The notes under the pieces are model-generated. The model had not been told where the DNA came from and searched no databases. It saw nothing but the letters and a program-made list of their open reading frames with translations. 64,000 nucleotides of DNA. Origin: Alkalispirochaeta americana. Lineage in GTDB: Bacteria; Spirochaetota; Spirochaetia; DSM-27196; Alkalispirochaetaceae. The DNA lies in contig NZ_FTMS01000012.1 of assembly GCF_900156105.1 (NCBI RefSeq), positions 62,001 to 126,000 on the forward strand. Direction: 5' to 3'. This document shows positions 1-64,000 of this stretch, piece after piece; within the stretch, counting starts at the first letter, position 1, and every line of letters begins with the position of its first letter. The position numbers were made by a program, and so were the translations under genes.

Positions 1-1005
1 TATATTGAGGCAATCGCTCCCAGCCCCAAGGCGGTGCTTATCACCGGCGAGAGCGGAACGGGAAAAGAACTACTGGCCCGAGCGATCCACCAGGCGGGGG
101 ATCGGGAGGGGCCTTTTGTGGCGGTGAACGTGGCCGGTCTGGACGATGTTCTTTTCTCGGATACCCTCTTCGGGCATCTCCGGGGGGCCTTTACAGGTGC
201 AGATCGCTCCCGGGGCGGTTTGGTCGAACGGGCCCAGGGGGGGACGCTCTTTCTTGACGAGATCGGTGATCTGGAGCCCCTGAGCCAGGTAAAGCTCCTG
301 CGCCTGATCCAGGAGGGTGAGTACTATCCGCTGGGATCAGACGAGCCCCGCCAGGCCTCAATCAGGATTGTGGCAGCCACCAACGCCGATCTTCTGGAAC
401 GGCAACATCAGGGAACGTTTCGCAAAGACCTCTATTATCGCTTGGTGTCCCATCGCATACGGGTTCCGGCACTGCGGGAACGACGTGAGGACATACCCTT
501 GCTGGTGGATCATTTTGTGGCCGAAGCAGCAGCCGAGCTGGGAGAGCCTGCTCCCGCTGTCTCTGACGATGCCCTGCGGTTGCTCGCCCGGGCTGGCTAT
601 CCCGGGAATATCCGGGAGCTTCAGGCGATCGTGGCCGATGCCGTGAGTCGTGCCCGGGGTGGGGAATTGCCTCTTTCGGTGATCCGGGAATACTTTCGAA
701 CGACTCAGGGGGAATCTGTCCGGGGAGATTTCGGGGAGGATCAGGGAGTTCGCGAGGGGGCCGGGGTCTCCCCCGGGGGCGGTCGATCCCTCGCGGCCGG
801 TGAAGTTTCTCCCGAGGGGTTTCAGGGGGAGCGCCTCTCCTGGAGTGGCTCTTTCCCGATGCTTGCAGAGGCCGAGCGTTTCCTGATTACCGAGGCGCTT
901 CGACGCTGCGACAATAACCAGACTGCTGCTGCCCAGCTTCTGGGTGTCTCTCAGTCCACTTTGAGCCGGTGGTTGCGGAAAAATGCCCCCGGTCAGAATG
1001 CATAG
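1..1005 (+). CDS. sigma-54-dependent transcriptional activator (3' part)
   Basis: The frame is open from base 1, so the N-terminal sensor part lies outside the window. The visible 334 residues begin inside the AAA+ domain: Walker A GESGTGKE at about residues 16-23, the sigma-54 contact loop GAFTGA at 62-67 and Walker B TLFLDEIGDL at 82-91. A glycine/glutamate-rich linker of about 55 residues follows. The C-terminus is a Fis-type helix-turn-helix (NQTAAAQLLGVSQSTLSRWL). This is a complete ATPase plus DNA-binding half of an NtrC-family enhancer-binding protein, which remodels sigma-54 RNA polymerase. The sensor domain, and so the signal, cannot be seen. No -24/-12 promoter (TGGC-N8-TGC) was recognised downstream, so its target may lie elsewhere. 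Confidence 0.93.
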   Translation, partial: YIEAIAPSPKAVLITGESGTGKELLARAIHQAGDREGPFVAVNVAGLDDVLFSDTLFGHLRGAFTGADRSRGGLVERAQGGTLFLDEIGDLEPLSQVKLLRLIQEGEYYPLGSDEPRQASIRIVAATNADLLERQHQGTFRKDLYYRLVSHRIRVPALRERREDIPLLVDHFVAEAAAELGEPAPAVSDDALRLLARAGYPGNIRELQAIVADAVSRARGGELPLSVIREYFRTTQGESVRGDFGEDQGVREGAGVSPGGGRSLAAGEVSPEGFQGERLSWSGSFPMLAEAERFLITEALRRCDNNQTAAAQLLGVSQSTLSRWLRKNAPGQNA

Positions 1006-1043
1006 CTATGCAAAATGCATGATTCTTTCCATGCATTTTGCAT
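999..1043. promoter_or_regulatory. nested ATGCAT-rich palindromes after the activator gene
   Basis: A perfect 14-bp palindrome (TGCATAGCTATGCA, 999-1012) spans the stop codon of the activator gene. It overlaps a perfect 14-bp inverted repeat with arms at 1008-1021 and 1030-1043, separated by 8 bases. The same ATGCAT/TGCAT core occurs five times in 46 bp. There is no T-run after the hairpin, so a classical terminator is not obvious. A protein-binding array or a rho-independent-like hairpin are both possible. Confidence 0.5.
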
Positions 1044-1411
1044 GGACCCCTGGTGTTTTTCGGTCTTCCGCGACGACCCGGGGTGATCAATTTATTTTTC
1101 TGGCCTTTTAATTTATTCCTGGACAATAAGATGGGTTTCTTTGTCTCGTTTTCCCATTTGTTGGCATGTATCTTGCTATGTATTTACTGTGATCCCCCGG
1201 GTAACCCAAGGGTGCGGGGGGGTGTGTAAAAAAGTAAAAAATGCAGATGTAAAAAACAGGTAAAAGACAGGTAAAAAAACAGGTAAAGATGTAACAAGTG
1301 ATGTAATATGTAAAAAGGCGGTTGCCTTTCAGGCAGGTTGCTCGGCGTGGCGTAGTCCCCGCTGGTTTGTATTGTTTCTGACTCCCTGGAGAATCCCTCC
1401 GTTGTATCTGG
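1044..1411. other. gene-poor spacer with periodic GTAAA tracts
   Basis: No convincing gene is seen between the activator and the CheY promoter. From 1226 to 1316 the + strand carries nine GTAA(A) tracts starting at 1226, 1234, 1249, 1260, 1271, 1283, 1291, 1303 and 1310. The central four are spaced 11-12 bp, close to one helical turn, which would favour curved DNA. A run of seven or more G residues lies just before it (about 1216-1222). Short reading frames across this stretch have no SD or family resemblance. Confidence 0.5.
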
Positions 1412-1440
1412 TTGCAAAGGGATGGTTTTTTGGGTATAAG
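1412..1440 (+). promoter_or_regulatory. sigma-70-type promoter for the CheY/ABC operon
   Basis: TTGCAA (1412-1417), a 17-bp spacer and TATAAG (1435-1440) make a good housekeeping promoter. The predicted start near 1447 leaves a leader of about 40 bases before the CheY gene at 1489. Confidence 0.6.
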
Positions 1441-1488
1441 TCACGGTAGGGAGGAGCGTAGCCTGATGAAAAGCAGAGGTGCCCGGGT

Positions 1489-1896
1489 ATGAATGAAAAG
1501 CCGCTTGAGGGGTTGCGCCCTGATGGTACGCCGTACCGTGTCCTGGTCGTCGATGACTCGATCTTTGTAGCGAAGCAGCTCACCCAGATTCTCACGTCGG
1601 CGGGTTTCGAGATCGCCGCCACGGCAGAGAACGGCGAAGAGGCGGTGGAAAAGTACAAGGAACTGTACCCCGCCGTCGATCTGGTCACGATGGACATAAC
1701 CATGCCCAAGCTGGACGGCGTGTCGGCGCTCCAAAAAATTATCGACTTCGACAAAGCCGCCAGGGTCATCATGATCAGCGCTCTGGGTAAAAATGACCTC
1801 GTCAAAAACTCGCTCATGATTGGCGCAAAAAATTATATCGTGAAGCCTCTGGATCGAAAGAAGGTGCTGGAACGGATCGTTCTCGCCCTGGGCTGA
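1489..1896 (+). CDS. CheY-like single-domain response regulator
   Basis: A 135-residue stand-alone receiver domain. The acidic pocket is D22-D23, the phospho-acceptor is D69 (in VTMDITMPKLDG), the switch position is S97 and the conserved lysine is K119 (in IVKPLD). No output domain follows, as in CheY proteins that bind the flagellar switch or act as phosphate relays. SD AGAGGT lies 8 bases before the ATG. It sits 8 bp upstream of an oligopeptide-type ABC operon and downstream of its own promoter, so co-transcription with the transporter is likely. Chemotaxis is the default role, but no CheA, CheW or CheX is adjacent, so a different histidine kinase partner is possible. Confidence 0.85.
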   Translation: MNEKPLEGLRPDGTPYRVLVVDDSIFVAKQLTQILTSAGFEIAATAENGEEAVEKYKELYPAVDLVTMDITMPKLDGVSALQKIIDFDKAARVIMISALGKNDLVKNSLMIGAKNYIVKPLDRKKVLERIVLALG

Positions 1897-1904
1897 CAGA
1901 CGCG

Positions 1905-2831
1905 TTGGGTTCTTTCCGCTGGATTCTTTCGCTTCTCTTCCACGCTCTGGCCGTGGTTTTTCTGGTTGCCACAGCCTCCTTCTTTCTTCTCCAGGTCATA
2001 CCTGGCGATCCCGCGGCGGTGGTGGCGGGCCTTGACGCCGACGAGGCAACCCTCGCGACGGTGCGTCGCTCCATGGGGCTCGACGAGGCGGTCTATCTGC
2101 GCTACCTCCGCTGGATTTCCGGACTTCTCCGAGGCCGCCTGGGCGATTCCCTGATCCAGGGCAGGCCTGTGGAGGAACTGATCGCCCAGCGCTTGCCGGT
2201 AACGCTCTCTCTTGCGGGAGCAGCGTTGGTGTCCAGCGTTTTTATGGGGCTGGCGATGGCCCTGGTTGGTTCTGCCAGCCGGATCGGAGAGCGCCTGGTG
2301 CGTATTCTTGAGTATCTGGCCTTTGCCTTTCCGCAGTTCTGGGTGGCGTTGCTCCTGATTTATCTCTTCGCCTTCCGTCTGGGATGGTTTCCTCTCTTTG
2401 GCGCCGGGGAGCCGGGATCGCTGGTGCTGCCTGCTCTCTCTCTGGGGATCTCCAACGCGGCCGTGGTCTCCCGAACGGCCAGAGCCAGCCTGAAGGATCT
2501 CCTCCGGGGAAACCACGCTGCGGCTGCCCGGGCTCTGGGGATCTCGCCCCGAAGAATTTTCCTGGTCCACCTTTTGCCTCTTGCAATGATTCCCTTGCTG
2601 CCGGTCCTGGTGATTCAGGCCGGGTATCTTCTGGCCGGAGCCATCGTGGTAGAGCAGGTCTTCGGCCTTCCCGGGGTGGGCCGTCTTACCCTGACGGCGA
2701 TTGTCCAGCGTGATCTGCCGGTCATTCAGGGCAGCATTGTTGTCTTTGGTCTTGCCTTTCCCCTGCTGAATGCCCTGGGTGATTTTCTGGTGGGTCTTCT
2801 GTGGCCCCGGTTGCGTCTGGAGGGCCGGTAA
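1905..2831 (+). CDS. ABC transporter permease, DppB/OppB type
   Basis: A 308-residue integral membrane protein of the binding-protein-dependent peptide/nickel importer family. An N-terminal transmembrane helix ends in VIPGDPAAVV, typical of DppB. The cytoplasmic coupling helix carries the EAA-like motif AAARALGISPRRIFLVHLLP. It would pair with the second permease at 5983-6804 to form the channel. The start is a TTG with no clear SD, chosen because it gives the usual N-terminal length and lies only 8 bp after the CheY stop, so translational coupling is plausible. The stop shares one base with the next start (TAATG). Substrate cannot be read from sequence; peptides, nickel or glycosides are all used by this family. 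Confidence 0.9.
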   Translation: MGSFRWILSLLFHALAVVFLVATASFFLLQVIPGDPAAVVAGLDADEATLATVRRSMGLDEAVYLRYLRWISGLLRGRLGDSLIQGRPVEELIAQRLPVTLSLAGAALVSSVFMGLAMALVGSASRIGERLVRILEYLAFAFPQFWVALLLIYLFAFRLGWFPLFGAGEPGSLVLPALSLGISNAAVVSRTARASLKDLLRGNHAAAARALGISPRRIFLVHLLPLAMIPLLPVLVIQAGYLLAGAIVVEQVFGLPGVGRLTLTAIVQRDLPVIQGSIVVFGLAFPLLNALGDFLVGLLWPRLRLEGR

Positions 2832-3769
2832 TGAAAACGGCGGGAATTCAGGTGAGAAATCTCCGGGTGGAGACCCTTCAGGAAAAAAACCCCCGGCTTC
2901 TGGTGGGTCCTCTGGACCTGAGGATACTGCCTGGGGAAATTCTCGCCCTGGTGGGCGAGAGCGGGAGCGGAAAAACCCTGACCCTTCGCGCCCTCGCCGG
3001 TGTTCCTCCCCGCGGCCTGGGTATTACCGCATCTCCCGGCGATCTTCCGCTTTCATCGCGGTGCGGAATGGTCTTTCAGGACCCTTTCAGTTACTTCAAC
3101 CCCCGGTGGCGGATGTTTCGTTCCATTGCCGAGGTTCTTCGGGTGGTGCGCAAGGTTCCCCGGGAGAAGATTGCTCCTTTGGTGGAATCACTCCTGGAAA
3201 GTGTAGGGCTTTCCCGGGAAGAGGGTGAGCTTTTCCCCTTCGAAATGTCGGGGGGAATGGCCCAACGCAGCGCTATCGCAATTGCCCTGGCTGTGGATCC
3301 TCAGGTGCTGTGCGCTGACGAGGCCACCAGTGCCCTGGATCCGGCGACGAGGGACCGCATCCTCCATCTCATTGCCGAAATATGCCGCCAGCGATGCATG
3401 GCTGCCGTGGTCGTTTCTCACGATCTGCCCGGCTTGGTGGGTCACGCCGATCGGGTGGTGGTCATGTACCGGGGGCTCGCCGTGGAAGAGGGGGCTGCCG
3501 AGGTCGTTTTGCGCGAGAGCCGCCATCGCTATACCGATTTTCTTGTGCGGTGTCACCCGGGCATCCACACCCGGGGCGGGAAGCTTCCCGAAATTCCGCC
3601 CGATGCCTTCAAAGCCGAAGATGAGGTGTCTCAGCACCAACGAGGATGTCCCTTTGCCGGACGATGCCCTGGTGCAGCCGAATTGTGCCTGCAGGAGATG
3701 CCTCCCTGGCAGGGCGGATCAACCCACAGGTTTCGCTGTTTTTACCCCGCGAGAGGAACCACGCCATGA
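2831..3769 (+). CDS. ABC transporter ATP-binding protein, DppD/OppD type
   Basis: A 312-residue ATPase. Walker A is GESGSGKT, the signature is MSGGMAQR (last part of the canonical LSGGQ changed to SGGMA), Walker B is VLCADEATSALD and the H-loop is SHD. The C-terminal extension has the cysteine-containing CPFAGRCPGA segment typical of OppD/DppD-type subunits. The ATG overlaps the preceding stop by one base. In-frame starts further upstream lie inside the permease gene and were rejected. It should form a heterodimer with the ATPase at 3766-4464 on the cytoplasmic face. Confidence 0.92.
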   Translation: MKTAGIQVRNLRVETLQEKNPRLLVGPLDLRILPGEILALVGESGSGKTLTLRALAGVPPRGLGITASPGDLPLSSRCGMVFQDPFSYFNPRWRMFRSIAEVLRVVRKVPREKIAPLVESLLESVGLSREEGELFPFEMSGGMAQRSAIAIALAVDPQVLCADEATSALDPATRDRILHLIAEICRQRCMAAVVVSHDLPGLVGHADRVVVMYRGLAVEEGAAEVVLRESRHRYTDFLVRCHPGIHTRGGKLPEIPPDAFKAEDEVSQHQRGCPFAGRCPGAAELCLQEMPPWQGGSTHRFRCFYPARGTTP

Positions 3770-4464
3770 TCAGCCAGGGATCGCCGGTGGTGGAGCTGCG
3801 GGGGATCTCCCGGTCCTACCGCTGGCGGGGAACGGTCCGGTCCGTGCTGAACGATCTGGATTGTACCATTCTGCCTGGCACCGTTACGGGCATTCAGGGA
3901 ACATCGGGAACGGGAAAGACCACCCTTGCCCGCGTTCTGGCTGGCCTGGACCGTTCCTTTTCGGGGGCCCGGTGGCTGGCAGGGGATCTTCCCGACGCAG
4001 CGGTGCAGATGGTATTTCAGGATTCCCTGCAGGCTTTCAACCCCAGGTTGTCCCTGGAGATATCCCTTGGTGAGGCTCTGGCAGCGTCGGGGCAGCTCTC
4101 CTGGTTGGGTTCCCGCCGGGAAAGAAAGGTTCTTCTCTCCCGGGCAATCGCCCAGGTGGGGCTGGAGCCGTCTCTGCTGCAACGGACTCCAGGGCGCCTC
4201 TCGGGAGGGCAACGGCAGCGGGCGGCCATTGCCAGGGCACTGCTGATGAATCCGGCCGTGCTCGTTCTGGACGAACCCGTGGCGGCTCTGGATCTGAGTA
4301 TTCAGGCCAGGATTCTTAATCTCCTCCAGCGTCTTCGGGAAGAACGGCTTCAGGAAGCACGGCCGATCGCGCTGGTTGTGATCTCCCATGATCCGGCGGT
4401 GCTGCGCCATTTGTGTGGAGAAATCTATTCCTTGCAGGAGGGAAAACTATGGCGGGAAGAATAG
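3766..4464 (+). CDS. ABC transporter ATP-binding protein, DppF/OppF type (short)
   Basis: A 232-residue ATPase with Walker A GTSGTGKT, signature LSGGQRQR, Walker B VLVLDEPVAALD and H-loop SHD. It starts at an ATGA overlap with the previous stop, with GAGAGG about 9 bases upstream. It lacks the cysteine-rich C-terminal tail normally present on OppF/DppF (usual length about 310-330), so it is a minimal nucleotide-binding domain. The canonical LSGGQ here, against the variant signature in its partner, suggests the two ATP sites are not equivalent. Its end overlaps the binding-protein gene by 16 bp. Confidence 0.9.
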   Translation: MISQGSPVVELRGISRSYRWRGTVRSVLNDLDCTILPGTVTGIQGTSGTGKTTLARVLAGLDRSFSGARWLAGDLPDAAVQMVFQDSLQAFNPRLSLEISLGEALAASGQLSWLGSRRERKVLLSRAIAQVGLEPSLLQRTPGRLSGGQRQRAAIARALLMNPAVLVLDEPVAALDLSIQARILNLLQRLREERLQEARPIALVVISHDPAVLRHLCGEIYSLQEGKLWREE

Positions 4465-6005
4465 CAGGCAAAACGGGGAAGACTCCCCTGGCGGTGGTGG
4501 TTCTGGCTGTTTTGACGGGGCTCTTGATGCTGCCGGCCTGGGCCGGTGCTGCCGGACGGACAGAAGAGGACGCAGCTCCCGGAACCAGGCTGGTCTATGG
4601 AATCTCGGGGGATCCCGACACCCTTGATCCTCACGCTACCACGGGAACGCTCACTTTCCAGACGATGCGAAGCGTCTACGACACTCTGGTTGAACCAGAT
4701 CAGGAGGGGGAAATCGTTCCCGCCCTGGCCTCGTCCTGGGAGGTTTCCAGCGATGGCTTGCGGTGGGTCTTTGAGTTGCGTCAGGGTGTCGTCTTCCATG
4801 ACGGACAGGAGTTCACCTCCCGGGACGTGAAGGCCTCGCTTGAGCGTCTTCGCGATCCTGATTTCGCCTCTCCCAGCTCCCACGAGTTTGCCGTGGTGGA
4901 TCAGGTAATCCCCCACGGGCCCTGGCGGGTGGAGCTGGTTCTCGCAGAGCCCCACGCGCCGCTTCTGGCAACCCTCGCTTCGGGGTGGGCTGCCATGCTC
5001 CCGGCAGATCGCATAACCCAGGGCCATGATTTTGGAGCGGAACCGGTGGGAACCGGTCCGTTCCGTTTCGAGCGCTGGCTCCGGGACAGCGAGATACTCC
5101 TTTCCCGCAACGATTCCTACTGGATGGAGGAGGCCCCCTTCCTGAAGGACGTGCAGTTCCGTGTTATCACCGAGCAGGCGGTGATGGCCCAGGCCCTGGC
5201 GCGGGGGCGCATTGATGTTGCCGATATCGTGGTGGAACCGGAGCTCTCCTTTTTGCGGAATACCGATGCGGTGAAGCTCTACGAATCGACCTCGGCCCTG
5301 GTGATGGTGCTGGCGATCAACACCAGAAGGGCTCCCCTTGATCAGCTGGAGGTGCGACAGGGAATCAACGCGGCGATCGACAAGCAGGCCGCTCTGGATA
5401 TCGCCTATGCCGGGGGGCAAGTGGTGGGAACCTTCATGGATGTTTCCAACCCCTACTACGCCGACTTTACCGACCTGTATTGCCATGATCCGGATTTTGC
5501 CAGAGAGGTAGCAGACAGGACCTCCTTCGATCGGGATCTGGTGATCGTTTTACCCCAGAACTTCGAACCCCATGTGCGGGCCGGAGAACTCTATCACGAG
5601 ATGCTTCGCCAGGCGGGATTTCCCGTGAGAACCCAGCTGGTAGACTGGTCAACCTGGCTGAGTGATGTCTATCGGGGCGGGCAGTTCGATCTGACCGTGA
5701 TTGGCCACACGGGCAAACTGGATCCCCACGGCCGGCTGGCCCGGTATGGTACGGAAAAGACCTACGTGGGCTGGGAAGATGAGGAAACGGCAGCAGCAAT
5801 CGAGGAGGCTCGGCGGGCCCTCGATCCGGAGAGGCGCCGTGAACTCTACGGAGAGGCGTTGCACCGCATGGCCCGGGAGCTGCCCTTCGTCTTTGTGGGG
5901 AGCCCCTACCGCTATGTGGGGCTGAATGCTGCGCTGGAGGGCTTCTTTATGGACAGCCAGCTGGATACACCGGATTTGCGTCGTGTCCGATTCTCTGCGG
6001 ACTGA
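4449..6005 (+). CDS. ABC transporter periplasmic substrate-binding protein, SBP_bac_5 family
   Basis: A 518-residue family-5 solute-binding protein (DppA/OppA/NikA class). It has a signal peptide (charged MAGRIAGKTGK, then a hydrophobic stretch ending near AWAGA) and the family opening LVYGISGDPDTLDPHATT. No lipobox cysteine is visible, so it is probably a soluble periplasmic protein. The ATG at 4449 has a perfect AGGAGG about 7 bases upstream inside the ATPase gene; an in-frame GTG upstream was rejected. It delivers ligand to the permease pair in this operon. Gene order here (permease, ATPase, ATPase, binding protein, permease) differs from the common A-B-C-D-F order. Confidence 0.92.
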   Translation: MAGRIAGKTGKTPLAVVVLAVLTGLLMLPAWAGAAGRTEEDAAPGTRLVYGISGDPDTLDPHATTGTLTFQTMRSVYDTLVEPDQEGEIVPALASSWEVSSDGLRWVFELRQGVVFHDGQEFTSRDVKASLERLRDPDFASPSSHEFAVVDQVIPHGPWRVELVLAEPHAPLLATLASGWAAMLPADRITQGHDFGAEPVGTGPFRFERWLRDSEILLSRNDSYWMEEAPFLKDVQFRVITEQAVMAQALARGRIDVADIVVEPELSFLRNTDAVKLYESTSALVMVLAINTRRAPLDQLEVRQGINAAIDKQAALDIAYAGGQVVGTFMDVSNPYYADFTDLYCHDPDFAREVADRTSFDRDLVIVLPQNFEPHVRAGELYHEMLRQAGFPVRTQLVDWSTWLSDVYRGGQFDLTVIGHTGKLDPHGRLARYGTEKTYVGWEDEETAAAIEEARRALDPERRRELYGEALHRMARELPFVFVGSPYRYVGLNAALEGFFMDSQLDTPDLRRVRFSAD

Positions 6006-6804
6006 CCGTCTCGGGGCGGTGGCGGCCCTGGGGCTTCTGATCCTGGCAGGGCTTGCAAGCCTTGCAGCGGTCCCCCTGGCGGGGGACCCCCTGAATCAGG
6101 ATCTGGCCCGGATGTTCTTGCCGCCCCTGAGTCCGGGGCACCTTCTGGGGACGGATCATTTGGGGAGGGATGTGCTCAGCAGGGTGCTCCACGGAGGGCG
6201 AAGTTCCTTCCTGGTTTCCCTGGGGTCGGCGGGGCTCGCCGCCGTGCTTGGAACCTTTCTGGGGATCGTCTCGGCCATGGACCGCAAGGGAAGTCTTGAC
6301 CGGCTTTTGCAAGTTCTCAACGATGCGATCCTGGCCTTTCCCACCATTCTTCTGGCCATTACCGTGGCTATCATCTTCTCTCCGGGGATCTACCAGGTCA
6401 CGGTTACCCTGGGAATCGTCTTTGCCCCCGTGCTGTACCGGGTTTCCCGGGTTGAGGCGCGGCGGGTGATGCAACAGGAGTTTTATCAAGTTTCGCAGAT
6501 GCTCGGGACGGGTCGGGTCCTGCGGGGTATCCTGCACCTTTTGCCCAACGTGGTTCCCCAGGTGCTGGTTCAGAGTGCCAGTCTCGCCGCTCTGGCGATC
6601 GGGACCGAAGCAGCTCTCTCCTTCCTCGGATTAGGCGCACAGCCGCCGAATCCCAGCTGGGGCCTCATGTTGAACGACGCCCGGCGATATCTTCTGGATG
6701 CACCGTATTTGTCGATTATTCCCGGGGCTGCCGCTGCGCTCCTGGCGTTTTGTTTTCAGTTCCTCTCTGATTACGGAGCCGAGTTCTTCCACCTCCAGGA
6801 GTAG
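5983..6804 (+). CDS. ABC transporter permease, DppC/OppC type
   Basis: Second channel subunit, about 273 residues. It contains the DppC signature LLGTDHLGRDVLSRVLHG, several membrane helices, and a C-terminal part ending in an aromatic-rich LSDYGAEFFHLQE. The start is uncertain: GTG at 5983 gives the usual short cytoplasmic N-terminus (VSDSLRTDRLGAVAALGL) and overlaps the binding-protein gene by 23 bp, while an ATG at 5926 would add 19 poorly conserved residues. Neither has a strong SD. It is the last gene of the importer operon. Confidence 0.87.
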   Translation: MSDSLRTDRLGAVAALGLLILAGLASLAAVPLAGDPLNQDLARMFLPPLSPGHLLGTDHLGRDVLSRVLHGGRSSFLVSLGSAGLAAVLGTFLGIVSAMDRKGSLDRLLQVLNDAILAFPTILLAITVAIIFSPGIYQVTVTLGIVFAPVLYRVSRVEARRVMQQEFYQVSQMLGTGRVLRGILHLLPNVVPQVLVQSASLAALAIGTEAALSFLGLGAQPPNPSWGLMLNDARRYLLDAPYLSIIPGAAAALLAFCFQFLSDYGAEFFHLQE

Positions 6805-6872
6805 CAACCGGCAGGGTGGGTCCCTGTTTGCTCCGGGTGGATCGATCGAGGATCAAACCCGGTTTCCATCGC

Positions 6873-6901
6873 TTTACCTCCCCTGATTCATGGGCTACAC
6901 T
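6873..6901 (+). promoter_or_regulatory. promoter placed directly on the TPR gene start
   Basis: TTTACC (6873-6878), a 17-bp spacer and TACACT (6896-6901). The predicted transcription start, about 7 bases beyond the -10 box, falls on or next to the ATG at 6909, and there is no SD before that ATG. This is the geometry of a leaderless transcript. Confidence 0.5.
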
Positions 6902-6908
6902 TGCTTGC

Positions 6909-7745
6909 ATGAAGTCCTATCGCTACTGGAAGAACCTTTGCCTGGGGATGTTTCTCTGCGGAGTCATTCTGCAGGCTGCGTCAGCGGAGCAAAGACCCGT
7001 CGTTTCCCCGGAAGAGCAGGCCCGGTACGAGGCCCTTCAGGATGAAGCCCGTCGAGCCTACGGGCAGGGGAATCCCCAGGAGGCGCTTCGCCTCTATGAA
7101 GAACTCCAGAACCTGGCCCCCGAAGAGGGGGATATCGCCTACAATCGGGGCACCCTGCTCATGGATCTGGGACGCTACCAGGAGGCGATCGAAGTTTTCT
7201 CCGAGGCCGAAGAGCTGGGAGCCCTCTCGTCCCGCCTCTTCTATAATCGGGGAATCGCCTTCACCAAAACAGGGCATCTCCACCGGGCTCTTCGCGACTA
7301 CGATCGGGCCTGGGAAAAAGCCCCCGAGGATTCAGCGATCCTGAACAACCGGGGGGTGGTCCTGGTTCGGCTTGAGGACATCCAGGAGGCGATCCGCAGT
7401 TTTGAGCTCGCCCACGAGTACACGCCCGATTATCCGGACCCCCTCTTTCACCTGGGAACGATCTTCTACGACCAGGGCGATTTTGAAGAGGCGATCGGGC
7501 GATACCGGCTTGTTCTGGAAATTGACGATTCATTCACCAAGGCCCGATTCAATCTGGGAAACGCCTTGTACCAGGTCGGAGAGTTTCGCCAGGCCTTCGA
7601 GGAGTTTCTGTTGCTCCACCAGCAGGATGGGGAGAACAGCGACGTCTTGTACAATCTGGGGGTGAGCGCCGTGGCCGCCGCCGAAGAAGCCCGGCAGGAG
7701 AAACCCCGGCAGGAAGAAAGAGAGGAAGACCATGGCGATTCGTAA
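6909..7745 (+). CDS. exported tetratricopeptide-repeat protein
   Basis: A 278-residue protein with an N-terminal signal peptide (MKSYRYWKNL, hydrophobic core, cleavage probably after QAASA). It is followed by about five or six tandem TPR units, for example IAYNRGTLLMDLGRYQEAIE and FNLGNALYQVGEFRQAFEEF. TPRs form a superhelical protein-binding scaffold, so it is probably a periplasmic or envelope adaptor. The C-terminus is a charged, low-complexity tail (EEARQEKPRQEERE). The ATG has no SD but lies where a promoter predicts the transcript start. Its end overlaps the acetate kinase gene by 14 bp. No specific partner can be named. Confidence 0.8.
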   Translation: MKSYRYWKNLCLGMFLCGVILQAASAEQRPVVSPEEQARYEALQDEARRAYGQGNPQEALRLYEELQNLAPEEGDIAYNRGTLLMDLGRYQEAIEVFSEAEELGALSSRLFYNRGIAFTKTGHLHRALRDYDRAWEKAPEDSAILNNRGVVLVRLEDIQEAIRSFELAHEYTPDYPDPLFHLGTIFYDQGDFEEAIGRYRLVLEIDDSFTKARFNLGNALYQVGEFRQAFEEFLLLHQQDGENSDVLYNLGVSAVAAAEEARQEKPRQEEREEDHGDS

Positions 7746-8961
7746 ATATCTTGACGGCAAGAACGTTTTGGTCATCAACAGCGGAAGCTCCTCTCTCAAG
7801 TACGAGGTCTACGATATGCCCTCCCGCACCAGCTTGGGGAAGGGCACAGTGGAACGGATCGGTTCCGATGACAGCTTTCTCAAGCAATCAGGCTGGAACG
7901 GGACGGTTGACCTCCGTCAGCCTTTGGAGTCCCACGGGGCAGCGCTGACCCTCATGACCGAGGCGCTCACCGATAGCCAGAATGGCATTCTCACCACTCT
8001 TGACGAGGTCTGGGGAGTGGGGCATCGGGTGGTCCACGGAGGGGAAAAATATTCGTCCTCCGTGGTGATCGATGATGAAGTTCTGGCAGCCATCGAGGAA
8101 AATATCGAGCTGGCGCCGCTGCATAACCCGGCCAACCTCACGGGAATCCAGGAATCAATGCGGCTCCTCCCGGGGCGTCTCCAGGTGGCTGTCTTCGATA
8201 CCGCCTTTCACCAGACTCTCAGCCCCGCAGCGTTTCTCTATGGGCTTCCCCGGGAGCTCTACGAAAAGTTCCGGATTCGCCGCTACGGATTTCATGGAAC
8301 ATCGCACCGCTACGTGTCTGCCCAGGCTGTGCGTTTTGCCAAACGGGCTGTGGAAAACACCAACGTCATATCCTGTCATCTGGGCAACGGAGCCTCCATC
8401 ACGGCGATCCAGAACGGCCGCTCCGTGGACACCTCCATGGGATTCACGCCCCTGGAGGGTCTCCTCATGGGAACCCGCAGTGGCGATCTGGACCCCTCGA
8501 TTATTTTCTATCTTCTCGAACGGGGCTACTCTGCAGAAGAGCTGAAAACGCTTCTCAACAAGAAAAGCGGCCTTTTGGGGCTTTCGGGAATCTCCAACGA
8601 CCTTCGGGATCTGGAAGAAGCAGTAGAACGGGGGGATCGCAACGCGATCGAGGCTCTCGATGCCTACGCCTACCGGGTGCGAAAGTTTATCGGTGCCTAC
8701 GCGGCGAATATCGTGAAGGTTGATATCCTGGTCTTCACCGGCGGGATCGGACAGTTCGGTACGCGAATGCGGGAGCGGATCTGCCACCGTCTGGAGAATC
8801 TGGGGATTGTCATGGACTACCGGAAAAACCTGGAGAACGGAAACCGCGAGGGAATCATCTCCAAGGATTATTCTCCCACCACGATCATTGTGGAGCCCAC
8901 CAACGAGGAGCTGCAAATCGCCATCGATACCTACGATCTGGGGAATGTCTCCGCTACATGA
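7732..8961 (+). CDS. ackA: acetate kinase
   Basis: 409 residues, full length. It interconverts acetyl phosphate plus ADP with acetate plus ATP, the last energy-yielding step of acetate-forming fermentation. Signature motifs are present: VLVINSGSSSLKY at the N-terminus, GHRVVHGG, FDTAFHQTL, RRYGFHGTSHRYV, CHLGNGASI, the substrate loop DTSMGFTPLEGLLMGTRSGD, and FTGGIGQF near the C-terminus. The ATG lies inside the end of the TPR gene, and its stop overlaps the next gene (ATGA), so the three are probably translationally coupled. No phosphotransacetylase gene is adjacent. Acetyl phosphate could also phosphorylate receivers such as the CheY-like protein; that is inference. Confidence 0.97.
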   Translation: MAIRKYLDGKNVLVINSGSSSLKYEVYDMPSRTSLGKGTVERIGSDDSFLKQSGWNGTVDLRQPLESHGAALTLMTEALTDSQNGILTTLDEVWGVGHRVVHGGEKYSSSVVIDDEVLAAIEENIELAPLHNPANLTGIQESMRLLPGRLQVAVFDTAFHQTLSPAAFLYGLPRELYEKFRIRRYGFHGTSHRYVSAQAVRFAKRAVENTNVISCHLGNGASITAIQNGRSVDTSMGFTPLEGLLMGTRSGDLDPSIIFYLLERGYSAEELKTLLNKKSGLLGLSGISNDLRDLEEAVERGDRNAIEALDAYAYRVRKFIGAYAANIVKVDILVFTGGIGQFGTRMRERICHRLENLGIVMDYRKNLENGNREGIISKDYSPTTIIVEPTNEELQIAIDTYDLGNVSAT

Positions 8962-10592
8962 GCCTTCTTACCGCAACAGATTTTCACCAGTGGGTTCGTT
9001 GCCGGCGGCAGTGGGAGGCGGGGGAAGGACCTCTTCCCCGGGATATGACGAGCGAAGTAAACCTGCGGGAGACGGCTCGGGCCGTTGCCACGGGGCAAGC
9101 TCTCTTTGCACAGGATGCTTGTGATCTGCTCCCCCGGCAGGCCCGGGAACGGCAGGTTCCCCCCGCGGCCTGGGTGCTGCGGGCCGAAAGCGTTCCGGCG
9201 GAGATGTCCCTCTGGGCAGAGGAGACTGCCGCCGCTGTGGCTCGGGGAGAGGCCTTCATAAACGGGCTGGTTATTTTCGGAGGTCTGGCCCTGGTGGTGG
9301 ACTGGGGCTATTTTCACAGCCGGGGAGGGGGGTGGGAGCTTTCCTTTTTTCGCCCGGCCACGGGGTTGCGGGGAATCTACGAAGATGAGGCAACCCTGCT
9401 TTTTGAGGCCTGGCATGGCCAGGGTTTTCCCCTGGCGGGAATACATCTGCGCTATCTGGGCAAGAACATTCGCCCTGATCAGTCCTGGTCCCGCGACGAG
9501 TGGCGAGAACTCTTTCGGGAGAGCACGCTCACAGGTCGTGCCGGGAAAGCTCTGAAACGGGTCTCCCGGGAGCGCCAGGAACTCCAGGACCACGCCGCCC
9601 GGGAGGAGCGAGGCCTGCCCGAAGACTACCGTTGCCGCCAGGGGTGCCTTCTCTGTGAAGCTCCTCCCCCGCAAGTGGCAGAGGCGCGATACAGTGTGCT
9701 GACGCTCCACAAGGGGCGCCATCTGGGACGGGAGTTGCAGGCCCGGGGAATCTGCGATATCCGGGAGATCGATCAGTCCCGGGAGAAAGCGCTCACCGAT
9801 CGTCAGCGTCGTCAGATCAGCTCCGTTCTCTCGGAGCGCCTCTTTATCGACCATCAGGGGTTGGCCGCCTTCCTTGAACGCCTTCAGTGGCCCCTCTTCT
9901 TTCTCGATTTCGAAGCCTACTCGCAATCGATTCCTCCCTTTGCGGGGCTTGCTCCCTACGAACATACTCCGGTGATCGCCTCGTTGCAGCGCCAGGACGA
10001 GCCGGGAAAGAGTGTCCAGCCCGGCTGGTTTGCGTGTCCTCCCGGGGAAGACCGGCGAGAGGAGTTCTTTCGATGGCTCTCCCGGGAGGTCGGAGACCAG
10101 GGAAGCCTGGTGGTCTTCAGCAAACCCTTCGAATCGGCCATGGTACGGCAGCTGGCCGCCGTGGCAGGAGAGCCCGAGCGGGGACGCGCTCTGGTGACCC
10201 GTATGGTTGATTTGCTTGAGCCCTTCGCTGATTTCCTGGTGTACCATCCGCAGCAGTGCGGCAAGGTTTCCCTGAAACGGGTCCTGCCCCTCTTTACCGA
10301 AGGCAGTTATGAGGATCTGCGCGTTCGCGACGGGCTTCAGGCAAACCTCTGTTGCACCCGCTGGGCAGACCGGGCTGCAGGAAGAGCGAAGGAAGCGGTT
10401 CGTTCCCTTGGAGCCTGTGCCGCCGAGGGAGCGAGCCTCTTCCTGGAAGAGGAGCTCTCCGGGGAGTCTCCCGGCAGGGAATCCTATTTTGCCTCCCTGG
10501 AGGATGTCTGCGCCTATTGTGCTGTGGATACCCGAGCCATGGTGGATCTGGTGGGGGCCCTGGGAAATCTGCTGGAGGAGTCCTCGTCCTGA
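8958..10592 (+). CDS. DUF2779-type protein: RecB/Cas4-like N-terminus plus DEDD exonuclease-like C-terminus
   Basis: 544 residues, ATGA-coupled to ackA. The N-terminus (LLTATDFHQWVRCRRQW) resembles the start of RecB/Cas4-type nucleases. One cysteine there (C15) and a CRQGCLLC cluster near residues 225-232 reproduce the one-plus-three cysteine spacing of their iron-sulfur cluster. The expected catalytic E-x-K is replaced (WELSFFRP), so that nuclease centre looks inactive. The C-terminal half has an RNase H-fold exonuclease pattern: FLDFEAY (D-x-E, about 315-321), VVFSKPFE, and YCAVD (Y-x3-D, about 519-523), as in DUF2779 proteins. The likely role is nucleic-acid processing. The partnership with acetate kinase is probably positional only. 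Confidence 0.7.
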   Translation: MSLLTATDFHQWVRCRRQWEAGEGPLPRDMTSEVNLRETARAVATGQALFAQDACDLLPRQARERQVPPAAWVLRAESVPAEMSLWAEETAAAVARGEAFINGLVIFGGLALVVDWGYFHSRGGGWELSFFRPATGLRGIYEDEATLLFEAWHGQGFPLAGIHLRYLGKNIRPDQSWSRDEWRELFRESTLTGRAGKALKRVSRERQELQDHAAREERGLPEDYRCRQGCLLCEAPPPQVAEARYSVLTLHKGRHLGRELQARGICDIREIDQSREKALTDRQRRQISSVLSERLFIDHQGLAAFLERLQWPLFFLDFEAYSQSIPPFAGLAPYEHTPVIASLQRQDEPGKSVQPGWFACPPGEDRREEFFRWLSREVGDQGSLVVFSKPFESAMVRQLAAVAGEPERGRALVTRMVDLLEPFADFLVYHPQQCGKVSLKRVLPLFTEGSYEDLRVRDGLQANLCCTRWADRAAGRAKEAVRSLGACAAEGASLFLEEELSGESPGRESYFASLEDVCAYCAVDTRAMVDLVGALGNLLEESSS

Positions 10593-10624
10593 GCGCCCCC
10601 CACGGGCTTGAGAGCGCTCCTTTT
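10591..10624 (+). terminator. terminator after the TPR-ackA-DUF2779 operon
   Basis: Stem GAGCGC (10591-10596) pairs with GCGCTC (10614-10619) around a 17-base loop and is followed by CTTTT. It overlaps the end of the convergent gene. Confidence 0.5.
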
Positions 10625-11444
10625 AGCGAACCTGGAAGTAGGGGATGCTGGCGGCCATCTTGTTGGTTCTGAGGGAAACGTAGGTTCCCCGCAGGATTTC
10701 CGGGTTTGCCTGCAAATAGAAGCGTACAGGAGCGGTGGGGTCCAGGATTCCGATGGACCCGCTTCGGGGGTCGACCTGGATATTAATGCGCAGGTCTTCC
10801 TCCAGGAGGATCGCCAGATCTTCCATGGTGAGGTTGACCCCCCAGGGTTTCAGGGCTTCCACGATATCAAGGCTGACAAAATCATCAACCAGGAAGTTGC
10901 TCAGCTCGGGGTTTCTCGCCAGGAGGGGATCCCGGGCCAGGTCCATAACGCTGTTGGTGGTGCTCTGGTAGAGCTGGGCCCGCAACCCGTAGTGTTCCGG
11001 TCTGGTCAGGCGGGTTTGCTCCCGCGTGTCCAGGTTCATCCAGAGCAGATAGCTCTCGCCGCTTCCCCAGGCGCGCCGGCCCCTGGCAGGAGCATCCACG
11101 CCCAGGTGAATTCCAAAACCGGCGTGGAGTTCAGGAGCCTCCTCAAGAGGCTGCTCGCCGAGCCCTCCCGAAACGTAGCGGATGGAAAACTCCAACTCGT
11201 AGGGCTCGTCCTGAGGAACCCGTCGATCGGCCCTGGCCAGAGGGTCCCGGGGATCCTCCTGAATCAGGCGTCCCTCGCGAACAGTCCACTCCCCCGCCCC
11301 GGGATGCCAGTTGTGAACCGCTGAAAAATCGTCCCGTACGAGGGGAGCTCCAGAGGTTTCTGCTGCGGCGGGGGCGTGTCCCGCTACAAAAAGCAGGGCC
11401 ACAAGAGAATATGCGGTACAGGCAAGGTGGTTCTTCACGGACAT
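10623..11444 (-). CDS. exported protein of unknown function
   Basis: About 273 residues from the ATG at 11444, which has AGGAGA about 10 bases upstream (a GTG six bases upstream is an alternative start). A signal peptide (MSVKNHLACTAYSLVALL, then APAAAE) predicts export. The mature N-terminal half (DDFSAVHNWHPGAGEWTVREG) looks like a concanavalin/LamG-type beta-sandwich opening, with several Trp and Tyr residues. The C-terminal half contains an acidic helical segment and ends in SIPYFQVR. No catalytic motif was recognised. It stands alone on the minus strand, divergent from the yhbY operon and convergent with the DUF2779 gene. Confidence 0.65.
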   Translation of the reverse strand: MSVKNHLACTAYSLVALLFVAGHAPAAAETSGAPLVRDDFSAVHNWHPGAGEWTVREGRLIQEDPRDPLARADRRVPQDEPYELEFSIRYVSGGLGEQPLEEAPELHAGFGIHLGVDAPARGRRAWGSGESYLLWMNLDTREQTRLTRPEHYGLRAQLYQSTTNSVMDLARDPLLARNPELSNFLVDDFVSLDIVEALKPWGVNLTMEDLAILLEEDLRINIQVDPRSGSIGILDPTAPVRFYLQANPEILRGTYVSLRTNKMAASIPYFQVR

Positions 11445-11559
11445 CTTCACAGAATCTCCTGGTGACACGATCTTTCCGGTCACGAAGCTATGATAAAGGT
11501 GATTGTCTTTCGGGGCAACCTCGTGGACCCGGGAAGAGCTCCCGGTGTAGACTGAGACT
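11445..11559. promoter_or_regulatory. divergent intergenic region with a yhbY -10 box close to the ATG
   Basis: The 115-bp gap must hold promoters for both divergent genes. On the + strand TAGACT (11548-11553) lies only 6 bases before the yhbY ATG, with only a weak -35 (TGGACC-like) about 18 bp upstream. There is no SD before the ATG, again suggesting a leaderless message. Confidence 0.35.
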
Positions 11560-11892
11560 ATGGAAGATAGCCGAGAACTAGCAGGATATCAGCGGGCCTT
11601 TCTCCTGCGCCAGGCCCACCGGCTGAACGCCGTGGCGACGGTGGGGAAGCAGGGGCCTTCCGAGAGCGTGCATCGCCACGTGGATCAGGAGCTGGACAAT
11701 CACGAACTGATTAAGGTTCGTTTTTCCGATCACAAGGACGATCGCCGGGAGATCGCCCAGGCTCTAGCCCGGGAACTTCAGGCCACCCTGGTGGCGGTGG
11801 TGGGCCATGTGGCCATACTCTATCGGCCTTCCCGGGATCCGGAACAGCGAAAACTCCATCTGCCGGAACGTCCCCGGGGAGGCCCCCTGTGA
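11560..11892 (+). CDS. yhbY: YhbY-family RNA-binding protein (CRM domain)
   Basis: 110 residues, the usual size. A single CRS1/YhbY (CRM) domain: LRQAHRLNAVATVGKQGPSE carries the glycine loop (G-K-Q-G) that contacts RNA, and HELIKVRF and ATLVAVVGHVAILYR match the rest of the alpha-beta fold. Bacterial YhbY associates with pre-50S ribosomal particles and is thought to aid large-subunit assembly. The C-terminus is basic and proline-rich. The stop overlaps the dehydrogenase start (GTGA), so the three genes 11560-14002 form one coupled unit. Confidence 0.9.
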   Translation: MEDSRELAGYQRAFLLRQAHRLNAVATVGKQGPSESVHRHVDQELDNHELIKVRFSDHKDDRREIAQALARELQATLVAVVGHVAILYRPSRDPEQRKLHLPERPRGGPL

Positions 11893-13058
11893 CGAGTCCC
11901 TCTTTTGCCTGCCCTCGCCAGCCTGCGCTTCTTGTAGAGCAGGGGGGCTTTCTCCGGCTTCCCGAGATTCTGCGGAACCAGGGGTTCTCCCGGCCGGCGA
12001 TCATTACCGCCGGGGGCTCGCTTCGAGGACGACCCCAGTGGGATAGCCTCCTGAAACGCCTCGGGGCGGAACAGTGGCGCTGGTATGATCAGTCGGTGCA
12101 GGGTGAGCCTGGTCCCGCCCTGGTGAACAGTATGGTGGACCGGGTGCGGACCGAGCTGCCCGATTGCGATGTGGTCGTGGCTGTTGGCGGGGGCAGCGTT
12201 CTCGATGCAGCCAAGGCCCTGGCTGCCGGATGCGCCATGGCGGCCGGGGAGGCCGATCCCCACAGTTTCGACATCACGGCCTATCTGGAAGGAGTTGGTG
12301 ATCGGGAACCTTCGGGGGCAACCCTTCCCCTGATTGCCTTTCCTTCCACGGCCGGAACAGGCAGCGAGGCCACAGCGAACGCTGTGCTCAGCACCATTGG
12401 CCCCGGGGGATTCAAGAAATCCCTGCGCCACGATAATTTTATCCCCCTTTTGGCGGTGATCGATGGGGATCTCCACAAAGGGTGCCCCCTTGAGATCACC
12501 CGTGCGGGCGGGCTCGATGCAATTACCCAGCTTCTGGAGGCCTATCTCTCAACCCGGGCAAACCCTCTCACCGATGCCCTGGCTCTTCAGGGGCTGACCT
12601 GCGCAGGCGAGGCCTTCCCCGCCTTGCTTCAGGGTGAGGATACGCCTGTCCTGCGGGAGAAGATGGCCCTGGCGGCCTACCTCAGCGGGGTCTGTCTGGC
12701 AGCAGTCGGACTGGGGCTGGTTCACGGCTTTGCTTCTCCCCTGGGGGCGATGCGGAATATTCCTCACGGGGCGGTCTGCGGCATCCTGCTGGGACCTGTC
12801 AGCCGCCGCACCCTTCGGGAGGCTGATGGTGATACCGTTGCCCGGTATGGTCGAGCTGCCCGGGCTCTGGGACTCTCGCCCTGTGGCGAAGTTCTGGCAG
12901 AAACGGTGCAAACCTGGGCAGCCCCTCTGGGCCGGCTCGGTGATTACGGCTTTACCCGGGAGGATCTGGACCTGGTTGTGGCGGGGACGGGACTGAAAAA
13001 CCATCCCCTCACGCTGGACAAGGCCGCGCTGACGGCGTTGCTTGGCGAGGTGCTATGA
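11889..13058 (+). CDS. iron-type (group III) alcohol dehydrogenase family protein
   Basis: 389 residues, GTG start in a GTGA overlap. The NAD(P)-binding motif VVAVGGGSVLDAAKALA and the substrate/metal region PSTAGTGSEAT mark the iron-dependent alcohol dehydrogenase/FucO family. Of the four metal ligands of FucO-like enzymes, D210, H279 and H293 are present, but the usual histidine in the D-A-x-T-H motif is Q214. The conserved second histidine of the H-G-x-A-H motif is S283. Both changes may alter metal use or substrate. Lying between yhbY and a PfkB kinase, it may act on a sugar-derived aldehyde or alcohol. Specific substrate unknown. Confidence 0.85.
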   Translation: MTSPSFACPRQPALLVEQGGFLRLPEILRNQGFSRPAIITAGGSLRGRPQWDSLLKRLGAEQWRWYDQSVQGEPGPALVNSMVDRVRTELPDCDVVVAVGGGSVLDAAKALAAGCAMAAGEADPHSFDITAYLEGVGDREPSGATLPLIAFPSTAGTGSEATANAVLSTIGPGGFKKSLRHDNFIPLLAVIDGDLHKGCPLEITRAGGLDAITQLLEAYLSTRANPLTDALALQGLTCAGEAFPALLQGEDTPVLREKMALAAYLSGVCLAAVGLGLVHGFASPLGAMRNIPHGAVCGILLGPVSRRTLREADGDTVARYGRAARALGLSPCGEVLAETVQTWAAPLGRLGDYGFTREDLDLVVAGTGLKNHPLTLDKAALTALLGEVL

Positions 13059-14002
13059 CGTTTCTCACGGTCTGTCTCAACCCGACCCTGCAGAAAACCC
13101 TGGTCTTTGACACCCTTGGTGTTGGCGAGGTCAACCGGGCCAGGGAGGAACGGCTCGATGCCTCGGGGAAGGGTGTGAACGTTACCCGGGTTCTTCGCCA
13201 GCTGGGGGAGGACGTGGTGCATCTGACTCACGCCGGGGGCAGGGATCGCCAACTCTTCGAGGCCCTCTGCCGGGAGGATGATCTCTCTCTGGAAATCATC
13301 TCCTGCGAAAGCCCCTTGAGGACCTGCACGACCCTTCTGGAGAGAGCCACAGGCAGTACCACGGAGCTTATTGAACCGACCCGGCCGGTAGAGGCCGACG
13401 TGGAAGGCCGGGTTTTTGCACGGTACCGGGAGCTTCTCCCGGGGGTGGAGGTGGTAGTCATCTCCGGTTCCACCGCACCGGGCTACGGGGATGATCTCTT
13501 TGCCCGGATGATCGCCGAAGCCCGTCGCGCCGGGTCTCTGGTGATCGCTGATTTTCGTGGCGAACCGCTGAAACGGGCTTTGGCCAACGAGCCTGATCAG
13601 CGGCCCCAGGTGATCAAGCCCAATCTGCAGGAGTTCGCCGCCACTTTCTTCTCCGGTGAGGCTGCCAGAATTGGCGAACATACCGGTGACGCCAAGACCC
13701 TCGATCTGGCCCGGGGGGTCATGCAGGAGCTGGCCGAGTCGGGGGTCCGGGTGGTGCTTACCAGAGGCAGGAACCCTGCGCTCTTTCTGGACAACCAGGG
13801 GGTATTCCAGGAAGCTCCGACGATTCCGCTGGAGCCGGTAAATACCATCGGCTGCGGCGATGCCTTTACTGCCGGTTTCTCGGTTTCCTTTGCTCGGGAC
13901 GGAGACCTTGCCCCGGCTGTCGAGGCCGGTCACGCCGCCGCTGCCATGAACGCCGTGCTTCTCAAGCCCGGGAGTATCCGCGAGAGCTCCCGCGACCGCT
14001 GA
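13055..14002 (+). CDS. PfkB-family sugar kinase, 1-phosphofructokinase/tagatose-6-phosphate kinase type
   Basis: 315 residues, start in an ATGA overlap with the dehydrogenase. The opening LTVCLNPTLQKTLVFDTL and the DASGKGVNVTRVLRQLG glycine motif are typical of the 1-phosphofructokinase/LacC branch, which phosphorylates a sugar phosphate to a bisphosphate. The C-terminal PfkB signature NTIGCGDAFTAG contains the catalytic aspartate. No PTS fructose genes are nearby, so assignment to fructose-1-phosphate specifically is not safe. The pairing with an alcohol dehydrogenase suggests a short sugar or polyol pathway. Confidence 0.88.
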   Translation: MTFLTVCLNPTLQKTLVFDTLGVGEVNRAREERLDASGKGVNVTRVLRQLGEDVVHLTHAGGRDRQLFEALCREDDLSLEIISCESPLRTCTTLLERATGSTTELIEPTRPVEADVEGRVFARYRELLPGVEVVVISGSTAPGYGDDLFARMIAEARRAGSLVIADFRGEPLKRALANEPDQRPQVIKPNLQEFAATFFSGEAARIGEHTGDAKTLDLARGVMQELAESGVRVVLTRGRNPALFLDNQGVFQEAPTIPLEPVNTIGCGDAFTAGFSVSFARDGDLAPAVEAGHAAAAMNAVLLKPGSIRESSRDR

Positions 14003-14022
14003 TTCCGAGAGAGACTGTGGTT

Positions 14023-15657
14023 TCAGGAAAAAGCAGAGAGTATTCGTTCCAGCCGCCGCCGATAGTCCCGGGTGGAGCGAAGAATCCTCTCCCGTTGAAG
14101 CAGAGCCCACTCGGTTCGGGTTGTCAGAAGAGGCCATTGGGGCAGATCGAGGAGGACAAAATCCAGTCCTGAATCGATGAATCCCGGATGTTCTTCCTGG
14201 AGGCGGAGACGGGCGAGAAGGCTCTCCAGGGCCTCCCGGCGCAGAGCCTGCCCGGAAGGGCCTCCGGTTTCACTTCCTGCCTGCTCCATGGCAGGGGCAG
14301 GGGGTGATTCCTGGAAGCGGGAGAGAAGGTCTCCGGTCGGTATCAGCGTTGCCCCCGTCTCAAGCCCTTCGCCGTTCAGGCAAAAAACGCGCAGATCCGG
14401 CAGGAATCGCTGCAGCTCTGTCGTGGTGTGGTGCATTTGGAGGGCCTGGTCTGCCAGAATTGCATCTCCCCGGGCCGGTTGGCCTGTTCGCAGAAGCACA
14501 TCCCGTCGGGGCCGCAGAAGATACTCGTGGTTCCCGTCGCGCCGCAGGAGGCGGGTCATCTCGCTTCGCATGCGCCGGTCCCCGGCGGTGAGGTGTGCAT
14601 GGGTCCGGGGCAGGCGGTAGTGAAAATCGATTCCGATAGTGAGCACCGTTCTGACTCCCAGGAGCCGCACGAGGATATCCAGCGCTGCCGGTGCCACGGA
14701 ACCACGGGGCGATACCACAGGAATCCCTGCGAGCACCTGCGAGGCAGGGTCCGGGGAAAAGAATGAGACCTTCCCAAAGCGGCTGACGAAAAAGCTGCGC
14801 TGCTCCGGAAGGAACCGGCGGGGGATAGTGGGGTGAACCGTGAGGTCGGCAATCAGGGTCGTCCGGTCCCAGCGCCAGGGGAGAAGATCCTTGGCGTTGG
14901 CCAGCTGGCTGTCCATGGCGACGATCACCTCCGGTTCCAGCCCTGCCTCGGCCAGGGCGGGCAATGCTGTGTCCAGGGCAATCAGGGGGACGCCACGACC
15001 CTGAAGAGATCGGGCTGTTTCCAGGTGGTTGTCCAGATCGCAACCGGCCCCAAGGAGGACCGCCCGGGAGAAAGAGCAGCTTTGGGCCACCTTCTGCAGG
15101 GGCGTCTGTTCCAGGCAGGCGTTGGCCAAAAGATTCGAAACCCAGCGGCGTCCCAGCCGGATCTGGGTCCCCCGGTTTGACCAAAAGCGCTGGACTATTT
15201 CGCGCAGATTCTCTTCCAGGCGAGCGTAGGCGCTTGCATGAAGTCTGGCTCCTCCCGTGGCATGGACAGCCGTGACCCTGCGCAACCCCCTCTCTTCCAC
15301 AAGGCGACGTGCTCCCCGTATCGCTTCATCCCGGGAGGAGGCTCTCAGGCACCGATGGCACGGGAGAGGAGGGAATTTGCTCAGGGGATGGCTGCCAAGG
15401 TGGAAGAGGTCCTCCTCAAAATCCACCAGGAGCAGGGCTGTAGTGGAGGGGAGGTCGCCCAATAACTCCGTCATTCCTTCTCCCAGAAGCGGAGAGAAAA
15501 CAACAAGGAGTGTCTGTTCGGGAAGAGGGGTCGGGAAGCGCCGGAGGAAGGACGCCGTACCGTCGCGACCGCTCAGGCGACGTCCTCCCAGCGAGATAGC
15601 CACCCCCGAAGGGGTGGGATCAAGACGAAGTCTTTTCTCGTTGTCAGGTGTTGCCAA
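14023..15657 (-). CDS. DUF115 / motility-accessory-factor-like protein
   Basis: 544 residues with a central DUF115 (MptE/Maf-like Rossmann) domain: AVLLGAGCDLDNHLE, LIALDTALPALAEAGLEPEV and VIVAMDSQLAN are the family landmarks. In flagellated bacteria Maf proteins of this family are implicated in adding nonulosonic-acid sugars to flagellin; spirochaetes commonly carry DUF115 proteins. The start is a TTG within the last codons of the upstream chaperone gene (14-bp overlap), with AGGAGG rather far upstream, so the exact start is uncertain. Together with the PpiD-like gene it forms a two-gene minus-strand operon. Substrate glycan unknown. Confidence 0.75.
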   Translation of the reverse strand: MATPDNEKRLRLDPTPSGVAISLGGRRLSGRDGTASFLRRFPTPLPEQTLLVVFSPLLGEGMTELLGDLPSTTALLLVDFEEDLFHLGSHPLSKFPPLPCHRCLRASSRDEAIRGARRLVEERGLRRVTAVHATGGARLHASAYARLEENLREIVQRFWSNRGTQIRLGRRWVSNLLANACLEQTPLQKVAQSCSFSRAVLLGAGCDLDNHLETARSLQGRGVPLIALDTALPALAEAGLEPEVIVAMDSQLANAKDLLPWRWDRTTLIADLTVHPTIPRRFLPEQRSFFVSRFGKVSFFSPDPASQVLAGIPVVSPRGSVAPAALDILVRLLGVRTVLTIGIDFHYRLPRTHAHLTAGDRRMRSEMTRLLRRDGNHEYLLRPRRDVLLRTGQPARGDAILADQALQMHHTTTELQRFLPDLRVFCLNGEGLETGATLIPTGDLLSRFQESPPAPAMEQAGSETGGPSGQALRREALESLLARLRLQEEHPGFIDSGLDFVLLDLPQWPLLTTRTEWALLQRERILRSTRDYRRRLERILSAFS

Positions 15658-17179
15658 GAACGTAACGGTTGAAGGCCTCCTGGAAAAAATCGTCCAGGAG
15701 CTCCTCCTTCACGTAGCTGGATGAAACATCATCCATCAAGAACTGGCGGAGAATCATGTCATAGGCATCGGCGAGAAAGGAAACATCCTCGGGATCCACC
15801 TGGCGTTCCTCGCGGAGGCTCAAGACGATGGCTGATCGCCGTAACATCACCGGCTCGCTGACTGCCCCCTCTTCCAGGGAGAAGGCTGTGATCAGCAAAT
15901 CCTCGCGGGAGGCTGCTTCGGCAAGATCGGGAACGTCCGGAACGTTCCAGGGGGTGAAGAGCTGAAGATTCCCGTAGTTGATAGGCAGGAAGGGGGTTTC
16001 GTGGATCTCTTTCCCCCATTCCCGGGCAACGCCCTCCAGCAGGCCCTCGCGGGATGCCACGGCAAAGGCCTCCGCCTCGTCGCGGACGAAGTCCTGGATT
16101 TTCCCCTGTTCGAACATCTGCATGTAATCCCGGGCTTCCTGAAGCAGGCGGGTGTCATCGGTGCTGAACTGTGCAGGGGCCTCGTCAGCACGGTAGAAGG
16201 ACCAGCCCGAGGTTGTCTCAACCAGATCAGAGAGATCCCCTTCGTCCATGGTGGTGATCGCCGTCAGATCCTGGGGATTCAGCAGTTCCTGCTGAACTTC
16301 GTATCCCCAGATTCGCCCGATCTCTCCGTTTTGATCAGCAAAGAGATCCCGCGAGTAGGTTCGGGCCAGCTCTTCGAAGGGGGTTGTCCCCTGGCGGGCC
16401 CGGGTGAGAATTTGCTGCCCCTCCTCGCGGGTGGCCAGGGTTATCACCGAGAGGTTTAGCTCGCTAAAGAGGTCCCGGTTTGTTTTTGCGTATTCAGCGA
16501 TCTGCTGATCGGGAAAACCTGAGAAGGGAAAGCGCACGATATGGAAAGACCGTTCCGGTCCCGCCATGGACGCGATAAAGGAAGCTTCCCGGGAGCTTGC
16601 CCGGCTTCCTCCCAGAAGATCTTCGGCAATGAGATCGAAGCGCTCCGATTCCTGGTGAAGGGTACGCAGGGCGAACTGCTCCTGGTTTCCCAGGGCGCGG
16701 TAGGCGGCGCTGTTAAACCGTCCGTTCTGCATGAATCGGGGGTCCTGAGCGATCAGCTCATCCACCCGGGCTTCGCTGACGCGAAGATCCGAGCGGTCTC
16801 CCTGCTGGAGAAGGGCGGTGCGCATGATTGCCCTGTTGAAGGCTTGCCGCCAGGCGATGCGGAGCTGCAGTTCCAGATCCAGCTCGCCGTGGGTGTCGCG
16901 CAAGGATTGGGCTATCGTTTCGTACTGGCGGGCAAAATAGTTGCCCGGGCGGTAGGCGATCTCTTCGCCGTTGTAACGACCAAAGATGATCCTTCCTGAG
17001 GGTTGTCCGAAGCCACCCACAGCGGGTACACCTACAAAGGTTACCACCACCAGAATCAGAATGACCACACTGCCGATATAGAGCAGGGTATTTCGGGTGG
17101 ACCGGTGGGCGGGTTTGTTGTTGGCACTTTTTGTGCGACTGTCTGACCGGATGCTACCGGTCTCTTTGGAATCTCCCAT
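15644..17179 (-). CDS. membrane-anchored PpiD/SurA-like periplasmic chaperone
   Basis: 511 residues. A positively charged cytoplasmic N-terminus is followed by one transmembrane helix (TLLYIGSVVILILVVVTFVG, about 31-50). Next come a SurA_N-like helical chaperone region with characteristic DPRFMQNGRFNSAAYRAL, a parvulin-like segment (ATREEGQQILTRARQGTTPF, then FEELARTYSRD), and a second helical C-terminal region. The topology matches PpiD, an inner-membrane-anchored chaperone for proteins leaving the Sec translocon. The parvulin domain is divergent, so isomerase activity is doubtful. The 3' end overlaps the DUF115 gene. Confidence 0.8.
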   Translation of the reverse strand: MGDSKETGSIRSDSRTKSANNKPAHRSTRNTLLYIGSVVILILVVVTFVGVPAVGGFGQPSGRIIFGRYNGEEIAYRPGNYFARQYETIAQSLRDTHGELDLELQLRIAWRQAFNRAIMRTALLQQGDRSDLRVSEARVDELIAQDPRFMQNGRFNSAAYRALGNQEQFALRTLHQESERFDLIAEDLLGGSRASSREASFIASMAGPERSFHIVRFPFSGFPDQQIAEYAKTNRDLFSELNLSVITLATREEGQQILTRARQGTTPFEELARTYSRDLFADQNGEIGRIWGYEVQQELLNPQDLTAITTMDEGDLSDLVETTSGWSFYRADEAPAQFSTDDTRLLQEARDYMQMFEQGKIQDFVRDEAEAFAVASREGLLEGVAREWGKEIHETPFLPINYGNLQLFTPWNVPDVPDLAEAASREDLLITAFSLEEGAVSEPVMLRRSAIVLSLREERQVDPEDVSFLADAYDMILRQFLMDDVSSSYVKEELLDDFFQEAFNRYVLGNT

Positions 17180-17347
17180 GAGCTTGAATCTTCCTCTCCA
17201 GAGAGCGTGATGTGAGGTGCAACGGTAGCATGTGACCTTCCGGCTGTCAACGAACCCCCGATTGCCCCAAGGGATGGATCTCCGGGGTGATCTGTCCGGG
17301 GCTTGACCAGACGCCCTGCCTTTTGATAGATTCCCTTTCTGTATTAT

Positions 17348-17420
17348 CGGGCTGTAGCGCAGGGGCTAGCGCGCGCCGTTCGGGACGGTGAGGTCGGAGG
17401 TTCAAATCCTCTCAGCCCGA
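17348..17420 (+). tRNA. tRNA-Pro (anticodon CGG)
   Basis: The cloverleaf folds cleanly: acceptor CGGGCTG/CAGCCCG, D-stem GCGC/GCGC, anticodon stem CGCCG/CGGTG with loop TTCGGGA (anticodon CGG, codon CCG), 5-base variable loop AGGTC, T-arm GGAGG-TTCAAAT-CCTCT, discriminator A. CCA is not encoded. It sits alone between the PpiD-like and LysM genes. Confidence 0.96.
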
Positions 17421-17600
17421 CTTATCCCCCTAGTCACACACCTCTGGTCGCGGAGTGGCCTTGTTTCCTGCAGGTTCCCCTGATCATCTTCTCCAAGACC
17501 AAGAAGTCCCTGCCGGACGTTGGGGGAGAAGCGATCTTTTCCGCGGGGTGTCCCTAAACCAGAGGCATTCCGGTGCCGACCATTAAAAGCGGAAGTAATT

Positions 17601-18524
17601 ATGCGGCACATGTTGACAGCTTTGATTGTTCTCGTTCTGGCTGGGGGTGCTGCCTGGGGGCAACCCACGGAGCACGAGGTGAAACGGGGCGAGACGCTCT
17701 ATGGAATAGCCCGGCGCTACAATATATCGGTTCAGCAACTCTCCGAGGCAAATCGCCTGGAGTCTCCTGATTTGCTTCTGCCGGGCACCCTCCTCACGGT
17801 AGCCCGCCACCACGAGGTTCGCCGGGGCGAGACCCTCTACGGAATAGCCCGGCGGTACCAGACCACGGTGGAAGACCTCAAAAGATTAAACACGATTGAA
17901 GGAACCACCATCCGGGCGGGCCAGCGTCTGCTGGTACCCCTGACGGGGCCGGCACGCGCGGTTCCGGGAAGCGCGGAGACCTCTCCCCGGGCCGCCGCAG
18001 ACCAACCGTCCACTACAGAAGGCGATTCCTCCGGGGCAGTGGCTTCCAGGGATTCCCGAAAAGACGATGACCAGACAGGCGACTCTCCTGACTCCTCTCG
18101 GGAGTCTCCGGAGAGGCCATCACTGATCCCGTTGGCCCGACAGATGGAGGCTCCCCTCTCCTATTCCCAGGGAGGGACATGGCCCGTGGTTGGAGAGCAC
18201 ACCCTTCTGAAGGGAAAGCTTCCGGGTGTGTTGATTCGCGCCGACCGGGGGAGTCCCGTCTCCGCCGTGGCGGCGGGGCGAGTTGTATACTCCGGTCCCC
18301 ATTCAACCTTTGGAAACGTGGTATTTATCCAGTCTCCCCAAGGCTATATCTACGTGTACGGAGGGCAGGAGCGTGTCCAGGTAGAGGTGGGCCAGGCTGT
18401 TTCGGCCGGGGCCACCCTGGGAACTGTGGGTACCAGCCCTGCCGAATCGGGGGGAGCAGCGCTCTATTTTTCGGTATGGCGCGGAGAGTCTTTTGTGGAC
18501 CCCGAAACGGCTCCCCGCGGCTAG
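17601..18524 (+). CDS. NlpD/EnvC-like LysM protein with degenerate M23 domain
   Basis: 307 residues from ATG 17601 (GGAAG SD). A signal peptide (MRHMLTALIVLVLAGGAAWG) precedes two LysM peptidoglycan-binding repeats (each opening HEV-K/R-RGETLYGIARRY, about 24-66 and 70-115). A long Ser/Asp/Pro linker follows, then a LytM/M23 fold (GSPVSAVAAGRVVYSG onward). The M23 zinc and catalytic histidines are missing: the H-x-x-x-D region reads GVLIRAD, and the H-x-H region reads LYFSVW. So it should not cleave peptidoglycan. The same architecture in NlpD activates amidases for cell separation. It is followed by a group-2 sigma factor, as nlpD-rpoS is in gamma-proteobacteria. Confidence 0.85.
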   Translation: MRHMLTALIVLVLAGGAAWGQPTEHEVKRGETLYGIARRYNISVQQLSEANRLESPDLLLPGTLLTVARHHEVRRGETLYGIARRYQTTVEDLKRLNTIEGTTIRAGQRLLVPLTGPARAVPGSAETSPRAAADQPSTTEGDSSGAVASRDSRKDDDQTGDSPDSSRESPERPSLIPLARQMEAPLSYSQGGTWPVVGEHTLLKGKLPGVLIRADRGSPVSAVAAGRVVYSGPHSTFGNVVFIQSPQGYIYVYGGQERVQVEVGQAVSAGATLGTVGTSPAESGGAALYFSVWRGESFVDPETAPRG

Positions 18525-18692
18525 AACAGGAGAAATTGCCCGATACTTCCCGGTTTTCGGACCTTTTCCAGGGGCTGTAAAAAAATTGTTCTCGGGAAAA
18601 CGTTTTCTTTTTCTTTTCGCCCGTTTTTATCGTGGGATATTCTTCAGGTGGTGATAGAATTGTAAGAAAACAAAAGGTACGGGGGCATCTGA

Positions 18693-19727
18693 ATGGGTTC
18701 GACAGCAACACGGAAAGGACGGGGGCGTTCCCGTTTATCGACCGACTTGATTGACTCTGGAGCAGTTGCGCGGTCTGCACCTGGCGGGCGCGAAGGCCAG
18801 GCTGGAGCGGGGGATACCGACCCCCTTGCCTTTTACCTCAAACAGATTTCCCGGTACGCCCTGCTCAAGGTGGAAGAAGAGCAGGAAATCGGTCATCGTA
18901 TACAGGATCTGCGCGCCAATCTGGAAGCTCTCCGCTCCGGTGAGGAAGATCACTCCTACACCCGGGACGAGCTGGCCCGGGAGATTCTTCGCCGGGAAGA
19001 AGCACTGCGGGTCTGCAAAGCCCGGATGATCAACGCCAACCTGCGCCTGGTTGTGTCCATCGCCAAGAAATACCAGAACAGGGGGCTCTCTCTTCTTGAT
19101 CTGATTGACGAGGGAAACATCGGGCTTATCGAAGCAGTGGAGCGCTTTGATTACACCCGGGGGTGCCGCTTTTCCACCTACGGAACCTGGTGGATACGGC
19201 AGGCGATTATCAAGAGCCTGGCGGACAAAGGGCGGGTTATCCGGATACCGGTGCACATGCTCAACACCATCAAGAAATGCTTTTTTGTATCCAAACATCT
19301 CACTCAGGAACTCGGCAGGGATCCTCTCAGCGAGGAAGTATCGCAATACCTCAATGTTACCCCCGACAGGGTCCAGGAGATCAGCAGGCTTTCCCAGGAC
19401 ACGGCGTCCCTCGATATCACTCTGGACGACGAAAGTGGTACTCGCCTTTCAGACCTCATTGAGGATGACCACCAGGAGCAACCCTTCGATCTGGCCTTCC
19501 ATCTAACCCTGCAGGATACCATTGAGGGAGTCCTGGAGGAGCTCAGCGAGCGGGAGATGCGGATTATCAAGCTTCGCTTTGGTCTGGGTGGTGAGGGGCC
19601 CTACACCCTGGAGGAGACGGGGCGTTTTCTGGGGGTCACTCGTGAACGGGTTCGCCAGATTCAGGAGAAGGCCCTGGAGAAGTTGCGGGAGAACGCGATC
19701 ATCCAGGATTTTCGCCATCTCTATTGA
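18693..19727 (+). CDS. RNA polymerase sigma factor, sigma-70 group 2 (RpoD/RpoS-like)
   Basis: 344 residues. After a disordered N-terminus of about 45 residues come region 1.2 (DPLAFYLKQISRYALLKVEEE), region 2 (NLRLVVSIAKKYQNRGLSLL and the -10-binding RGCRFSTYGTWWIRQAI), region 3, and region 4 with the -35-binding helix-turn-helix TRERVRQIQEKALEKLRE. The short length and lack of region 1.1 argue for an alternative group-2 factor rather than the primary sigma. It would recognise near-consensus -35/-10 promoters. The 168-bp gap upstream is AT-rich; a GGGGG about 12 bases before the ATG is the best SD. Region 4 ends at the stop, where a 17-bp tandem repeat begins. Confidence 0.9.
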   Translation: MGSTATRKGRGRSRLSTDLIDSGAVARSAPGGREGQAGAGDTDPLAFYLKQISRYALLKVEEEQEIGHRIQDLRANLEALRSGEEDHSYTRDELAREILRREEALRVCKARMINANLRLVVSIAKKYQNRGLSLLDLIDEGNIGLIEAVERFDYTRGCRFSTYGTWWIRQAIIKSLADKGRVIRIPVHMLNTIKKCFFVSKHLTQELGRDPLSEEVSQYLNVTPDRVQEISRLSQDTASLDITLDDESGTRLSDLIEDDHQEQPFDLAFHLTLQDTIEGVLEELSEREMRIIKLRFGLGGEGPYTLEETGRFLGVTRERVRQIQEKALEKLRENAIIQDFRHLY

Positions 19728-19758
19728 TTATTGGTGCAGCGTGATTATTGGTGCAGCG
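19725..19758. repeat. 17-bp perfect tandem duplication over the sigma-factor stop codon
   Basis: The unit TGATTATTGGTGCAGCG occurs at 19725-19741 and again at 19742-19758. The first copy starts with the TGA stop codon of the sigma factor gene. Confidence 0.9.
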
Positions 19759-19846
19759 ATTAATCTGAGGGCGACTGGCCTTGAGGGGAAGCGACCGCCT
19801 CCCCCGGAGGTCAGGAGCCTCTCCTCAGAATTATGAGGATTTTTTT

Positions 19847-19876
19847 GCCCGGCGTGTTCCTGCCGGGCTCTTCTTT
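19847..19876 (+). terminator. terminator between sigma factor and PduO-like gene
   Basis: GCCCGGC (19847-19853) and GCCGGGC (19862-19868) form a 7-bp GC stem with an 8-base loop, followed by TCTTCTTT and preceded by a T-run, so it could work in both directions. Confidence 0.65.
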
Positions 19877-19891
19877 AGTATATTAAAAGCC

Positions 19892-20515
19892 ATGTGGTTT
19901 GGTAAGGAATCCGGGAAGAGTGGTGCTGGTGGAGATCCTCAGGAAGATCTCACACCCGTGACCACCCGTGGCGGGGACGACGGACGAAGTGGCCTGCTCG
20001 ATGGCTCGCGGCGGTTCAAGGATGATCCGGTCTTTGACGCCCTGGGTTACGTGGACGAAACCCAGGTGGCCTTGGGCTGCTGCCGGGCTGTTGCAGGAGC
20101 ACCAGAGACAGCCTCGGACCCTCTGGTGAAATCATTGGTTGGGCAGATTGAACAGGAACAGTACAAGCTTCTTGTGGCTGGCGGAGTCATGGCCTGCCCG
20201 GTGAACGTCCCCTTTGTTGCGGGACAGGAGATTATCACCGACGCCGATGTGGCGCGTCTGGAAGAGAGGATAACCTGGTGGCGTCAACGCGCCGAGCTGG
20301 AGCCCCGATTCTTCGTTGCTGGTGATTCCCTTCTGGGCGCCGAGTGCGATAGGGCCCGCACGGTGGTTCGCAGGGCGGAGCGGGCAGTGGTTCGAGTGGT
20401 TCGCGCCCAGGGGAGGGAAGAGCAGAAGGCGGTCTCCCGCTACCTCAACAGGCTCAGCGACTGGTTCTTTATCCTCGCCCGTTGGGCTGACAAGGGGTTC
20501 CCTCTGGCCGACTGA
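19892..20515 (+). CDS. cob(I)alamin adenosyltransferase, PduO type
   Basis: 207 residues. It transfers the 5'-deoxyadenosyl group of ATP to cob(I)alamin, making adenosylcobalamin. Family motifs are the N-terminal ATP loop VTTRGGDDGRSGLLDG (compare the usual T-x-x-G-D-x-G), RRAERAVVRVV, and the C-terminal NRLSDWFFILAR. The N-terminal 25 residues before the motif are Gly/Asp-rich and not conserved. The ATG at 19892 has no SD; a TATATT box (19879-19884) lies 7 bases before it, so the mRNA may be leaderless. The gene is isolated from other cobalamin genes, which suggests use of salvaged corrinoid. Confidence 0.85.
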   Translation: MWFGKESGKSGAGGDPQEDLTPVTTRGGDDGRSGLLDGSRRFKDDPVFDALGYVDETQVALGCCRAVAGAPETASDPLVKSLVGQIEQEQYKLLVAGGVMACPVNVPFVAGQEIITDADVARLEERITWWRQRAELEPRFFVAGDSLLGAECDRARTVVRRAERAVVRVVRAQGREEQKAVSRYLNRLSDWFFILARWADKGFPLAD

Positions 20516-20524
20516 TCCGGGTTT

Positions 20525-20562
20525 CCCGGCGGGCCGTGGTGGATGGAGAGGGCCCGGCCGGG
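20525..20562. terminator. GC-rich hairpin between convergent genes
   Basis: CCCGGCGGGCC (20525-20535) pairs with GGCCCGGCCGGG (20551-20562), with one bulged base. There is no T-run; it probably blocks read-through in both directions between the PduO-like and Nudix genes. Confidence 0.4.
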
Positions 20563-21117
20563 TCAGCCGACCTGGTGATCGTCAGAGCAACGCAGGTCCC
20601 AGAACTCCAGGGAATCCCCTCGCAGAAACATCTCGCCCTCCACGGATTTCCCCTCAAGAACGGCGGGAAGCCAGAGAATGTCGTCTTCCCACATCTCTGT
20701 GTAGGGAATCTCCTCCTGGGGGCACCAGAAGGGAAGGGCCTCGTCGGTTTCGCAGAGGGAGCCTTCCCAGGACGTGGCGGTAAAAATGTGGACCTCAAGG
20801 CGGTAGCCGTCGGCAAAGGCAAAGCGTAACGCTCCCTGATGTCTGGGCTCGCTTGGAATGAGCCCTACTTCCTCCCGGGTCTCGCGGATCGCCGTATCCC
20901 GGGGCGTCTCCCCCGGTTCCGTCTTGCCGCCGGGGCCGTTAATCTTCCCTGCTCCCAGGCCCCGCTTTTTTCTGATCAGGAGCAGCCACCCCGGTTTCCG
21001 CAGAAAACAGAGCACCGCCGTATCATCGGGGCGATAGCTGCTCCAGTCCAGGGGCGAAGAAGTAGCGCTTTTTGCCAGGGATCGGGGGAAAGATGTCTCG
21101 AGTGAAGCCCTTTTCAT
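20563..21117 (-). CDS. Nudix hydrolase, MutT/MTH1 (8-oxo-dGTPase) type
   Basis: 184 residues. The complete Nudix box lies in GGKTEPGETPRDTAIRETRE followed by EVGL, satisfying G-x5-E-x7-R-E-U-x-E-E-x-G-U. Just before it, KKRGLGAGKINGPGGK closely resembles the corresponding segment of human MTH1/NUDT1 and bacterial MutX-like enzymes, which hydrolyse oxidised purine nucleoside triphosphates. A tryptophan/acid-rich C-terminus (PFWCPQEEIPYTEMWEDD) also fits that group, where W and D residues contact the oxidised base. Role: sanitising the nucleotide pool. It is a single gene convergent with PduO. Confidence 0.88.
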   Translation of the reverse strand: MKRASLETSFPRSLAKSATSSPLDWSSYRPDDTAVLCFLRKPGWLLLIRKKRGLGAGKINGPGGKTEPGETPRDTAIRETREEVGLIPSEPRHQGALRFAFADGYRLEVHIFTATSWEGSLCETDEALPFWCPQEEIPYTEMWEDDILWLPAVLEGKSVEGEMFLRGDSLEFWDLRCSDDHQVG

Positions 21118-21151
21118 ACCGACTCTATCTTATATCAGAGAGGATCGATCA

Positions 21152-21181
21152 TTGCGAGAGGATTTCAGGGGGTGCTATACT
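21152..21181 (+). promoter_or_regulatory. promoter for the small 21191-21490 gene
   Basis: TTGCGA (21152-21157), an 18-bp spacer and TATACT (21176-21181). The predicted start near 21188 is almost at the GTG at 21191. Confidence 0.5.
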
Positions 21182-21190
21182 GTGGCATCG

Positions 21191-21490
21191 GTGGGTGATG
21201 GAAAACAGACAAGCCAGGACCATCCCGGGGACGCTCAGCCTCGGGCCGAGGAAGTGATTGCTGCCGTGTACGGCCGGATTGCGACCCTTCGGGATCAGGG
21301 CAAGGTGCCGACCTCAATTGTTCTTCCTCCTGCGGTATACCGGCTTATACAGGATTACCGCGCTCATCTGGGGGAAAGCCCCCAGGGGTTGCCCGATTAC
21401 CTGGGAAAGTACGAGATCTTCGGACTGCCCCTCTATACCGATTCGTGTACCGCCATCGTTATCCGTACACAGCCGGGAGAATCGCCATGA
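21191..21490 (+). CDS. small protein, possible HK97-fold A-domain (encapsulin-like)
   Basis: About 99 residues; a GTG six bases further up (21182, reading from AGGGGG) is an alternative start. The N-terminal 20 residues are variable. Then come a helix (EEVIAAVYGRIATLRDQGK), PTSIVLPPAVYRLIQDYRAH, and a C-terminal YEIFGLPLYTDSCTAIVIR. This order of helix, I-V-L-x-P-x-x-Y-x-x-L and G-L-P-L-Y-x-D resembles the A-domain of HK97-type capsid proteins and of the short family-4 encapsulin-like proteins. That resemblance is from memory and modest; it could simply be an unrelated small alpha/beta protein. It precedes the exported protein gene by 127 bp. Confidence 0.5.
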   Translation: MGDGKQTSQDHPGDAQPRAEEVIAAVYGRIATLRDQGKVPTSIVLPPAVYRLIQDYRAHLGESPQGLPDYLGKYEIFGLPLYTDSCTAIVIRTQPGESP

Positions 21491-21561
21491 GAGAGGCCAG
21501 CCGGTCCTGTGAGGGTCCCGCGTCAGAGCGAAGGTCCGGGCCTGTGACAGCCGGGAGAGGA

Positions 21562-21594
21562 CCAGGGAGGGGATTGAGGGCCAGGGAGGGGATT
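21562..21594. repeat. short tandem repeat, 19-bp period
   Basis: CCAGGGAGGGGATT occurs at 21562-21575 and at 21581-21594 in the leader of the following gene. The second copy lies just before its start region. Confidence 0.8.
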
Positions 21595-21617
21595 ATAGAG
21601 TGATAGAGGAACGCTTC

Positions 21618-23441
21618 ATGCAAAGCATACAAAAAACAGGTTCTTGTCTCGCCAGGGTTCGTCCCGCGAAGGTCCGTCTTGTTGCACTAGCGGCCTGCTT
21701 CATGGCAGGCTTGGTGCTTTCTCCTTCTTCGGTCTGGGGAGAGGAATCCTTCAGAAACCTTCGTGGTGAAGGAATCGCTGTCGTTCCTTTTGAAAATCGT
21801 TCCGGCCGGCAACCCCTGGACAGAGTGGCTCGGGAGCTTACGGAGGCGCTGAAGCTGACCCTTCAAGTGAGCGGGCAGTTTGATCTTCGGTCGTTACCGC
21901 TCGAGAGGATACCTCCTGAAGGTGGGGCCCGTCAGGAGGCGCTCCTCCGGGTGGCCCGGGAGCGGCGCATCGATGCTGTTCTCTGGGGGGATTTCCAGGA
22001 AACATCCCCGGGAGAGGTCCTTCTCACGGCATCGATTCTGGATGTCTCCCGGGGGGTGGTTCTTGGGAGTGAGGAACGGCGCAGCTATGGTGACTTCGAC
22101 ATCGACGAAGCAGCCCGGGAACTCCTGAGAAGCACCGCTTCGGCCTTGCTGGGGTACCCTGTCCACTATGCGTCGCTGGTATTTCGGCCTTCCCGGGAGG
22201 GTGTGCCGTACCGGGTCTTTCTGGACGGGATTCTTCTGGGAGCGAGCCCCCCAGAGATTCGCTATGTCCCCGACGGTGTGCGTACCCTGGAGATCACCAT
22301 TGCAACCAGTCGTGGCGAGATCCCGGTTTATGTGGCGGATCGTCTCCTGCGAGCAGGCGAGGTCCAGGAGATATCCTTTGCGCTTCCCGAGATCACCAGC
22401 CTGGAGCAGCGGGAGATTCAGGAGCTCCAGCGCGGAGCCTTCCACCTTCTGGGTGATCCCGCCCTCTACGAGCAAGCCCAAAGGCTGTTGCAGGAAAGCT
22501 CCCGGCTTCTTGCCGAAGTTCCCGAAGACCGCCTGAAACCGTCCCGGCGCGAGCAGGAACGGCTGGAACTGCTGTGGGATCTGGATCGGGAGTTCCATGG
22601 ACTGAATCCGGGGAACTTCTCCCGCAGGAGTGAGTGGTATCGTCCGGGAGATCCCTTGCGGGGACTTCCCGTGGCGACGAAGTTGCAACAACAGATCGCC
22701 CGGGAGACCGTGGAAGCGGCTCCGGTGCGCCGAAACGCTCTGGCACTCTTCAGACTTCTGGAGTTGCGCTGGGCCGAGGCGCTTTCCGAAGAAGCCTGGG
22801 ACGAGGCCGCCCTGGTTCTGGAAGACCTGGTTACAATTGATCAAACCTTTGAGTTAAGAGAAACCGAAGCTCTTGCCAGGCTTCGCCAGGATTATCTTTC
22901 CCTCCTGGTGAGGGCCGAGCAGCAGACGGGGCGGGGCAAGGTTTTTCCCCTCCTGGGGATTGGTGCCGGTCTGGGGGGGATTGCGGGGGGAGGCTACCTG
23001 CTGGCCACCGATGAGGCCGATAATTACAGCAACAGCCCGGGGCCGCTCTTTGACTGGAGCGAGTCCGAGCTGGTGGAGATGGCTGCCGGGGGGGCTCTTG
23101 TGGCAGGGGGGGTTCTGGCGATTGTCTCGGCGGTTCGCCTCGCCCGGGGCCGCACGCCGGGGGATCGTCTGCTTCAGCGCTGGAGCAGGGAAGAGCAGGG
23201 CCGGATAATTTCGGCGGCCGGGGATATCTTCTCTCGGACCTTCGAGCCAGGCCAGGGATCCTGGGTGATAATCCTGGGGCCTGCGGGAGAGATCGTCTCT
23301 TTGGGAGACAGGATCGTTACGCTACCAGCTATTGTCCCGGCGGAACAGGGTCGAGCCTTTTCCGTGCATCGCCCCTTTGTGGTCACCCGGGATCGGACCC
23401 GCCTGGTGCCCGAAGGCGTCTCGGTCATCGTGGTCGACTAA
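21618..23441 (+). CDS. large exported protein with FlgO/TolB-like N-terminal domain; function unknown
   Basis: About 607 residues from ATG 21618 (SD AGAGGA; a GTG at 21600 is an alternative). A basic, hydrophobic signal region ends near SSVWGEE. The first mature segment (GEGIAVVPFENRSGRQPLDR onward) resembles the anticodon-binding-like domain of FlgO/CsgG/TolB-like envelope proteins. A PEGA-like beta segment follows (VPYRVFLDGILLGASPPEIR), then a long helical region. Near residues 440-510 two glycine-rich hydrophobic stretches (GIGAGLGGIAGGGYLLA and AAGGALVAGGVLAIVSAVR) could be membrane helices. The C-terminus is beta-rich (SWVIILGPAGEIVSLGD). Runs of six or seven G encode the glycine stretches, but the frame is intact. 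Confidence 0.7.
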   Translation: MQSIQKTGSCLARVRPAKVRLVALAACFMAGLVLSPSSVWGEESFRNLRGEGIAVVPFENRSGRQPLDRVARELTEALKLTLQVSGQFDLRSLPLERIPPEGGARQEALLRVARERRIDAVLWGDFQETSPGEVLLTASILDVSRGVVLGSEERRSYGDFDIDEAARELLRSTASALLGYPVHYASLVFRPSREGVPYRVFLDGILLGASPPEIRYVPDGVRTLEITIATSRGEIPVYVADRLLRAGEVQEISFALPEITSLEQREIQELQRGAFHLLGDPALYEQAQRLLQESSRLLAEVPEDRLKPSRREQERLELLWDLDREFHGLNPGNFSRRSEWYRPGDPLRGLPVATKLQQQIARETVEAAPVRRNALALFRLLELRWAEALSEEAWDEAALVLEDLVTIDQTFELRETEALARLRQDYLSLLVRAEQQTGRGKVFPLLGIGAGLGGIAGGGYLLATDEADNYSNSPGPLFDWSESELVEMAAGGALVAGGVLAIVSAVRLARGRTPGDRLLQRWSREEQGRIISAAGDIFSRTFEPGQGSWVIILGPAGEIVSLGDRIVTLPAIVPAEQGRAFSVHRPFVVTRDRTRLVPEGVSVIVVD

Positions 23442-23471
23442 GCTTCGATCCTGCCGGTCGTCGGCTGTCAA

Positions 23472-24734
23472 TCAAGGCCGAAGCCGTCCAAGGCCGGAGC
23501 TGTCCTCTTCCGTGCCGATTGCCGTCAGGAGCGTGCGACGGCGTTCCTGCAAAAGAGCCTCGATAAAATCCCGTGATCGTCGGGGGTCCTGGTGAAAGTG
23601 CAGGAGATGAGATTCGCAGGTGCTGTCGCTGGCGCCAAACCGGGGGATCGAGCTGTCTGCCAGAGGCAGAAAAGCCTCCACCAGCGACGCCTCGTCGCGC
23701 CCGGGGCCCCGAAAGGGAAAGGCCTCAACCCAGGAAGTTTCCTCGCGAAGATAATCGATATGCCAGTGCAGCTTCTTCCGTCCCCGCCGCCGGTGGCGGT
23801 TTATTCGCGCCTGGAGCCCCTGCCGGGCTGACCCCACGTAGAGATACCATCCCGGTGGATACCGGACCGTTCCAAGCGCTCCCGTGGGGATGGGTGTTTC
23901 CCGGCGGAGGTGAAGCATGATGGCGTAGCACCCCCGGTCATCCAGGTGGGAAGAGATCGCTTCCCAGGGTACGGTCATGTCCGTGCGCAGGGCCGTGATC
24001 TCTCCCGGGCCTCCCCAGGCTACGCCCAGGGGAATGACGGAAAGGACGTCTCTTGCCTGGGCGAGGGTTTGGGCGAAGGCCGGATCGGTGTGGACCTCTG
24101 GTACAAACCATTGGCATTCATCGCTGTGGATAATCACCAGGAGTGCTCCCCGGCGGCTTTGGGCCAGTTCCTCCACATGACGTCGTCCCCGTTCGGTCAC
24201 GGCGTCGGGAAACATGGCAAAGGGGCCGTTGAAGAGGGTGCAGGACTTGACCTCCAGATACCGCTTCTCTCCTGTTTCGTTCTGGAGAAGGAAGTCCACC
24301 CGACTGCGGGTTCCCGGAAGAGGCACTTCGGCACGGAGGATCTTCCAGCCAGTCAGGGCGGGAATCAGTCCCTGATCGATCAGGTACTGCGCGACCCGGT
24401 TGGTTCGGCCCGTATCGAGATAGACCGTGCTCCCGTCAGGGCGCCGGGCGCTGACCACCTTCCAGGGGTGAATCGATCCCTCGCCCCCGGGAGTGACCGA
24501 GAGGATTGTGCCGGGAAGCAGTATTTCCCGCAATTTCCCCGGGTTGGGCAAGTAGGCTGAGGTTTCCTCTTCTTCGGACACGGGCTGTCCTCCGGGCGAT
24601 GGTTCCAGGGCTATCTCCACGACAAACCGGTTTCGTCGGCGCAGGAAAGAGGCGGTGCGGAGATTCCCCGATGGAGCAAACGATTCTGCTACACCAAAAG
24701 AGATCAACCCGCTTGACGTTTTTTTTGGGTCCAT
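23472..24734 (-). CDS. sfsA: SfsA nuclease fused to a DUF123 GIY-YIG domain
   Basis: 420 residues in two parts. Residues about 1-265 are SfsA: AYLPNPGKLREILLPG, DTGRTNRVAQYLI, RVDFLLQNETGEKRYLEVKS (with the PD-(D/E)xK-like E-V-K) and FPDAVTERGRRHVEEL. Residues about 268-420 are a DUF123 GIY-YIG domain: GCYAIMLHL, WYLYVGSARQGLQARINRH (catalytic arginine) and GASDSTCESHLLHF (glutamate). SfsA from other bacteria has DNA/RNA nuclease activity and was first described as a sugar-fermentation stimulation protein. The normal SfsA length is about 235, so the C-terminal domain is a true addition. The start lies 23 bp from tRNA-Gly, in divergent orientation. Confidence 0.9.
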   Translation of the reverse strand: MDPKKTSSGLISFGVAESFAPSGNLRTASFLRRRNRFVVEIALEPSPGGQPVSEEEETSAYLPNPGKLREILLPGTILSVTPGGEGSIHPWKVVSARRPDGSTVYLDTGRTNRVAQYLIDQGLIPALTGWKILRAEVPLPGTRSRVDFLLQNETGEKRYLEVKSCTLFNGPFAMFPDAVTERGRRHVEELAQSRRGALLVIIHSDECQWFVPEVHTDPAFAQTLAQARDVLSVIPLGVAWGGPGEITALRTDMTVPWEAISSHLDDRGCYAIMLHLRRETPIPTGALGTVRYPPGWYLYVGSARQGLQARINRHRRRGRKKLHWHIDYLREETSWVEAFPFRGPGRDEASLVEAFLPLADSSIPRFGASDSTCESHLLHFHQDPRRSRDFIEALLQERRRTLLTAIGTEEDSSGLGRLRP

Positions 24735-24757
24735 GCTAGATTCCTTTCAGCAACAGC

Positions 24758-24831
24758 GCGAGCGTCGTATAATGGCTTATTACCCCAGCCTTCCAAGCTG
24801 GAGATGTGGGTTCGATTCCCATCGCTCGCTG
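24758..24831 (+). tRNA. tRNA-Gly (anticodon TCC)
   Basis: Acceptor GCGAGCG/CGCTCGC, anticodon stem CCAGC/GCTGG with loop CTTCCAA (anticodon TCC, codon GGA), T-arm GTGGG-TTCGATT-CCCAT, discriminator T. It closely follows the pattern of bacterial tRNA-Gly(TCC). CCA is not encoded. Confidence 0.96.
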
Positions 24832-25009
24832 ATTTCCCTTCAATTCTTCAGTTCCATTTCCGAATCATTCATTACTGGGTATGAGCTCCCTTGGTATAGC
24901 TGGCGAGCGCTGCAGACCACGTTCCATGAAAGGTACTGGTTTTTTCTCTGCCAGGCAAAGACGCCCGAGCTACAGAAGGCAACAGACGGCAAGGATCAGG
25001 AGGATCTGC

Positions 25010-25723
25010 ATGGAGACGGTGAATCTATCCATTTCAAACGCGGTTAGCATTTTTTTGTTCTTCACAGGCTGGTTTTTTCTGTTGCTTTTCACCCTTTTGC
25101 CGTTTCTTGAAGGGGCGTTCGTTGTACATGCCGGGCTTTACTGGTTCATAACGGGATATTTCCTTTTTATACCCATGTTTGCTTTTGCCATTCTTTCTGT
25201 CAGGAGAGAGGGGAGCCGCGACATCGAGAATATCAGGCTTTCCCTTGGAGTGCGAGGGTTTTCAAAAAAAGACCTGAAATATTCGATTGTCGGGTTGATC
25301 TTCGTATTCCTTTGCACGGGCATCATCTTTGGAATATCCGCAGCATTAACGCATAGATTCGGGATACGGCCACTTTCAACCACACCCTGGTTTATGGAAT
25401 TTGAATCGTTTCAAGGTCATGAACGTTTCTTTCTTCTTTTCTGGTTCCCAATGTTCTTTTTTAATATTGCGGGAGAAGAAATCTTGTGGAGAGGGTATAT
25501 TCAGACCCGATTGCGTGGTAACTATTCGTGGCTTCTTTGCTCATTTTTATGGATGGTTTTCCATATACCCTTTGGACTTGATTTGATGATTGTGCTGATC
25601 CCTTTGCTGTTTGTTATACCCTATGTGCATAAGAAGACCGAAAACACGTCCAATGCAATGCTGATCCATGGGCTGTACAACGGTCCCGTCTTTGTCCTGG
25701 TTGCCCTGGGGGTTATACAGTAG
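25010..25723 (+). CDS. CPBP-family intramembrane protease-like protein
   Basis: 237 residues, ATG with AGGAGG six bases upstream. It is mostly hydrophobic with about six to eight transmembrane helices. The CPBP (CAAX protease and bacteriocin-processing, Abi) motifs are present: EEILWRGYIQ (E-E-x3-R), FLWMVFHIPFG (histidine motif) and MLIHGLYN. In the family these glutamates and histidines form the metal site in the membrane. Functions include processing of prenylated proteins or bacteriocin self-immunity; none can be chosen here. The gene and its leader are visibly richer in A and T than both neighbours and lie directly downstream of tRNA-Gly, so recent acquisition is likely. Confidence 0.83.
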   Translation: METVNLSISNAVSIFLFFTGWFFLLLFTLLPFLEGAFVVHAGLYWFITGYFLFIPMFAFAILSVRREGSRDIENIRLSLGVRGFSKKDLKYSIVGLIFVFLCTGIIFGISAALTHRFGIRPLSTTPWFMEFESFQGHERFFLLFWFPMFFFNIAGEEILWRGYIQTRLRGNYSWLLCSFLWMVFHIPFGLDLMIVLIPLLFVIPYVHKKTENTSNAMLIHGLYNGPVFVLVALGVIQ

Positions 25724-25748
25724 GGGAACCTCACTCGGCCTCTCTCCA

Positions 25749-25780
25749 ATTTGGTGTACTCCCGACCGATTTCGGTGTAC
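25749..25780. repeat. near-repeat ATTT(C)GGTGTAC before the acyl-CoA synthetase
   Basis: ATTTGGTGTAC (25749-25759) and ATTTCGGTGTAC (25769-25780) form a direct repeat with a period of about 20-21 bp just upstream of the gene at 25806. Two helical turns apart, they could be binding sites for a regulator. Confidence 0.3.
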
Positions 25781-25805
25781 CATGGATCAGGAGAAAGGAA
25801 GCATC

Positions 25806-27446
25806 ATGAAATTTCAACTCGAAGCCTATACCCTGGATCGCTTTGCCGACCGCGTCTTTTCCTTGTACGCAGATCGTCCTTCCCTTGCTTCTTACGGCAA
25901 CGATCCTGTTACCTATCGCGAGATGCAGCAACAGATGGTGGAGCGCCAGGATCTCCTCCTCTCCCGGGGAATCGGCCGGGGGGACAAAGTCGCTATCGTG
26001 GGGACATCCACCCCGGAGTGGGCAATTTCCTATCTGGCCGTCATGACCATAGGGGCCGTAGCTGTACCAATTATGGAGGAGTTTCCCCCCGAGGATATCC
26101 GGGGAATCCTGGAGCGAGCCCGGGTGCAGGGCGTTTTTACCACGGAGCATCTGTGGAACGGCTTTGGCGGGGATCGTCTCACGGGGTTCCGGCTGGTCTA
26201 CGAGATGCAGCAGAACCAGGTTCTTCAGGAAGATCCCGGTGAGCCGCGACAGCGAGAGCCCCTTCAGGAAGATGATCTCGCCGAGATTCTCTTCACCTCA
26301 GGGACAACAGGTTTCAGCAAAGGCGTCATGCTCACCCACCGGAACCTGGTCTCCAACCTCTTCGAGGGGCCGGACCTGGTGGGGTGCATCCACGATCACT
26401 CCCGCACCCTCTCGCTCCTGCCTCTGGCCCACGCCTACGGTTCAACTTCGGGGTTCCTCTCCATCATCTACAACGGGTCGGCCCTGTATTTCCTGGGCAA
26501 AAAGCCCACGCCCAAGCTTCTTATGTCGGCCCTGGCCGAGATCCAGCCCACCATCCTTGGTGGGGTTCCCCTGATCTTTGAAAAACTCTACGCCCGCAGG
26601 ATCGCTCCCCTGATCGCCCGCAAACCTCTTTTTCGCTGGCTCGCAGCGGGGCCTCGGCGCAAGAAATTCCTCTACACTCTCATTGGCGCGCGGGTTCGCA
26701 AGAGCTTCGGAGGAAAGATCGAGTGTGCCATCATCGGAGGCGCACCCCTCTCCCGGGAGGTGGAGCTCTTTCTTCGGGCTGCCCGGATTCCCACCGTCCT
26801 CGGCTACGGCATGACCGAGGCATCGCCGCTGATCACCTTCAGCTCCCGGGAAGGCGTGAAGATCGGTTCGGTGGGCCACCCCGTCACGGATGTCGAGATC
26901 AAGATAGTCGATCCGGATCCGGCAACGGGCGTAGGAGATGTCTGGGTTCGCGGACCTAACGTGATGAAAGGCTACTACGAGGACCCCGCCGAGACCGCCG
27001 CTGTTCTGACCCCCGACGGGTGGCTCAAGACCGGTGACAAGGGATACCTGGACGAGGATTCCTACCTCTACCTCAAGGGACGCAGCAAAAATGTTATCAT
27101 CGGTCCCTCGGGAGAGAACATCTATCCCGAAGTGATCGAGGGACTCCTGCTCCAGTGCGTCGAGGTGGACGAGGCTCTGGTCCTTGAGCGAGAGGGCAGG
27201 CTGGTTGCGCTGATCTATCCCTCGCCGGATCTGCTGGAGCAGATGAACCGCCAGGGTGCGGAAGATCGAACGAAGGCAGAGGCTCGCAGGAAGGTCGAAG
27301 ACCGTCTGGAGGCGGTGCGTCGTGAGGTTAACGGGCGGTTGCCCGGTTATTCGCACATCACGGCGGTCCAGCTTCAGGAAACGGAGTTCGTCAAGACCGT
27401 GAGCAACAAAATCAAGCGCGCTGTTTACTACGACCAGGATCAGTAG
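25806..27446 (+). CDS. AMP-dependent acyl-CoA synthetase/ligase
   Basis: 546 residues, SD AGAAAGGAAG before the ATG. It is an ANL-superfamily adenylating enzyme: the P-loop is ILFTSGTTGFSKGVMLTHRN (A3), GYGMTEASPLI is A5, the hinge region is WLKTGDKGYLDEDSYLYLKG (A7/A8), and the C-terminal lysine region is VKTVSNKIKR (A10). This is the long-chain fatty acyl-CoA ligase branch, activating a fatty acid through an acyl-AMP to acyl-CoA, for uptake or lipid remodelling. A C-terminal insertion (EQMNRQGAEDRTKAEARRKV) is unusually charged. It stands alone between the CPBP and pyruvate kinase genes. Confidence 0.9.
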   Translation: MKFQLEAYTLDRFADRVFSLYADRPSLASYGNDPVTYREMQQQMVERQDLLLSRGIGRGDKVAIVGTSTPEWAISYLAVMTIGAVAVPIMEEFPPEDIRGILERARVQGVFTTEHLWNGFGGDRLTGFRLVYEMQQNQVLQEDPGEPRQREPLQEDDLAEILFTSGTTGFSKGVMLTHRNLVSNLFEGPDLVGCIHDHSRTLSLLPLAHAYGSTSGFLSIIYNGSALYFLGKKPTPKLLMSALAEIQPTILGGVPLIFEKLYARRIAPLIARKPLFRWLAAGPRRKKFLYTLIGARVRKSFGGKIECAIIGGAPLSREVELFLRAARIPTVLGYGMTEASPLITFSSREGVKIGSVGHPVTDVEIKIVDPDPATGVGDVWVRGPNVMKGYYEDPAETAAVLTPDGWLKTGDKGYLDEDSYLYLKGRSKNVIIGPSGENIYPEVIEGLLLQCVEVDEALVLEREGRLVALIYPSPDLLEQMNRQGAEDRTKAEARRKVEDRLEAVRREVNGRLPGYSHITAVQLQETEFVKTVSNKIKRAVYYDQDQ

Positions 27447-27488
27447 CAACTCTCCCCGGCAGGGCCTGTCCTGAATCTCCCCGAGGCC

Positions 27489-27516
27489 TCGACGAGGCCC
27501 CCGGGAGGGATATATA
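27489..27516 (+). promoter_or_regulatory. possible pyruvate kinase promoter
   Basis: TCGACG (27489-27494), a 16-bp spacer and TATATA (27511-27516). Further AT-rich boxes (TATAGA, ATATATC) follow, so the exact start is uncertain; the leader would be about 90 bases. A GGCCTC/GAGGCC hairpin (27484-27498) overlaps the -35 region. Confidence 0.3.
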
Positions 27517-27612
27517 CAGGGTATAGAAAAAATATATCTGCCAATTCTCCTTTTCTCTCCGTTTCGCTTGCACCGCCGGGACGGTTTTTTTATTATCACC
27601 AGCGGAAAAACT

Positions 27613-29040
27613 ATGGAGAAAAAACTTACAAAGATTGTTGCCACCGTTTCAGACAGACGGTGCGAGGTCGATTTTATCAAGGGCCTCTACACAGCGGGTA
27701 TGAACGTGGTGCGGTTGAACACCGCCCACCAGGACCCCGAGGGATCATTGCAGGTAATCAAAAACACCCGGGCTGTCTCCGATGAGATAGCTCTCATGGT
27801 GGATACCAAAGGCCCCGAGGTGAGGACTCGCCTCACGGGATCGCCCTTTTCCGTCTCTGCCGGTGATACCGTTGTCGTCACCGATGCTCCCCTGAAGGAG
27901 AAAGAACTGGGCACCACCTACGAAGGATTTGTGGATGACCTCTCTCCGGGCAAAAGCATTCTCATCGACGATGGAAGCCTGGAGTTACAGGTCCTGACAA
28001 AAGAACCGGGCCGTCTGGTGTGCCGGGTATGCAACGACGGAGAGATCGAGAACAAGAAAAGCATCAACGTGCCCGATGCCCATCTGAACGTGCCGGCCCT
28101 TTCGGAAAAAGACATGGCCTTTATCGACTTCGCTATCGAGCAGGATCTGGACTTTATTGCCCACTCCTTTGTGCGGAGCGCCGGGGACGTGATTGCAATA
28201 CAGAAGATTCTCGACGATGCCGGAAGCGCTGTCAAAATAGTCGCCAAGATAGAGAACCGCGAAGGGATCAGAAATCTCGAAGAGATCATTCCCCACGTAG
28301 CGGGGGTCATGATCGCCCGGGGAGATCTGGGGATCGAGATACCGGCCGAGCAGGTGCCGGCCTATCAGAAGCATATCATTGAGCTGTGCCGAAAGCATAA
28401 GCGCCCGGTGATCACCGCAACCCAGATGTTGCACAGCATGATCAAAAACCCCCGTCCCACCCGGGCCGAGGTCTCCGATGTGGCCAACGCTGTCTACGAC
28501 GGAACCGACGCGATCATGCTCTCCGGCGAGACGGCGCAGGGATCGTATCCCCTGGAGGCGGTCCAGACTATGACCAGGATTTCCCGGGAAACGGAACGGG
28601 CCCGTTCCCATTTTTCCCGAACCCAATGGATCGACCCCGACACAAACCAGCGGAACTTCCTGGCCAAGACGGTCGACTCCGCCTGTCGGGAGCTGCCCAT
28701 AAAGGCGGTCCTGAGCGATACCGAAACGGGCCGGAGCGCGAGGGTCCTCTCCTCCTACCGCATGGAGGTTCCCATCTTTGCCCGCTCTCCCAGCAAACGC
28801 GTGGTGAGGGAACTGAGTTTGAGCTTTGGCGTTTTTCCCGCCTATATGGAGTATCAGGCTTCCACCGACCAGTTGGTGGCCAACTCCCTGGCTGGTCTGC
28901 TCCAGGATGGAGTTATCGATGAACTCGATCTGGTGGTGATCATGGGAGGAGCCCCCGGGCAGAGCGAAGGGACAAACTTTGTCGAGATTAACAAAGCTTC
29001 GGCCTGTCTCCACCTCTACAGCGCGGGAACCCCCAAATAG
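27613..29040 (+). CDS. pyk: pyruvate kinase
   Basis: 475 residues. It catalyses phosphoenolpyruvate plus ADP to pyruvate plus ATP. Motifs are KIVATVSDRR, DTKGPEVRT (64-72), KIENREGIRNLEEI (catalytic lysine), ARGDLGIEIP (metal ligands), ITATQMLHSMIKNPRPTRAE and SGETAQGSYPLEAV. The usual N-F-S-H-G segment reads N36-T-A38-H-Q, so the serine that helps bind potassium is alanine; the glutamate of D-T-K-G-P-E that goes with potassium dependence remains. The ATG at 27613 has only a weak SD (GGAAA). The C-terminal allosteric domain is present but shorter than in E. coli PykF. Confidence 0.95.
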   Translation: MEKKLTKIVATVSDRRCEVDFIKGLYTAGMNVVRLNTAHQDPEGSLQVIKNTRAVSDEIALMVDTKGPEVRTRLTGSPFSVSAGDTVVVTDAPLKEKELGTTYEGFVDDLSPGKSILIDDGSLELQVLTKEPGRLVCRVCNDGEIENKKSINVPDAHLNVPALSEKDMAFIDFAIEQDLDFIAHSFVRSAGDVIAIQKILDDAGSAVKIVAKIENREGIRNLEEIIPHVAGVMIARGDLGIEIPAEQVPAYQKHIIELCRKHKRPVITATQMLHSMIKNPRPTRAEVSDVANAVYDGTDAIMLSGETAQGSYPLEAVQTMTRISRETERARSHFSRTQWIDPDTNQRNFLAKTVDSACRELPIKAVLSDTETGRSARVLSSYRMEVPIFARSPSKRVVRELSLSFGVFPAYMEYQASTDQLVANSLAGLLQDGVIDELDLVVIMGGAPGQSEGTNFVEINKASACLHLYSAGTPK

Positions 29041-29061
29041 CGGGAAAGATAAATTTTTCCC

Positions 29062-29090
29062 TTGTGACGGGCTTCGCCTCCCGGTATACT
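29062..29090 (+). promoter_or_regulatory. promoter for the CZB chemoreceptor gene
   Basis: TTGTGA (29062-29067), a 17-bp spacer and TATACT (29085-29090), with a predicted start near 29097 and a 70-base leader. It is one of the best sigma-70-like promoters in the window. Confidence 0.65.
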
Positions 29091-29167
29091 AACGTTCTTG
29101 TGGAAATAACTATCGTAAAGGTATTTCGCGATTTCATGGTATATGCGGGAGCATAAGGAGCCGAGAC

Positions 29168-30820
29168 ATGGGTGAACGTACGGAACTCAGTAAAAAAGTA
29201 ATACACGCGGGAGTTTTCGGCCAGGTGCTGGTTGTGCTGGGCCTGGTGGCAGGGGTTGCAGGGTTTCCCCTGCCGGGTCTCGTTTCAGGAGTTCTGGGGG
29301 TCTGCCTTTCGGGCTGGGCCTGTGTCAGGGCCCTGCATCGCTGGGGGGACATCGAAGAGGCCTTTCGGAACTCCAGGGATCGGGACCAGGCGTTCCAGGA
29401 TCTGAAAAGCAAGATTTTCTCTCTCGCCAGCAGGAATAGCGACAACGCCCAGGAACTCATCAGCAGCATTTTCAGCGCGCTGGAGATCAACGAGAAGATC
29501 CACCAGGGAATCGATGATATCGGCGGCCAGGTGGACCGCACAAAAGAGAGTCTTCGTTCTTCTTCTGCGGCGATTGAGGAAATTGGAGCAACCATCGAGG
29601 CCTTCACCAAACGGATCGATTCCCAGTCCTCCGCGGTGGTTCAGACCTCGTCGGCGGTGGAACAGATGGATTCCCATCTGGGGAACGTTTCCCGAATCGT
29701 CGACCAGCACCGGGAAAACATGACCGAACTGGTGGATCTCACCGGCAAGGGAGAGCAGCAGGCCGAACAGACCAACACCCTCATCGAGGGGATTCACAAC
29801 CACATAGGAGCCGTCCAGGCTGTCATCCAGGTTATTAACAGCGTGGCCAGCCAGACAAACCTCCTCGCCATGAACGCCGCCATCGAGGCTGCCCATGCCG
29901 GGGAAGCGGGCCGGGGCTTTGCCGTTGTGGCCGACGAGATCCGGAAACTGGCCGAGACTACCGCCCAGAACTCCAAAACCATCGGGGGAACCCTGAAGAA
30001 GATCGTTTCCGAGATTGGCCAGGCCAAGGGGCTGGGGAGCGAAAACCTGGAATATTTCCGCAGCGTCCGCACCGATGCCCAGGAGATTACCCAGGCCTTT
30101 CACGAGATCAACCGGGCCACCGTGGAGATATCCCAGGGGAGCAGCGATGTCCTGAAGGCATCCACGGAGCTTGTCAACATTACCCGGGAGATCCAGCAGG
30201 GTGGCCAGGAGATCGCCACCAGTGTACGGGAGCTGGACGCGAGCGTTCGGGGAATCCTTGAGGCCAGTGCCGCAACGGACCGGAACTCCGAGCAAATCGA
30301 CGGGATTCTCACCCTGAACAACCAGACCCTGGCTACCCTGGCTGCGGCCAGTCTCCACGGTATTGAGGCAGTACAGAACCTGGAGGGTGATATTGCCGCA
30401 GATTCCGGGTCCGCCATGAACTGCAAAATGGTGGCCCTGAACCACCTGCGCTGGCTCATGAGCGCTCGCCAGGTGATCGAGGGAGATGATTCGCGACGGA
30501 CCTTTCCTTCGCCGGAGCTGGAGAAATGCTGGCTTTCCCGCTGGATCAAGAGTCCTCAGGGTCAGCACTACGCCGGAAGCCCTGCCCTTGAACAGGTCCA
30601 GGAGGTGCATCTGGAGTTTCACACCCTCCTGACACGCATCATGAACAATGCCCAGGGGACACCCGCAGGGCGGCGTTCCACCGAGCTTGAGCGCTCCCTG
30701 GAGACAGACTACCGCAGCCTGATGAAGTGCGCTGCCCGGTTCGTCGAAGCCATTGAAGCCTTTGGTCAGACCCGGGGCGTGCAGATCGATCAGGAGATTC
30801 CAGCGGCGATGGCGGGCTGA
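29168..30820 (+). CDS. methyl-accepting chemotaxis protein with C-terminal CZB zinc-binding domain
   Basis: 550 residues, AGGAG SD. The N-terminus has two adjacent hydrophobic helices (about 12-35 and 37-57) with almost no periplasmic loop, so it is a membrane-tethered receptor without an external ligand domain. A long coiled-coil signalling domain carries the invariant hairpin tip [20 protein letters not shown]. The C-terminal 130 residues fit a CZB (chemoreceptor zinc-binding) domain: NHLRWL (H-x-x-W, about 426-429), [10 protein letters not shown], and VHLEFHTLL, giving the three-His/one-Cys zinc site. CZB receptors in other bacteria sense zinc or oxidants such as hypochlorous acid. An upstream sigma-70 promoter drives it alone. 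Confidence 0.9.
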
Positions 30821-30837
30821 CTGTTTCGGTTCAGGCC

Positions 30838-33321
30838 GTGAGGCTTCCCTCCTATCCCGTTTCGGAGATACGCCAGGAGCTCACGCAGACGGTTCGGACC
30901 TGTCCCCTGACGGTTCTCCGGGCACCCCCGGGAACGGGCAAGTCCACCCTGGTGCCGCTCTTTCTCGCCGAGGCTGTCCCGGGGGAGATTTGGTTGCTGC
31001 AACCCCGTCGTGCGGCCGTGCGGGCCGTGGCCCAACGGTTGCGAACCCTGGCAGGGGAGACCGCTCCTGTGGGGTGGATCACCAGAGACGGGAGAGATCT
31101 GCCCCGAAACTGCAGGATCCTTGTCATGACCGAGGGGGTCTTTCTCCGGCGTCTTGTGGCAAATCCCGAGCTCCGGGGAGTTTCCTGCCTTCTTCTTGAT
31201 GAGTTCCACGAACGCTCTCTGGCGGTGGACCTGTCCTTTGTTCTGGCCCGGCAGGCCCAGGATGTGTTTGCTCCTCATCTCCGGATCCTGATTCTCTCGG
31301 CTACACTGGATGCTGCCTGGGTTCGCTCCCTGGGAGTGCCTGTGCTGGAGGCCGAGGCAAAAAGTCATCACCTTGAGATCCGATATCTGCCTCCTGGTCC
31401 GGGAGAAAGCGAGATCGACCAGGCTGCCGGGGTTGCTCTGGCCCGGCTTCGGCGGGGCAGGCAGGGGATACTGGTGTTTCTCCCCGGCGAGGGCGAGATC
31501 CGCCGTTGCCTGGAACGGCTGAAACGGAACGCCCCGGAAGCTACAGTTCTTCCTCTCTACGGACGGCAAACACCCGGGGAACAGAATCGTGCCCTGGAGC
31601 CTCCCAAAGAGGGTGAGCAACGAATTGTGGTGGCCACCAACGTTGCCGAGACCAGCTTGACCATTCCCGGGATAACCTGCGTGATCGACGGGGGCTTGCG
31701 TCGCCGCCCGGTGATTGACCGGGGAAGGGGAGTTCGCCGGATGGTAACAGACCGGATCAGCCAGGCCTCAGCGGTCCAGCGGGCGGGGCGGGCCGGCAGG
31801 ACGGGGCCGGGCGAGGCGCTGCGGCTCTGGCCCGAGACGGAACAGCTTCGTCCTTTTGACCCTCCCGAGATCACCACGGCGGATCTGGCGGGGCTTCTTC
31901 TTGTCCTGGCGGCCTGGGGCGATATCTCGCGGGACCACTACAGCTGGCCCGATCCTCCTCCTGCGGAACATCTTCTGGAGGCGCGGGAGCTTCTTGCCGA
32001 TCTGGGAGCTCTCGATCCCCGGGGAACGATCACCCCCCGGGGAGAGGCCCTCTACCAGCTTCCTCTGGAACCCCGTCTGGCTGCCATGGTTCTTGACGCC
32101 CGCGATTCTGCGAGGGCCCCTGTGCTGGCAGCGCTTCTGGAAGAGGGGGAGATCCTCCAACCCCACGCAGCCAGCCGTGCCGGGGCCAATCTGGAAGGGC
32201 GGCTCGAGATTCTGGAACACCACGATCTGGATCAGGGGAGCGAGAGCGACGACCTTCGCCCCGGTGCGGCCCGGCGAATCAAAACCGAGGCCCGGCGTAT
32301 TCAGGGAGTCCTCCGGAAGATTCCCGGAAAACTCTCGGGAGAGGAGCGGGGTCGCGTCGAGGGATGGAGTGGCCTGCTGGTGAGCGCCTTTCCCGATCGG
32401 GTGGGGCGTCGTCTGGAAGGAAACCGCTACCGTCTGATCAGGGGAGGCGAGTTTCGGCTCTTGCCGGGGCGGGACGGCTTTGCCCCTGACTGGATTGTTG
32501 CCGCCGAACTCCAGCAGGGGCCGGCTGGCGCCTCGATACAGCTGGCCATGTCTCTGGAAGAGCCTCTCCTGTCCTCGCTCGTGGCTGACCGTGAAACGGT
32601 GCAGGACGAGTTTTTCCTTCAGGATGGTCTGGTTCGGGTTCGCCGGCAGCGATACCTGGGAGATATCCTCCTTTCAGGGACTCCCCTGGCCCTGAAAGAG
32701 GCGGGTCGGGCCCGGGATGCCCTGGTTGATCTGGTTCGCCGCGAGGGGATTTCCTGCCTGGGGTGGAGCGATTCTGCCCGGCGCCTTCAAAAACGGTTGA
32801 TTTTTCTCTGGTCGCACCGGGTCCGGCTCGGGCAGGATTGGCCCGATCTCTCGGACCAGGGACTGGAAGAGACGCTGGATGAGTGGCTGCCTTCCGTCTT
32901 GTCGGATTCTCCGGGAGCGGATTGCCTGAAAGCGGTGTCCATGGTTCCTGTTTTGCAGGGCCGGGTTCCCTGGGATATCCTTCCGCTTCTGGACCGGCTG
33001 GCGCCGGACTTTTTCCGGCTTCCTGATGGCTTTCGCCAGCGTCTTCGCTACGAGGGAGACCGGTGGATTCTCTCGGCACGGATACAGCAGCTTTTTGGCC
33101 TGGTGGATCTGCCCCGGCCGGCGGGTATTCCTCTGGAGGTAGAGCTTCTCTCTCCCGCCCGGCGGCCCGTACAGCGTACTTCCGATCTGGCCGGGTTCTG
33201 GCGCTCTACCTATCAGGAGGTGCGCCGGGAACTCCGGGGGCGGTACCCCAAACACGCCTGGCCCGAGAATCCTCTGGAGATTCCCTCCGGAGAGGGCTCC
33301 CGATCGCGGCGCAGACAATAA
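30838..33321 (+). CDS. hrpB: ATP-dependent helicase HrpB
   Basis: 827 residues, GTG start 17 bp after the chemoreceptor gene. A DEAH/RHA-type helicase: Walker A APPGTGKST, motif II LLLDEFHERS (DEFH), motif III LSATLD, motif V TNVAETSLTIPG and motif VI QRAGRAGRTGPGEA. The HA2 and the HrpB-specific C-terminal regions follow (WSHRVRLGQDWPDLSDQGLE). It unwinds nucleic acid using ATP; the cellular role of bacterial HrpB is poorly defined. Length matches the family (about 800-840). Transcription probably ends near the hairpin at 33356-33388. Confidence 0.95.
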   Translation: MRLPSYPVSEIRQELTQTVRTCPLTVLRAPPGTGKSTLVPLFLAEAVPGEIWLLQPRRAAVRAVAQRLRTLAGETAPVGWITRDGRDLPRNCRILVMTEGVFLRRLVANPELRGVSCLLLDEFHERSLAVDLSFVLARQAQDVFAPHLRILILSATLDAAWVRSLGVPVLEAEAKSHHLEIRYLPPGPGESEIDQAAGVALARLRRGRQGILVFLPGEGEIRRCLERLKRNAPEATVLPLYGRQTPGEQNRALEPPKEGEQRIVVATNVAETSLTIPGITCVIDGGLRRRPVIDRGRGVRRMVTDRISQASAVQRAGRAGRTGPGEALRLWPETEQLRPFDPPEITTADLAGLLLVLAAWGDISRDHYSWPDPPPAEHLLEARELLADLGALDPRGTITPRGEALYQLPLEPRLAAMVLDARDSARAPVLAALLEEGEILQPHAASRAGANLEGRLEILEHHDLDQGSESDDLRPGAARRIKTEARRIQGVLRKIPGKLSGEERGRVEGWSGLLVSAFPDRVGRRLEGNRYRLIRGGEFRLLPGRDGFAPDWIVAAELQQGPAGASIQLAMSLEEPLLSSLVADRETVQDEFFLQDGLVRVRRQRYLGDILLSGTPLALKEAGRARDALVDLVRREGISCLGWSDSARRLQKRLIFLWSHRVRLGQDWPDLSDQGLEETLDEWLPSVLSDSPGADCLKAVSMVPVLQGRVPWDILPLLDRLAPDFFRLPDGFRQRLRYEGDRWILSARIQQLFGLVDLPRPAGIPLEVELLSPARRPVQRTSDLAGFWRSTYQEVRRELRGRYPKHAWPENPLEIPSGEGSRSRRRQ

Positions 33322-33325
33322 AAGA

Positions 33326-33371
33326 ATCGCGGGCAATCAAGAAAAAACTCGCCTGACACCGGATATTTCCG
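33326..33371. repeat. 46-bp direct repeat, copy 1
   Basis: Identical base for base to 36118-36163. It starts ATCGCGGGCAATCAAG and ends CCGGATATTTCCG. It lies directly after the hrpB stop codon. Together the copies bracket the fibronectin-III lipoprotein gene and its leader. Confidence 0.9.
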
Positions 33372-33388
33372 GAGTGAATATCCGGTGT
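33356..33388 (+). terminator. 12-bp inverted repeat after hrpB, overlapping repeat copy 1
   Basis: ACACCGGATATT (33356-33367) and AATATCCGGTGT (33377-33388) form a perfect stem with a 9-base loop. The following ATCTATTG is not a strong T-run. The left arm belongs to the 46-bp repeat; the right arm is absent from copy 2. Confidence 0.45.
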
Positions 33389-33678
33389 ATCTATTGTTCC
33401 TATCTTCTCTGATGGTTCAGAAAAAATTTCTCGGGAAAAGATTAAAAAAATTATGGCTATCATTGAATTTTTTTATGGCCGGGGTATGTTCTTCTGGAGT
33501 GGCTTAATCAAAGAGCATATATGAACAATAATTGTTTTTTTAAATTTAAAAAATGTCCTCTCTCAAAAAGTTTAGAAGGAGGTTGTTGCTGTCCTGAAAG
33601 ACATTCTCTTGGGAGCCCCTCAGCACCATCTGCCGAGGGGCTCATCGCCCTGGTTACACAAGTAGGAGAAATTATTTT
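33389..33678. other. AT-rich leader of the fibronectin-III lipoprotein gene
   Basis: This 290-bp stretch is much richer in A and T than its surroundings (for example TTTAAATTTAAAAAATG). It ends in a 9-bp GC stem, GAGCCCCTC (33613-33621) with GAGGGGCTC (33635-33643), about 35 bases before the lipoprotein ATG. The hairpin could be an attenuator or a 5'-UTR stability element. It contains the small open frame listed next. Confidence 0.5.
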
Positions 33679-33682
33679 ATGA
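33521..33682 (+). CDS. possible 53-residue leader peptide
   Basis: An open frame from ATG 33521 to a TGA at 33680-33682 that overlaps the lipoprotein ATG as ATGA. The product would be cysteine- and lysine-rich at the N-terminus (MNNNCFFKFKKCPL) with a CCC cluster. No good SD is seen and no family is recognised. The tight stop/start overlap is the only argument for translation, so this may be chance. Confidence 0.22.
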   Translation: MNNNCFFKFKKCPLSKSLEGGCCCPERHSLGSPSAPSAEGLIALVTQVGEIIL

Positions 33683-35946
33683 AATTTCGATTGCCCGTGG
33701 TTGCGGTCATCGCTGTAGCGGTGATTATGACCTTTTCTTGCGCTGATCCCTTTGAATACAACGAAAAGCCGAACGATACGCCCCATGATCAGTTGGCCTA
33801 TACGTTGCCCGCTCCCGAGGGGCTGGCCGCGAGTGCCTACGACGGCTTCGTGTATTTGTCCTGGAACCCTGTAAACAATGCCCAGCGGTACGCTATCTAC
33901 CGGGGTATCCCCGATGCCACGGCGCTTCAGCTGATCGGTATTGTAGATGCCGAGGAACCCATGGTTTATCCCGCCGGGAGAGCCCCCACCGTGGGTGGAG
34001 GCACCACCTACATGGATTACGTCAATCTGGACAACCGGATGCAGAATCTGCAGTACAATTACGCTGTTATGGCCATGCGGAACAGCGGACCCGACGTATC
34101 GGACTTGTTGTATGCGGACAGCAAAGTCTCCCGCACGATCACCGTGGAGGTTCCCTCGATTCCGGAGCTCGATACGCCCCTTCCTGCCCCGGAAAATGTA
34201 CGGGTTACTTCCCAGGGGTTCCGTCGTGTTTCCTGGGACCGGGTCGATCTGGCCAAAGGGTATCTGTTGATGAGCTTCGATCTGGGTGATACCGATGTTC
34301 GGAACGCTCTGGCCGAGACAACTCCCCAGGCGCGGGATCACAAGCTGATAAACGCTGGTGTTGTTATTGAGGCCGATGATACTCCTGGTGCCCCCTTTGA
34401 GGATATCCTCTGGACCAAGAATGCTGTCAGCCTGGATAATGGCCCGGAATACCTGTACCAGGGCTATATCTACGGTGTTGTTGCTTTTCCGTACGATGAC
34501 TACTTCACGGCCAGCGGAGTTTCTCTTTCGGTCAGACCCGAAAGTATCCTCGATGGCCCCGGAGGCCTGACCGCCACAACCACCCACAAGGAAGAGATCA
34601 TTCTGACCTGGGAAAAAGTTGCCGGTGCAGATACCTATGAGGTGTACCGATCTGAATCACCCGATGGTCCCTGGACTCTTCTGGAAAGCGATCCCGGAGA
34701 TTTTATCACCTATGGCTCTGCTGAAGATAAGATCTGGTATTACGACCGCGATGAAAATCTCGAAGCCGGTGTAGGATACACTAAATCCTATTACTACAAG
34801 GTCCGCGGAGTTGATACAGGTGATGCCAGTGTTGTAGCTCTCTTTTCCGATATGGAAAGTGGAAACATCACCAACGAAGCTGGCACTATAACGTTGGCAC
34901 AACCGGTGTTGTCGGCAACCTCGGGAACCTTTACAAACAAAATTGAACTCACCTGGCCTGCAGTGGACGAAGCTGAGCAGTACATCATCTACCGATCCAA
35001 TAATCACGGTGCAAGCTACCCGGCCGACGGAACGTATGTGGAACTGGTGGGTCCGAGCGAGTTTGAGTGGAAGGAAGGGACCGAAAATACACTTTTCTAC
35101 GAGGACGAGGATGTTGAACCAGGATTGGACGAACACCGCTACTACTGGTATATGGTAATCGCGGTGAAAGCGGACGGTAGCGTCTACAGCGAAAAGTCGG
35201 TGGCTGTCAGTGGTCACGTGGCTCCCTTCGATCAAGACGATTCCATTACCAACGTTCTGGTGGCCCCCCATATCGCATACCACTCCCAGGGTGGACAGGC
35301 TGGACAGATCCGGGTCCAGTGGCAGAATGTAGAGGCTGATCCTGTACAAGGTGCGCTTGGTGCCGAAGGGTACAGACTCTACTATTCCACTGAAGAAAAC
35401 GGTGAGTATACCCTGATCTCCACGATCAACGGCACCACCTCTAACGCCAGCGTCGTCGGAGTAGGAACCTTGAGCGAGAGTACCAACCAGGGCTACGACC
35501 TTCGTATCGATATCCCGGTAGGAGACCTCTTCGTTCGGGGTACGGAATACTACTTCCGCATGAAATCGCTGAACCATACTGAGACCATGGTAAGCACCAG
35601 ATCGAACGTTGCAAGAAACTTCCTGGACGGGTTGGACCAGGCGAACATCGCCCAGTCTAGCTGGAATAACGCCCAGAACCAGCTGGCGGTGCGGATCTCC
35701 GAAGCGGTGCACGGTGTGGATGTCCAGTACCGGCTTGAGCTACATAATGCTGAGTCGACCCCGGTTGACTCAGACGCTGCAGTGGAAACGTTCGTTGTCT
35801 TGGAAGTTGATCTTCTGGACGGCCATATTTTCGATCTCAGCGGTGTTGCTGATCAGGAATGGCACTGGACCATCCGTGCTCTGGATGCTGCCGGAACGCA
35901 GCAGCGCTCCTATTCTGATTGGAGTTCTTTCGAAAAGACTCCCTGA
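33679..35946 (+). CDS. lipoprotein with multiple fibronectin type III domains
   Basis: 755 residues, SD AGTAGGAGA. A signal peptide ends in the lipobox MTFSC, so the mature protein starts CADPFEYN. At least four FN3-like beta-sandwich modules follow, each with an L-x-W / Y-x-I-Y-R pattern (YLSWNPVNNAQRYAIYRG; LTWEKVAGADTYEVYRS; LTWPAVDEAEQYIIYRS; VQWQNVEADP). FN3 arrays act as spacers and protein or glycan binders on cell surfaces. Base composition is lower in GC than the genes around it. It sits between the 46-bp repeats with its own terminator, so it may be a movable unit. Surface exposure is inferred. Confidence 0.85.
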   Translation: MKFRLPVVAVIAVAVIMTFSCADPFEYNEKPNDTPHDQLAYTLPAPEGLAASAYDGFVYLSWNPVNNAQRYAIYRGIPDATALQLIGIVDAEEPMVYPAGRAPTVGGGTTYMDYVNLDNRMQNLQYNYAVMAMRNSGPDVSDLLYADSKVSRTITVEVPSIPELDTPLPAPENVRVTSQGFRRVSWDRVDLAKGYLLMSFDLGDTDVRNALAETTPQARDHKLINAGVVIEADDTPGAPFEDILWTKNAVSLDNGPEYLYQGYIYGVVAFPYDDYFTASGVSLSVRPESILDGPGGLTATTTHKEEIILTWEKVAGADTYEVYRSESPDGPWTLLESDPGDFITYGSAEDKIWYYDRDENLEAGVGYTKSYYYKVRGVDTGDASVVALFSDMESGNITNEAGTITLAQPVLSATSGTFTNKIELTWPAVDEAEQYIIYRSNNHGASYPADGTYVELVGPSEFEWKEGTENTLFYEDEDVEPGLDEHRYYWYMVIAVKADGSVYSEKSVAVSGHVAPFDQDDSITNVLVAPHIAYHSQGGQAGQIRVQWQNVEADPVQGALGAEGYRLYYSTEENGEYTLISTINGTTSNASVVGVGTLSESTNQGYDLRIDIPVGDLFVRGTEYYFRMKSLNHTETMVSTRSNVARNFLDGLDQANIAQSSWNNAQNQLAVRISEAVHGVDVQYRLELHNAESTPVDSDAAVETFVVLEVDLLDGHIFDLSGVADQEWHWTIRALDAAGTQQRSYSDWSSFEKTP

Positions 35947-35962
35947 TGATTGATTGAGGGAT

Positions 35963-35985
35963 AGACGCCGTTTGAAGCGGCGTCT
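35963..35985 (+). terminator. hairpin 1 after the FN3 lipoprotein gene
   Basis: AGACGCCG (35963-35970), loop TTTGAAG, CGGCGTCT (35978-35985): a perfect 8-bp stem with no T-run. A stronger terminator follows 15 bp later. Confidence 0.5.
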
Positions 35986-35999
35986 GTCGGGATACAGCA

Positions 36000-36032
36000 G
36001 GGCCTGCGGAAACTCTTTCGCAGGCCCTTTTT
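36000..36032 (+). terminator. strong intrinsic terminator after the FN3 lipoprotein gene
   Basis: GGGCCTGCG (36000-36008), 10-base loop, CGCAGGCCC (36019-36027) and TTTTT (36028-36032). It is a textbook rho-independent terminator. Confidence 0.9.
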
Positions 36033-36117
36033 CTGCGTTGAACTTTAGTGTGTGCCCGAGGGCAGGCAGAAAATCTGAATGATTTCTCTTCAGAAAACTC
36101 CCTCCAGGTATAAAGAG

Positions 36118-36163
36118 ATCGCGGGCAATCAAGAAAAAACTCGCCTGACACCGGATATTTCCG
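36118..36163. repeat. 46-bp direct repeat, copy 2
   Basis: Exact copy of 33326-33371, in the same orientation, 2792 bp downstream. Here the sequence after the repeat diverges at once and the hairpin's right arm is missing. It lies 53 bp before the next lipoprotein gene. Confidence 0.9.
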
Positions 36164-36216
36164 TTCCGGGGTGCTAGCTTTGTAGCGTGGGCAGGAACTC
36201 CTGCCGGTAATACCAC

Positions 36217-38232
36217 ATGACAAGGTTTTTTTCGGAACGCGCGCGGGGACTCAGGGTCTCTATGACAGCAGGGTTAATAGCTCTCCTCTTTTCCTGTTCC
36301 CCCGCCGGGATATGGCAGCAGGACGTGCGGGGTTTTGTCGACGATGGCCTCTCGCTGGTGACGATGGAGTCGCACCGCCTCTCCCGGCAGGGCGAGACGG
36401 CGCCGCTGCCGCGGGCGATCCCGGACCAGCCCCACACCCTGAGAATCACCCTGCGGAACCCCCGCGATTTCGACCTGGTCGTCACACTGGAGGTGGGGGA
36501 TCAGGGGCTCTTTTCTGCCGAGCCCCAGCTTGTGGCGGTGGATAACCGCCTTCTGGAGGTCCATTTTCACCCCCGGGAGGATGCCCGCGATCACCAGCTG
36601 GCCTTTCGGATTGATCTTCGAGCTCCCGAGATCGGGCGAACCTTTCCCTCCCTGGAGATATCCCTGGATTGCCGCTATCCCGATTCCGATATCACCGTGG
36701 ATATTGATTTGGCAACGCCGGGATCCCACGGCCTGGTGCTGACCCCGAACCCCCTCGAAGCGGTTCAGGGACAATCCGTGACGGTGGGCCTCGCCGGGGG
36801 ATCTCCTCTGGCCGGCGGAAGCGATTGGCGATGGTATCTGCAGGGGGATGTCATAGCGGGCCAGACCGGGGCTTCCCTGAATCTGGAGACGGCAGATCTT
36901 CTGGGCGACTACAACCTGGGGGTCTCCGTGGTCTATGAAGGGGTTAGCTACTCGGGAGACGCGGTGATCCGGGTGAGGCAGAGCGATCTTTCGACCTGCA
37001 CCGTCTGGTACGACGCATCCGGGGGAACAGGGGCTCCCGCCGAGAGCGATCACGCATCGGGGGATACCGTCACCGTGGGCGCTGCTCCTTCGCGGTCGGG
37101 CTACGATTTTCTCGGCTGGCAGAGCGATGACATTCCTCCCGCACCCGGCGGCCTCCATCAGCCTGGGGATACCTTCACCATGCCCCCCCGGAGCGTCTGG
37201 TTTACCGCCCTCTGGGAGGCCCAGGAACCGGCCGATATCACCGTGGATATTGATTTGGCAACGCCGGGATCCCACGGCCTGGTGCTGACCCCGAACCCCC
37301 TCGAAGCGGTTCAGGGACAATCCGTGACGGTGGGCCTCGCCGGGGGATCTCCTCTGGCCGGCGGAAGCGATTGGCGATGGTATCTGCAGGGGGATGTCAT
37401 AGCGGGCCAGACCGGGGCTTCCCTGAATCTGGAGACGGCAGATCTTCTGGGCGACTACAACCTGGGGGTCTCCGTGGTCTATGAAGGGGTGAGCTACTCG
37501 GGAGACGCGGTGATCCGGGTGAGGCAGAGCGATCTTTCGACCTGCACCGTCTGGTACGACTCTGTCGGGGGAACAGGGGCTCCCGCCGAGAGCGATCACG
37601 CATCGGGGGATACCGTCACCGTGGGCGCTGCTCCTTCGCGGTCGGGCTACGATTTTCTTGGCTGGCAGAGCGATGACATTCCTCCCGCACCCGGTGGCCT
37701 CCATCAGCCTGGGGATACCTTCACCATGCCCGGGAACCATGTTTTGTTCCGGGCCTCCTGGGAGCCCGATCTGTTGCCCGTGGAGAATCTTCAGGGTTCT
37801 GCAAATCATGTGAGCCAGACCTTGTCCCTGACCTGGACAGATCCCGATTCCCCGGCCCTGGAGGGGATACAGGTCACGTGGGGCCCGACGGGCGGGTCGG
37901 AAAACGGCTCCTTCTCTGTTGCTCCCGGCGCCGGGAGTGCCCTGATCGCGGGTGTCACCGAACCCGGGGTTTATCATATTTCGGTCCGGGCCATATACGA
38001 GGGCGGCGGGGAAGCACCAGAACAGACGGTGCAGATACAGCGCGTCGATTACGATAACTACAGCGTCGGTGTTATTGGCCCGGCGGGGGGAGTTATCTTC
38101 TACGAGCACGATAATCCCGCGAGTGCGGGCTGGCGCTTCCTTGAGGCGGCCCCAAGGGGCTGGTACGGTCCGGTGGAAGATCCGAGGTATGAATGGATCG
38201 GGGGGGGGAATATCAATCCATTAATGGCTTGA
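36217..38232 (+). CDS. lipoprotein with tandem Ig-like/InlB-type repeats, truncated at a G9 run
   Basis: As sequenced, 671 residues ending GGGNINPLMA. The signal peptide ends in the lipobox ALLFSC. After an N-terminal beta domain come two nearly identical 182-residue units, each an Ig-like segment (ITVDIDLATPGSHGLVLTP) plus a Listeria-Bacteroides/InlB-B repeat (WYDASGGTGAPAESD, then GYDFLGWQ). An FN3-like module (LSLTWTDPDSPALEGIQV) and the start of an Lcl/DUF1566 domain (GPAGGVIFYEHDNPASAGW) follow. Frame is lost at nine G residues (38200-38208); ten or seven G would give about 787 residues. The leader contains a GGCAGG-AACT-CCTGCC hairpin (36190-36205) and no clear SD. Confidence 0.82.
   Translation: MTRFFSERARGLRVSMTAGLIALLFSCSPAGIWQQDVRGFVDDGLSLVTMESHRLSRQGETAPLPRAIPDQPHTLRITLRNPRDFDLVVTLEVGDQGLFSAEPQLVAVDNRLLEVHFHPREDARDHQLAFRIDLRAPEIGRTFPSLEISLDCRYPDSDITVDIDLATPGSHGLVLTPNPLEAVQGQSVTVGLAGGSPLAGGSDWRWYLQGDVIAGQTGASLNLETADLLGDYNLGVSVVYEGVSYSGDAVIRVRQSDLSTCTVWYDASGGTGAPAESDHASGDTVTVGAAPSRSGYDFLGWQSDDIPPAPGGLHQPGDTFTMPPRSVWFTALWEAQEPADITVDIDLATPGSHGLVLTPNPLEAVQGQSVTVGLAGGSPLAGGSDWRWYLQGDVIAGQTGASLNLETADLLGDYNLGVSVVYEGVSYSGDAVIRVRQSDLSTCTVWYDSVGGTGAPAESDHASGDTVTVGAAPSRSGYDFLGWQSDDIPPAPGGLHQPGDTFTMPGNHVLFRASWEPDLLPVENLQGSANHVSQTLSLTWTDPDSPALEGIQVTWGPTGGSENGSFSVAPGAGSALIAGVTEPGVYHISVRAIYEGGGEAPEQTVQIQRVDYDNYSVGVIGPAGGVIFYEHDNPASAGWRFLEAAPRGWYGPVEDPRYEWIGGGNINPLMA
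36688..37731. repeat. 546-bp in-frame tandem duplication
   Basis: Unit 1 begins at 36688 and unit 2 at 37234, both with GATATCACCGTGGATATTGA. By eye only about seven mismatches occur over the first roughly 500 bp, after which the units diverge. The period of 546 bp equals 182 codons, so the frame is kept. The high identity implies recent duplication or active gene conversion. Confidence 0.93.
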
Positions 38233-38579
38233 GTTCCACGATCGGCACGGGTCTTGAGAACTCTCTTGCCATAGATCAGTGGCAGTCATCACAGGTAATG
38301 AACGCAGCCCGGGTCTGTCTCGCTCTTGAGATCAGCCACGACGGAGTTGACTACCACGACTGGTTTCTGCCCTCACGGAATGAACTGGCAGAAATGATGG
38401 GGTATAACACCTCCGACCCACCGGCCGGGGCGAATCTTGATCTGGATGTGATCGCCTACTGGTCATCAACACAGAATTTTCTGGAGCCCGATAAGGCTTG
38501 GACACGAAGTAGCACCAACGTTGAAAGTTCTGCCCATAAAGGTTTGCGATACACGGTCCGCCCGGTACGGAGGTTTTGA
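38193..38579 (+). pseudogene. out-of-frame Lcl/DUF1566 C-terminal part of the preceding lipoprotein
   Basis: After the G9 run the reading continues in the +1-shifted frame as QSINGLSSTIGTGLENS, then DWFLPSRNELAEMMG, AYWSSTQ and YTVRPVRRF. These are the hallmarks of the Lcl C-terminal / DUF1566 fold, found at the ends of many spirochaete and Legionella surface proteins (Lcl binds glycosaminoglycans). No independent SD or signal peptide supports separate translation; the ATG at 38193 is inside the upstream gene. It is best read as the severed C-terminus, present in protein only when the G run changes length or ribosomes slip. Confidence 0.82.
38200..38208 (+). repeat. homopolymeric G9 tract at the frameshift
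   Basis: Nine consecutive G residues, the longest G run noticed inside a coding region here. It lies exactly where the lipoprotein frame and its C-terminal domain part company. Confidence 0.92.
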
Positions 38580-38581
38580 CC

Positions 38582-39649
38582 ATGAAGCACCCATGGTATT
38601 TGTGGATCCTGGCGATCCCGGGAGTATTCCTTCTGGCATCGTGCAGTTCACCCTTCCAGGAATCTTCCCGGCCCGGGGAGAACCCTGTCCTGACGGTCCG
38701 TCTGCCGGGGCAGGAGAGGATATCGCCGGCCACGGTGATGCCCGATTTCTCCTCCCTTGTGGAAGAGTGGGATCTTACCCTCACCCACCAGACAGACCTG
38801 ACCGAGCGTGTGGCCACCGGCGCTCCCGGCTCGGGTGAGCCGGTCACGATAGACAACCTTTATCCCGGGTTGTGGGATCTGGTGGTGAAGGGGCTCTCGT
38901 CGGAGGGGACGGTCATAGCCCGGGGAGAAGACCTCGGAATATCCCTCTCCCCGGGCGCATCGGAGCAACGCTCCCCCTCGGTGCAGTTTCTGCAAAGCGG
39001 CGATCCCTCGGCCGGCGGCGGGTTTCGCCTCACCCTGACCGTTCCCGCCAGCACCGGTGTGGACTATCTGGAAGCATCCATCGAGGGCCACTTCAGTGAG
39101 GCCCCCTCTCTCGTCGGGATCGAGGGGGAGAAAAAACAGGCCATCCTGGAGGGCTCCGATATTCCTGCGGGAGCCTGGTTCCTGAAGATTGTCTTCCGTC
39201 GGGGTGGTTCCGATGGAACTGTGGCTGCAACCCTTCTGGAAACGATCAACCTCTGGGACGGAGTCATCTCCGATAAATGGATTGACCCCGACGGAACCTT
39301 GCGGGACGAACGACACCTGGCAGAGGGGTTCTTTCTCTGCCCCCGGGCCGAACTGGAAGAACTCCGTCTCGCCCCGGGGGAGCTGGATCAACCTTTTTCG
39401 TCCACCGTCACGAACTACACCTTCACCGCAGGGGTTGCTCAGGAGGTCGCCTTTCGGAGCAGGGGAGTCTCTGCCCAACAGCGCATCTCCTTCCGCTGGA
39501 ACAATAGCGATCCCGAGTTGATCCACAACGATGAGACCCGGAAATTGTCCTTTCCTTCGGGCGATACCACCGGCACCCTCGAGGTGACCGTCACGGCTGC
39601 CGACAGGCAGACAACCCTGACCTACACCGTTCAGGCGGTGCGCTCGTGA
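38582..39649 (+). CDS. lipoprotein with cadherin-like C-terminal domain
   Basis: About 355 residues from ATG 38582 with GGAGG at 38569-38573. Signal peptide and lipobox LLASC give a mature start CSSPFQES. The middle region shares with the next gene a block reading PATVMPDF, LYPG-x-WDL and GTV-x-A, so the two are paralogues. The C-terminal 90 residues match the cadherin-like beta-sandwich pattern (LRLAPGELDQPFSSTVTNYT, then ITVTAA-type ending), common in bacterial surface proteins. No enzymatic motif was seen. The stop overlaps the next start (GTGA). Confidence 0.78.
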   Translation: MKHPWYLWILAIPGVFLLASCSSPFQESSRPGENPVLTVRLPGQERISPATVMPDFSSLVEEWDLTLTHQTDLTERVATGAPGSGEPVTIDNLYPGLWDLVVKGLSSEGTVIARGEDLGISLSPGASEQRSPSVQFLQSGDPSAGGGFRLTLTVPASTGVDYLEASIEGHFSEAPSLVGIEGEKKQAILEGSDIPAGAWFLKIVFRRGGSDGTVAATLLETINLWDGVISDKWIDPDGTLRDERHLAEGFFLCPRAELEELRLAPGELDQPFSSTVTNYTFTAGVAQEVAFRSRGVSAQQRISFRWNNSDPELIHNDETRKLSFPSGDTTGTLEVTVTAADRQTTLTYTVQAVRS

Positions 39650-40992
39650 TCGCCCTGATCGGTGTTCTCCTGTTTGCTTTCTTTTCCTGCGCCGACCCCT
39701 TCGAGGGAAGGCCTTCCGGGCCGCTTCAGGAGGGAGCCGGCTCCGCTGTGGTGGAGCTCAGGTTTTTGCCACAGGGGATGCACCCTGCTACGGTGGTCCC
39801 CTCCACGGTAATGCCCGATTTCACCGGGTCCATCGAGGACTGGAAAGGCCGCTTCACGTGCAGGGACCACGGCACGGAGATCTCCTGGGAAATCCCCGGA
39901 GCGGAGACAACTCATCAGGTAGACACCCTCTATCCGGGAACCTGGGACCTCATCGTGGAGGGCCTGGACCAGGATGGAACGGTCCTTGCCTCGGGAGCGC
40001 GTGAGGAGATCCCCCTCCAGAGCGGACCCAACGATCCTCTGGCCGTGGCGGTAGAGTACCTCCAGGATGACCAGGACACCTCGGGCAGCCTCTCGCTGCG
40101 CCTGGCCTGGCCTCTTCAGATAGGGATCACCCGGATCACCGCGAGTATCGAGGGGCTCGCCGGGATGAATGCGACCTACGAGAGTGCAGATTTTGACACC
40201 TCAGATCCCGGAACTCCTCGGGTTACAATCTCCCTGGCGGACATCCCCGGGGGGGCGCACTCGATGGTCATCTCCTTTTATACGCCCCCCGCTGATCCCG
40301 ACCCGGTGCTTCGGGGAACCTTCCGCGAGGCCATGAACATCTGGACCGGCCAGGTCTCCAACCGGTGGATAGACCCCTCGTCGGGGGATCTCCTGGAGGA
40401 GCGGCTCTTTTCCGCCGATGAGTTCCTCCGCGCCGCCAACGCCCTGTCCGATTTCTCCTTTGTTGCGGGTGAACTGAAGCGCAGCGGGTCTCACGAGAGC
40501 GGCTTCAACGCCGGGCACCTGGACTACACGATCTCTCTGACAGGGGGCGAGCCCCTGCGGTTTGTCGCAGCGGGGGCTGCAGAGGGACAAAAAATCGAGT
40601 ATTCCTGGGACGGTGGCCCCTGGATCGGAATCCTCTCGGGAGCCTTGAGCCCGATCCTGGATCATCCCGAGCGAAAGGACCTGCGCGTTGCCGTCACCGG
40701 TCCCGATCGCGTTTCCCGCCGGGTATATACCATCACCTGTTATCGGACCTACAGGCTTTCCTACGACCCGAACGGTGGGACAGGTACCGTCTCCACGCAA
40801 ACAGTCGATTCCGGAGTAGCTATAACGGTAGCCGAGGCAACCGGCCTGACGCCCCCCGGCTACACCGGGGAAAATCTGGAGTTCCACCAATGGAGCACAG
40901 CCCGCGCCGGCGGGGGGGAGGTCTACGACCCCGGTGATCAGATCACTCTGAGCGGCGATACAACGCTCTTTGCCCAATGGAGGGAGTTGTGA
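39646..40992 (+). CDS. paralogous lipoprotein with C-terminal InlB-type repeat
   Basis: 448 residues, GTG start in a GTGA overlap. Lipobox AFFSC; the mature start CADPFEGR is nearly the same as that of the FN3 lipoprotein at 33679. The central region is paralogous to 38582-39649 (STVMPDFTGSIEDWKGRF; LYPGTWDLIVEGLDQDGTV; IWTGQVSNRWIDPSSG). The C-terminus carries one Listeria-Bacteroides repeat (YDPNGGTGTVSTQTVDSG, then EFHQWST and TLFAQW). It is coupled by another GTGA overlap to the adenylate cyclase gene, which places these lipoproteins and the cyclase in one operon. Function unknown; probably surface-exposed. Confidence 0.78.
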   Translation: MIALIGVLLFAFFSCADPFEGRPSGPLQEGAGSAVVELRFLPQGMHPATVVPSTVMPDFTGSIEDWKGRFTCRDHGTEISWEIPGAETTHQVDTLYPGTWDLIVEGLDQDGTVLASGAREEIPLQSGPNDPLAVAVEYLQDDQDTSGSLSLRLAWPLQIGITRITASIEGLAGMNATYESADFDTSDPGTPRVTISLADIPGGAHSMVISFYTPPADPDPVLRGTFREAMNIWTGQVSNRWIDPSSGDLLEERLFSADEFLRAANALSDFSFVAGELKRSGSHESGFNAGHLDYTISLTGGEPLRFVAAGAAEGQKIEYSWDGGPWIGILSGALSPILDHPERKDLRVAVTGPDRVSRRVYTITCYRTYRLSYDPNGGTGTVSTQTVDSGVAITVAEATGLTPPGYTGENLEFHQWSTARAGGGEVYDPGDQITLSGDTTLFAQWREL

Positions 40993-42845
40993 GAGAGCGA
41001 AGAGTGCCCTTTCCCCTGGTGGTGAAGCTGATCGGTATCATCTCACTGATCGTGGTTATCTCCATGGGGCTGGTAACGGGTCTTGCCACCTGGTTTTACG
41101 CCGAAGATTCCCGAATCCGGGGAGAAGAGCAGAACCTCCTCCTGAGCCAGATCCTGGCGGTGCAGATTGAAAATGAACTTCACTCCCTCTACTCAGGAGC
41201 CCTCTCCTTCCTGGATACCCTGCGGGAGTTCGGGGGAAGTGCCGCTGCGGAGAACCTGGCGGGAGGAAACTACTTTGCCCGGAACCCCGTGGTGGCTTAC
41301 CTGGGGGTTCCCGGGGAACAAGCCCTCCATAATCGCACCTTCCTTGCCGCCTGGGAACTCGAGAAGGAGACGGTGGGGATTATTCTGGAACAGAACGCCA
41401 CCGTCATCGAGAGGGCCAGCGCGGGAGAATCGATCCTGATCAACGTGAGCGGGGCCATGGGAATCCCTGCGGCACTCCTGGCCGCCCCCTATACCGATAT
41501 GGGGTCCGACAACGCCCTGGTCCTCATCTTTTCCACCGAACAGCTTCAGACGATTCTCCAGACCAACGCCGCCAGCGAGCCCTATCTGGTGGGATACAAC
41601 GGCGAGCTTCTGGCGCACCCCGATCAGGACCTGGTCCTTCTGGAGGTCAGTTATGGCACGGACCCGCTGGTGGAGCACATGTTCACCTCTCCCCTGGAAA
41701 CAATGCAATTTCAGTACGAGCTGCCGTCGGGCGAACTCTTCTTTGGAGCCTTTCGGAAGATTCCCTTTGGCCAGGCCACGGTCCTCTCCCGAATATCCCG
41801 GGAGGTCGTCCTGGGAGCTGCCCTGGCCGTGGTTCGCCAGAACCTGTACCTCACGGGAATAGTTCTGGTCCTCTCGGTTCTTGCGGTGTGGTTCTTTTCC
41901 AAAACTGTGAGCCGGCCCGTGATGGCCCTGGTTCAGGGGGCTCGCCAGATCCAGGAGGGCCATTTCGAGCTGAGCCTCCAACCCTCCACTCGGGACGAAC
42001 TGGGACTTCTCACGGAGAGCTTTGTTCAGATGGGGCAGGGCCTGGCCGAGCGGGAACGCATCAAGGACACCTTCGGAAAGTTTGTGAACAAGGACATCGC
42101 GGAGCAGGCCCTTCAGGGAAAACTGGAACTGGGAGGGCAGCGCAAGACCGCAACGATCTTCTTTTCCGACATTCGTTCCTTCACGGCGATCAGCGAGAAG
42201 CTGGATCCGGAAGCAGTCGTGGAGTTTCTCAACGAATACATGACCCTCATGGTCTCCTGCGTGGAGAAAACCCACGGGGTGGTGGACAAGTTTATCGGCG
42301 ATGCGATCATGGCCGTCTGGGGAGCTCCCGTCTCGCAGGGTTCTGCCGAAGCTGATGCGTTGCTGTCGGTCAAGGCAATGCTGATGATGCGCAAAGCGCT
42401 CCTCACTTTCAACCAGGATCGGGGAGGGCCGGGCAGGCCTATCATCCGGATCGGTTGTGGCGTTAACACCGGGAGCTGCCTGGCGGGACAAATTGGCTCG
42501 GCAGAGCGGATGGAATATACCGTAATCGGTGATGCAGTCAATCTGGCGAGCCGAATCGAGGCCCTGAATAAACCCCTGGGTACGGATATCCTCATTTCGG
42601 AGTTCACCTGGGAGCTGGTGCGGGAGCACATCCTGGCCGAGGAGATGCCTCCCATCAGAGTGAAGGGGAAGACTGAACCTCTCAGGATTTACGCTGTGAT
42701 AAATCTGAAAGGTCTCAAGGGACCCCAAACGCTGGCCGAAGTCCGCCGTCTCCTGGGGCTATCTGCCCCGGCAGCGCTGAATACCCCCGGCAAAAAGGAG
42801 CCGGACTGGGAGACAGAAGTAAAGTATGAGATTCTCCCGGAGTGA
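40989..42845 (+). CDS. membrane-bound class III adenylate cyclase
   Basis: About 618 residues from GTG 40989, which has GGAGGG about 5 bases upstream and overlaps the previous stop; ATG 40977 is possible but lacks an SD. A transmembrane helix (about 12-36), a periplasmic sensor region of about 250 residues, a second helix (IVLVLSVLAVWFFS), a HAMP-like linker, then a catalytic domain. Catalytic landmarks are metal-binding FFSDIRSFT and GDAIMAVWG, adenine-selecting DKFIGDA, and YTVIGDAVNLASRIEAL. It makes cAMP in response to an envelope signal. Spirochaetes including Treponema keep such a cyclase beside FecR-like and barrel proteins. Confidence 0.92.
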   Translation: MRERRVPFPLVVKLIGIISLIVVISMGLVTGLATWFYAEDSRIRGEEQNLLLSQILAVQIENELHSLYSGALSFLDTLREFGGSAAAENLAGGNYFARNPVVAYLGVPGEQALHNRTFLAAWELEKETVGIILEQNATVIERASAGESILINVSGAMGIPAALLAAPYTDMGSDNALVLIFSTEQLQTILQTNAASEPYLVGYNGELLAHPDQDLVLLEVSYGTDPLVEHMFTSPLETMQFQYELPSGELFFGAFRKIPFGQATVLSRISREVVLGAALAVVRQNLYLTGIVLVLSVLAVWFFSKTVSRPVMALVQGARQIQEGHFELSLQPSTRDELGLLTESFVQMGQGLAERERIKDTFGKFVNKDIAEQALQGKLELGGQRKTATIFFSDIRSFTAISEKLDPEAVVEFLNEYMTLMVSCVEKTHGVVDKFIGDAIMAVWGAPVSQGSAEADALLSVKAMLMMRKALLTFNQDRGGPGRPIIRIGCGVNTGSCLAGQIGSAERMEYTVIGDAVNLASRIEALNKPLGTDILISEFTWELVREHILAEEMPPIRVKGKTEPLRIYAVINLKGLKGPQTLAEVRRLLGLSAPAALNTPGKKEPDWETEVKYEILPE

Positions 42846-45693
42846 TTTTCTGGTTTCCCTGGGAGCAGCCCTGGCGGTCTTCTGCCTGGGCTTTGCCTAT
42901 TACGGGGAGATCCAGGCCAGTTCACGCGGCGATGAGACAGCCCGGGTAGGGCATATTGTCTTTCGTCGGCGCACTGCCACCCGCAGACCCGCCCGAAGCT
43001 TGCGCTGGGAGCGTCTGAACAATCATGCTCTCATCTATCAGGGCGATACCCTGAGAACGGCCGGTCAGTCCGAAGCAGGAATCATCTTCGACGACGGGAC
43101 AACTCTGGACCTCCTGGAACACTCCCTGGTCGCACTGGATTTCCAGGGGATGATTCGCGAGATCGACTTTCTGGAAGGAACGATCTACGTAGGAGGAGAC
43201 CTTCAGGGAAGCGGCCTGCGGTCGATTCGGGTTGGTTCCGCCCGGATCAGCGCCGACAGCGCCGAGGCAGTCACCATTTCAGGCGATGCCGGAGAGTTTT
43301 CCGTGGACGTTGCGCAGGGAGAGGCCGAGATCGTAACGGATCAGGGAAAAACCATTGTCGTTTCGGAGCATAGCACCTATACCCTTGATACCACCACAGG
43401 AGAAGGCCGGCACAGGTTGCATCAGGTAGTGCCGCTCTGGCCGCGCCAGAACAGCCGACTCATCCATCAATACCAGGAAGAGGCCATTATCCCCTTCCGT
43501 TTTTCCCTGGCCGAAGAAGCGGTCGAACTCCTGGAGGAAGACCGGAAGTTTCTGCTGGAAATAGCCTCGTCGGCAGATTTCTCGTCTCCTCTTGTGGAAC
43601 ACCACCTGATGATCCCTGCCGATGCCCGGGAGGTTCGAAGTGTTTCTCTTCCCCTTGGCCCTGGTCAGTGGTACTGGCGGCTTCGAACACCCTCGGGCGA
43701 CATCTCCTCTCCTGTGAGGCGTTTTGCCTGGCACCATCTGCCACCGCCCCGTCTTTTGTCTCCTGCTGATAACGAAGACCGTTCGTATCGTGCCGGTGCT
43801 CCCCGGGTGCGCTTTTCCTGGCAAGAATCTCCCGGGGCAACGGCCTATCTTCTCGAGATATCGCAGGATCGGGAATTTTCCACCGGTCTGCGAAGGTTCC
43901 GGACAGCTCTTCCCGGACTCACTCTGGACGAGCTTCATCAGGGAAGCTGGTATTGGCGAGTCCACGCCGTCTTCCCCGGGGAATACCTCCACCCGCCAGA
44001 GCCCTCCCGGGAGAGATCCTTTCATCTGTCGGCCCGGGACGACATGGAGCCTGTGGATTTACGGCAGCCCGCTGAGGGGACCTTTCTTGAGGTCCTGCGC
44101 CTTGCCGAAGAAGGCCTCTCCTTTTCCTGGCTTCCCCGGGAGGGCGCTCGTCGGTACGAACTTATTCTGCTGGGTTCCCCCGACCCTGGGCAGCCCCTGG
44201 CGAAGGTCCAGACAGAACAGCCCTTTCTGGTTCTTGATCCTTCGGCCCTGAAGGGTCTGGCGGAAGAACGTCGCCTCCTGTGGACCGTGCGATGGAAAGA
44301 TTCGGAAGGCTCCTGGTCAGAAGTTTCCCCGCCCCGATCCCTGGAGATCGTGGACGGCCGGTTTGCCTTGCGGGCGCTCTTTCCTCCCGACGGCTATACC
44401 CTGGCGCGATCGCTGGGGACCGAGGCCCGCTTCACCTGGTCGCGAAACTTTTCCGCGCCCACGAGCGTCCAGATATCCCGGGACGATGATTTTTCCGATC
44501 CTTTCCTGGAGGAGCGTGTCCAGGGCGAATCGATCTTCGGCCGGGTCTGGCCTCCGGGAACCTATCACTGGCGTCTGCGAACATACAACGTGGACGGTTC
44601 GGTCTTTCTGGAAACACCGCCCCGGGAGCTCCGGGTTGTTCCTCCCCTTGATCCGCCCCGCCTTGAGTATCCCGCCCCGGGTCAGGAGCATCTTCTGTTA
44701 GAGGGCGATCTGACGAAGCTTCGCTGGACCCCCGTGGAGGGGGCCGGTTTTTACCGGATGCAACTTTTCCGGGAAGGCCAGTCAGGGGACCCTCTCTTCG
44801 AGGAACGGTTTCTCCCCGATCCATCCTTTGAGATCCCTCTCGGGAGCCTTCCCTCCGGAACGTACCGGATCGTTCTTCAGGCCTTTGCCCTGGAATCGGA
44901 GAAGAACTCCCGTCTTATCGGCTATCGTTCTACCGGGACCTTCTCTTCCCGGAGACTCTTTCCTGCAGAACTCCAGGAGCCGCCGGACCAGTCATCCTTT
45001 CCCGGGCTGAAGGCCTTGCGCCAGGGAGTGGATCTCTCCTGGATCTCCCGGGAGATGTCCGGCACGATCGACCTCGAACTCTTTCGTGACGGCCAAAGGG
45101 TTGAGGTCCCGGAGTTCTCCGGGGGAGATCTCTCGCTCGGCATCCATGTCGAAAACCATGCCAGCATCCATGCCGCCACCGATCCCGATACCGGCGAAAC
45201 CCGGGTTACCCTGAAGCGTTTGCCCCAGGGAGAGTACCGTTGGCAGATACGCAGCCGATACCGGGGGTTCGACCTCTCCAGCAGGGAGACACGGGGCTTC
45301 TCGGTTGCCCCGATCCCCCTTCTTGACCCTCCCGTTCTGGAGGCCCCGTCCCGGGAGACCGTCCTGGGAGTTTCCTATCTGAGCCGGGCCGAGGACCTTC
45401 GATTTTCCTGGCAACCCCTGGCTGGGGCAAACCGGTATATCTTCCGGCTGATCTGTGAAGAAAGCCGAAGATCCCTCTTGGGGGATCTGCTCTTGGAGGA
45501 GCCGGAGTTTCTCCTGAAGGATCTCTCCCTGCTCGACCGGGGAACCTTTCGGTGGGAGGTTCGAGGACAGCTTCGGGAGGAACCCCAGGTGGTTATTCAG
45601 GAGGGGGCTTCCGCCACGAGTCGTTTCAGGGTGGACCTGCCCGATCTCCGCGCCCCCCAGCTGTTTTTGCAGGATGCTCTCTATGGCTACTGA
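42826..45693 (+). CDS. exported FecR-domain protein with FN3-like repeats
   Basis: 955 residues; its ATG lies 20 bp inside the cyclase gene. The N-terminal hydrophobic segment (FLVSLGAALAVFCLGFAYYG) is a signal anchor or signal peptide. A FecR domain follows (GDTLRTAGQSEAGIIFDDGT, then LDLLEHSLVAL and a repeated V-S-G-D-A beta pattern, about 40-190). The rest, about 700 residues, is a series of FN3/Ig-like segments with F-S-W and Y-W-R-L motifs (FSWQESPGATAYLLEIS; LRWTPVEGAGFYRMQL; FSWQPLAGANRYIFRL). It is probably a periplasmic or surface scaffold. Position and architecture match the middle gene of the Treponema cyclase cluster. Confidence 0.85.
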   Translation: MRFSRSDFLVSLGAALAVFCLGFAYYGEIQASSRGDETARVGHIVFRRRTATRRPARSLRWERLNNHALIYQGDTLRTAGQSEAGIIFDDGTTLDLLEHSLVALDFQGMIREIDFLEGTIYVGGDLQGSGLRSIRVGSARISADSAEAVTISGDAGEFSVDVAQGEAEIVTDQGKTIVVSEHSTYTLDTTTGEGRHRLHQVVPLWPRQNSRLIHQYQEEAIIPFRFSLAEEAVELLEEDRKFLLEIASSADFSSPLVEHHLMIPADAREVRSVSLPLGPGQWYWRLRTPSGDISSPVRRFAWHHLPPPRLLSPADNEDRSYRAGAPRVRFSWQESPGATAYLLEISQDREFSTGLRRFRTALPGLTLDELHQGSWYWRVHAVFPGEYLHPPEPSRERSFHLSARDDMEPVDLRQPAEGTFLEVLRLAEEGLSFSWLPREGARRYELILLGSPDPGQPLAKVQTEQPFLVLDPSALKGLAEERRLLWTVRWKDSEGSWSEVSPPRSLEIVDGRFALRALFPPDGYTLARSLGTEARFTWSRNFSAPTSVQISRDDDFSDPFLEERVQGESIFGRVWPPGTYHWRLRTYNVDGSVFLETPPRELRVVPPLDPPRLEYPAPGQEHLLLEGDLTKLRWTPVEGAGFYRMQLFREGQSGDPLFEERFLPDPSFEIPLGSLPSGTYRIVLQAFALESEKNSRLIGYRSTGTFSSRRLFPAELQEPPDQSSFPGLKALRQGVDLSWISREMSGTIDLELFRDGQRVEVPEFSGGDLSLGIHVENHASIHAATDPDTGETRVTLKRLPQGEYRWQIRSRYRGFDLSSRETRGFSVAPIPLLDPPVLEAPSRETVLGVSYLSRAEDLRFSWQPLAGANRYIFRLICEESRRSLLGDLLLEEPEFLLKDLSLLDRGTFRWEVRGQLREEPQVVIQEGASATSRFRVDLPDLRAPQLFLQDALYGY

Positions 45694-45718
45694 ACTCCTT
45701 TTCCCGAAGGGGTTGTTT

Positions 45719-46954
45719 ATGAAGAACTCCCCGGGGTGCTTGGTGTCAGACTCCATCCGAGGCAGATCGGTCACTCTGGTGGCGTTTCTGGTTCTGCTTC
45801 GACTGCATCTCTTCCCGGTTCCGGTTCTGGCGGTGCCTGGATACACAGATATCTCTGGCGGACATTCCTCTTTCTCCTTCTCTCTGGACGAAAGGGGAGA
45901 GCCCCGGTATACCCAGCATCTGATATGGGAAGCGGTTGATCACGTATTGCGCTATCGGGTAGAGATTGCCAACGGCCGGGGAGACATTCTTCTGGATGAA
46001 TACGTCGAGATCCCCTCCCTGGAGGTTCAGCTCTCGCCGGGTCGCTATCGCTATCGCATTACCCTGTATAACCTGCTGGGACGCCCCGATCTGCAGACCT
46101 CCTGGAGACCCCTGGAGGTTCTCCGGGCCCGGCAGCCTCAAATAACAGAGGTCCAGCCCGCGAGACTTTTTCTGGAGCAGGGCCAGTCCCAGATTCTCCT
46201 CCGGGGAGAGGATCTGGAGGAAGATCTTCTGGTAACTCTGGAAAACGATCAGGGTCGGGCCATCGCCCTGGATCAGGAGGCCCGCGAATATTTCGAGGGC
46301 GATTCCTCTTCCGCTGTGCGGGAAGAAATCCGCCTCCTTCTCCCCCTGGACAGAATCAGCCCCGGTGAGTACCGGCTGGTTGTGAAGAATCCCGGCGGAC
46401 TGGTGCAATCTGTGCCCTTCCCGGTGGGATATCAGAAGCCTTTCGATTTCGCCCTTTCCCTGGGCTGGAGCCCGGTAATCCCTCTGTTTGACTCCTGGTT
46501 CACCGATCTCTGGAGCGACGGGGCCTATCCCCTGGGGCTGACCGTTCAGGGAGACCTCTATGTTCACAAGAGCCGTCGCAACTTTTTTGGCATCGGGTTT
46601 CATTGCAGTCTGGCGTCTCTTGGAGGCGGCCAGGGCGATGCCGATCTGCAGGCGATGCTTTTTGTCTCGGGTCTGCACGGTTCCTGGATGTACCGCCTCA
46701 ATCCCCGCATGGCCCTGGTGGGGCGGCTTGGCCCCGGCCTGGCCTACACGACCATGAACTTCGACTACAGCAAGGCCGGCGAGGGGCCATCGATGGAAAC
46801 GCTGGACCCCGCCCTGTTTGGCGGGACATTTCTGAGTTTTCGCCTCTCCCGCACCGTGCGCCTTCAGGCGGGGGTGCAGATCCAGGCTGTTTTTTACGAC
46901 CAGCAGACGGCAGGTTTTATCAGTCCCGGCATTCACGGAGGGGTTCATTTCTGA
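45719..46954 (+). CDS. putative outer-membrane beta-barrel protein of the cyclase/FecR cluster
   Basis: About 411 residues from ATG 45719 (AAGGGG SD; ATG 45683 is an alternative). A long signal peptide (VTLVAFLVLLRLHLFPVPVL, ending AVPG) is followed by an FN3-like segment (LIWEAVDHVLRYRVEIANG), an IPT-like segment (ITEVQPARLFLEQGQSQILL), and a C-terminal half with alternating beta strands (FALSLGWSPVIPLF, LGLTVQGDLYV, GIGFHCSLASLGGG) ending in HGGVHF. A C-terminal phenylalanine is typical of outer-membrane barrels. The corresponding Treponema protein has been reported to bind fibronectin; transfer of that function is inference. Confidence 0.75.
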   Translation: MKNSPGCLVSDSIRGRSVTLVAFLVLLRLHLFPVPVLAVPGYTDISGGHSSFSFSLDERGEPRYTQHLIWEAVDHVLRYRVEIANGRGDILLDEYVEIPSLEVQLSPGRYRYRITLYNLLGRPDLQTSWRPLEVLRARQPQITEVQPARLFLEQGQSQILLRGEDLEEDLLVTLENDQGRAIALDQEAREYFEGDSSSAVREEIRLLLPLDRISPGEYRLVVKNPGGLVQSVPFPVGYQKPFDFALSLGWSPVIPLFDSWFTDLWSDGAYPLGLTVQGDLYVHKSRRNFFGIGFHCSLASLGGGQGDADLQAMLFVSGLHGSWMYRLNPRMALVGRLGPGLAYTTMNFDYSKAGEGPSMETLDPALFGGTFLSFRLSRTVRLQAGVQIQAVFYDQQTAGFISPGIHGGVHF

Positions 46955-46955
46955 T

Positions 46956-46983
46956 TCTCTTGCAGGAAATCTCTTGCAGGGAA
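46956..46983. repeat. 14-bp tandem repeat between convergent genes
   Basis: TCTCTTGCAGGAAA (46956-46969) and TCTCTTGCAGGGAA (46970-46983), followed by a partial third unit beginning TCTCCTGC. It fills the gap between the barrel-protein gene and trkH. Confidence 0.8.
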
Positions 46984-46997
46984 TCTCCTGCTACAGC

Positions 46998-48446
46998 CTA
47001 TTTCCTCCAGTATCTCGGGGTGAAGAGAATCAACACCGTAAAAACCTCAAGCCGCCCGATCAGCATGATCGCCGAGAGAAACCACTTTGTCCCCCGGGGA
47101 AAAGCTGCGTAATTGCCGGTGGGACCGATCGTGTCAAATCCGGGACCGATATTCCCCAGCGTAGCCAGGGCTGTGGAAAAGGAGGTCAGCAAGGACTCTC
47201 CGCTGAAGGAGACCACCAGTGTGGTCAGGAGGAGGAGAAGAAAATAGAGGAAAAAAAACCCCGTAATGCCCAGGAGCATCGTTTTTTTCAGGGGAGTCCG
47301 GTTCATGTGGGGAGAAAAAACCCCCCGGGGATGGAGCAGGTAGCTCATCTCGTTGATCCCCTGCTTGAAGAGGGCCGTGAGGCGAACTACTTTGATTCCT
47401 CCGCCGGTTGATCCGGCACAACCACCCACAAACATCAAGAGAAAGAGCACTGCCATGGCCGCTCCGGGCCAATAGAGATAATCGGCCGTGGCGTAGCCCG
47501 TGGTGGTGAGGATCGATGCCGTCTGAAAAGAGGCATAGCGCAGGCTCTCTCCCCAGGAACGATAGGTCTCGCCGTGGAGCGCCACCGTGGTAACCGCCGT
47601 GGCGGCAGCGAAAATCCCCAGATAGACCTTCAGTTCGGTGTCGCGCAGGACCGTGCGAAACCGCCCGGTAATGACGCTGTAGTAAAGGACAAAGTTGACC
47701 CCCGCGAGAAGCATGAAAACGGTGATGATGATGTCGATCGCCACGGAATTATAGGCGGCCACGCTGGCGTTTCGGGGAGAGAACCCTCCCGTTGCCATGG
47801 TTCCAAAGGTGTGGGTCAGGGCGTCAAAGAGATTCATCCCTGCCACCATGAGCAGCACCGTTTCGATAGCCGAGAGGCCAATATACAGGAGCCAGAGAAT
47901 CTTCGCGCTATGGGTGATCTTGTGGGTGAGTTTGTCCACCGATGGTCCGGGAGCTTCTGCCCGGACCAGTTGCAGGCCCTTGAAGCCCAGGAGGGGAAAG
48001 ATCGCCACGGTGAGTACGATGATCCCCATTCCACCGAGCCAGTGTGTGAAGGATCGCCAGAAAAGCAGCGACCGGGGCAACCCCTCGATATCGGTGAGGA
48101 TCGTGGCTCCCGTGGTGGTAAACCCGGACATGGTCTCAAAAAAGGCATCGGTGTAGTTCGGTATTGCCCCGGTGAGAAAAAAAGGAAGAGCCCCCAGGGC
48201 TGCCACAGTGATCCACGAGAGGGTCACCACCAAAAATCCATCGTGGTTCGAGAGGGTGATCCCGCTCTTGCGGGTGAGCCAGAAAAGAAGTGCCCCGATG
48301 ATTCCTGTGGGCACCGCAACCTGGATAAAAGCGAGGAAAGCCGCCTCTTCCCGGTAGATCAGGGCAACCCCGGCGGGGATCAGGAGGATAATCGCCGTGA
48401 TCCAGGTCAGGACAGACAGAATACGGAGAACCAGAAGCTTGTTCAC
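46998..48446 (-). CDS. trkH: Trk potassium uptake protein, transmembrane channel subunit
   Basis: 482 residues, polytopic. All four selectivity-filter loops of the TrkH/KtrB family are visible: SGFTTTGATIL, GTMATGGFSP, ASILTTTGYAT and ATLGNIGPGF. K+ enters through this channel in the inner membrane, gated by the cytosolic TrkA ring. The start overlaps the trkA stop by 4 bp, so trkA-trkH is a coupled minus-strand operon. Length matches TrkH (about 480). Confidence 0.95.
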   Translation of the reverse strand: MNKLLVLRILSVLTWITAIILLIPAGVALIYREEAAFLAFIQVAVPTGIIGALLFWLTRKSGITLSNHDGFLVVTLSWITVAALGALPFFLTGAIPNYTDAFFETMSGFTTTGATILTDIEGLPRSLLFWRSFTHWLGGMGIIVLTVAIFPLLGFKGLQLVRAEAPGPSVDKLTHKITHSAKILWLLYIGLSAIETVLLMVAGMNLFDALTHTFGTMATGGFSPRNASVAAYNSVAIDIIITVFMLLAGVNFVLYYSVITGRFRTVLRDTELKVYLGIFAAATAVTTVALHGETYRSWGESLRYASFQTASILTTTGYATADYLYWPGAAMAVLFLLMFVGGCAGSTGGGIKVVRLTALFKQGINEMSYLLHPRGVFSPHMNRTPLKKTMLLGITGFFFLYFLLLLLTTLVVSFSGESLLTSFSTALATLGNIGPGFDTIGPTGNYAAFPRGTKWFLSAIMLIGRLEVFTVLILFTPRYWRK

Positions 48447-49849
48447 GGTGCCGCCACGAAAAGGGCCTGGAGTGTATCGGCGTGCTCTCTCTTGCCGATG
48501 ATCACCACCGTATCGTTTCCCTGGGGGATATAGTCACCGCCGGGAATCCAGTGGTCCTCGCCCCGGCTCACGGCCAGAAGGAGCGTATCCTGGGGAAACC
48601 GTACCGCCCGCAGGGGCCGCCCGGCCAGCCGGGAGCCGGCTTCAACCCGGAACTCCAGCACCTCCAGTCGTCCGTCAAAGAGGCTGTGGACGCTCTGGGC
48701 ACCGCTACGCTTGATGTTATAGAGGACCGAGTTGATAACAGCCTGCTTTACGCTGGTGACGGTGTCGATCTCCAGGCGCGAGCAAATTGCTGCGTAATTG
48801 GTGTTATTCACCAGAACTGCCGACCGGGGAATGCCCAGGGAACGGGCCGAGAGAGCCGTGACGATGTTGAGTTCCTGGTTATCCGTTACGGCCAGAACCA
48901 GGTCCGAGTTCGTCAGGTTTTCCTCGGTAAAGACTCCCTCTTCGGAGATATCGGCGTTGACCACCAGGGCCTCGGGAAAACGCTGAGCCAGGTTCTTGCA
49001 CTTTCTGGCATCGCGCTCCACCAGAACCACGTGCTTTTGCCGGAACGATGTTTTCAGACGCTGAAGCCACGATCGGTCCTGCAGGGGGTTCCGGGAATAC
49101 CCCAGAAGGTGTTCCGCGATCAGTATTCCCGCTTTGCCGCCTCCCACGATGACCACTTTGTCCAGTTGCTGCCGATGTTTTCCAAAAGCCCGGAAGACCT
49201 CGTCCAGACCGTCCCGTTTACCCACGATATAGAGAATGTCGTTCTCCCTGATATCGGTATTCCCGTCGGGGATCACATAATTGTCGTCGCGGTAGATCGC
49301 TGCCACCAGGAAGGTCACATCAATCTCGAGAAAAGCGTCTTTCATGGATGCCCCGATGATTTTGGCCCCCCGGGGGACGGGAAGGTTGCGAATCTGGAGT
49401 TCCGAGTGCGAGAAGAGAATCACATCGCTCATGGCCCCGTGCTCGATGCTTTGAATCAGTTCCCGGGATGCTTCGATTTCGGGGTTTACAATGGCGTCGA
49501 TTCCAAGAAACTTCCGCGACGAGAGAGTCGCCTCGGAATAGTTGATGCTACGGATTCGGGCGATCTTGCGGGGCTGGGGAAACTCGCTGGAGACGAGCCC
49601 GCAGGCCACCATGTTTACCTCGTCCGAGCCGGTCACGGCTACAAAGACATCGGCACTGGCGCACCCGGCGCGGCGAAGCGCGTCCAGACTGTTGCCTTGC
49701 TGGTTCAGAACGGTGCAATCCAGACGGTTTGACAAAATCCGTGCTTTCTCCGGATCTTCCTCGATAAGGACAACATCCACCTTGTCGTCGATAAGTTGTT
49801 GCGCGATCTGGGACCCCACGGATCCTCCGCCAAGTATTATAGTCTTCAC
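48443..49849 (-). CDS. trkA: Trk potassium uptake regulatory subunit, NAD-binding
   Basis: 468 residues with two RCK modules: RCK-N1 MKTIILGGGSVGSQIAQQLI (Rossmann G-x-G-x-x-G) with DVVLIEEDPEKA, RCK-C1, then RCK-N2 KVVIVGGGKAGILIAEHLLG with HVVLVERDARKC, and RCK-C2 ending LQALFVAAP. TrkA forms a cytosolic ring that opens TrkH in response to nucleotides. The start is a GTG; no strong SD, but a TATGAT box lies 14 bases upstream on the minus strand. Confidence 0.95.
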   Translation of the reverse strand: MKTIILGGGSVGSQIAQQLIDDKVDVVLIEEDPEKARILSNRLDCTVLNQQGNSLDALRRAGCASADVFVAVTGSDEVNMVACGLVSSEFPQPRKIARIRSINYSEATLSSRKFLGIDAIVNPEIEASRELIQSIEHGAMSDVILFSHSELQIRNLPVPRGAKIIGASMKDAFLEIDVTFLVAAIYRDDNYVIPDGNTDIRENDILYIVGKRDGLDEVFRAFGKHRQQLDKVVIVGGGKAGILIAEHLLGYSRNPLQDRSWLQRLKTSFRQKHVVLVERDARKCKNLAQRFPEALVVNADISEEGVFTEENLTNSDLVLAVTDNQELNIVTALSARSLGIPRSAVLVNNTNYAAICSRLEIDTVTSVKQAVINSVLYNIKRSGAQSVHSLFDGRLEVLEFRVEAGSRLAGRPLRAVRFPQDTLLLAVSRGEDHWIPGGDYIPQGNDTVVIIGKREHADTLQALFVAAP

Positions 49850-49873
49850 GAGATCCCGAGGCTATCATAAATG

Positions 49874-49903
49874 GCCCGGGTGGTCACGGCCCGAGTGGTC
49901 ACG
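49874..49903. repeat. 15-bp near-perfect tandem repeat upstream of trkA
   Basis: GCCCGGGTGGTCACG (49874-49888) and GCCCGAGTGGTCACG (49889-49903), one mismatch, followed by a decayed third copy (GGCCGGGGCACAG). Each contains GTGGTCAC. It lies between the divergent trkA and epimerase genes. Confidence 0.8.
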
Positions 49904-49990
49904 GGCCGGGGCACAGGGACCAAGGCTGCGGCTGACAAGACCCGTTGCCTTCGGTATGATGGGACCATTCAGGATCGCAAGGAGGCTTCC

Positions 49991-50911
49991 ATGGAGATTG
50001 CCCTGGGGGTTAATACCGACTACTCCGGCGACAGGGGATCGCCCGGGCCCGCCCTGGAAGAGATCGCCCTGGCCGGGTTCTCCCATGTCATGTGGGGGCA
50101 CCACTGGAATACGGATTTTCTCTATACTCAGCCCGAGATCTGCGCAATCGCCTCCCGCATGAACGAGCTGGGGCTCTTTCTTATGGACACCCACGGCTCC
50201 AGCGGTGTGGAGAAGTGCTGGTATTCCTCCTGCGAATACGAGCGTCTCGCCGGAGTAGAGTTGATACGAAACCGCGTGGATATGACAGTCTGTCTGGGTG
50301 GCGATACCGTTGTCCTCCATCCCATGATCACCGATCCCTCCCGGATCGATCAATGGCGTAGCCAGGGTGAGAAGAGCCTCCGTGAGCTGGAGCAGTACGT
50401 CAGGAACAGCGGGGTCTCGCTGGTTCTGGAAAATCTCTTTCAGAGTGATCATCTTGAAGAGCGGGACCGATCTCTCCAGGGCTTTGAAACGCTGGAGTAT
50501 TTTTTTGAGCGCTTCGATGCCGGGTATCTTGGCTTTTGCTGGGACACGGGCCACGCCTTTATCCTGGGGGAGAAAGCCTTCGCGTGGTCCTGTGACCTTG
50601 CCCGGAACCGTCTCAGGACACTTCATCTGAATGATAACCGTGGGGATGCAGATCAGCATTCCCCGCCCCTCACCTGGGATTCTCCCTGGACAACCATCGC
50701 CGAGGTTATCGCTGCTTCTCCCTACCCGCCGGGAAAACCTCTTCTTTTTGAGATTGATGCCCGGACAAACGGCGGTGAACCCCGGTCTTTTCTTGCCGGA
50801 GCACGCCAGAAAGCGGAGGATTTTTCCGCTCTCGTCTCCTCTGCCCGGAGTCGGAACAGAGCCGGTACGGGTAACCAGGGGCAACCCTCGCGGCACGGCA
50901 GGGAAGGCTAG
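49991..50911 (+). CDS. sugar phosphate isomerase/epimerase-like TIM-barrel protein
   Basis: 306 residues, AGGAGG SD seven bases before the ATG. It is an AP-endonuclease-2-type (xylose-isomerase-like) TIM barrel: ISOM pattern ALAGFSHVMWGHHWNTDF, DTHGSSG, VVLHPMI, LVLENLF (metal glutamate), FCWDTGHAF (Asp and His ligands), TLHLNDNRG and LLFEID (last glutamate). The family includes sugar epimerases, myo-inosose enzymes and hydroxypyruvate isomerase; the exact substrate is unclear. The C-terminus is a basic Ser/Arg/Gly tail. It lies 18 bp before a transporter gene and likely works with it. Confidence 0.85.
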   Translation: MEIALGVNTDYSGDRGSPGPALEEIALAGFSHVMWGHHWNTDFLYTQPEICAIASRMNELGLFLMDTHGSSGVEKCWYSSCEYERLAGVELIRNRVDMTVCLGGDTVVLHPMITDPSRIDQWRSQGEKSLRELEQYVRNSGVSLVLENLFQSDHLEERDRSLQGFETLEYFFERFDAGYLGFCWDTGHAFILGEKAFAWSCDLARNRLRTLHLNDNRGDADQHSPPLTWDSPWTTIAEVIAASPYPPGKPLLFEIDARTNGGEPRSFLAGARQKAEDFSALVSSARSRNRAGTGNQGQPSRHGREG

Positions 50912-50929
50912 TGTGGAACAGGTTCTTCT

Positions 50930-51838
50930 ATGTCGGTAACTGCGATTTTTCTGGTGCTGGTATCGGCACTGGTCCACGCCGGGTGGAATCTTCTGGGAAA
51001 GAGGGACAGCGCCAACGGAGCCTATTTCTGCATGGCCAGTGCAACCGGTGCGCTGCTGCTCCTTCCTCTGGTGTGTTTCTGGTGGCCTGCGGTGGTCCAG
51101 ATCCCTTCGGTGGTCTGGTGGTACCTTCTTCCTACAGGAATATTTCAGGGCCTCTATTTCGGCGGGCTTGCAGGGGCCTATCGGCGGGGGGATCTCTCTG
51201 TGGCCTATCCGGTGGCCAGGGCGTTTCCCGTTCTCATGGTCCCCCTTTTTTCCCTGCTCCTGGGAAACGGCGCTCCTCCCGGCAGAATCGCCCTGGGAGG
51301 GATGGTTGTGGTAACTCTGGGGTTGCTGGTGCTTCCCCAGGATCGCCTGGACCGTTTTTCGCCGGAACATCTTTGGGGAAGATGGATTTTGTACGCCTTT
51401 CTGGCCGGTCTGGGCACAACGGGGTATTCCCTGATCGATGATCGAGCCCTGAGCGCCTACAGGGGAGCCCTCTCGGGTGATCTGGTGCATTTTCAGGCGC
51501 CCCTCGTCTATGCGGCCTTTCAATCGGCTGTCACAGCCGGTGTTCTGGCCGTGCTGGGAACCATCAGGCAGGGGCCTCGCCGCTTCGCCCGGTCTCTCGG
51601 TGCGCTTTGGGGAGGGTCAGCGTTTTTGGCCGGAGCAGCCATTGTGATTGCCTACGGTCTGGTCCTGGTGGCCTACGGGTTTGCCCGCAACGTCTCCTAT
51701 GTGGTAGCCTTTCGCCAGGTGAGTCTGCCCCTGGGAACGCTCATGGGGGTTGTTCTTCTGCACGAGCGTCTGACGCCGCCACGCCTGGTGGGTACGGTGC
51801 TCATCATTGCAGGGCTGGTTCTTGTCAGTCTGGGGTAG
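50930..51838 (+). CDS. EamA/DMT-superfamily transporter
   Basis: 302 residues with about ten transmembrane helices in two EamA halves (helix pair LVSALVHAGWNLLGK at the start; TGYSLIDDRALSAYRGAL opens the second half; the last helix is VGTVLIIAGLVLVSLG). It is a drug/metabolite transporter of the inner membrane, moving small solutes such as amino acids or metabolites, often outward. The start lies 18 bp after the epimerase stop. Its last 14 bp overlap the end of the convergent binding-protein gene. Confidence 0.9.
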   Translation: MSVTAIFLVLVSALVHAGWNLLGKRDSANGAYFCMASATGALLLLPLVCFWWPAVVQIPSVVWWYLLPTGIFQGLYFGGLAGAYRRGDLSVAYPVARAFPVLMVPLFSLLLGNGAPPGRIALGGMVVVTLGLLVLPQDRLDRFSPEHLWGRWILYAFLAGLGTTGYSLIDDRALSAYRGALSGDLVHFQAPLVYAAFQSAVTAGVLAVLGTIRQGPRRFARSLGALWGGSAFLAGAAIVIAYGLVLVAYGFARNVSYVVAFRQVSLPLGTLMGVVLLHERLTPPRLVGTVLIIAGLVLVSLG

Positions 51839-52679
51839 CCCGAGCCGGGAGATAGCGTGCATGGAGTTCCTCGCTGCGGGTTCGGCGGATCTCCCCCAGG
51901 GTATCCCATATCTGTTGGGCCAGTCCGGGATGGGCCTGGACAAACCGGTGTGAGAGCATCAGGAAATAGTCTTTTTCCTCAAGAGGAATCTCCTCCTTTA
52001 CGATGAGGCGAAACCGCTCGGGCTCTGCTGCCAGAAGGGCATCGGCGGTCACATCCTGTAACACGGCGCCCTCCAGGCGGCTCAGAAGGATCATTTCCAG
52101 AGCGTTGGTTGTGCCGGGCACCTCCCGCACCGTAATCCCCCGTTGCTCCATGTCCTGGACGATCGAGTACCCCAGGGGGGCTCCCAGCGCATTCAGGGCC
52201 GAAGGGGTTCCCCGAAGGCCCTCTCCGTCCCATCGAAGCGACGAGTCTCTTCGCCGGTACAGGGAGTAGCGCAGGGTGGTAATGCGCCGATCCGGGTCCG
52301 GGGGACCCTGGTGTCTCCCGTCGGTAGTAGGGTACCAACCCAGGTGCAACCGGTCTTTCCGGTAGCTGGCGTTGAAGATTCCATCGTAGGAGTTGTTGCC
52401 CAGGCCGGCCAGGTTTCTGCTCCAGGGCACCCTCACCAGGGTTATCCTCAGACGGGGGATTTCCTCTTCCAGAGCCTGAACCATCTCAACGGCGATTCCG
52501 GGAAACCGGGGCAGGACCTCCTCGGTGTTTCCCATGTAGTAGGGAGGTTGCTCCTTGTTCTCGTAGGCGATAGTAAGGTGAATATCCCGGGGTAGAGAAA
52601 CCACCAGGATTGGGGGCAGGAGGAGAAACAAGAGCAACAGGGGGCTCCGGGGGAATCTCCTTCCAATTCTGTCTTTCAC
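51825..52679 (-). CDS. orphan periplasmic solute-binding protein, SBP_bac_3-like
   Basis: 284 residues. A signal peptide (RRFPRSPLLLLFLLLPPILV) is followed by HLTIAYENKEQPPYYMG and PGIAVEMVQALEEEIPRLRI, the layout of family-3 binding proteins in which the ligand sits between two lobes. Later landmarks are YDGIFNASYRKDR and LLSRLEGAVLQDVTADALL. The family normally feeds polar-amino-acid ABC importers, but no permease or ATPase is adjacent. It faces a chemoreceptor gene across a 183-bp divergent gap, so it could serve as a periplasmic sensor for that receptor. Confidence 0.8.
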   Translation of the reverse strand: MKDRIGRRFPRSPLLLLFLLLPPILVVSLPRDIHLTIAYENKEQPPYYMGNTEEVLPRFPGIAVEMVQALEEEIPRLRITLVRVPWSRNLAGLGNNSYDGIFNASYRKDRLHLGWYPTTDGRHQGPPDPDRRITTLRYSLYRRRDSSLRWDGEGLRGTPSALNALGAPLGYSIVQDMEQRGITVREVPGTTNALEMILLSRLEGAVLQDVTADALLAAEPERFRLIVKEEIPLEEKDYFLMLSHRFVQAHPGLAQQIWDTLGEIRRTRSEELHARYLPARATPD

Positions 52680-52800
52680 CCTTCTAAAGTACCTCCTTTT
52701 TTTTCTCCCATCAACTATTCCGGGTAATCCAGGTGCTCCGGGTTCTTTTGAAACTCGGCCTGTCCTGGAGGAAACCCTTCGGTGACTTGGTACCGTCGAT

Positions 52801-52829
52801 TTGAAAAATCAGGGGCCGGCTCGTACTCT
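52801..52829 (+). promoter_or_regulatory. promoter for the Cache chemoreceptor gene
   Basis: TTGAAA (52801-52806), a 17-bp spacer and TACTCT (52824-52829), with a predicted start near 52836 and a 27-base leader containing GAGAGG. Confidence 0.45.
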
Positions 52830-52862
52830 TAAAAAGGAAGGTAACAAAAGAGAGGTAAGCCC

Positions 52863-54953
52863 ATGTCAGTAAAGATGTCGATAAAGTTCAAGGTCGCAGC
52901 CTCCATCGGAGGCATTCTGGTTTTCGCCTTTGCCCTCCTGATCGGCCTGGCAATGAACCAGGCGCAACGGATCCTGGAGGAGGAGGTTGCCCGGGGCCTT
53001 CGGACAGCTGTTACGGAGGCTGAAAAGCTGACCCGGGAGCGAATGGGTAACTCGATTCTGGCTCTGGAATCGCTTGCAGCCCGGCGAATCATCGACGACG
53101 ATACCCCCTGGGAGGAAAAGATCTCTGCGATTCAGGAAGATCTGGACCGTCACGGCTACGAGCGGCTGGCCCTGGCCGACTCCTCTGGTGATGCCGTGAG
53201 TTTCAACCGGGAGCGCACCAGTGTAAACGTGGCCCCGCGGGAGTTCTTTCAGATCGCCCAGGGGGGGCGGTCAAACATATCGGATGTTCTCATAAGCCGG
53301 GCCACGGGCGATGCCGGAATTGTTGTGGCTGTTCCTGTTTTTCGTGAGGGTGCAGTGTCGGGTGTCCTCTACGGGGTGATCGGCCAGTCGTCGCTGAACG
53401 ATATTGTGAGCGACTTCAGGTACGGTGAAACCGGCCAGGCCTTTGTCGTGAACGATTCAGCGGTCCTGACCGCCCACATTGACATTGATCAGGTCATTGC
53501 CCAGCGGAACCTCCTGGAAGACGCCCGGGAGACACCGGGAGACGAGTCCTTTGCGAGGTTTCTTGAGGAGGGAGTTCTCTCGGGCGAGGTTGGGGTGGGC
53601 CGCTACCAGCAGGGCGGGCGTGCTCTTGCAGCGGCCTATGCGCCCATAGAGAACAGCAACTGGCACATGGTAGTCACCGTCGAGCGTGCCGAGGCTCTCA
53701 GGTCGATCATCAGGCTTCGCAGGATTCTGATCATTCTGGGAATGATATTCTTTGCGGGTGCCGTTCTTCCCGTCTACTTTGCCCTGAGAACGGCTCTTCG
53801 CCCCCTCGATACTGCCGGGGCGGCGATCAGGGAGATCGCCCAGGGTGAGGCCGATCTGACGCGGAAGATTGACCTGGCCAGGAACGACGAAATCGGAAGG
53901 CTTGTGCAGGATTTCAATACCTTCGTGGGCAAGCTGCGCACTATCATGGTGCAACTTAAAGGAGCCCAGCAAACATTGGCCTCGGTGGGGCAGAACGTGG
54001 CGGCCACGGCCCAGGAATCGGCCGGCGCAACTGCGGAGATTCTGGCAAATATCGACAGCGTGCGCCGCCAGACGGAGAAGCAGCTTGCCGGAGTCGATAA
54101 TTCAGTGAGCGCCGTGGAAGAGATGGCCAAGAACATCGAATCCCTGGACAGAATGATCGCCACCCAGGCTGCGGGAGTGACCCAGGCCTCGGCATCGATC
54201 GAGGAGATGGTGGGAAATATCTCTTCCGTGAGTACCTCGGTGGAGAAAATGTCCCAACGCTTTCTCTCTCTTGTGAAGACCCTCGAGGCGGGGCAGGAGA
54301 AGCAGAGCGCCGTGGAGGAGAAGGCTGGCCTCATTTCCAGCCAGTCCGAGCTTCTTCTCTCGGCCAACGAGATGATCTCCAACATAGCAGCCCAGACAAA
54401 CCTCCTCGCCATGAACGCCGCGATTGAGGCCGCCCACGCCGGCGACGCAGGACGGGGCTTTTCTGTGGTGGCCGGAGAGATCCGGAAGCTTGCCGAGACT
54501 TCGGCGAAGCAGTCGCAAACGATCGGAATGGAGCTGGGCAAGATTCGGGGGTTGATCGCGGAGGTTCTGGAAGCGTCCCAGGAATCGGGAGCGTCGTTCC
54601 ACGATATTGTTGGTGGTATTCGGGATACGGAAGTGCTGGTCCGGGAGATTGATCAGGCCATGAAGGAGCAGGAGCAGGGATCGAAACAGATTCTGGAAGC
54701 CCTTCGCGATATCAACGATGTCACCTCCGAAGTCCAGTCGGGAGCATCGGAGATGACCGAGGGGAACGCCCTGGTTCTTGGCTCTTCCCAGGAGTTGGCC
54801 ACCATGTCCCGCGAGATATCCCTGGCCATGGACGAGATGTCTGCCGGTGCCGCCGAGATAAATCGGGCCTCGGAAGAGGTCGCCCGGCTCTCGGCCCAAA
54901 ACAAGGAGGCGATCGACCAGATGGAAGATACCATCGGACGCTTTACGGTGTAG
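52863..54953 (+). CDS. methyl-accepting chemotaxis protein with periplasmic Cache domain
   Basis: 696 residues. Transmembrane helix 1 (about 10-30), a periplasmic Cache-type domain (about 35-275) with GYERLALADSSGDAVSFNRE and VVVAVPVFREGAVSGVLYGV, transmembrane helix 2 (ILIILGMIFFAGAVLPVYFA), a HAMP domain (RTALRPLDTAGAAIREIAQG), and the signalling coiled coil with the tip [20 protein letters not shown]. Cache domains bind small organic ligands directly or through binding proteins. SD GAGAGG. It is followed by a GC-rich hairpin. The divergent orphan binding protein next door is a possible ligand partner. Confidence 0.93.
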   Translation: MSVKMSIKFKVAASIGGILVFAFALLIGLAMNQAQRILEEEVARGLRTAVTEAEKLTRERMGNSILALESLAARRIIDDDTPWEEKISAIQEDLDRHGYERLALADSSGDAVSFNRERTSVNVAPREFFQIAQGGRSNISDVLISRATGDAGIVVAVPVFREGAVSGVLYGVIGQSSLNDIVSDFRYGETGQAFVVNDSAVLTAHIDIDQVIAQRNLLEDARETPGDESFARFLEEGVLSGEVGVGRYQQGGRALAAAYAPIENSNWHMVVTVERAEALRSIIRLRRILIILGMIFFAGAVLPVYFALRTALRPLDTAGAAIREIAQGEADLTRKIDLARNDEIGRLVQDFNTFVGKLRTIMVQLKGAQQTLASVGQNVAATAQESAGATAEILANIDSVRRQTEKQLAGVDNSVSAVEEMAKNIESLDRMIATQAAGVTQASASIEEMVGNISSVSTSVEKMSQRFLSLVKTLEAGQEKQSAVEEKAGLISSQSELLLSANEMISNIAAQTNLLAMNAAIEAAHAGDAGRGFSVVAGEIRKLAETSAKQSQTIGMELGKIRGLIAEVLEASQESGASFHDIVGGIRDTEVLVREIDQAMKEQEQGSKQILEALRDINDVTSEVQSGASEMTEGNALVLGSSQELATMSREISLAMDEMSAGAAEINRASEEVARLSAQNKEAIDQMEDTIGRFTV

Positions 54954-54987
54954 CTCTCAGCCCATAGACAGTGCCCTATGGAACGGT

Positions 54988-55018
54988 GTGCCGCCACTCC
55001 CGGGGGGAGCGGCGGCAC
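54988..55018. terminator. hairpin between convergent chemoreceptor and dehydrogenase genes
   Basis: GTGCCGCC (54988-54995) pairs with GGCGGCAC (55011-55018), with an inner CTCCC/GGGAG stem. No T-run follows on either side; it may act in both directions. Confidence 0.45.
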
Positions 55019-55040
55019 CGAGGAAAGCGCCTGGCCAGGA

Positions 55041-56126
55041 TCAGATCAGATAGCTCTCCAGGCTACCCTGCCGATAGAGGGTGCGGGGCATCTTCTCGGT
55101 GGTCACATACCCTGCCGGGGCGTTCATCACATCGGGAATCCTGTTCACCATGGTTGCGCAGGTTAGTTCCACCGTGGAGGGACGGGTAATTACTACCTGG
55201 GTTTCGGGTTCGCCCTGAATCGTCCATTCGTTCCGGTCGCACTCGTCGGGAGCGTAGACCTTGCCGATGCATTCCGATTCGATGGTGATCCCCTCTTCTG
55301 TTTCTGTTACCACCAGGGCTGACATCCCCGTGGCCTTTCCTGCGGGAACGGTCATCCCCAGGGTCGACGAGCTAAGATCTTCCTGGCAGGTCTGGGGAAC
55401 ACAGGTTTGTGTCTGCCTGGTTACGGTGAGTCCCAGCTGAGAGCAAAGCCAGCCGTTGACGTTCCACATATAGGAGGGGAGGAACGTTCCCTGATCGACA
55501 AGTTTTTGCCGTTCCTCGTCGGAAATGTTATCGGCCCTGGCTATTTCGCTCTCGAACTCTTCCAGGGTGAGACCTGCTCCGTGTCCCTTGGCGAGAGCAA
55601 TTCCGTAATCCTCAACATTATAACTGGATTTACCTTTTATCTTCGTGATCCGATGCGTCGCTCCTGCCAAAGTAGTGATCAGGTTTCCCCAGAATACATC
55701 CTGATACCCCGTGCCGCAGATGGTGCACCCTGTTTCTCTGGCCAGCTCGTCTATTTTCCTGGTCATCTCCGGATCAGAGTTCCAGGGGTAGATCGCCTCT
55801 TCGCAGATGGTGATTGCGTTGATCCCGTTCCGGGCGCAGATCATCAGGGCCTCCTCAACGTCGCGGAGGAGACTCATGGTAGTGATGAGGCATACATCAG
55901 GCTTGATCCTCTTGAGCTCTTCCTCCGCCCGGGATGCGTCCTGGACCACAACACCTTCGGGAGCCGTGGTGGCTGTACCGGTAATTTCGGAGATATCCTT
56001 GCCAATTACGTGGGGATTCATGTCAAAGGCTGCCACAAGCTGGCCACCCTTTTCCTGGACGTACCTCATGGTATAGATCGACATTTTCCCGCATCCGTAC
56101 TGCGCAACTCGTATCTTGTCTTTCAT
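55041..56126 (-). CDS. 2,4-diaminopentanoate dehydrogenase-like / DapB-fold oxidoreductase
   Basis: About 361 residues from ATG 56126 with AGGAGA upstream. An N-terminal NAD(P)-binding Rossmann fold (KIRVAQYGCGKMSIYTMRYV, then LVAAFDMNPHVIGKDISEI) and a dihydrodipicolinate-reductase-like second domain (CTICGTGYQDVFWGNLITTL). Overall length and the CEEAIYPWN segment resemble 2,4-diaminopentanoate dehydrogenase of ornithine fermentation rather than true DapB (about 250-270 residues). No ornithine aminomutase or thiolase genes are nearby, so the substrate is uncertain. It has its own MerR-type promoter and lies downstream of the MerR gene. Confidence 0.65.
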   Translation of the reverse strand: MKDKIRVAQYGCGKMSIYTMRYVQEKGGQLVAAFDMNPHVIGKDISEITGTATTAPEGVVVQDASRAEEELKRIKPDVCLITTMSLLRDVEEALMICARNGINAITICEEAIYPWNSDPEMTRKIDELARETGCTICGTGYQDVFWGNLITTLAGATHRITKIKGKSSYNVEDYGIALAKGHGAGLTLEEFESEIARADNISDEERQKLVDQGTFLPSYMWNVNGWLCSQLGLTVTRQTQTCVPQTCQEDLSSSTLGMTVPAGKATGMSALVVTETEEGITIESECIGKVYAPDECDRNEWTIQGEPETQVVITRPSTVELTCATMVNRIPDVMNAPAGYVTTEKMPRTLYRQGSLESYLI

Positions 56127-56210
56127 CGTTTTTTCTCCTTCCTCACAAAAATTCTTCACAAACATTTCTCACAAACGTGATCCGACACGGGTTTTCCGTG
56201 CTTCAGGAGA

Positions 56211-56241
56211 ATGATAAAGGTTGTTCCAGGAATAAGGTCAA
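56211..56241 (-). promoter_or_regulatory. MerR-type promoter with 19-bp spacer
   Basis: Read on the minus strand: TTGACC (56241-56236), a 19-bp spacer and TATCAT (56216-56211). The spacer holds an imperfect dyad, CCTTATTCC-T-GGAACAACC. An over-long 19-bp spacer with a centred dyad is the hallmark of promoters that MerR-family activators realign by DNA distortion. It lies between the MerR gene and the dehydrogenase gene it would drive. Confidence 0.6.
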
Positions 56242-56280
56242 GGATTTCGCGAAAAAATTATAGAAAAGACCCCGGGCTGC

Positions 56281-57117
56281 TCACCCCTGGAGTTCCACCG
56301 GGATTTGAAGCTTGATAAACATCTGGCGTTCGTTTTGCTCAAAGACCGGCAATTCAGCCACTACTTCGCAGAGGTAGTCCCCTGCGATCCGGCCCTTCTG
56401 TTCCTCCAGAGCCCGGAGGAGCTTCTCGGCGTAGGCCCGTTCCTTGTGAAAACTGTCGCAGTAGATGCAGAGAAAAGTCCCTGCGGAAATTGTCTCGAGT
56501 CGTTGCGTTTCGGGAAAGGGAGTATCCACAAAAAGGAATATCTCCGTCGAGACGAACTCCCGCTTTTCCAGCCGCCCTTTGCGAAGGATCGATCCGACGT
56601 TGCAAAAATATACCAGGGGCAGCTTCTTCAGCAAAATGTGGCTCTTGAGTTCCCGGAGAATGTACTCGTAGGTTTCAATGCCGTAATCGTAGATGTTTAT
56701 TCCGCCGTCGTAGCGGTAGATAGTCCGTTCCGGCAGATACTCCAGGATAATTGTGCCGTCCCTGGGGCCTGAACGGTACCGCCGAAAATTTTCCATCTCT
56801 CGCAGAACTGCTTTTTCCGTGGTCTGGAGTTGCTGGATTTGACGGCTCAGGTTCTGGCGCTGGCGCTCCAGTAGATCCTGGATAACTGCGGGGTCCTCTC
56901 TCTTGAGCTGTTCCTGGATTTCGGTGAGGTTCATCCCCAGCGATTTCATGTGTTGAATCATGTCCAGCCGGGCCGATTGTTTTATGCTGTAGTAGCGGTA
57001 CCCGTTGGCGGGATCGATCCGCTCGGGTTTGAGCAGGCCTATTTTTTCGTAGTATCGAAGGGTCTGGGCGGAAATACTGTTGATTCGGGCCATGTCGCCC
57101 ACGCGAAGCAGATTCAT
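56281..57117 (-). CDS. MerR-family transcriptional regulator with GyrI-like effector domain
   Basis: 278 residues from ATG 57117, which forms an ATGA overlap with the upstream gene. N-terminal MerR winged helix (LLRVGDMARINSISAQTLRY, then YEKIGLLKPERIDPANGYRY), a dimerisation coiled coil (about 80-115), and a C-terminal effector domain of about 150 residues with Tyr/Glu-rich strands, as in BmrR-like drug sensors. There are no metal-binding cysteines at the MerR/CueR positions, so an organic ligand is likely. The predicted target is the 19-bp-spacer promoter just downstream. Confidence 0.88.
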   Translation of the reverse strand: MNLLRVGDMARINSISAQTLRYYEKIGLLKPERIDPANGYRYYSIKQSARLDMIQHMKSLGMNLTEIQEQLKREDPAVIQDLLERQRQNLSRQIQQLQTTEKAVLREMENFRRYRSGPRDGTIILEYLPERTIYRYDGGINIYDYGIETYEYILRELKSHILLKKLPLVYFCNVGSILRKGRLEKREFVSTEIFLFVDTPFPETQRLETISAGTFLCIYCDSFHKERAYAEKLLRALEEQKGRIAGDYLCEVVAELPVFEQNERQMFIKLQIPVELQG

Positions 57118-57863
57118 GGCGTCCCACGGGGCTCTACCAGGTTCCATCGTCGGCTGATTTGGCGGAAGTGGTTCGCTGAACCGGGAAACGATGAAAAGTC
57201 TACCAGAGAGAGCTGCTTTGCAAGGGTGTCCAGTTCCGGGATTTGGGCCAGATGAAGCTTCACAAGCTCTGCCTGCTCCGGGGAAAGCTCGGTCAGAACC
57301 ATCCCGAAGTGAAAGCCGTAGAATCGCCCGGGAGCAATTTTGATCGAGGGAGGAACAAAAACCGACCTGAACGTGACTGTATCCTGATCGTGTCGGTAGA
57401 GAACCGTTGCCCCTGGTTGTTCGCTCCCTTCTGCCGGGGAGTTCCCTTCAGGCTGACTCGCGCTATCTGCCAGAGTGACAGGAAGCATCATGTGGCTTAC
57501 CAGAAAAGAGGGAACATGATGGACCTCAAGAGGTCTCAGGCCCTGAAGCATCCGGTCGAAATGGTAGCGACAGGAAAAATAGCGCAGGGCATCCTTGCGG
57601 GTGATGGTGAACTGCCGGGGATCGTCCCGGGAGAAGGAGGCAAACTCCACAAAGAGCTGGAGCGGTGTTTTGACGGGGTTTTTCGCGGCAGCCTCCAGGA
57701 AGGGTTTCAGGGGAATACGGTGATCCTCCTGGCGGTGTTCCCTTGGCACCGCTCCCAGGGCAGCAAAAAGGGCCTGGTCTGTCTCGGCCGTTACGGGGCA
57801 CTGGCAGCTGATTGTTCCGTAGAGCACCGTTCGCACCGCGCCGTATTCGATCATGATTTCCAT
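57114..57863 (-). CDS. protein of unknown function co-transcribed with the MerR regulator
   Basis: 249 residues from ATG 57863 with GGGGAGG upstream. No signal peptide or transmembrane helix. Mixed alpha/beta composition with several aromatic and histidine residues (SCRYHFDRMLQGLRPLEVHH; GRFYGFHFGMVLTELSP). A Ser/Glu/Pro-rich insertion lies near residue 160. It is not recognised as a known family. It is first in a minus-strand unit with MerR and, beyond a 154-bp gap, the dehydrogenase. Confidence 0.6.
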   Translation of the reverse strand: MEIMIEYGAVRTVLYGTISCQCPVTAETDQALFAALGAVPREHRQEDHRIPLKPFLEAAAKNPVKTPLQLFVEFASFSRDDPRQFTITRKDALRYFSCRYHFDRMLQGLRPLEVHHVPSFLVSHMMLPVTLADSASQPEGNSPAEGSEQPGATVLYRHDQDTVTFRSVFVPPSIKIAPGRFYGFHFGMVLTELSPEQAELVKLHLAQIPELDTLAKQLSLVDFSSFPGSANHFRQISRRWNLVEPRGTP

Positions 57864-57914
57864 GGCACCTCCCCTGTTCTTTTCCCGAGGGAATCGCTCC
57901 GCATCGGCTGTGCC

Positions 57915-57944
57915 ATTGTATCTGACAGGACCGAGGATAATCAA
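57915..57944 (-). promoter_or_regulatory. promoter for the unknown-gene/MerR unit
   Basis: Minus strand: TTGATT (57944-57939), an 18-bp spacer and TACAAT (57920-57915). A GATAAT-CAATT-ATTATC dyad overlaps the -35 side (57936-57952), a possible operator. Confidence 0.5.
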
Positions 57945-57996
57945 TTATTATCGTCAGAAATGGCCCTGCAAGAAATCTCCTGGCAGAACCTGCGCA

Positions 57997-58044
57997 TTGA
58001 CGCAGACCGTGGATCTGGTGTTTATAAGAGCGTGTTTATAAGAG
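57997..58044 (+). promoter_or_regulatory. typA promoter with duplicated -10 segment
   Basis: TTGACG (57997-58002) and TTTATA (58021-58026), 18 bp apart. The 13-bp segment GTGTTTATAAGAG occurs at 58018-58030 and again at 58032-58044 (14-bp period), so two candidate -10 boxes exist just before the ATG at 58051. Confidence 0.45.
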
Positions 58045-58050
58045 AGAATA

Positions 58051-59868
58051 ATGAGTAGTCATACAAGAAACGAGACGATCCGCAATGTGGCGATTATCGC
58101 CCACGTCGACCACGGAAAGACAACCCTGGTGGACGCCATGTTCCAGCGGGCGGGAATCTTCCGTGAGGGCCAGGTCCTTGAAGAGCGGCTTATGGACCGG
58201 ATGGATCTTGAGCGCGAGCGGGGCATCACCATCGCAGCCAAGAACTGCGCCGTTACCTGGAAGGGTGTCAAGATAAACATTATTGACACCCCGGGCCACG
58301 CCGATTTTGGCGGTGAGGTGGAGCGGGCTCTCTCCATGGTGGACGGAGCAATCCTGCTGGTAGACGCTGCCGAAGGCCCGCTTCCCCAGACCCGGTTTGT
58401 CCTGAACAAAACCCTGGAAGCTGGCATGCCGGTCATCGTGGTGATCAATAAAATCGACCGGGGCGATGCACGCCCCCTGGCGGTGCTCTCCGAGATATCG
58501 GACCTCTTTATCGATCTCGATGCAACCGAAGAACAGTACGATTTTCCTCTGCTCTATGCGGTTGCCCGGGACGGAATCGCCCAGCCCGATCTGGAAGAGC
58601 GCGGCACGAGCCTGGACCCGCTGCTTGATGCGGTACTATCGGAGATTCCCGGGCCGATTGTCCGGGAAGACAAACCCTTCCAGATGCTTGTATCCGATCT
58701 GGGATATTCCGATTATCTGGGGCGCCTGGCCATCGGCCGGATCTATAACCAGAGCCTGAAAGCCTCGGAGTCTCTGGTTCGTCTGGACGACAAAGGGCAG
58801 AGCACACCCTTGCGAGTGAGCAAACTCCAGGTGTATCAGGGAATATCCATTGTCGATGCCGATCATATTCAGCCGGGAGATGTGGTCATCCTGGCGGGAA
58901 TAGAAGACGTTCACATAGGAGACACGATCTGCACCGCCGCGGCTCCCAAGGCGATGAAAAGAATCACCGTCGACGAGCCCACGGTGGCGATGCTCTTCAT
59001 GCGGAACAGTGGCCCCCTGGCAGGAAAAGAGGGGCGCTTTGTTCAATCCACGCGGATTGGCGAGCGACTCAAGAAGGAGACCCTTCGGAACGTCTCGCTC
59101 GTGGTGGAACCCTCCGAGGGAGGGGAAGGCTTTCTGGTGAAAGGCCGGGGTGAGTTCCAGATGGCGATCCTCATTGAACAGATGCGGCGCGAAGGATTCG
59201 AGCTCTGCGTGGGGCGACCCCAGGTGATCTTGCGGACCCGCGATGGAAAGAAAGAAGAGCCCGTGGAGCGCCTCTTTATCGATTGTGCCGATGAGTACGT
59301 GGGAATCGTCACCGAGAAGATCAGTCTCCGGAAGGGTCGAATGGTGAACCTGGTGAACCACTCCCGGGGGCGAACCCGCCTGGAGTTCTCGATCCCCAGC
59401 CGGGGCTTGATCGGATTCCGCGACGAGCTGCTCACCGATACCCGGGGTACGGGCATCATGAACGCCTATCTGGAAGGGTACGAGTCTTACCGGGGCGATT
59501 TCCCCTCACGAGCCACGGGTTCACTCATTTCGGACCGGGCGGGGAGCGCTGTTCCCTACGCGCTGTTTAATCTGGAGCCCCGGGGGCAGATGTTCGTCGG
59601 TGCAGGAGACCCCGTCTACGAGGGAATGGTTGTAGGCGAACACAACCGGGACAACGATCTGGATGTGAACCCCTGCAAGACAAAGAAGCTTTCCAACGTC
59701 CGGGCTTCGGGGCGCGATGACAACGTCGTTCTCACGCCCCATCGTGTGATGACCCTGGAGATGGCGTTGAACTTCATTCGTGATGACGAGATCGTGGAGG
59801 TTACTCCTGCATCGTTGCGAATGCGGAAAATGACACTGGCCGCCACCGAGAGAAAACGGGCTCGGTGA
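58051..59868 (+). CDS. typA: translational GTPase TypA/BipA
   Basis: 605 residues, the family length. G1 AHVDHGKTT, switch I with RGITIAAKN, G3 DTPGHADFGGE, G4 NKIDR; then the beta-barrel domain II, EF-G-like domains III and V, and the TypA-specific C-terminal domain (RASGRDDNVVLTPHRVMTLE). A ribosome-associated GTPase that helps 50S assembly and stress or low-temperature growth. It is a single gene with its own promoter, convergent with araA. Confidence 0.97.
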   Translation: MSSHTRNETIRNVAIIAHVDHGKTTLVDAMFQRAGIFREGQVLEERLMDRMDLERERGITIAAKNCAVTWKGVKINIIDTPGHADFGGEVERALSMVDGAILLVDAAEGPLPQTRFVLNKTLEAGMPVIVVINKIDRGDARPLAVLSEISDLFIDLDATEEQYDFPLLYAVARDGIAQPDLEERGTSLDPLLDAVLSEIPGPIVREDKPFQMLVSDLGYSDYLGRLAIGRIYNQSLKASESLVRLDDKGQSTPLRVSKLQVYQGISIVDADHIQPGDVVILAGIEDVHIGDTICTAAAPKAMKRITVDEPTVAMLFMRNSGPLAGKEGRFVQSTRIGERLKKETLRNVSLVVEPSEGGEGFLVKGRGEFQMAILIEQMRREGFELCVGRPQVILRTRDGKKEEPVERLFIDCADEYVGIVTEKISLRKGRMVNLVNHSRGRTRLEFSIPSRGLIGFRDELLTDTRGTGIMNAYLEGYESYRGDFPSRATGSLISDRAGSAVPYALFNLEPRGQMFVGAGDPVYEGMVVGEHNRDNDLDVNPCKTKKLSNVRASGRDDNVVLTPHRVMTLEMALNFIRDDEIVEVTPASLRMRKMTLAATERKRAR

Positions 59869-59901
59869 GGGCCAGCACCGGGGCATCGACAGGATAACGA
59901 A

Positions 59902-61428
59902 TCAGAAGGATCGGTTTAGCCGCCAGTACAACTCGTTCCAGCGCAGTTGCTCGCGGAAGGGCCGGATCTCGGTGTGTTCGTTGATCAGGACACACTCGAT
60001 TCCGGCTATCTCGGCGTAGTCTTCCAGCATCTCGGCAGTTACAGACTGGCTGAACCCGGTATGATGACTTCCTCCGGCATAAATCCAGGCTGTTGCTGCT
60101 GTGGTCAAATCCGGCCGGGGAATCCAGAGTGTTCGTGCAACAGGAAGCTTCGGGAGATCCTCATCGGGTTGGGTCGAATCAACATTATTTACTATGAGCC
60201 GGAGACGGTTTCCAAGATCAACAAGGGATGCGTTCAGGGCGGGTCCTTCGGCTGTATCAAAAACGAGCCGGACGGGATCAGCTTTTCCTCCAATGCCCAA
60301 GGGGCTGATTTTCAACAGGGGTTTTCCTGTGGCAATCGAAGGGCATATCTCCAGCATGTGAGAGCCGAGCACTCGTTCTCGGCCTGGTTCAAAATGGTAG
60401 GTGTAATCTTCCATGAAGGAGGTGCCGCCTGGCAACCCGTCGCCCATCACCTTCATGGCGCGGACAAGTGCTGCAACTTTCCAGTCTCCCTCAGCGCCGA
60501 ACCCGTATCCATCGGCCATGAGTCGCTGTACAGCAAGGCCGGGCAGCTGATCAAGCCCTGCCAGATTCTCAAAGGTATCGGTGAAACCACAGAAATTCCC
60601 TGCCTCAAGAAAGGATCGGAGGCCCAATTCCTGACGAGCTGCGTATCGCAGAGACTGCCGGCATTTTCCCCCCGCCTGAAGCCCAGGGGCGAGACTGTAG
60701 TCCTGCTCGTATTGGTGTAGAAGAAGATCGATATCTCCCTCCGGAACAGCCTCAAGATGATCAACGAATTCTGACAAGCCGTATCCATTCACGGAGTATC
60801 CCAGTTGAATCTCCGCCTCGACTTTGTTTCCCTCGGTTACAGCTACATTACGCATGTTATCACCGAAACGGGCAATGCGGGCTCCCTGCTGATCGGCCCA
60901 TGCTGTGGCCGCCCGGCTCCAGATGCCGATCTTTTCCTGTACTCTGCTGTCGCTCCAGTGGCCGGTCACCACCTTTCTGTGCAATCCCAGCCGGGATGCA
61001 ATGAACCCAAACTCACGTCCGCCATGAGCCGACTGGTGCAAGTTCATGTAGTCCATGTCGATAGAATCCCAAGGGATATCCCGATTGAACTGTGTATGGA
61101 AATGAAGAAGGGGCTTTGAAAGTTTCTTGAGCCCGCGAATCCACATCTTGGCCGGCGAAAAAGTGTGCATCCAGAGAATTACCCCAACACAGGATTCGTC
61201 TTCTGAAGCACGAGCCAGATTGGAGACAATCTCATCAGCCGTAGTGAGGACTGTCCTGAAGGTTATCCGCACGGGTATATGGAGGCTTTGATCAAGTTCT
61301 TGAGCAATTTTTTTGGCATTTTCATGGACTTCCTTGAGGGGGCCAGGGCCGTACAGGTGTTGGCTACCGCAGAACATCCATATTTCTTTTGTTCTGTACA
61401 ATTCGGATAGTTGCTTTGTCGCTTTCAT
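59902..61428 (-). CDS. araA: L-arabinose isomerase
   Basis: 508 residues. It converts L-arabinose to L-ribulose. Motifs are [35 protein letters not shown], the catalytic regions FMEDYTYHF and [11 protein letters not shown], and [10 protein letters not shown]. Glutamates and histidines of the Mn2+ site lie in these segments. SD AGGAGA. It is the downstream gene of a regulator-isomerase unit; the ribulokinase gene is transcribed the other way from the shared control region. Confidence 0.97.
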
Positions 61429-62528
61429 GGGGTTTCTCCTGTTGTGATGGAATACTCGGGGTGAAAGGGAAGATTTTCCCGCATCATGAGATCGATAGGG
61501 ATTCGATCAGTTCTTGGAATCGACTCATTAAGTATGGTGGATCGATAAAGCGCGTAGAACGCTTTATAGCCCTGGTTTTCAGGGTGCTGGTTCATGATAA
61601 AATCGATAGAACCATCAATGAGACATTTCACATTTCCGGGGATCAGATCGTACCCGATTATCCGGGGGGTGTATCCTTGGGGAAGGAGACTTACAATCTT
61701 GTGGGAGGCCGAGTTTGTTACAAAGATTCCCTCCATGTCTCTTCGTTCGTCAAGCCAGCGGGGTAAAAGCTTCCATTGGTCATCAGAGGCCAGACTCAAA
61801 TGATCGAGGCGCGCCTTTCGGGTTTTATTGCCCGGAGAGCCCCCGCTGAAGTAGTTTTCGAATCCCTGACGACGTAGCTGGAGGTGATGAGAACTCATGC
61901 CGGGGGTAATAGTGAGAAAGCGTTTCTCCTGACAGAGAATATCCAGTAATTTTCCTGCGATGTAACCGCTTTCAAGACTATCGGCAGAGATTGTGGAGAG
62001 CACTGAGGCTCCTGGCAAAGTCCCGTCAATCAGAACCACAGGACAGGGTTGTAGTTCTTCCACAAGTTTCCGGGAAGCATCCTCTATGGTTGGGGCCATA
62101 ATGATGCCGCTGGAATCCTGGTGGACGAGCCCTGCTGTGGCAGTCAGAAATGAATCATTGCTGAATCTATCATAATAGATGAACTCAACTTCGACATAAT
62201 GATGGGCAAGTTCAGCGGCGGCCTTCTGGATGCCCCGTATGATCCACTGCCAGTATCCGCTGTCTTGATTTGGAAAAGGAAGTAGACCAATAAAGACTCG
62301 CGGTGTAGCTTTGGACAGATTGCTTGCCGCGCGGTTGGGGGAGAATCCCAAACGTTGTGCAGATTCAATGACACGGCGAGTTGTCTCGGGGGCTACTCTT
62401 CCACGCTTGTGCAAAACACGGTCAACCGTCCCAATAGAAACGTCTGCAGCCTGGGCGACATCTTTCATTGTAGGTTTTCTCTTTCCTTGAGAGGGCGGCG
62501 GTTTGTGATCGCTCCAGGGTTTTTTCAT
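61425..62528 (-). CDS. LacI-family regulator of the arabinose genes
   Basis: 367 residues. N-terminal LacI helix-turn-helix ([20 protein letters not shown]) after about 20 extra residues, hinge helix ([13 protein letters not shown]), and a periplasmic-binding-like effector core ([26 protein letters not shown]). AGGAGG lies 11 bases before the ATG, directly beside operator 62546-62565, so the gene is probably autoregulated. It overlaps araA by 4 bp. Unlike the AraC-type E. coli regulator or the GntR-type B. subtilis AraR, this is a LacI-type repressor; L-arabinose or L-ribulose is the likely inducer. Confidence 0.88.
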
Positions 62529-62545
62529 TCTTTTTAGTGCCTCCT

Positions 62546-62565
62546 TTGCGTTATCGTTAACGTCA
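62546..62565. promoter_or_regulatory. LacI-type operator O1
   Basis: TTGCGTTATCGTTAACGTCA: half-sites GCGTTA and TAACG(T) around TCGT. It abuts the SD of the regulator gene, so binding would block regulator and araA transcription. Confidence 0.75.
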
Positions 62566-62574
62566 TCATGTGCT

Positions 62575-62603
62575 ATTTTCTGTTTGTATCATGATAATGT
62601 CAA
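62575..62603 (-). promoter_or_regulatory. promoter for the regulator-araA unit
   Basis: Minus strand: consensus TTGACA (62603-62598), a 17-bp spacer and GAAAAT (62580-62575). The -10 is weak but positioned just upstream of operator O1. Confidence 0.5.
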
Positions 62604-62611
62604 TATATTTC

Positions 62612-62640
62612 TTTACAACCACTCAGCCATGCGTTATCGT
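62612..62640 (+). promoter_or_regulatory. araB promoter overlapping operator O2
   Basis: TTTACA (62612-62617), a 17-bp spacer and TATCGT (62635-62640). The -10 lies inside the O2 palindrome, so repressor binding would exclude RNA polymerase. Confidence 0.5.
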
Positions 62641-62648
62641 TAACGCAT
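62629..62648. promoter_or_regulatory. LacI-type operator O2
   Basis: ATGCGTTATCGTTAACGCAT: perfect 8-bp half-sites around TCGT. It is centred 83 bp from O1 and 36 bp upstream of the araB start. Confidence 0.85.
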
Positions 62649-62683
62649 AGTTATTCTTGCTATTTGTTTATGGAGGAGGTTTC

Positions 62684-64000
62684 ATGAAGTACACAGTAGG
62701 TCTTGATTACGGGACCAATTCGGTGAGGGCGGTGTTGGTTCAGCTTTCCGATGGCGCGGAGCTTGCCACGAAAGTATGGGGCTATGCTCACGGAGACCAG
62801 GGGATCATCCTGGATAAAAGCGATCCCAATGTGGCTCGCCAGCATCCCCAGGATTACTTGGAAGGGGCAGAGCATACCCTCAAAGGGGTTGTCTGTTCTG
62901 CTGTGGAGAAGCACGGAATCGACCCGGTGGATATCATTGGCATTGGTGTTGATACCACAGGCAGTACTCCCATGCCGGTCCAAAGAGATCTTTCTCCCCT
63001 GACAGACCTTCCGGGCCATGGGGATGATCCCACAGTAATGGCGTGGCTTTGGAAAGATCACACTTCAATGGAGGAAGCTCAGGAGATAACGGAAAAGTCC
63101 CGCTCCAATCGACCTAGATTTCTGGAGAAAACAGGAGGAATTTATTCTTCGGAATGGTTCTGGGCAAAAATTTGGCGCGCCTATCGGGATAATTCTGGAT
63201 CCCTTGCTAAGGCCTACACATGGATGGAGATAGCCGACTGGATTCCTGCGCAGCTTGCAGGGATAACTGATCCGGATGCGGTAAAGCGATCCATCTGTGC
63301 GGCTGGACACAAGGGACTCTTTCACAAAGATTGGGGAGGGTATCCGGACCAGGAATTTCTTGCATTGCTTCATCCGGCTCTCGTAGAGATCAGGAAAACC
63401 CTTCCTGGAAAGGCTTGGACAGCCGACGCCTTGGCGGGAAAGCTGAGCAAGGAATGGGCCCGGAAAACGGGGATTCCCGAAGGAACTCCTATCGCAGTAG
63501 GGGCCTTTGACGCGCATCTGGGAGCGGTGGGATCGGGAATAAAAGAGGGAAGTCTTGTTAAAATTGTCGGGACTTCCACCTGCGATATCATGATAGCCCG
63601 TGATGATGGTCACGTTCCTGATATTCCCGGGATTTGCGGTATAGTTCCCGGGTCGGTTATTCCTGGCTATGCAGGAATCGAAGCGGGTCAGAGCGCTGTT
63701 GGAGATATCTTCAACTGGTTTGTCGAGCGAATCTCTCCGGGTGGACCGGAACGAGGAACCCACGAGTCACTTACCGAGGATGCCGAAAGACTCTTTCCCG
63801 GTGAGAGTGGTCTTCTGGCCCTGGACTGGCATAACGGAAACCGGACAGTTCTTGTTGATCAGGGGCTCACTGGATCAATTGTCGGTCTGACGTTGCAGAG
63901 TTCTCCTGCCGAAATCTATCGTTCTCTTGTGGAAGCCACAGCATACGGGGCACGAAGGATCGTCGAGCAAATTGAGCAGTACGGCCAAAAAATCGAAGAA
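62684..64000 (+). CDS. araB: L-ribulokinase (5' part, runs off the window)
   Basis: 439 residues visible, open to the last base. ATG with GGAGGAGG six bases upstream. An FGGY-family kinase: N-terminal phosphate loop YTVGLDYGTNSVRAVLV, GIGVDTTGSTPMPVQ, KDHTSMEEAQEI (family D-H substrate region), and the second half with VGAFDAHLGAVG, KIVGTSTCDIM and AGQSAVGDIFNWF. The D-T-T-G-S-T-P pattern marks the ribulokinase branch. It phosphorylates L-ribulose to ribulose 5-phosphate and is expressed divergently from the regulator and isomerase. A ribulose-phosphate epimerase gene (araD) may follow beyond the window. Confidence 0.95.
   Translation, partial: MKYTVGLDYGTNSVRAVLVQLSDGAELATKVWGYAHGDQGIILDKSDPNVARQHPQDYLEGAEHTLKGVVCSAVEKHGIDPVDIIGIGVDTTGSTPMPVQRDLSPLTDLPGHGDDPTVMAWLWKDHTSMEEAQEITEKSRSNRPRFLEKTGGIYSSEWFWAKIWRAYRDNSGSLAKAYTWMEIADWIPAQLAGITDPDAVKRSICAAGHKGLFHKDWGGYPDQEFLALLHPALVEIRKTLPGKAWTADALAGKLSKEWARKTGIPEGTPIAVGAFDAHLGAVGSGIKEGSLVKIVGTSTCDIMIARDDGHVPDIPGICGIVPGSVIPGYAGIEAGQSAVGDIFNWFVERISPGGPERGTHESLTEDAERLFPGESGLLALDWHNGNRTVLVDQGLTGSIVGLTLQSSPAEIYRSLVEATAYGARRIVEQIEQYGQKIEE

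Follow-up and report, generated by a model that had tools for sequence, protein, structure and literature searches.

A spirochaete DUF2779 protein pairing a Cas4-like domain that lacks E-x-K with an intact DEDDy exonuclease signature

Described relatives and layout of the protein

Proteins carrying DUF2779 (PF11074) join a Cas4-like (DUF83) N-terminal domain to an RNase H-like exonuclease domain. In the available part of a classification of the RNase H-like superfamily, DUF2779 is family F.17, is placed in the 3′–5′ exonuclease clade and has its DUF83 domain noted (PMC3985635), and the accessible part of a Mycoplasma bovis study on survival in cell culture tabulates, among selected mutants, one with a transposon in a DUF2779 gene (PMC7373297). 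In the open-licence literature we found no biochemistry and no tested function of DUF2779 and, in the portions of papers available, no description of a DUF2779 variant lacking E-x-K.

More is known of the iron-staple nucleases Cas4, AddB, Dna2 and EXO5. According to the available sections of one report, Fe–S Cas4 proteins arrange the staple as one N-terminal and three C-terminal cysteines, those at the C terminus of Pcal_0546 being residues 200, 203 and 209; in two Cas4 proteins the cysteines are dispensable for cutting and RecB-motif mutants are almost inactive; and the Fe–S cluster of AddAB is needed for binding DNA ends (PMC4176176). A degenerate relative is TP1 of the archaeal virus TTV1, which the accessible text describes as an inactivated Cas4 derivative, a Cas4-fold protein put to a new use after losing catalytic residues; TP1 serves in a viral nucleocapsid and derives from a split gene, whereas the gene considered here is bacterial, chromosomal and fused to an exonuclease (PMC4625639).

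The window, by which we mean the whole 64,000-nucleotide stretch of DNA analysed, encodes a variant that stays within the DUF2779 architecture rather than a system of a novel type. Its ORF at 8958..10592 (+ strand, as for all features below) specifies a 544-residue DUF2779 protein of an Alkalispirochaeta-type spirochaete, with a predicted inactivated Cas4/RecB-like domain followed by a DEDDy exonuclease domain, as assigned from the ORF, PF11074 and structural models. PF11074 matches residues 314–438 over the full length of the model (87.6 bits against a cut-off of 23.3; E = 1.1e-24). At E values up to 1, the Pfam scan returned no family besides DUF2779, the NCBIfam scan returned none and a sequence search of solved structures gave no match. 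The nearest named relative is Alkalispirochaeta alkalica (75% identity), and a sequence scan of named genome contigs gave two loci. Compared with the iron-staple nucleases, the protein shares the predicted N-terminal fold and the one-plus-three cysteines and differs in lacking the catalytic E-x-K, in being fused to a DEDDy exonuclease and in having no helicase or Cas1 domain.

We modelled the full protein with AlphaFold2 (13-row alignment, mean pLDDT 75.5) and residues 1–310 separately (12 rows, mean pLDDT 70.5). With Foldseek alone, neither model had a match at E ≤ 0.001, the best being 1.4e-3 (Cas4 SSO0001) and 2.7e-3 (EXO5), so that the fold assignments rest on second looks with VIA. For residues 310–544, these matched the exonuclease domain of family B DNA polymerases, with Z scores of 13.5–15.7 among the 50 rows shown and a best row at Z 15.7 (rmsd 4.0 over 177 residues). 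Unlike those enzymes, the protein has no polymerase domain, and it has E where the Exo II acid is presumed to lie.

The exonuclease domain so delimited (residues 311–544; 9888..10589) includes the PF11074 region and retains the DEDDy signature on an RNase H-like fold. The Exo I motif D317-F318-E319 (9906..9914) is present in 40/40 covered copies of the clade described below, D418 of the V-D-L motif (10209..10211) in 40/40 and the Exo III motif Y520-CAV-D524 (10515..10529) in 39/39. The presumed Exo II acid, E392 (10131..10133), is E, where D is usual, in all copies examined (40/40 clade copies, 8/8 paralogues from the same order and 30/30 other spirochaete copies). Taken together, all six exonuclease positions are intact in 39/39 clade copies, 8/8 order paralogues and 30/30 other copies. 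The models support a C-terminal half that is a DEDDy 3′–5′ exonuclease, with the fold of family B polymerase proofreading, and from its residues and predicted fold the domain is probably active. The placement of DUF2779 in the 3′–5′ exonuclease clade is reportedly due to Majorek and colleagues.

Fold, active site and cysteines of the N-terminal domain

For the N-terminal domain (residues 1–229), the best VIA match is Cas4 of a Cas4/Cas1/Cas2 complex (Z 11.0; rmsd 3.8 for 155 residues within 1–228), with further matches to MGME1 (Z 10.0), AdnA (9.0), RecE (8.9), EXO5 (8.6), AddAB (8.0) and RecB (6.7). A DinG entry (Z 9.2) also appears among these matches. By sequence, Cas_Cas4 (PF01930) matches 5/14 relatives that retain E-x-K and 0/24 clade members, and a profile of the E-x-K-bearing relatives aligns over its full length with the clade profile. 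The Cas4/DUF83-like domain is thus recognized in the window protein by the fold match together with the profile alignment, and the predicted models support a Cas4/RecB-type (Cas4/MGME1-type) fold.

Within this fold, the beta-beta-beta-alpha-beta core of PD-(D/E)xK enzymes occupies residues 99–167 (9252..9458), as judged from the models and the VIA match to Cas4. The first acid of the former active site is kept as D115 (9300..9302; of 38 clade copies, 30 have D here, 2 have E and 6 have neither), and the E-V-K of relatives aligns with F130-F131-R132 (9345..9353) both in MAFFT alignments and in the profile–profile alignment, which at this site reads 'WELSFFRPATGLRG' over 'WKIYEVKSSTGLKD'. With L148 at the motif Q position as well, the active Cas4/RecB signature (D..E-x-K plus Q) is absent from the window protein.

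This loss is common to the clade. An intact D..E/D-x-K occurs in 0/38 covered clade copies, against an intact E-x-K in 8/8 same-order paralogues examined and 23/29 spirochaete copies from outside the order. (For the counts of E-x-K, cysteine and exonuclease residues, the clade comprises 41 rows from 40 genomes, because G001 contributes a single gene as two pieces, and n is the number of rows covering the columns concerned; a second fragment in G040, C352, lies outside the counts.) Position 130 is L in 24, V in 5 and F in 3 of 39 copies; position 132 is R in 26 and K in 3 of 39; Q at 148 remains in 5/40. One copy, L080, keeps E at 130 and has lost both K132 and D115. The loss is not unique to the clade, since 6/29 copies from outside the order also lack an intact E-x-K and the state needs four changes on the tree (74 rows).

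The window protein has the iron-staple pattern, with C15 at the N terminus (9000..9002; 31/32 covered clade copies) and the cluster C226-x3-C230-x2-C233 (9633..9656) at the end of the domain. The three C-terminal cysteines are present in 36/39 covered clade copies, 8/8 order paralogues and 29/29 other spirochaete copies, and all four in 31/32 covered clade copies. In a 34-row clade subset, mean pairwise identity over the first 245 residues is only about 0.2 and the four cysteines (31/32 to 31/34) are among the most conserved columns; we judge from this contrast with the surrounding columns, rather than from a formal chance model, that their conservation exceeds chance. C-terminal cysteine loss, in 3/39 copies, corresponds to two changes on the tree. 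These observations bear out what the preliminary description had read from the window alone, namely the four cysteines, F-F-R in place of E-x-K, and the retained D-x-E and Y-x3-D motifs, all of which are present in the ORF.

We infer that the four cysteines hold an Fe–S cluster. The staple geometry itself is not visible in either model, because the loop that holds C226–C233 (residues 216–241) is of low confidence in both (mostly pLDDT <50). A zinc-stapled module, which would fit our main reading except for the metal, is a tentative alternative that we regard as unlikely yet worth keeping in mind. In its favour, the spacing within the clade (C-x2 to x5-C-x1 to x2-C in the aligned segments) is unlike both the C-x5-C-x5-C commonest in E-x-K-bearing DUF2779 copies and, from the available text, the C-terminal cysteines of Cas4 Pcal_0546 (PMC4176176); against it, one N-terminal plus three C-terminal cysteines is, in the same source, the arrangement of Fe–S Cas4 proteins, and the predicted fold matches Cas4. 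Shorter cysteine spacing and missing E-x-K together set the clade apart from most other DUF2779 relatives, which keep D..E-x-K and C-x5-C-x5-C.

The clade and the proposed role of its N-terminal domain

In a search of 100 related genomes, 47 had a match, and a profile search found a match in 44/46 genomes of the order, including 20/20 of good quality. By class, 41 of these 46 genomes have a clade copy (40 assigned by tree; G026 by motif and by its acetate kinase neighbour upstream), two (G032 and G036) have only an E-x-K-bearing copy, one (G027) has a match of about 55 residues that is too short to class, and two (G011 and G034) gave no match in the profile search. Among the good-quality genomes, 19/20 have a clade copy, the exception being G032. 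Absence of a clade copy cannot be claimed for G011, whose close acetate kinase sits at the extreme end of a contig of 3,191 bases; G034, in which no close acetate kinase was found, is 85% complete. Across the phylum, PF11074 occurs in 34/296 genomes, four of them from this order, and it was found in 0/14 named control genomes.

In a tree of 77 rows built from residues 244–468, a region that excludes the E-x-K and cysteine columns, all 40 clade rows form one group (support 100/99) and the eight same-order paralogues fall in another part. The sample from outside the order comprises 27 of the 34 non-order PF11074 places of the phylum scan and three from the search of related genomes; L055 and L170, too short in this region, were left out. 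L072 forms a long branch. In five genomes (G002, G004, G021, G028 and G042) a paralogue and a clade copy occur together. The clade-wide loss of E-x-K across the order, these E-x-K-bearing paralogues in the same genomes and a near-fixed place behind acetate kinase go beyond the preliminary description. The gene is apparently long-standing in the order and vertically inherited, and we propose that E-x-K, and in most copies motif Q, was lost in the ancestor of the clade.

From the sequence states, predicted folds, clade, synteny and, for one species pair, purifying selection reported here, we arrive at a reading that we hold to be reasonably probable: a live DEDDy exonuclease fused with a Cas4-like domain that is metal-stapled, catalytically inactive and able to bind nucleic acid. 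Translated behind acetate kinase from an overlapping start, as the window suggests, the protein would carry a Cas4/RecB-fold domain that lost the metal-binding E-x-K and kept the cysteine staple and several basic residues. Most likely, this inactive domain would still grip DNA (or else RNA), perhaps where it ends or is single-stranded, and would present the 3′ end to the DEDDy exonuclease, thereby steering it. Catalysis, the type of cluster, nucleic-acid binding and presentation of the 3′ end are the parts that we infer. The RecC-type inactive RecB-fold domain is a known case of a nuclease fold that is dead yet retained to bind or route DNA; unlike the present domain, it is part of RecBCD and has no DEDDy exonuclease attached.

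The preliminary description had likewise proposed an iron-sulfur-stapled DNA-binding module steering an active exonuclease, and looked for trouble in an E-x-K elsewhere or in cysteines not conserved among orthologues. No conserved E-x-K was found at another place, a single 'migrated' site having been tried (acid 144, D115 and K132), and the cysteine counts given above speak for conservation. The Cas4/RecB-type fold, lost active site, kept cysteines, intact DEDDy domain and purifying selection (one species pair) all stand in that proposal's favour; the three clade copies without C-terminal cysteines retain every exonuclease residue, so that stapling is not a strict requirement.

A bolder alternative is that the dead stapled domain senses DNA ends or redox state and so gates the DEDDy exonuclease, a sporadic dual nuclease having been domesticated order-wide into an exonuclease of the core genome, with ancestral-type E-x-K paralogues persisting in some of the same genomes. 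We consider this speculative and, on balance, unlikely.

It is also conceivable, in our view with low probability, that the N-terminal domain is a purely structural remnant without a nucleic-acid function, serving as a scaffold, a dimer contact or a folding aid, and that its cysteines do no more than hold it together. Here the measures of constraint are informative. Mean pairwise identity in the RecB core is 0.22 among clade rows against 0.37 among E-x-K-bearing rows, compared with 0.40 and 0.42 in the exonuclease region (34 of the 41 clade rows and 26 E-x-K-bearing rows). This divergence beside a steady exonuclease is as compatible with a relaxed role as with a new one; a remnant is further favoured by the 6/38 clade copies with neither D nor E at position 115 and by the 3/39 that lost the C-terminal cysteines with exonuclease residues kept. 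By contrast, between the window protein and that of A. alkalica, dN/dS (Nei–Gojobori script) is 0.10 in the RecB core (residues 99–167, 69 codons), at least as low as the 0.18 of the exonuclease region (residues 311–470) and the 0.17 of the whole protein, values that are rough, coming from one pair with synonymous sites near saturation in places. Also against a mere remnant, R17 (29/32), K169 (27/34) and R132 (23/34) are conserved in the clade subset and could be residues that bind nucleic acid. With its low dN/dS in this one pair, the dead domain looks kept by evolution, although the sequence has changed further after E-x-K was lost.

Much less credible, and in our estimate very unlikely, is that the domain still cuts, using a rearranged active site made of D115, acid 144 and R132 or another base. 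Migration of catalytic residues is known in PD-(D/E)xK enzymes, position 115 is D or E in 32/38 clade copies and position 144 is acidic in 30/40. However, the E-x-K-bearing relatives usually have an acid at 144 too, so that it did not move there to replace anything. K132 is found in only 3/39 copies, and D/E115, acid 144 and K132 occur jointly in 2/38 covered copies; the window protein, with R132, lacks the combination. Further, in the available part of the report on two Cas4 proteins, it was alanine mutants of the RecB motif that were almost inactive (PMC4176176).

On the favoured reading of an inactive nucleic-acid-binding domain beside a live exonuclease, clade-wide catalytic loss in an exonuclease-fused Cas4-like domain that is nevertheless under purifying selection (one pair) offers a natural system to explore functions of an iron-staple domain other than cutting, with the E-x-K-bearing paralogues as controls in the five genomes that have both. 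DUF2779 also gains a widespread chromosomal representative for study.

The place behind acetate kinase

In the window, the acetate kinase gene (7732..8961) directly precedes the DUF2779 gene, whose start codon overlaps the kinase stop by four bases (ATGA). The same arrangement, directly upstream on the same strand, is seen in 30/35 clade copies with visible upstream DNA (the window, 28 further loci and G026), compared with 0/25 paralogous (7) or non-order (18) copies; upstream DNA was viewed for 18 of the 30 non-order rows and for all of the 8 paralogues but L158, which begins at a contig end. The acetate kinase neighbour is nearly fixed in the clade and suggests a role of the protein in acetate or acetyl-phosphate metabolism; we rejected this as highly improbable because the protein persists in G005, G014 and G038, where only a distant acetate kinase was found, and its predicted folds are those of nucleases.

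The five clade copies that are not behind acetate kinase are L065, L074, L160, L161 and L166, the last with 747 bases visible. In G014 and G038, which keep the protein, only a distant acetate kinase was found. In G005 (L065), the neighbouring kinase is gone, the DUF2779 gene lies directly behind a TPR gene and the best acetate kinase match is a distant second kinase (47%), which indicates that the DUF2779 and acetate kinase genes can part.

Loss of E-x-K outside the order clade

An intact E-x-K, the catalytic motif of the Cas4/RecB-like domain, is also missing from six spirochaete DUF2779 copies outside the clade (loci L038, L044, L048, L052, L053 and L056), four of which belong to a single family, f46. 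Because the tree places f46 as the sister of the order clade, these four sequences suggest that constraint may have loosened before the clade arose.

Cysteine-less copies and the exonuclease insert

Within the clade, three copies (L072, L073 and L155) have lost both the C-terminal cysteines and E-x-K, yet retain all exonuclease residues. In the window protein, the exonuclease domain carries an insert (residues 471–510, window 10368–10487), mostly modelled at low confidence by AlphaFold2, which shares 41% identity with the Alkalispirochaeta alkalica protein, compared with 72–84% for other stretches. Distant relatives largely lack this insert.

Acetate kinase and recBCD-like genes

The window's genome encodes two acetate kinases with 46% identity to each other, one upstream of the DUF2779 gene (window 7732–8961) and a second, distant in sequence (G000:C15:41580-42767). 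Among eight genomes searched, the distant kinase was the sole one detected in G005, G014 and G038, apart from weak matches.

Elsewhere in this genome (locus L188, G000:C2:256000-270000), three large neighbouring ORFs resemble, by eye, recC (L188 3836–7381, 1181 aa), recB (7231–11169, 1312 aa) and recD (11159–13045, 628 aa). The genome's single PF12705 match lies within the recB-like ORF; 31 of the order's 46 genomes have at least two such matches.

Follow-up and report, generated by a model that had tools for sequence, protein, structure and literature searches.

How did a single gene for a putative surface protein come to stand between two identical stretches of DNA in Alkalispirochaeta americana? 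The locus in question lies within a 64,000-nucleotide stretch of the genome (hereafter the window), immediately downstream of an hrpB-type helicase gene, and its features are collected in Table 1. A first-pass annotation had described two identical 46-bp repeats in the same orientation that bracket one gene, and inspection of the window reveals exactly this, with every one of the 46 positions shared and a start-to-start spacing of 2792 bp. Repeats of this length lie far beyond chance expectation, where 20 shuffled versions of the window contain a maximum exact repeat of 14-16 bp. The limits of the duplication are nonetheless blurred. Partial similarity between the copies continues past the 46 bp at both ends, giving 54 bp at 94% identity, or ~60-64 bp once copy 2 is allowed an additional TTCCG, and the similarity of copy 1 starts at ~33318, overlapping the hrpB stop codon.

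Table 1. Features of the hrpB to gene 2 interval in the window (positions are those of the window).
Feature	Position	Strand	Evidence or remark
hrpB-type ATP-dependent helicase gene, left neighbour	30838..33321	+	TIGR01970, 633.9 bits, above cut-off
Repeat copy 1 (hrpB-proximal, ancestral spacer)	33326..33371	+	alignment to the single A. alkalica spacer
Perfect 12-bp inverted repeat across the left junction	33356..33388	+	arms 33356-33367 and 33377-33388, 9-nt loop
Inserted segment, 2746 bp	33372..36117	+	insertion relative to A. alkalica
AT-rich leader of the inserted gene	33372..33678	+	GC 0.375; contains a GAGCCCCTC/GAGGGGCTC hairpin
755-aa predicted secreted lipoprotein-like protein	33679..35946	+	Cys21 within a hydrophobic N-terminus; a single GH85_C match
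Intrinsic-terminator-like hairpin of the inserted gene	35999..36028	+	13 pairs and a T-rich tail
Repeat copy 2 (gene-2-proximal, ancestral spacer)	36118..36163	+	alignment to the single A. alkalica spacer
Conserved upstream region of gene 2	36164..36216	+	runs on from copy 2; matches A. alkalica at 49/53 aligned columns
Gene 2, right neighbour: 671-aa Flg_new / InlB B-repeat protein	36217..38232	+	ortholog directly downstream of hrpB in A. alkalica

The origin of the repeats becomes apparent from comparison with a relative that lacks the bracketed gene. A scan of GTDB genomes with hrpB identified Alkalispirochaeta alkalica DSM 8900 as the sole close relative, and its 25105-bp contig NZ_KB891710.1 carries the same hrpB homologue (842-3328, minus strand, conserved at 77%) followed directly by the ortholog of gene 2 (5-733, minus strand, 80%). 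The hrpB stop codon and the gene 2 start codon are separated there by 102 bp, which hold the repeat once, in diverged form, and lack the lipoprotein gene; this is the single-copy, gene-free junction that the first-pass annotation had suggested looking for. When the left flank and copy 1 of the window are joined to the right flank of copy 2, the resulting 103-bp spacer aligns over its full length with its A. alkalica counterpart, whose left side is matched by copy 1 and whose right side is matched by copy 2. That is to say, the repeat is old spacer behind hrpB rather than part of a mobile unit, and in the window's lineage that spacer is interrupted by a 2.75-kb segment flanked on both sides by 46 bp or more of spacer. 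An empty site with one spacer supports the earlier reading of the repeats as a target-site-like scar.

Synteny with A. alkalica is unbroken for ~69 kb around the site, and the lipoprotein-gene insertion is the largest found there. Across ~200 kb of collinear DNA the two species are distinguished by six clean insertions of at least 300 bp, a count made after overlapping-match entries, along with the internal gene 2 repeat, had been excluded on visual inspection. The five other insertions have flanking repeats of at most 9 bp, and a gene insertion with a long flanking repeat is a one-off in this sample. A second insertion relative to A. alkalica, at 24855-25730 of the window and just after tRNA-Gly (24758-24830), carries a CAAX-protease-like gene (PF02517, 50.8 bits) and has no flanking direct repeat longer than 7 bp.

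An exact 46-bp overlap is of a length at which assemblers can misjoin, and the A. americana genome is a draft of 65 contigs. An artefact would consist of the insert having been misjoined into the spacer via a separate molecule that shares the 46-mer. We consider this highly improbable, given that both junctions are internal to a 141-kb contig that is syntenic with A. alkalica on either side, and a misjoin would still require the 46-mer to be present on the other molecule. The empty junction is itself internal to the A. alkalica contig, where the contig break falls in the internal repeat of gene 2. This internal repeat is a direct duplication of 546 bp with a 259-bp exact core in the Flg_new / InlB B-repeat region (36686-37731 of the window); both A. 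alkalica contigs that cover the gene 2 ortholog end inside it, so the ortholog is probably duplicated in that species as well.

The repeat was then considered across the wider genome and its relatives, a check that the first-pass annotation had itself named. Throughout the 3.31-Mb A. americana genome (65 contigs), searches with a 79-bp query and with a 27-bp core (at most 3 mismatches) locate just these two places. Apart from the two copies, pattern and DNA searches of this genome and of 45 others of the order returned nothing beyond chance-level matches of 16-33 bp (E 0.0016-0.08), one of the short matches being the inverted arm described below. The 46-mer is not a scattered intergenic repeat, the outcome that the first-pass annotation had said would refute it: the multiple copies beside unrelated genes that mark a dispersed family are absent, and two copies per genome with no convincing match in the order refute the proposal of a duplicated intergenic repeat family. 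The proposal of a cassette-like unit finds no support beyond the anatomy itself: by pattern and DNA search, no further gene of this genome is flanked by the repeat, a recombinase gene is lacking, and the insert occurs once only among seven genus genomes.

Other long direct repeats in 1.265 Mb (38%) of the A. americana genome, classed by pattern and position rather than individually annotated, consist mainly of tandem arrays or repeats within proteins, together with a CRISPR-like array and longer duplications close to where contigs start; no second isolated intergenic pair like the 46-mer was found in these 1.265 Mb. The CRISPR-like array (G000:C1:233888-235207, where G000 denotes this genome) consists of a 32-bp repeat, GTTTCAATCCACGCCCCCGCGCGGGGGGCGAC, at ~66-bp spacing. 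A duplicated segment of ~0.7 kb with 2385-bp spacing lies near a contig start (G000:C9:87-3200), and a long region of repeated DNA (G000:C3:78000-97500), possibly surface-protein genes, holds many direct repeats of 30-113 bp.

Inspection of the genes that follow the two copies addresses whether the repeat has a function of its own. Both encode putative surface proteins, as would be expected if the repeat were a regulatory element, or a repeat family, placed ahead of related surface-protein genes. This explanation is scarcely credible, where the two proteins are mutually unrelated and the genome holds two copies only. The repeat part of the spacer is also less conserved in A. alkalica than the adjacent stretch (62% versus 92%), and the distance from repeat to start codon differs, with 307 bp for copy 1 and 53 bp for copy 2. 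A tandem duplication of a spacer-plus-gene unit was separately ruled out, the two downstream proteins being unrelated.

The inserted segment comprises a single transcription unit made up of a leader, a 755-aa ORF and a terminator. The description of an AT-richer gene with its own leader and a strong terminator holds: GC content is 0.375 in the leader, 0.538 in the gene and 0.503 in the tail, compared with 0.644 in hrpB and 0.63 in the next gene, and the terminator is real in sequence. The product had been called a fibronectin-III lipoprotein, a label that is loose in its first part. Pfam analysis scores fn3 at 12.3 bits against a 25-bit cut-off, and the sole family above cut-off is GH85_C at residues 302-340; the N-terminus, MKFRLPVVAVIAVAVIMTFSC, judged by eye, looks like a putative lipoprotein signal. 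Single-sequence structure prediction of the protein proved useless, with a mean pLDDT of 32.8, and a promoter scan yielded sites no more numerous than in shuffles. Partial homologues, distantly related to sections of this protein, are encoded in other genomes of the phylum. The best of these (genome G008) matches at 37% over residues 527-748, and it is located ~16 kb from hrpB in that genome without bracketing repeats.

Features that would identify the insert as a mobile element were not found. Neither strand of the insert encodes a recombinase or transposase family, the longest exact end-to-end match within 60 bp is 6 bp, such that no terminal inverted repeat exceeds 6 bp, and no tRNA lies at the insertion site. 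The insert has no second significant match in its own genome or in six genus relatives, and no donor was found among viral contigs, plasmids and phages. Both hallmarks of a transposon or insertion sequence are absent, namely terminal inverted repeats and a transposase or autonomous relative elsewhere in the genome, as is the integrase or recombinase gene that an integrative element carries inside it. Site-specific integration would instead cast the 46 bp as the attL and attR of a small element, acted on in trans by a host tyrosine or serine recombinase. The arrangement resembles that of integrative elements with attL/attR in that exact direct repeats end a lineage-specific segment and the empty site has one copy. 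It differs from them in having no integrase, no tRNA target and no second occurrence, with no other site or element in its own genome, and all inverted repeats internal to the 46-mer are at most 4 bp long. We regard integration of this kind as improbable. In an integron gene cassette, the borders would show an attC structure with core sites; the border repeat here is the 46-mer, with inverted repeats of no more than 4 bp inside it.

To place the event in time, the copies were compared with one another and with the sequence of A. alkalica. The copies are identical at 46/46 positions, which contrasts the 62% identity of the same stretch between species and the 57% identity of hrpB fourfold-degenerate sites. 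At between-species divergence, the chance of 46/46 identity is ~5e-12. This dates the duplication to well after the species split, provided that the copies were not homogenised by gene conversion, a process by which an old duplication could be mistaken for a recent one. Neither A. alkalica nor any of five other genus genomes carries the lipoprotein gene. Copy identity, absence of the gene in the genus and base composition together indicate a gain in the window's lineage, and we conclude with high confidence that the gene arrived once the lineage had separated from A. alkalica, and that the target spacer was duplicated along with its gain.

The polarity of the event is strongly supported, short of proof. 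A single informative relative has the junction between hrpB and gene 2, so the direction is read from one empty site and from the lack of the gene in the rest of the genus. The reverse order of events would have the gene and its repeats predate the split, with recombination between the repeats deleting the gene in A. alkalica. The single-copy junction in that species is the expected product of such a deletion, and the distant homologues of protein parts across the phylum also speak for an ancestral gene. Loss would, however, need gene conversion to account for identical copies against 62% identity between species; the gene is missing from all other genus genomes as well, and the composition of the insert is unlike its flanks. 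We assign ancestral loss a low probability. Gain of the gene in the spacer with duplication of the target spacer, for which we propose a template switch, is in our judgement the probable explanation of the locus as a whole.

The left junction provides a further clue to how the spacer came to be duplicated. Copy 1 had been described as completing a 12-bp hairpin at its right end by means of an arm that copy 2 lacks, and this is confirmed in the sequence. The right arm (33377-33388) repeats a part of the target spacer, 33356-33367, in exact reverse complement. Neither copy 2, which can fold into a weaker, imperfect hairpin only, nor the A. alkalica spacer contains it; the arm was therefore most likely made at or after insertion. 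Alternatively, the arm may have been acquired later, under selection for a terminator. Perfect stems of at least 12 bp with a short loop occur at 2 places in the window versus a mean of 0 in shuffles. The other such stem is a 14-bp inverted repeat with an 8-nt loop at 1008-1043.

A 12-bp inverted copy of the spacer at this junction hints at template switching, although it does not prove the mechanism. Template switching at imperfect inverted repeats is documented in E. coli (PMC7202029), and we tentatively suggest that the imperfect hairpin in the spacer was where the duplication arose, either by replicative template switching or by break repair. Under template switching, a nascent strand would leave the spacer at the imperfect hairpin and briefly copy itself back, giving rise to the 12-bp inverted arm. 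The strand would then copy foreign DNA comprising the whole transcription unit and would re-enter the spacer ~46-60 bp upstream of its exit point, which would generate the duplication. Whether the switch, the short fold-back, the capture of the foreign unit and the upstream re-entry were joined in a single replicative event is more doubtful, and repair of a staggered break is a possible source of the arrangement. Both neighbours are left intact, because the hairpin region downstream of hrpB is preserved in copy 1, as is the upstream region of gene 2 in copy 2. Recombination between the copies would be predicted to excise the gene, which is reasonable in principle.

Flanking direct repeats would also result from a Campbell-type insertion, in which a circle that bears the gene, along with 46-60 bp of sequence identical to the spacer, enters by a single crossover. 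The circle would derive from a related strain or from an earlier excision. The anatomy of the locus matches that of transposed genes in Arabidopsis, for which the repeats are homologous to the empty target and circle insertion has been proposed (PMC2869330), and the blurred, partial similarity past 46 bp fits recombination of slightly different copies. Such an insertion nonetheless requires a prior source in which the gene already adjoined the spacer, and searches of the order and the genus found none. It also leaves the inverted arm at the left junction unexplained. We consider a Campbell-type event unlikely.

Gene gain with duplication of the target spacer has parallels in known systems. Insertion with long target duplication is described from Helicobacter pylori (Nobusato et al. 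2000, as cited in PMC1643837, PMC3031569 and PMC4978471). According to these citing accounts, one copy is present at the empty site of a related genome and two copies flank the insert, where the duplication is long and not transposon-like. The present locus likewise has an empty site with one copy, and its repeats (46 bp exact, ~54-64 bp in total) far exceed the target duplications of transposons. The H. pylori insertions, as related there, often carry restriction-modification genes, an association rather than a requirement, and were compared among strains of one species. In contrast, the cargo here is lipoprotein-like, with GH85_C as its sole match above cut-off, and the comparison is made between species of a spirochaete. 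Many of the repeats at transposed genes of Arabidopsis (Woodhouse et al. 2010, PMC2869330) exceed 30 bp and consist of host rather than transposon sequence, as is the case here. That system differs in being eukaryotic, with predominantly genic repeats, a proposed circle insertion and some donors found, whereas none was found here. In quasipalindrome-associated template switching in E. coli, an imperfect inverted repeat becomes perfect by copying of the nascent strand (PMC7202029), as the left junction may have done. Those events are small local corrections, which contrasts the arm described here, bordering a 2.7-kb insertion and a duplication. The lipoprotein-gene insertion fits the known pattern of long target duplication, with a different cargo and in a spirochaete; it is a clear case, not an unprecedented one.

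The locus provides a clean, polarised case of one complete gene gained within a narrow gap between genes, where no mobile element can be recognised and the neighbours are undamaged. Such genes usually appear in pan-genome lists as mere unexplained accessory genes. The fold-back at one junction constitutes a testable signature, in which an inverted arm accompanies a direct duplication, that can be searched for between pairs of species, and a survey of this signature could ask how frequently template switching imports genes. If true, a single replicative event of this kind would represent a recombinase-free route of single-gene acquisition in bacteria, with a recognisable fold-back junction.
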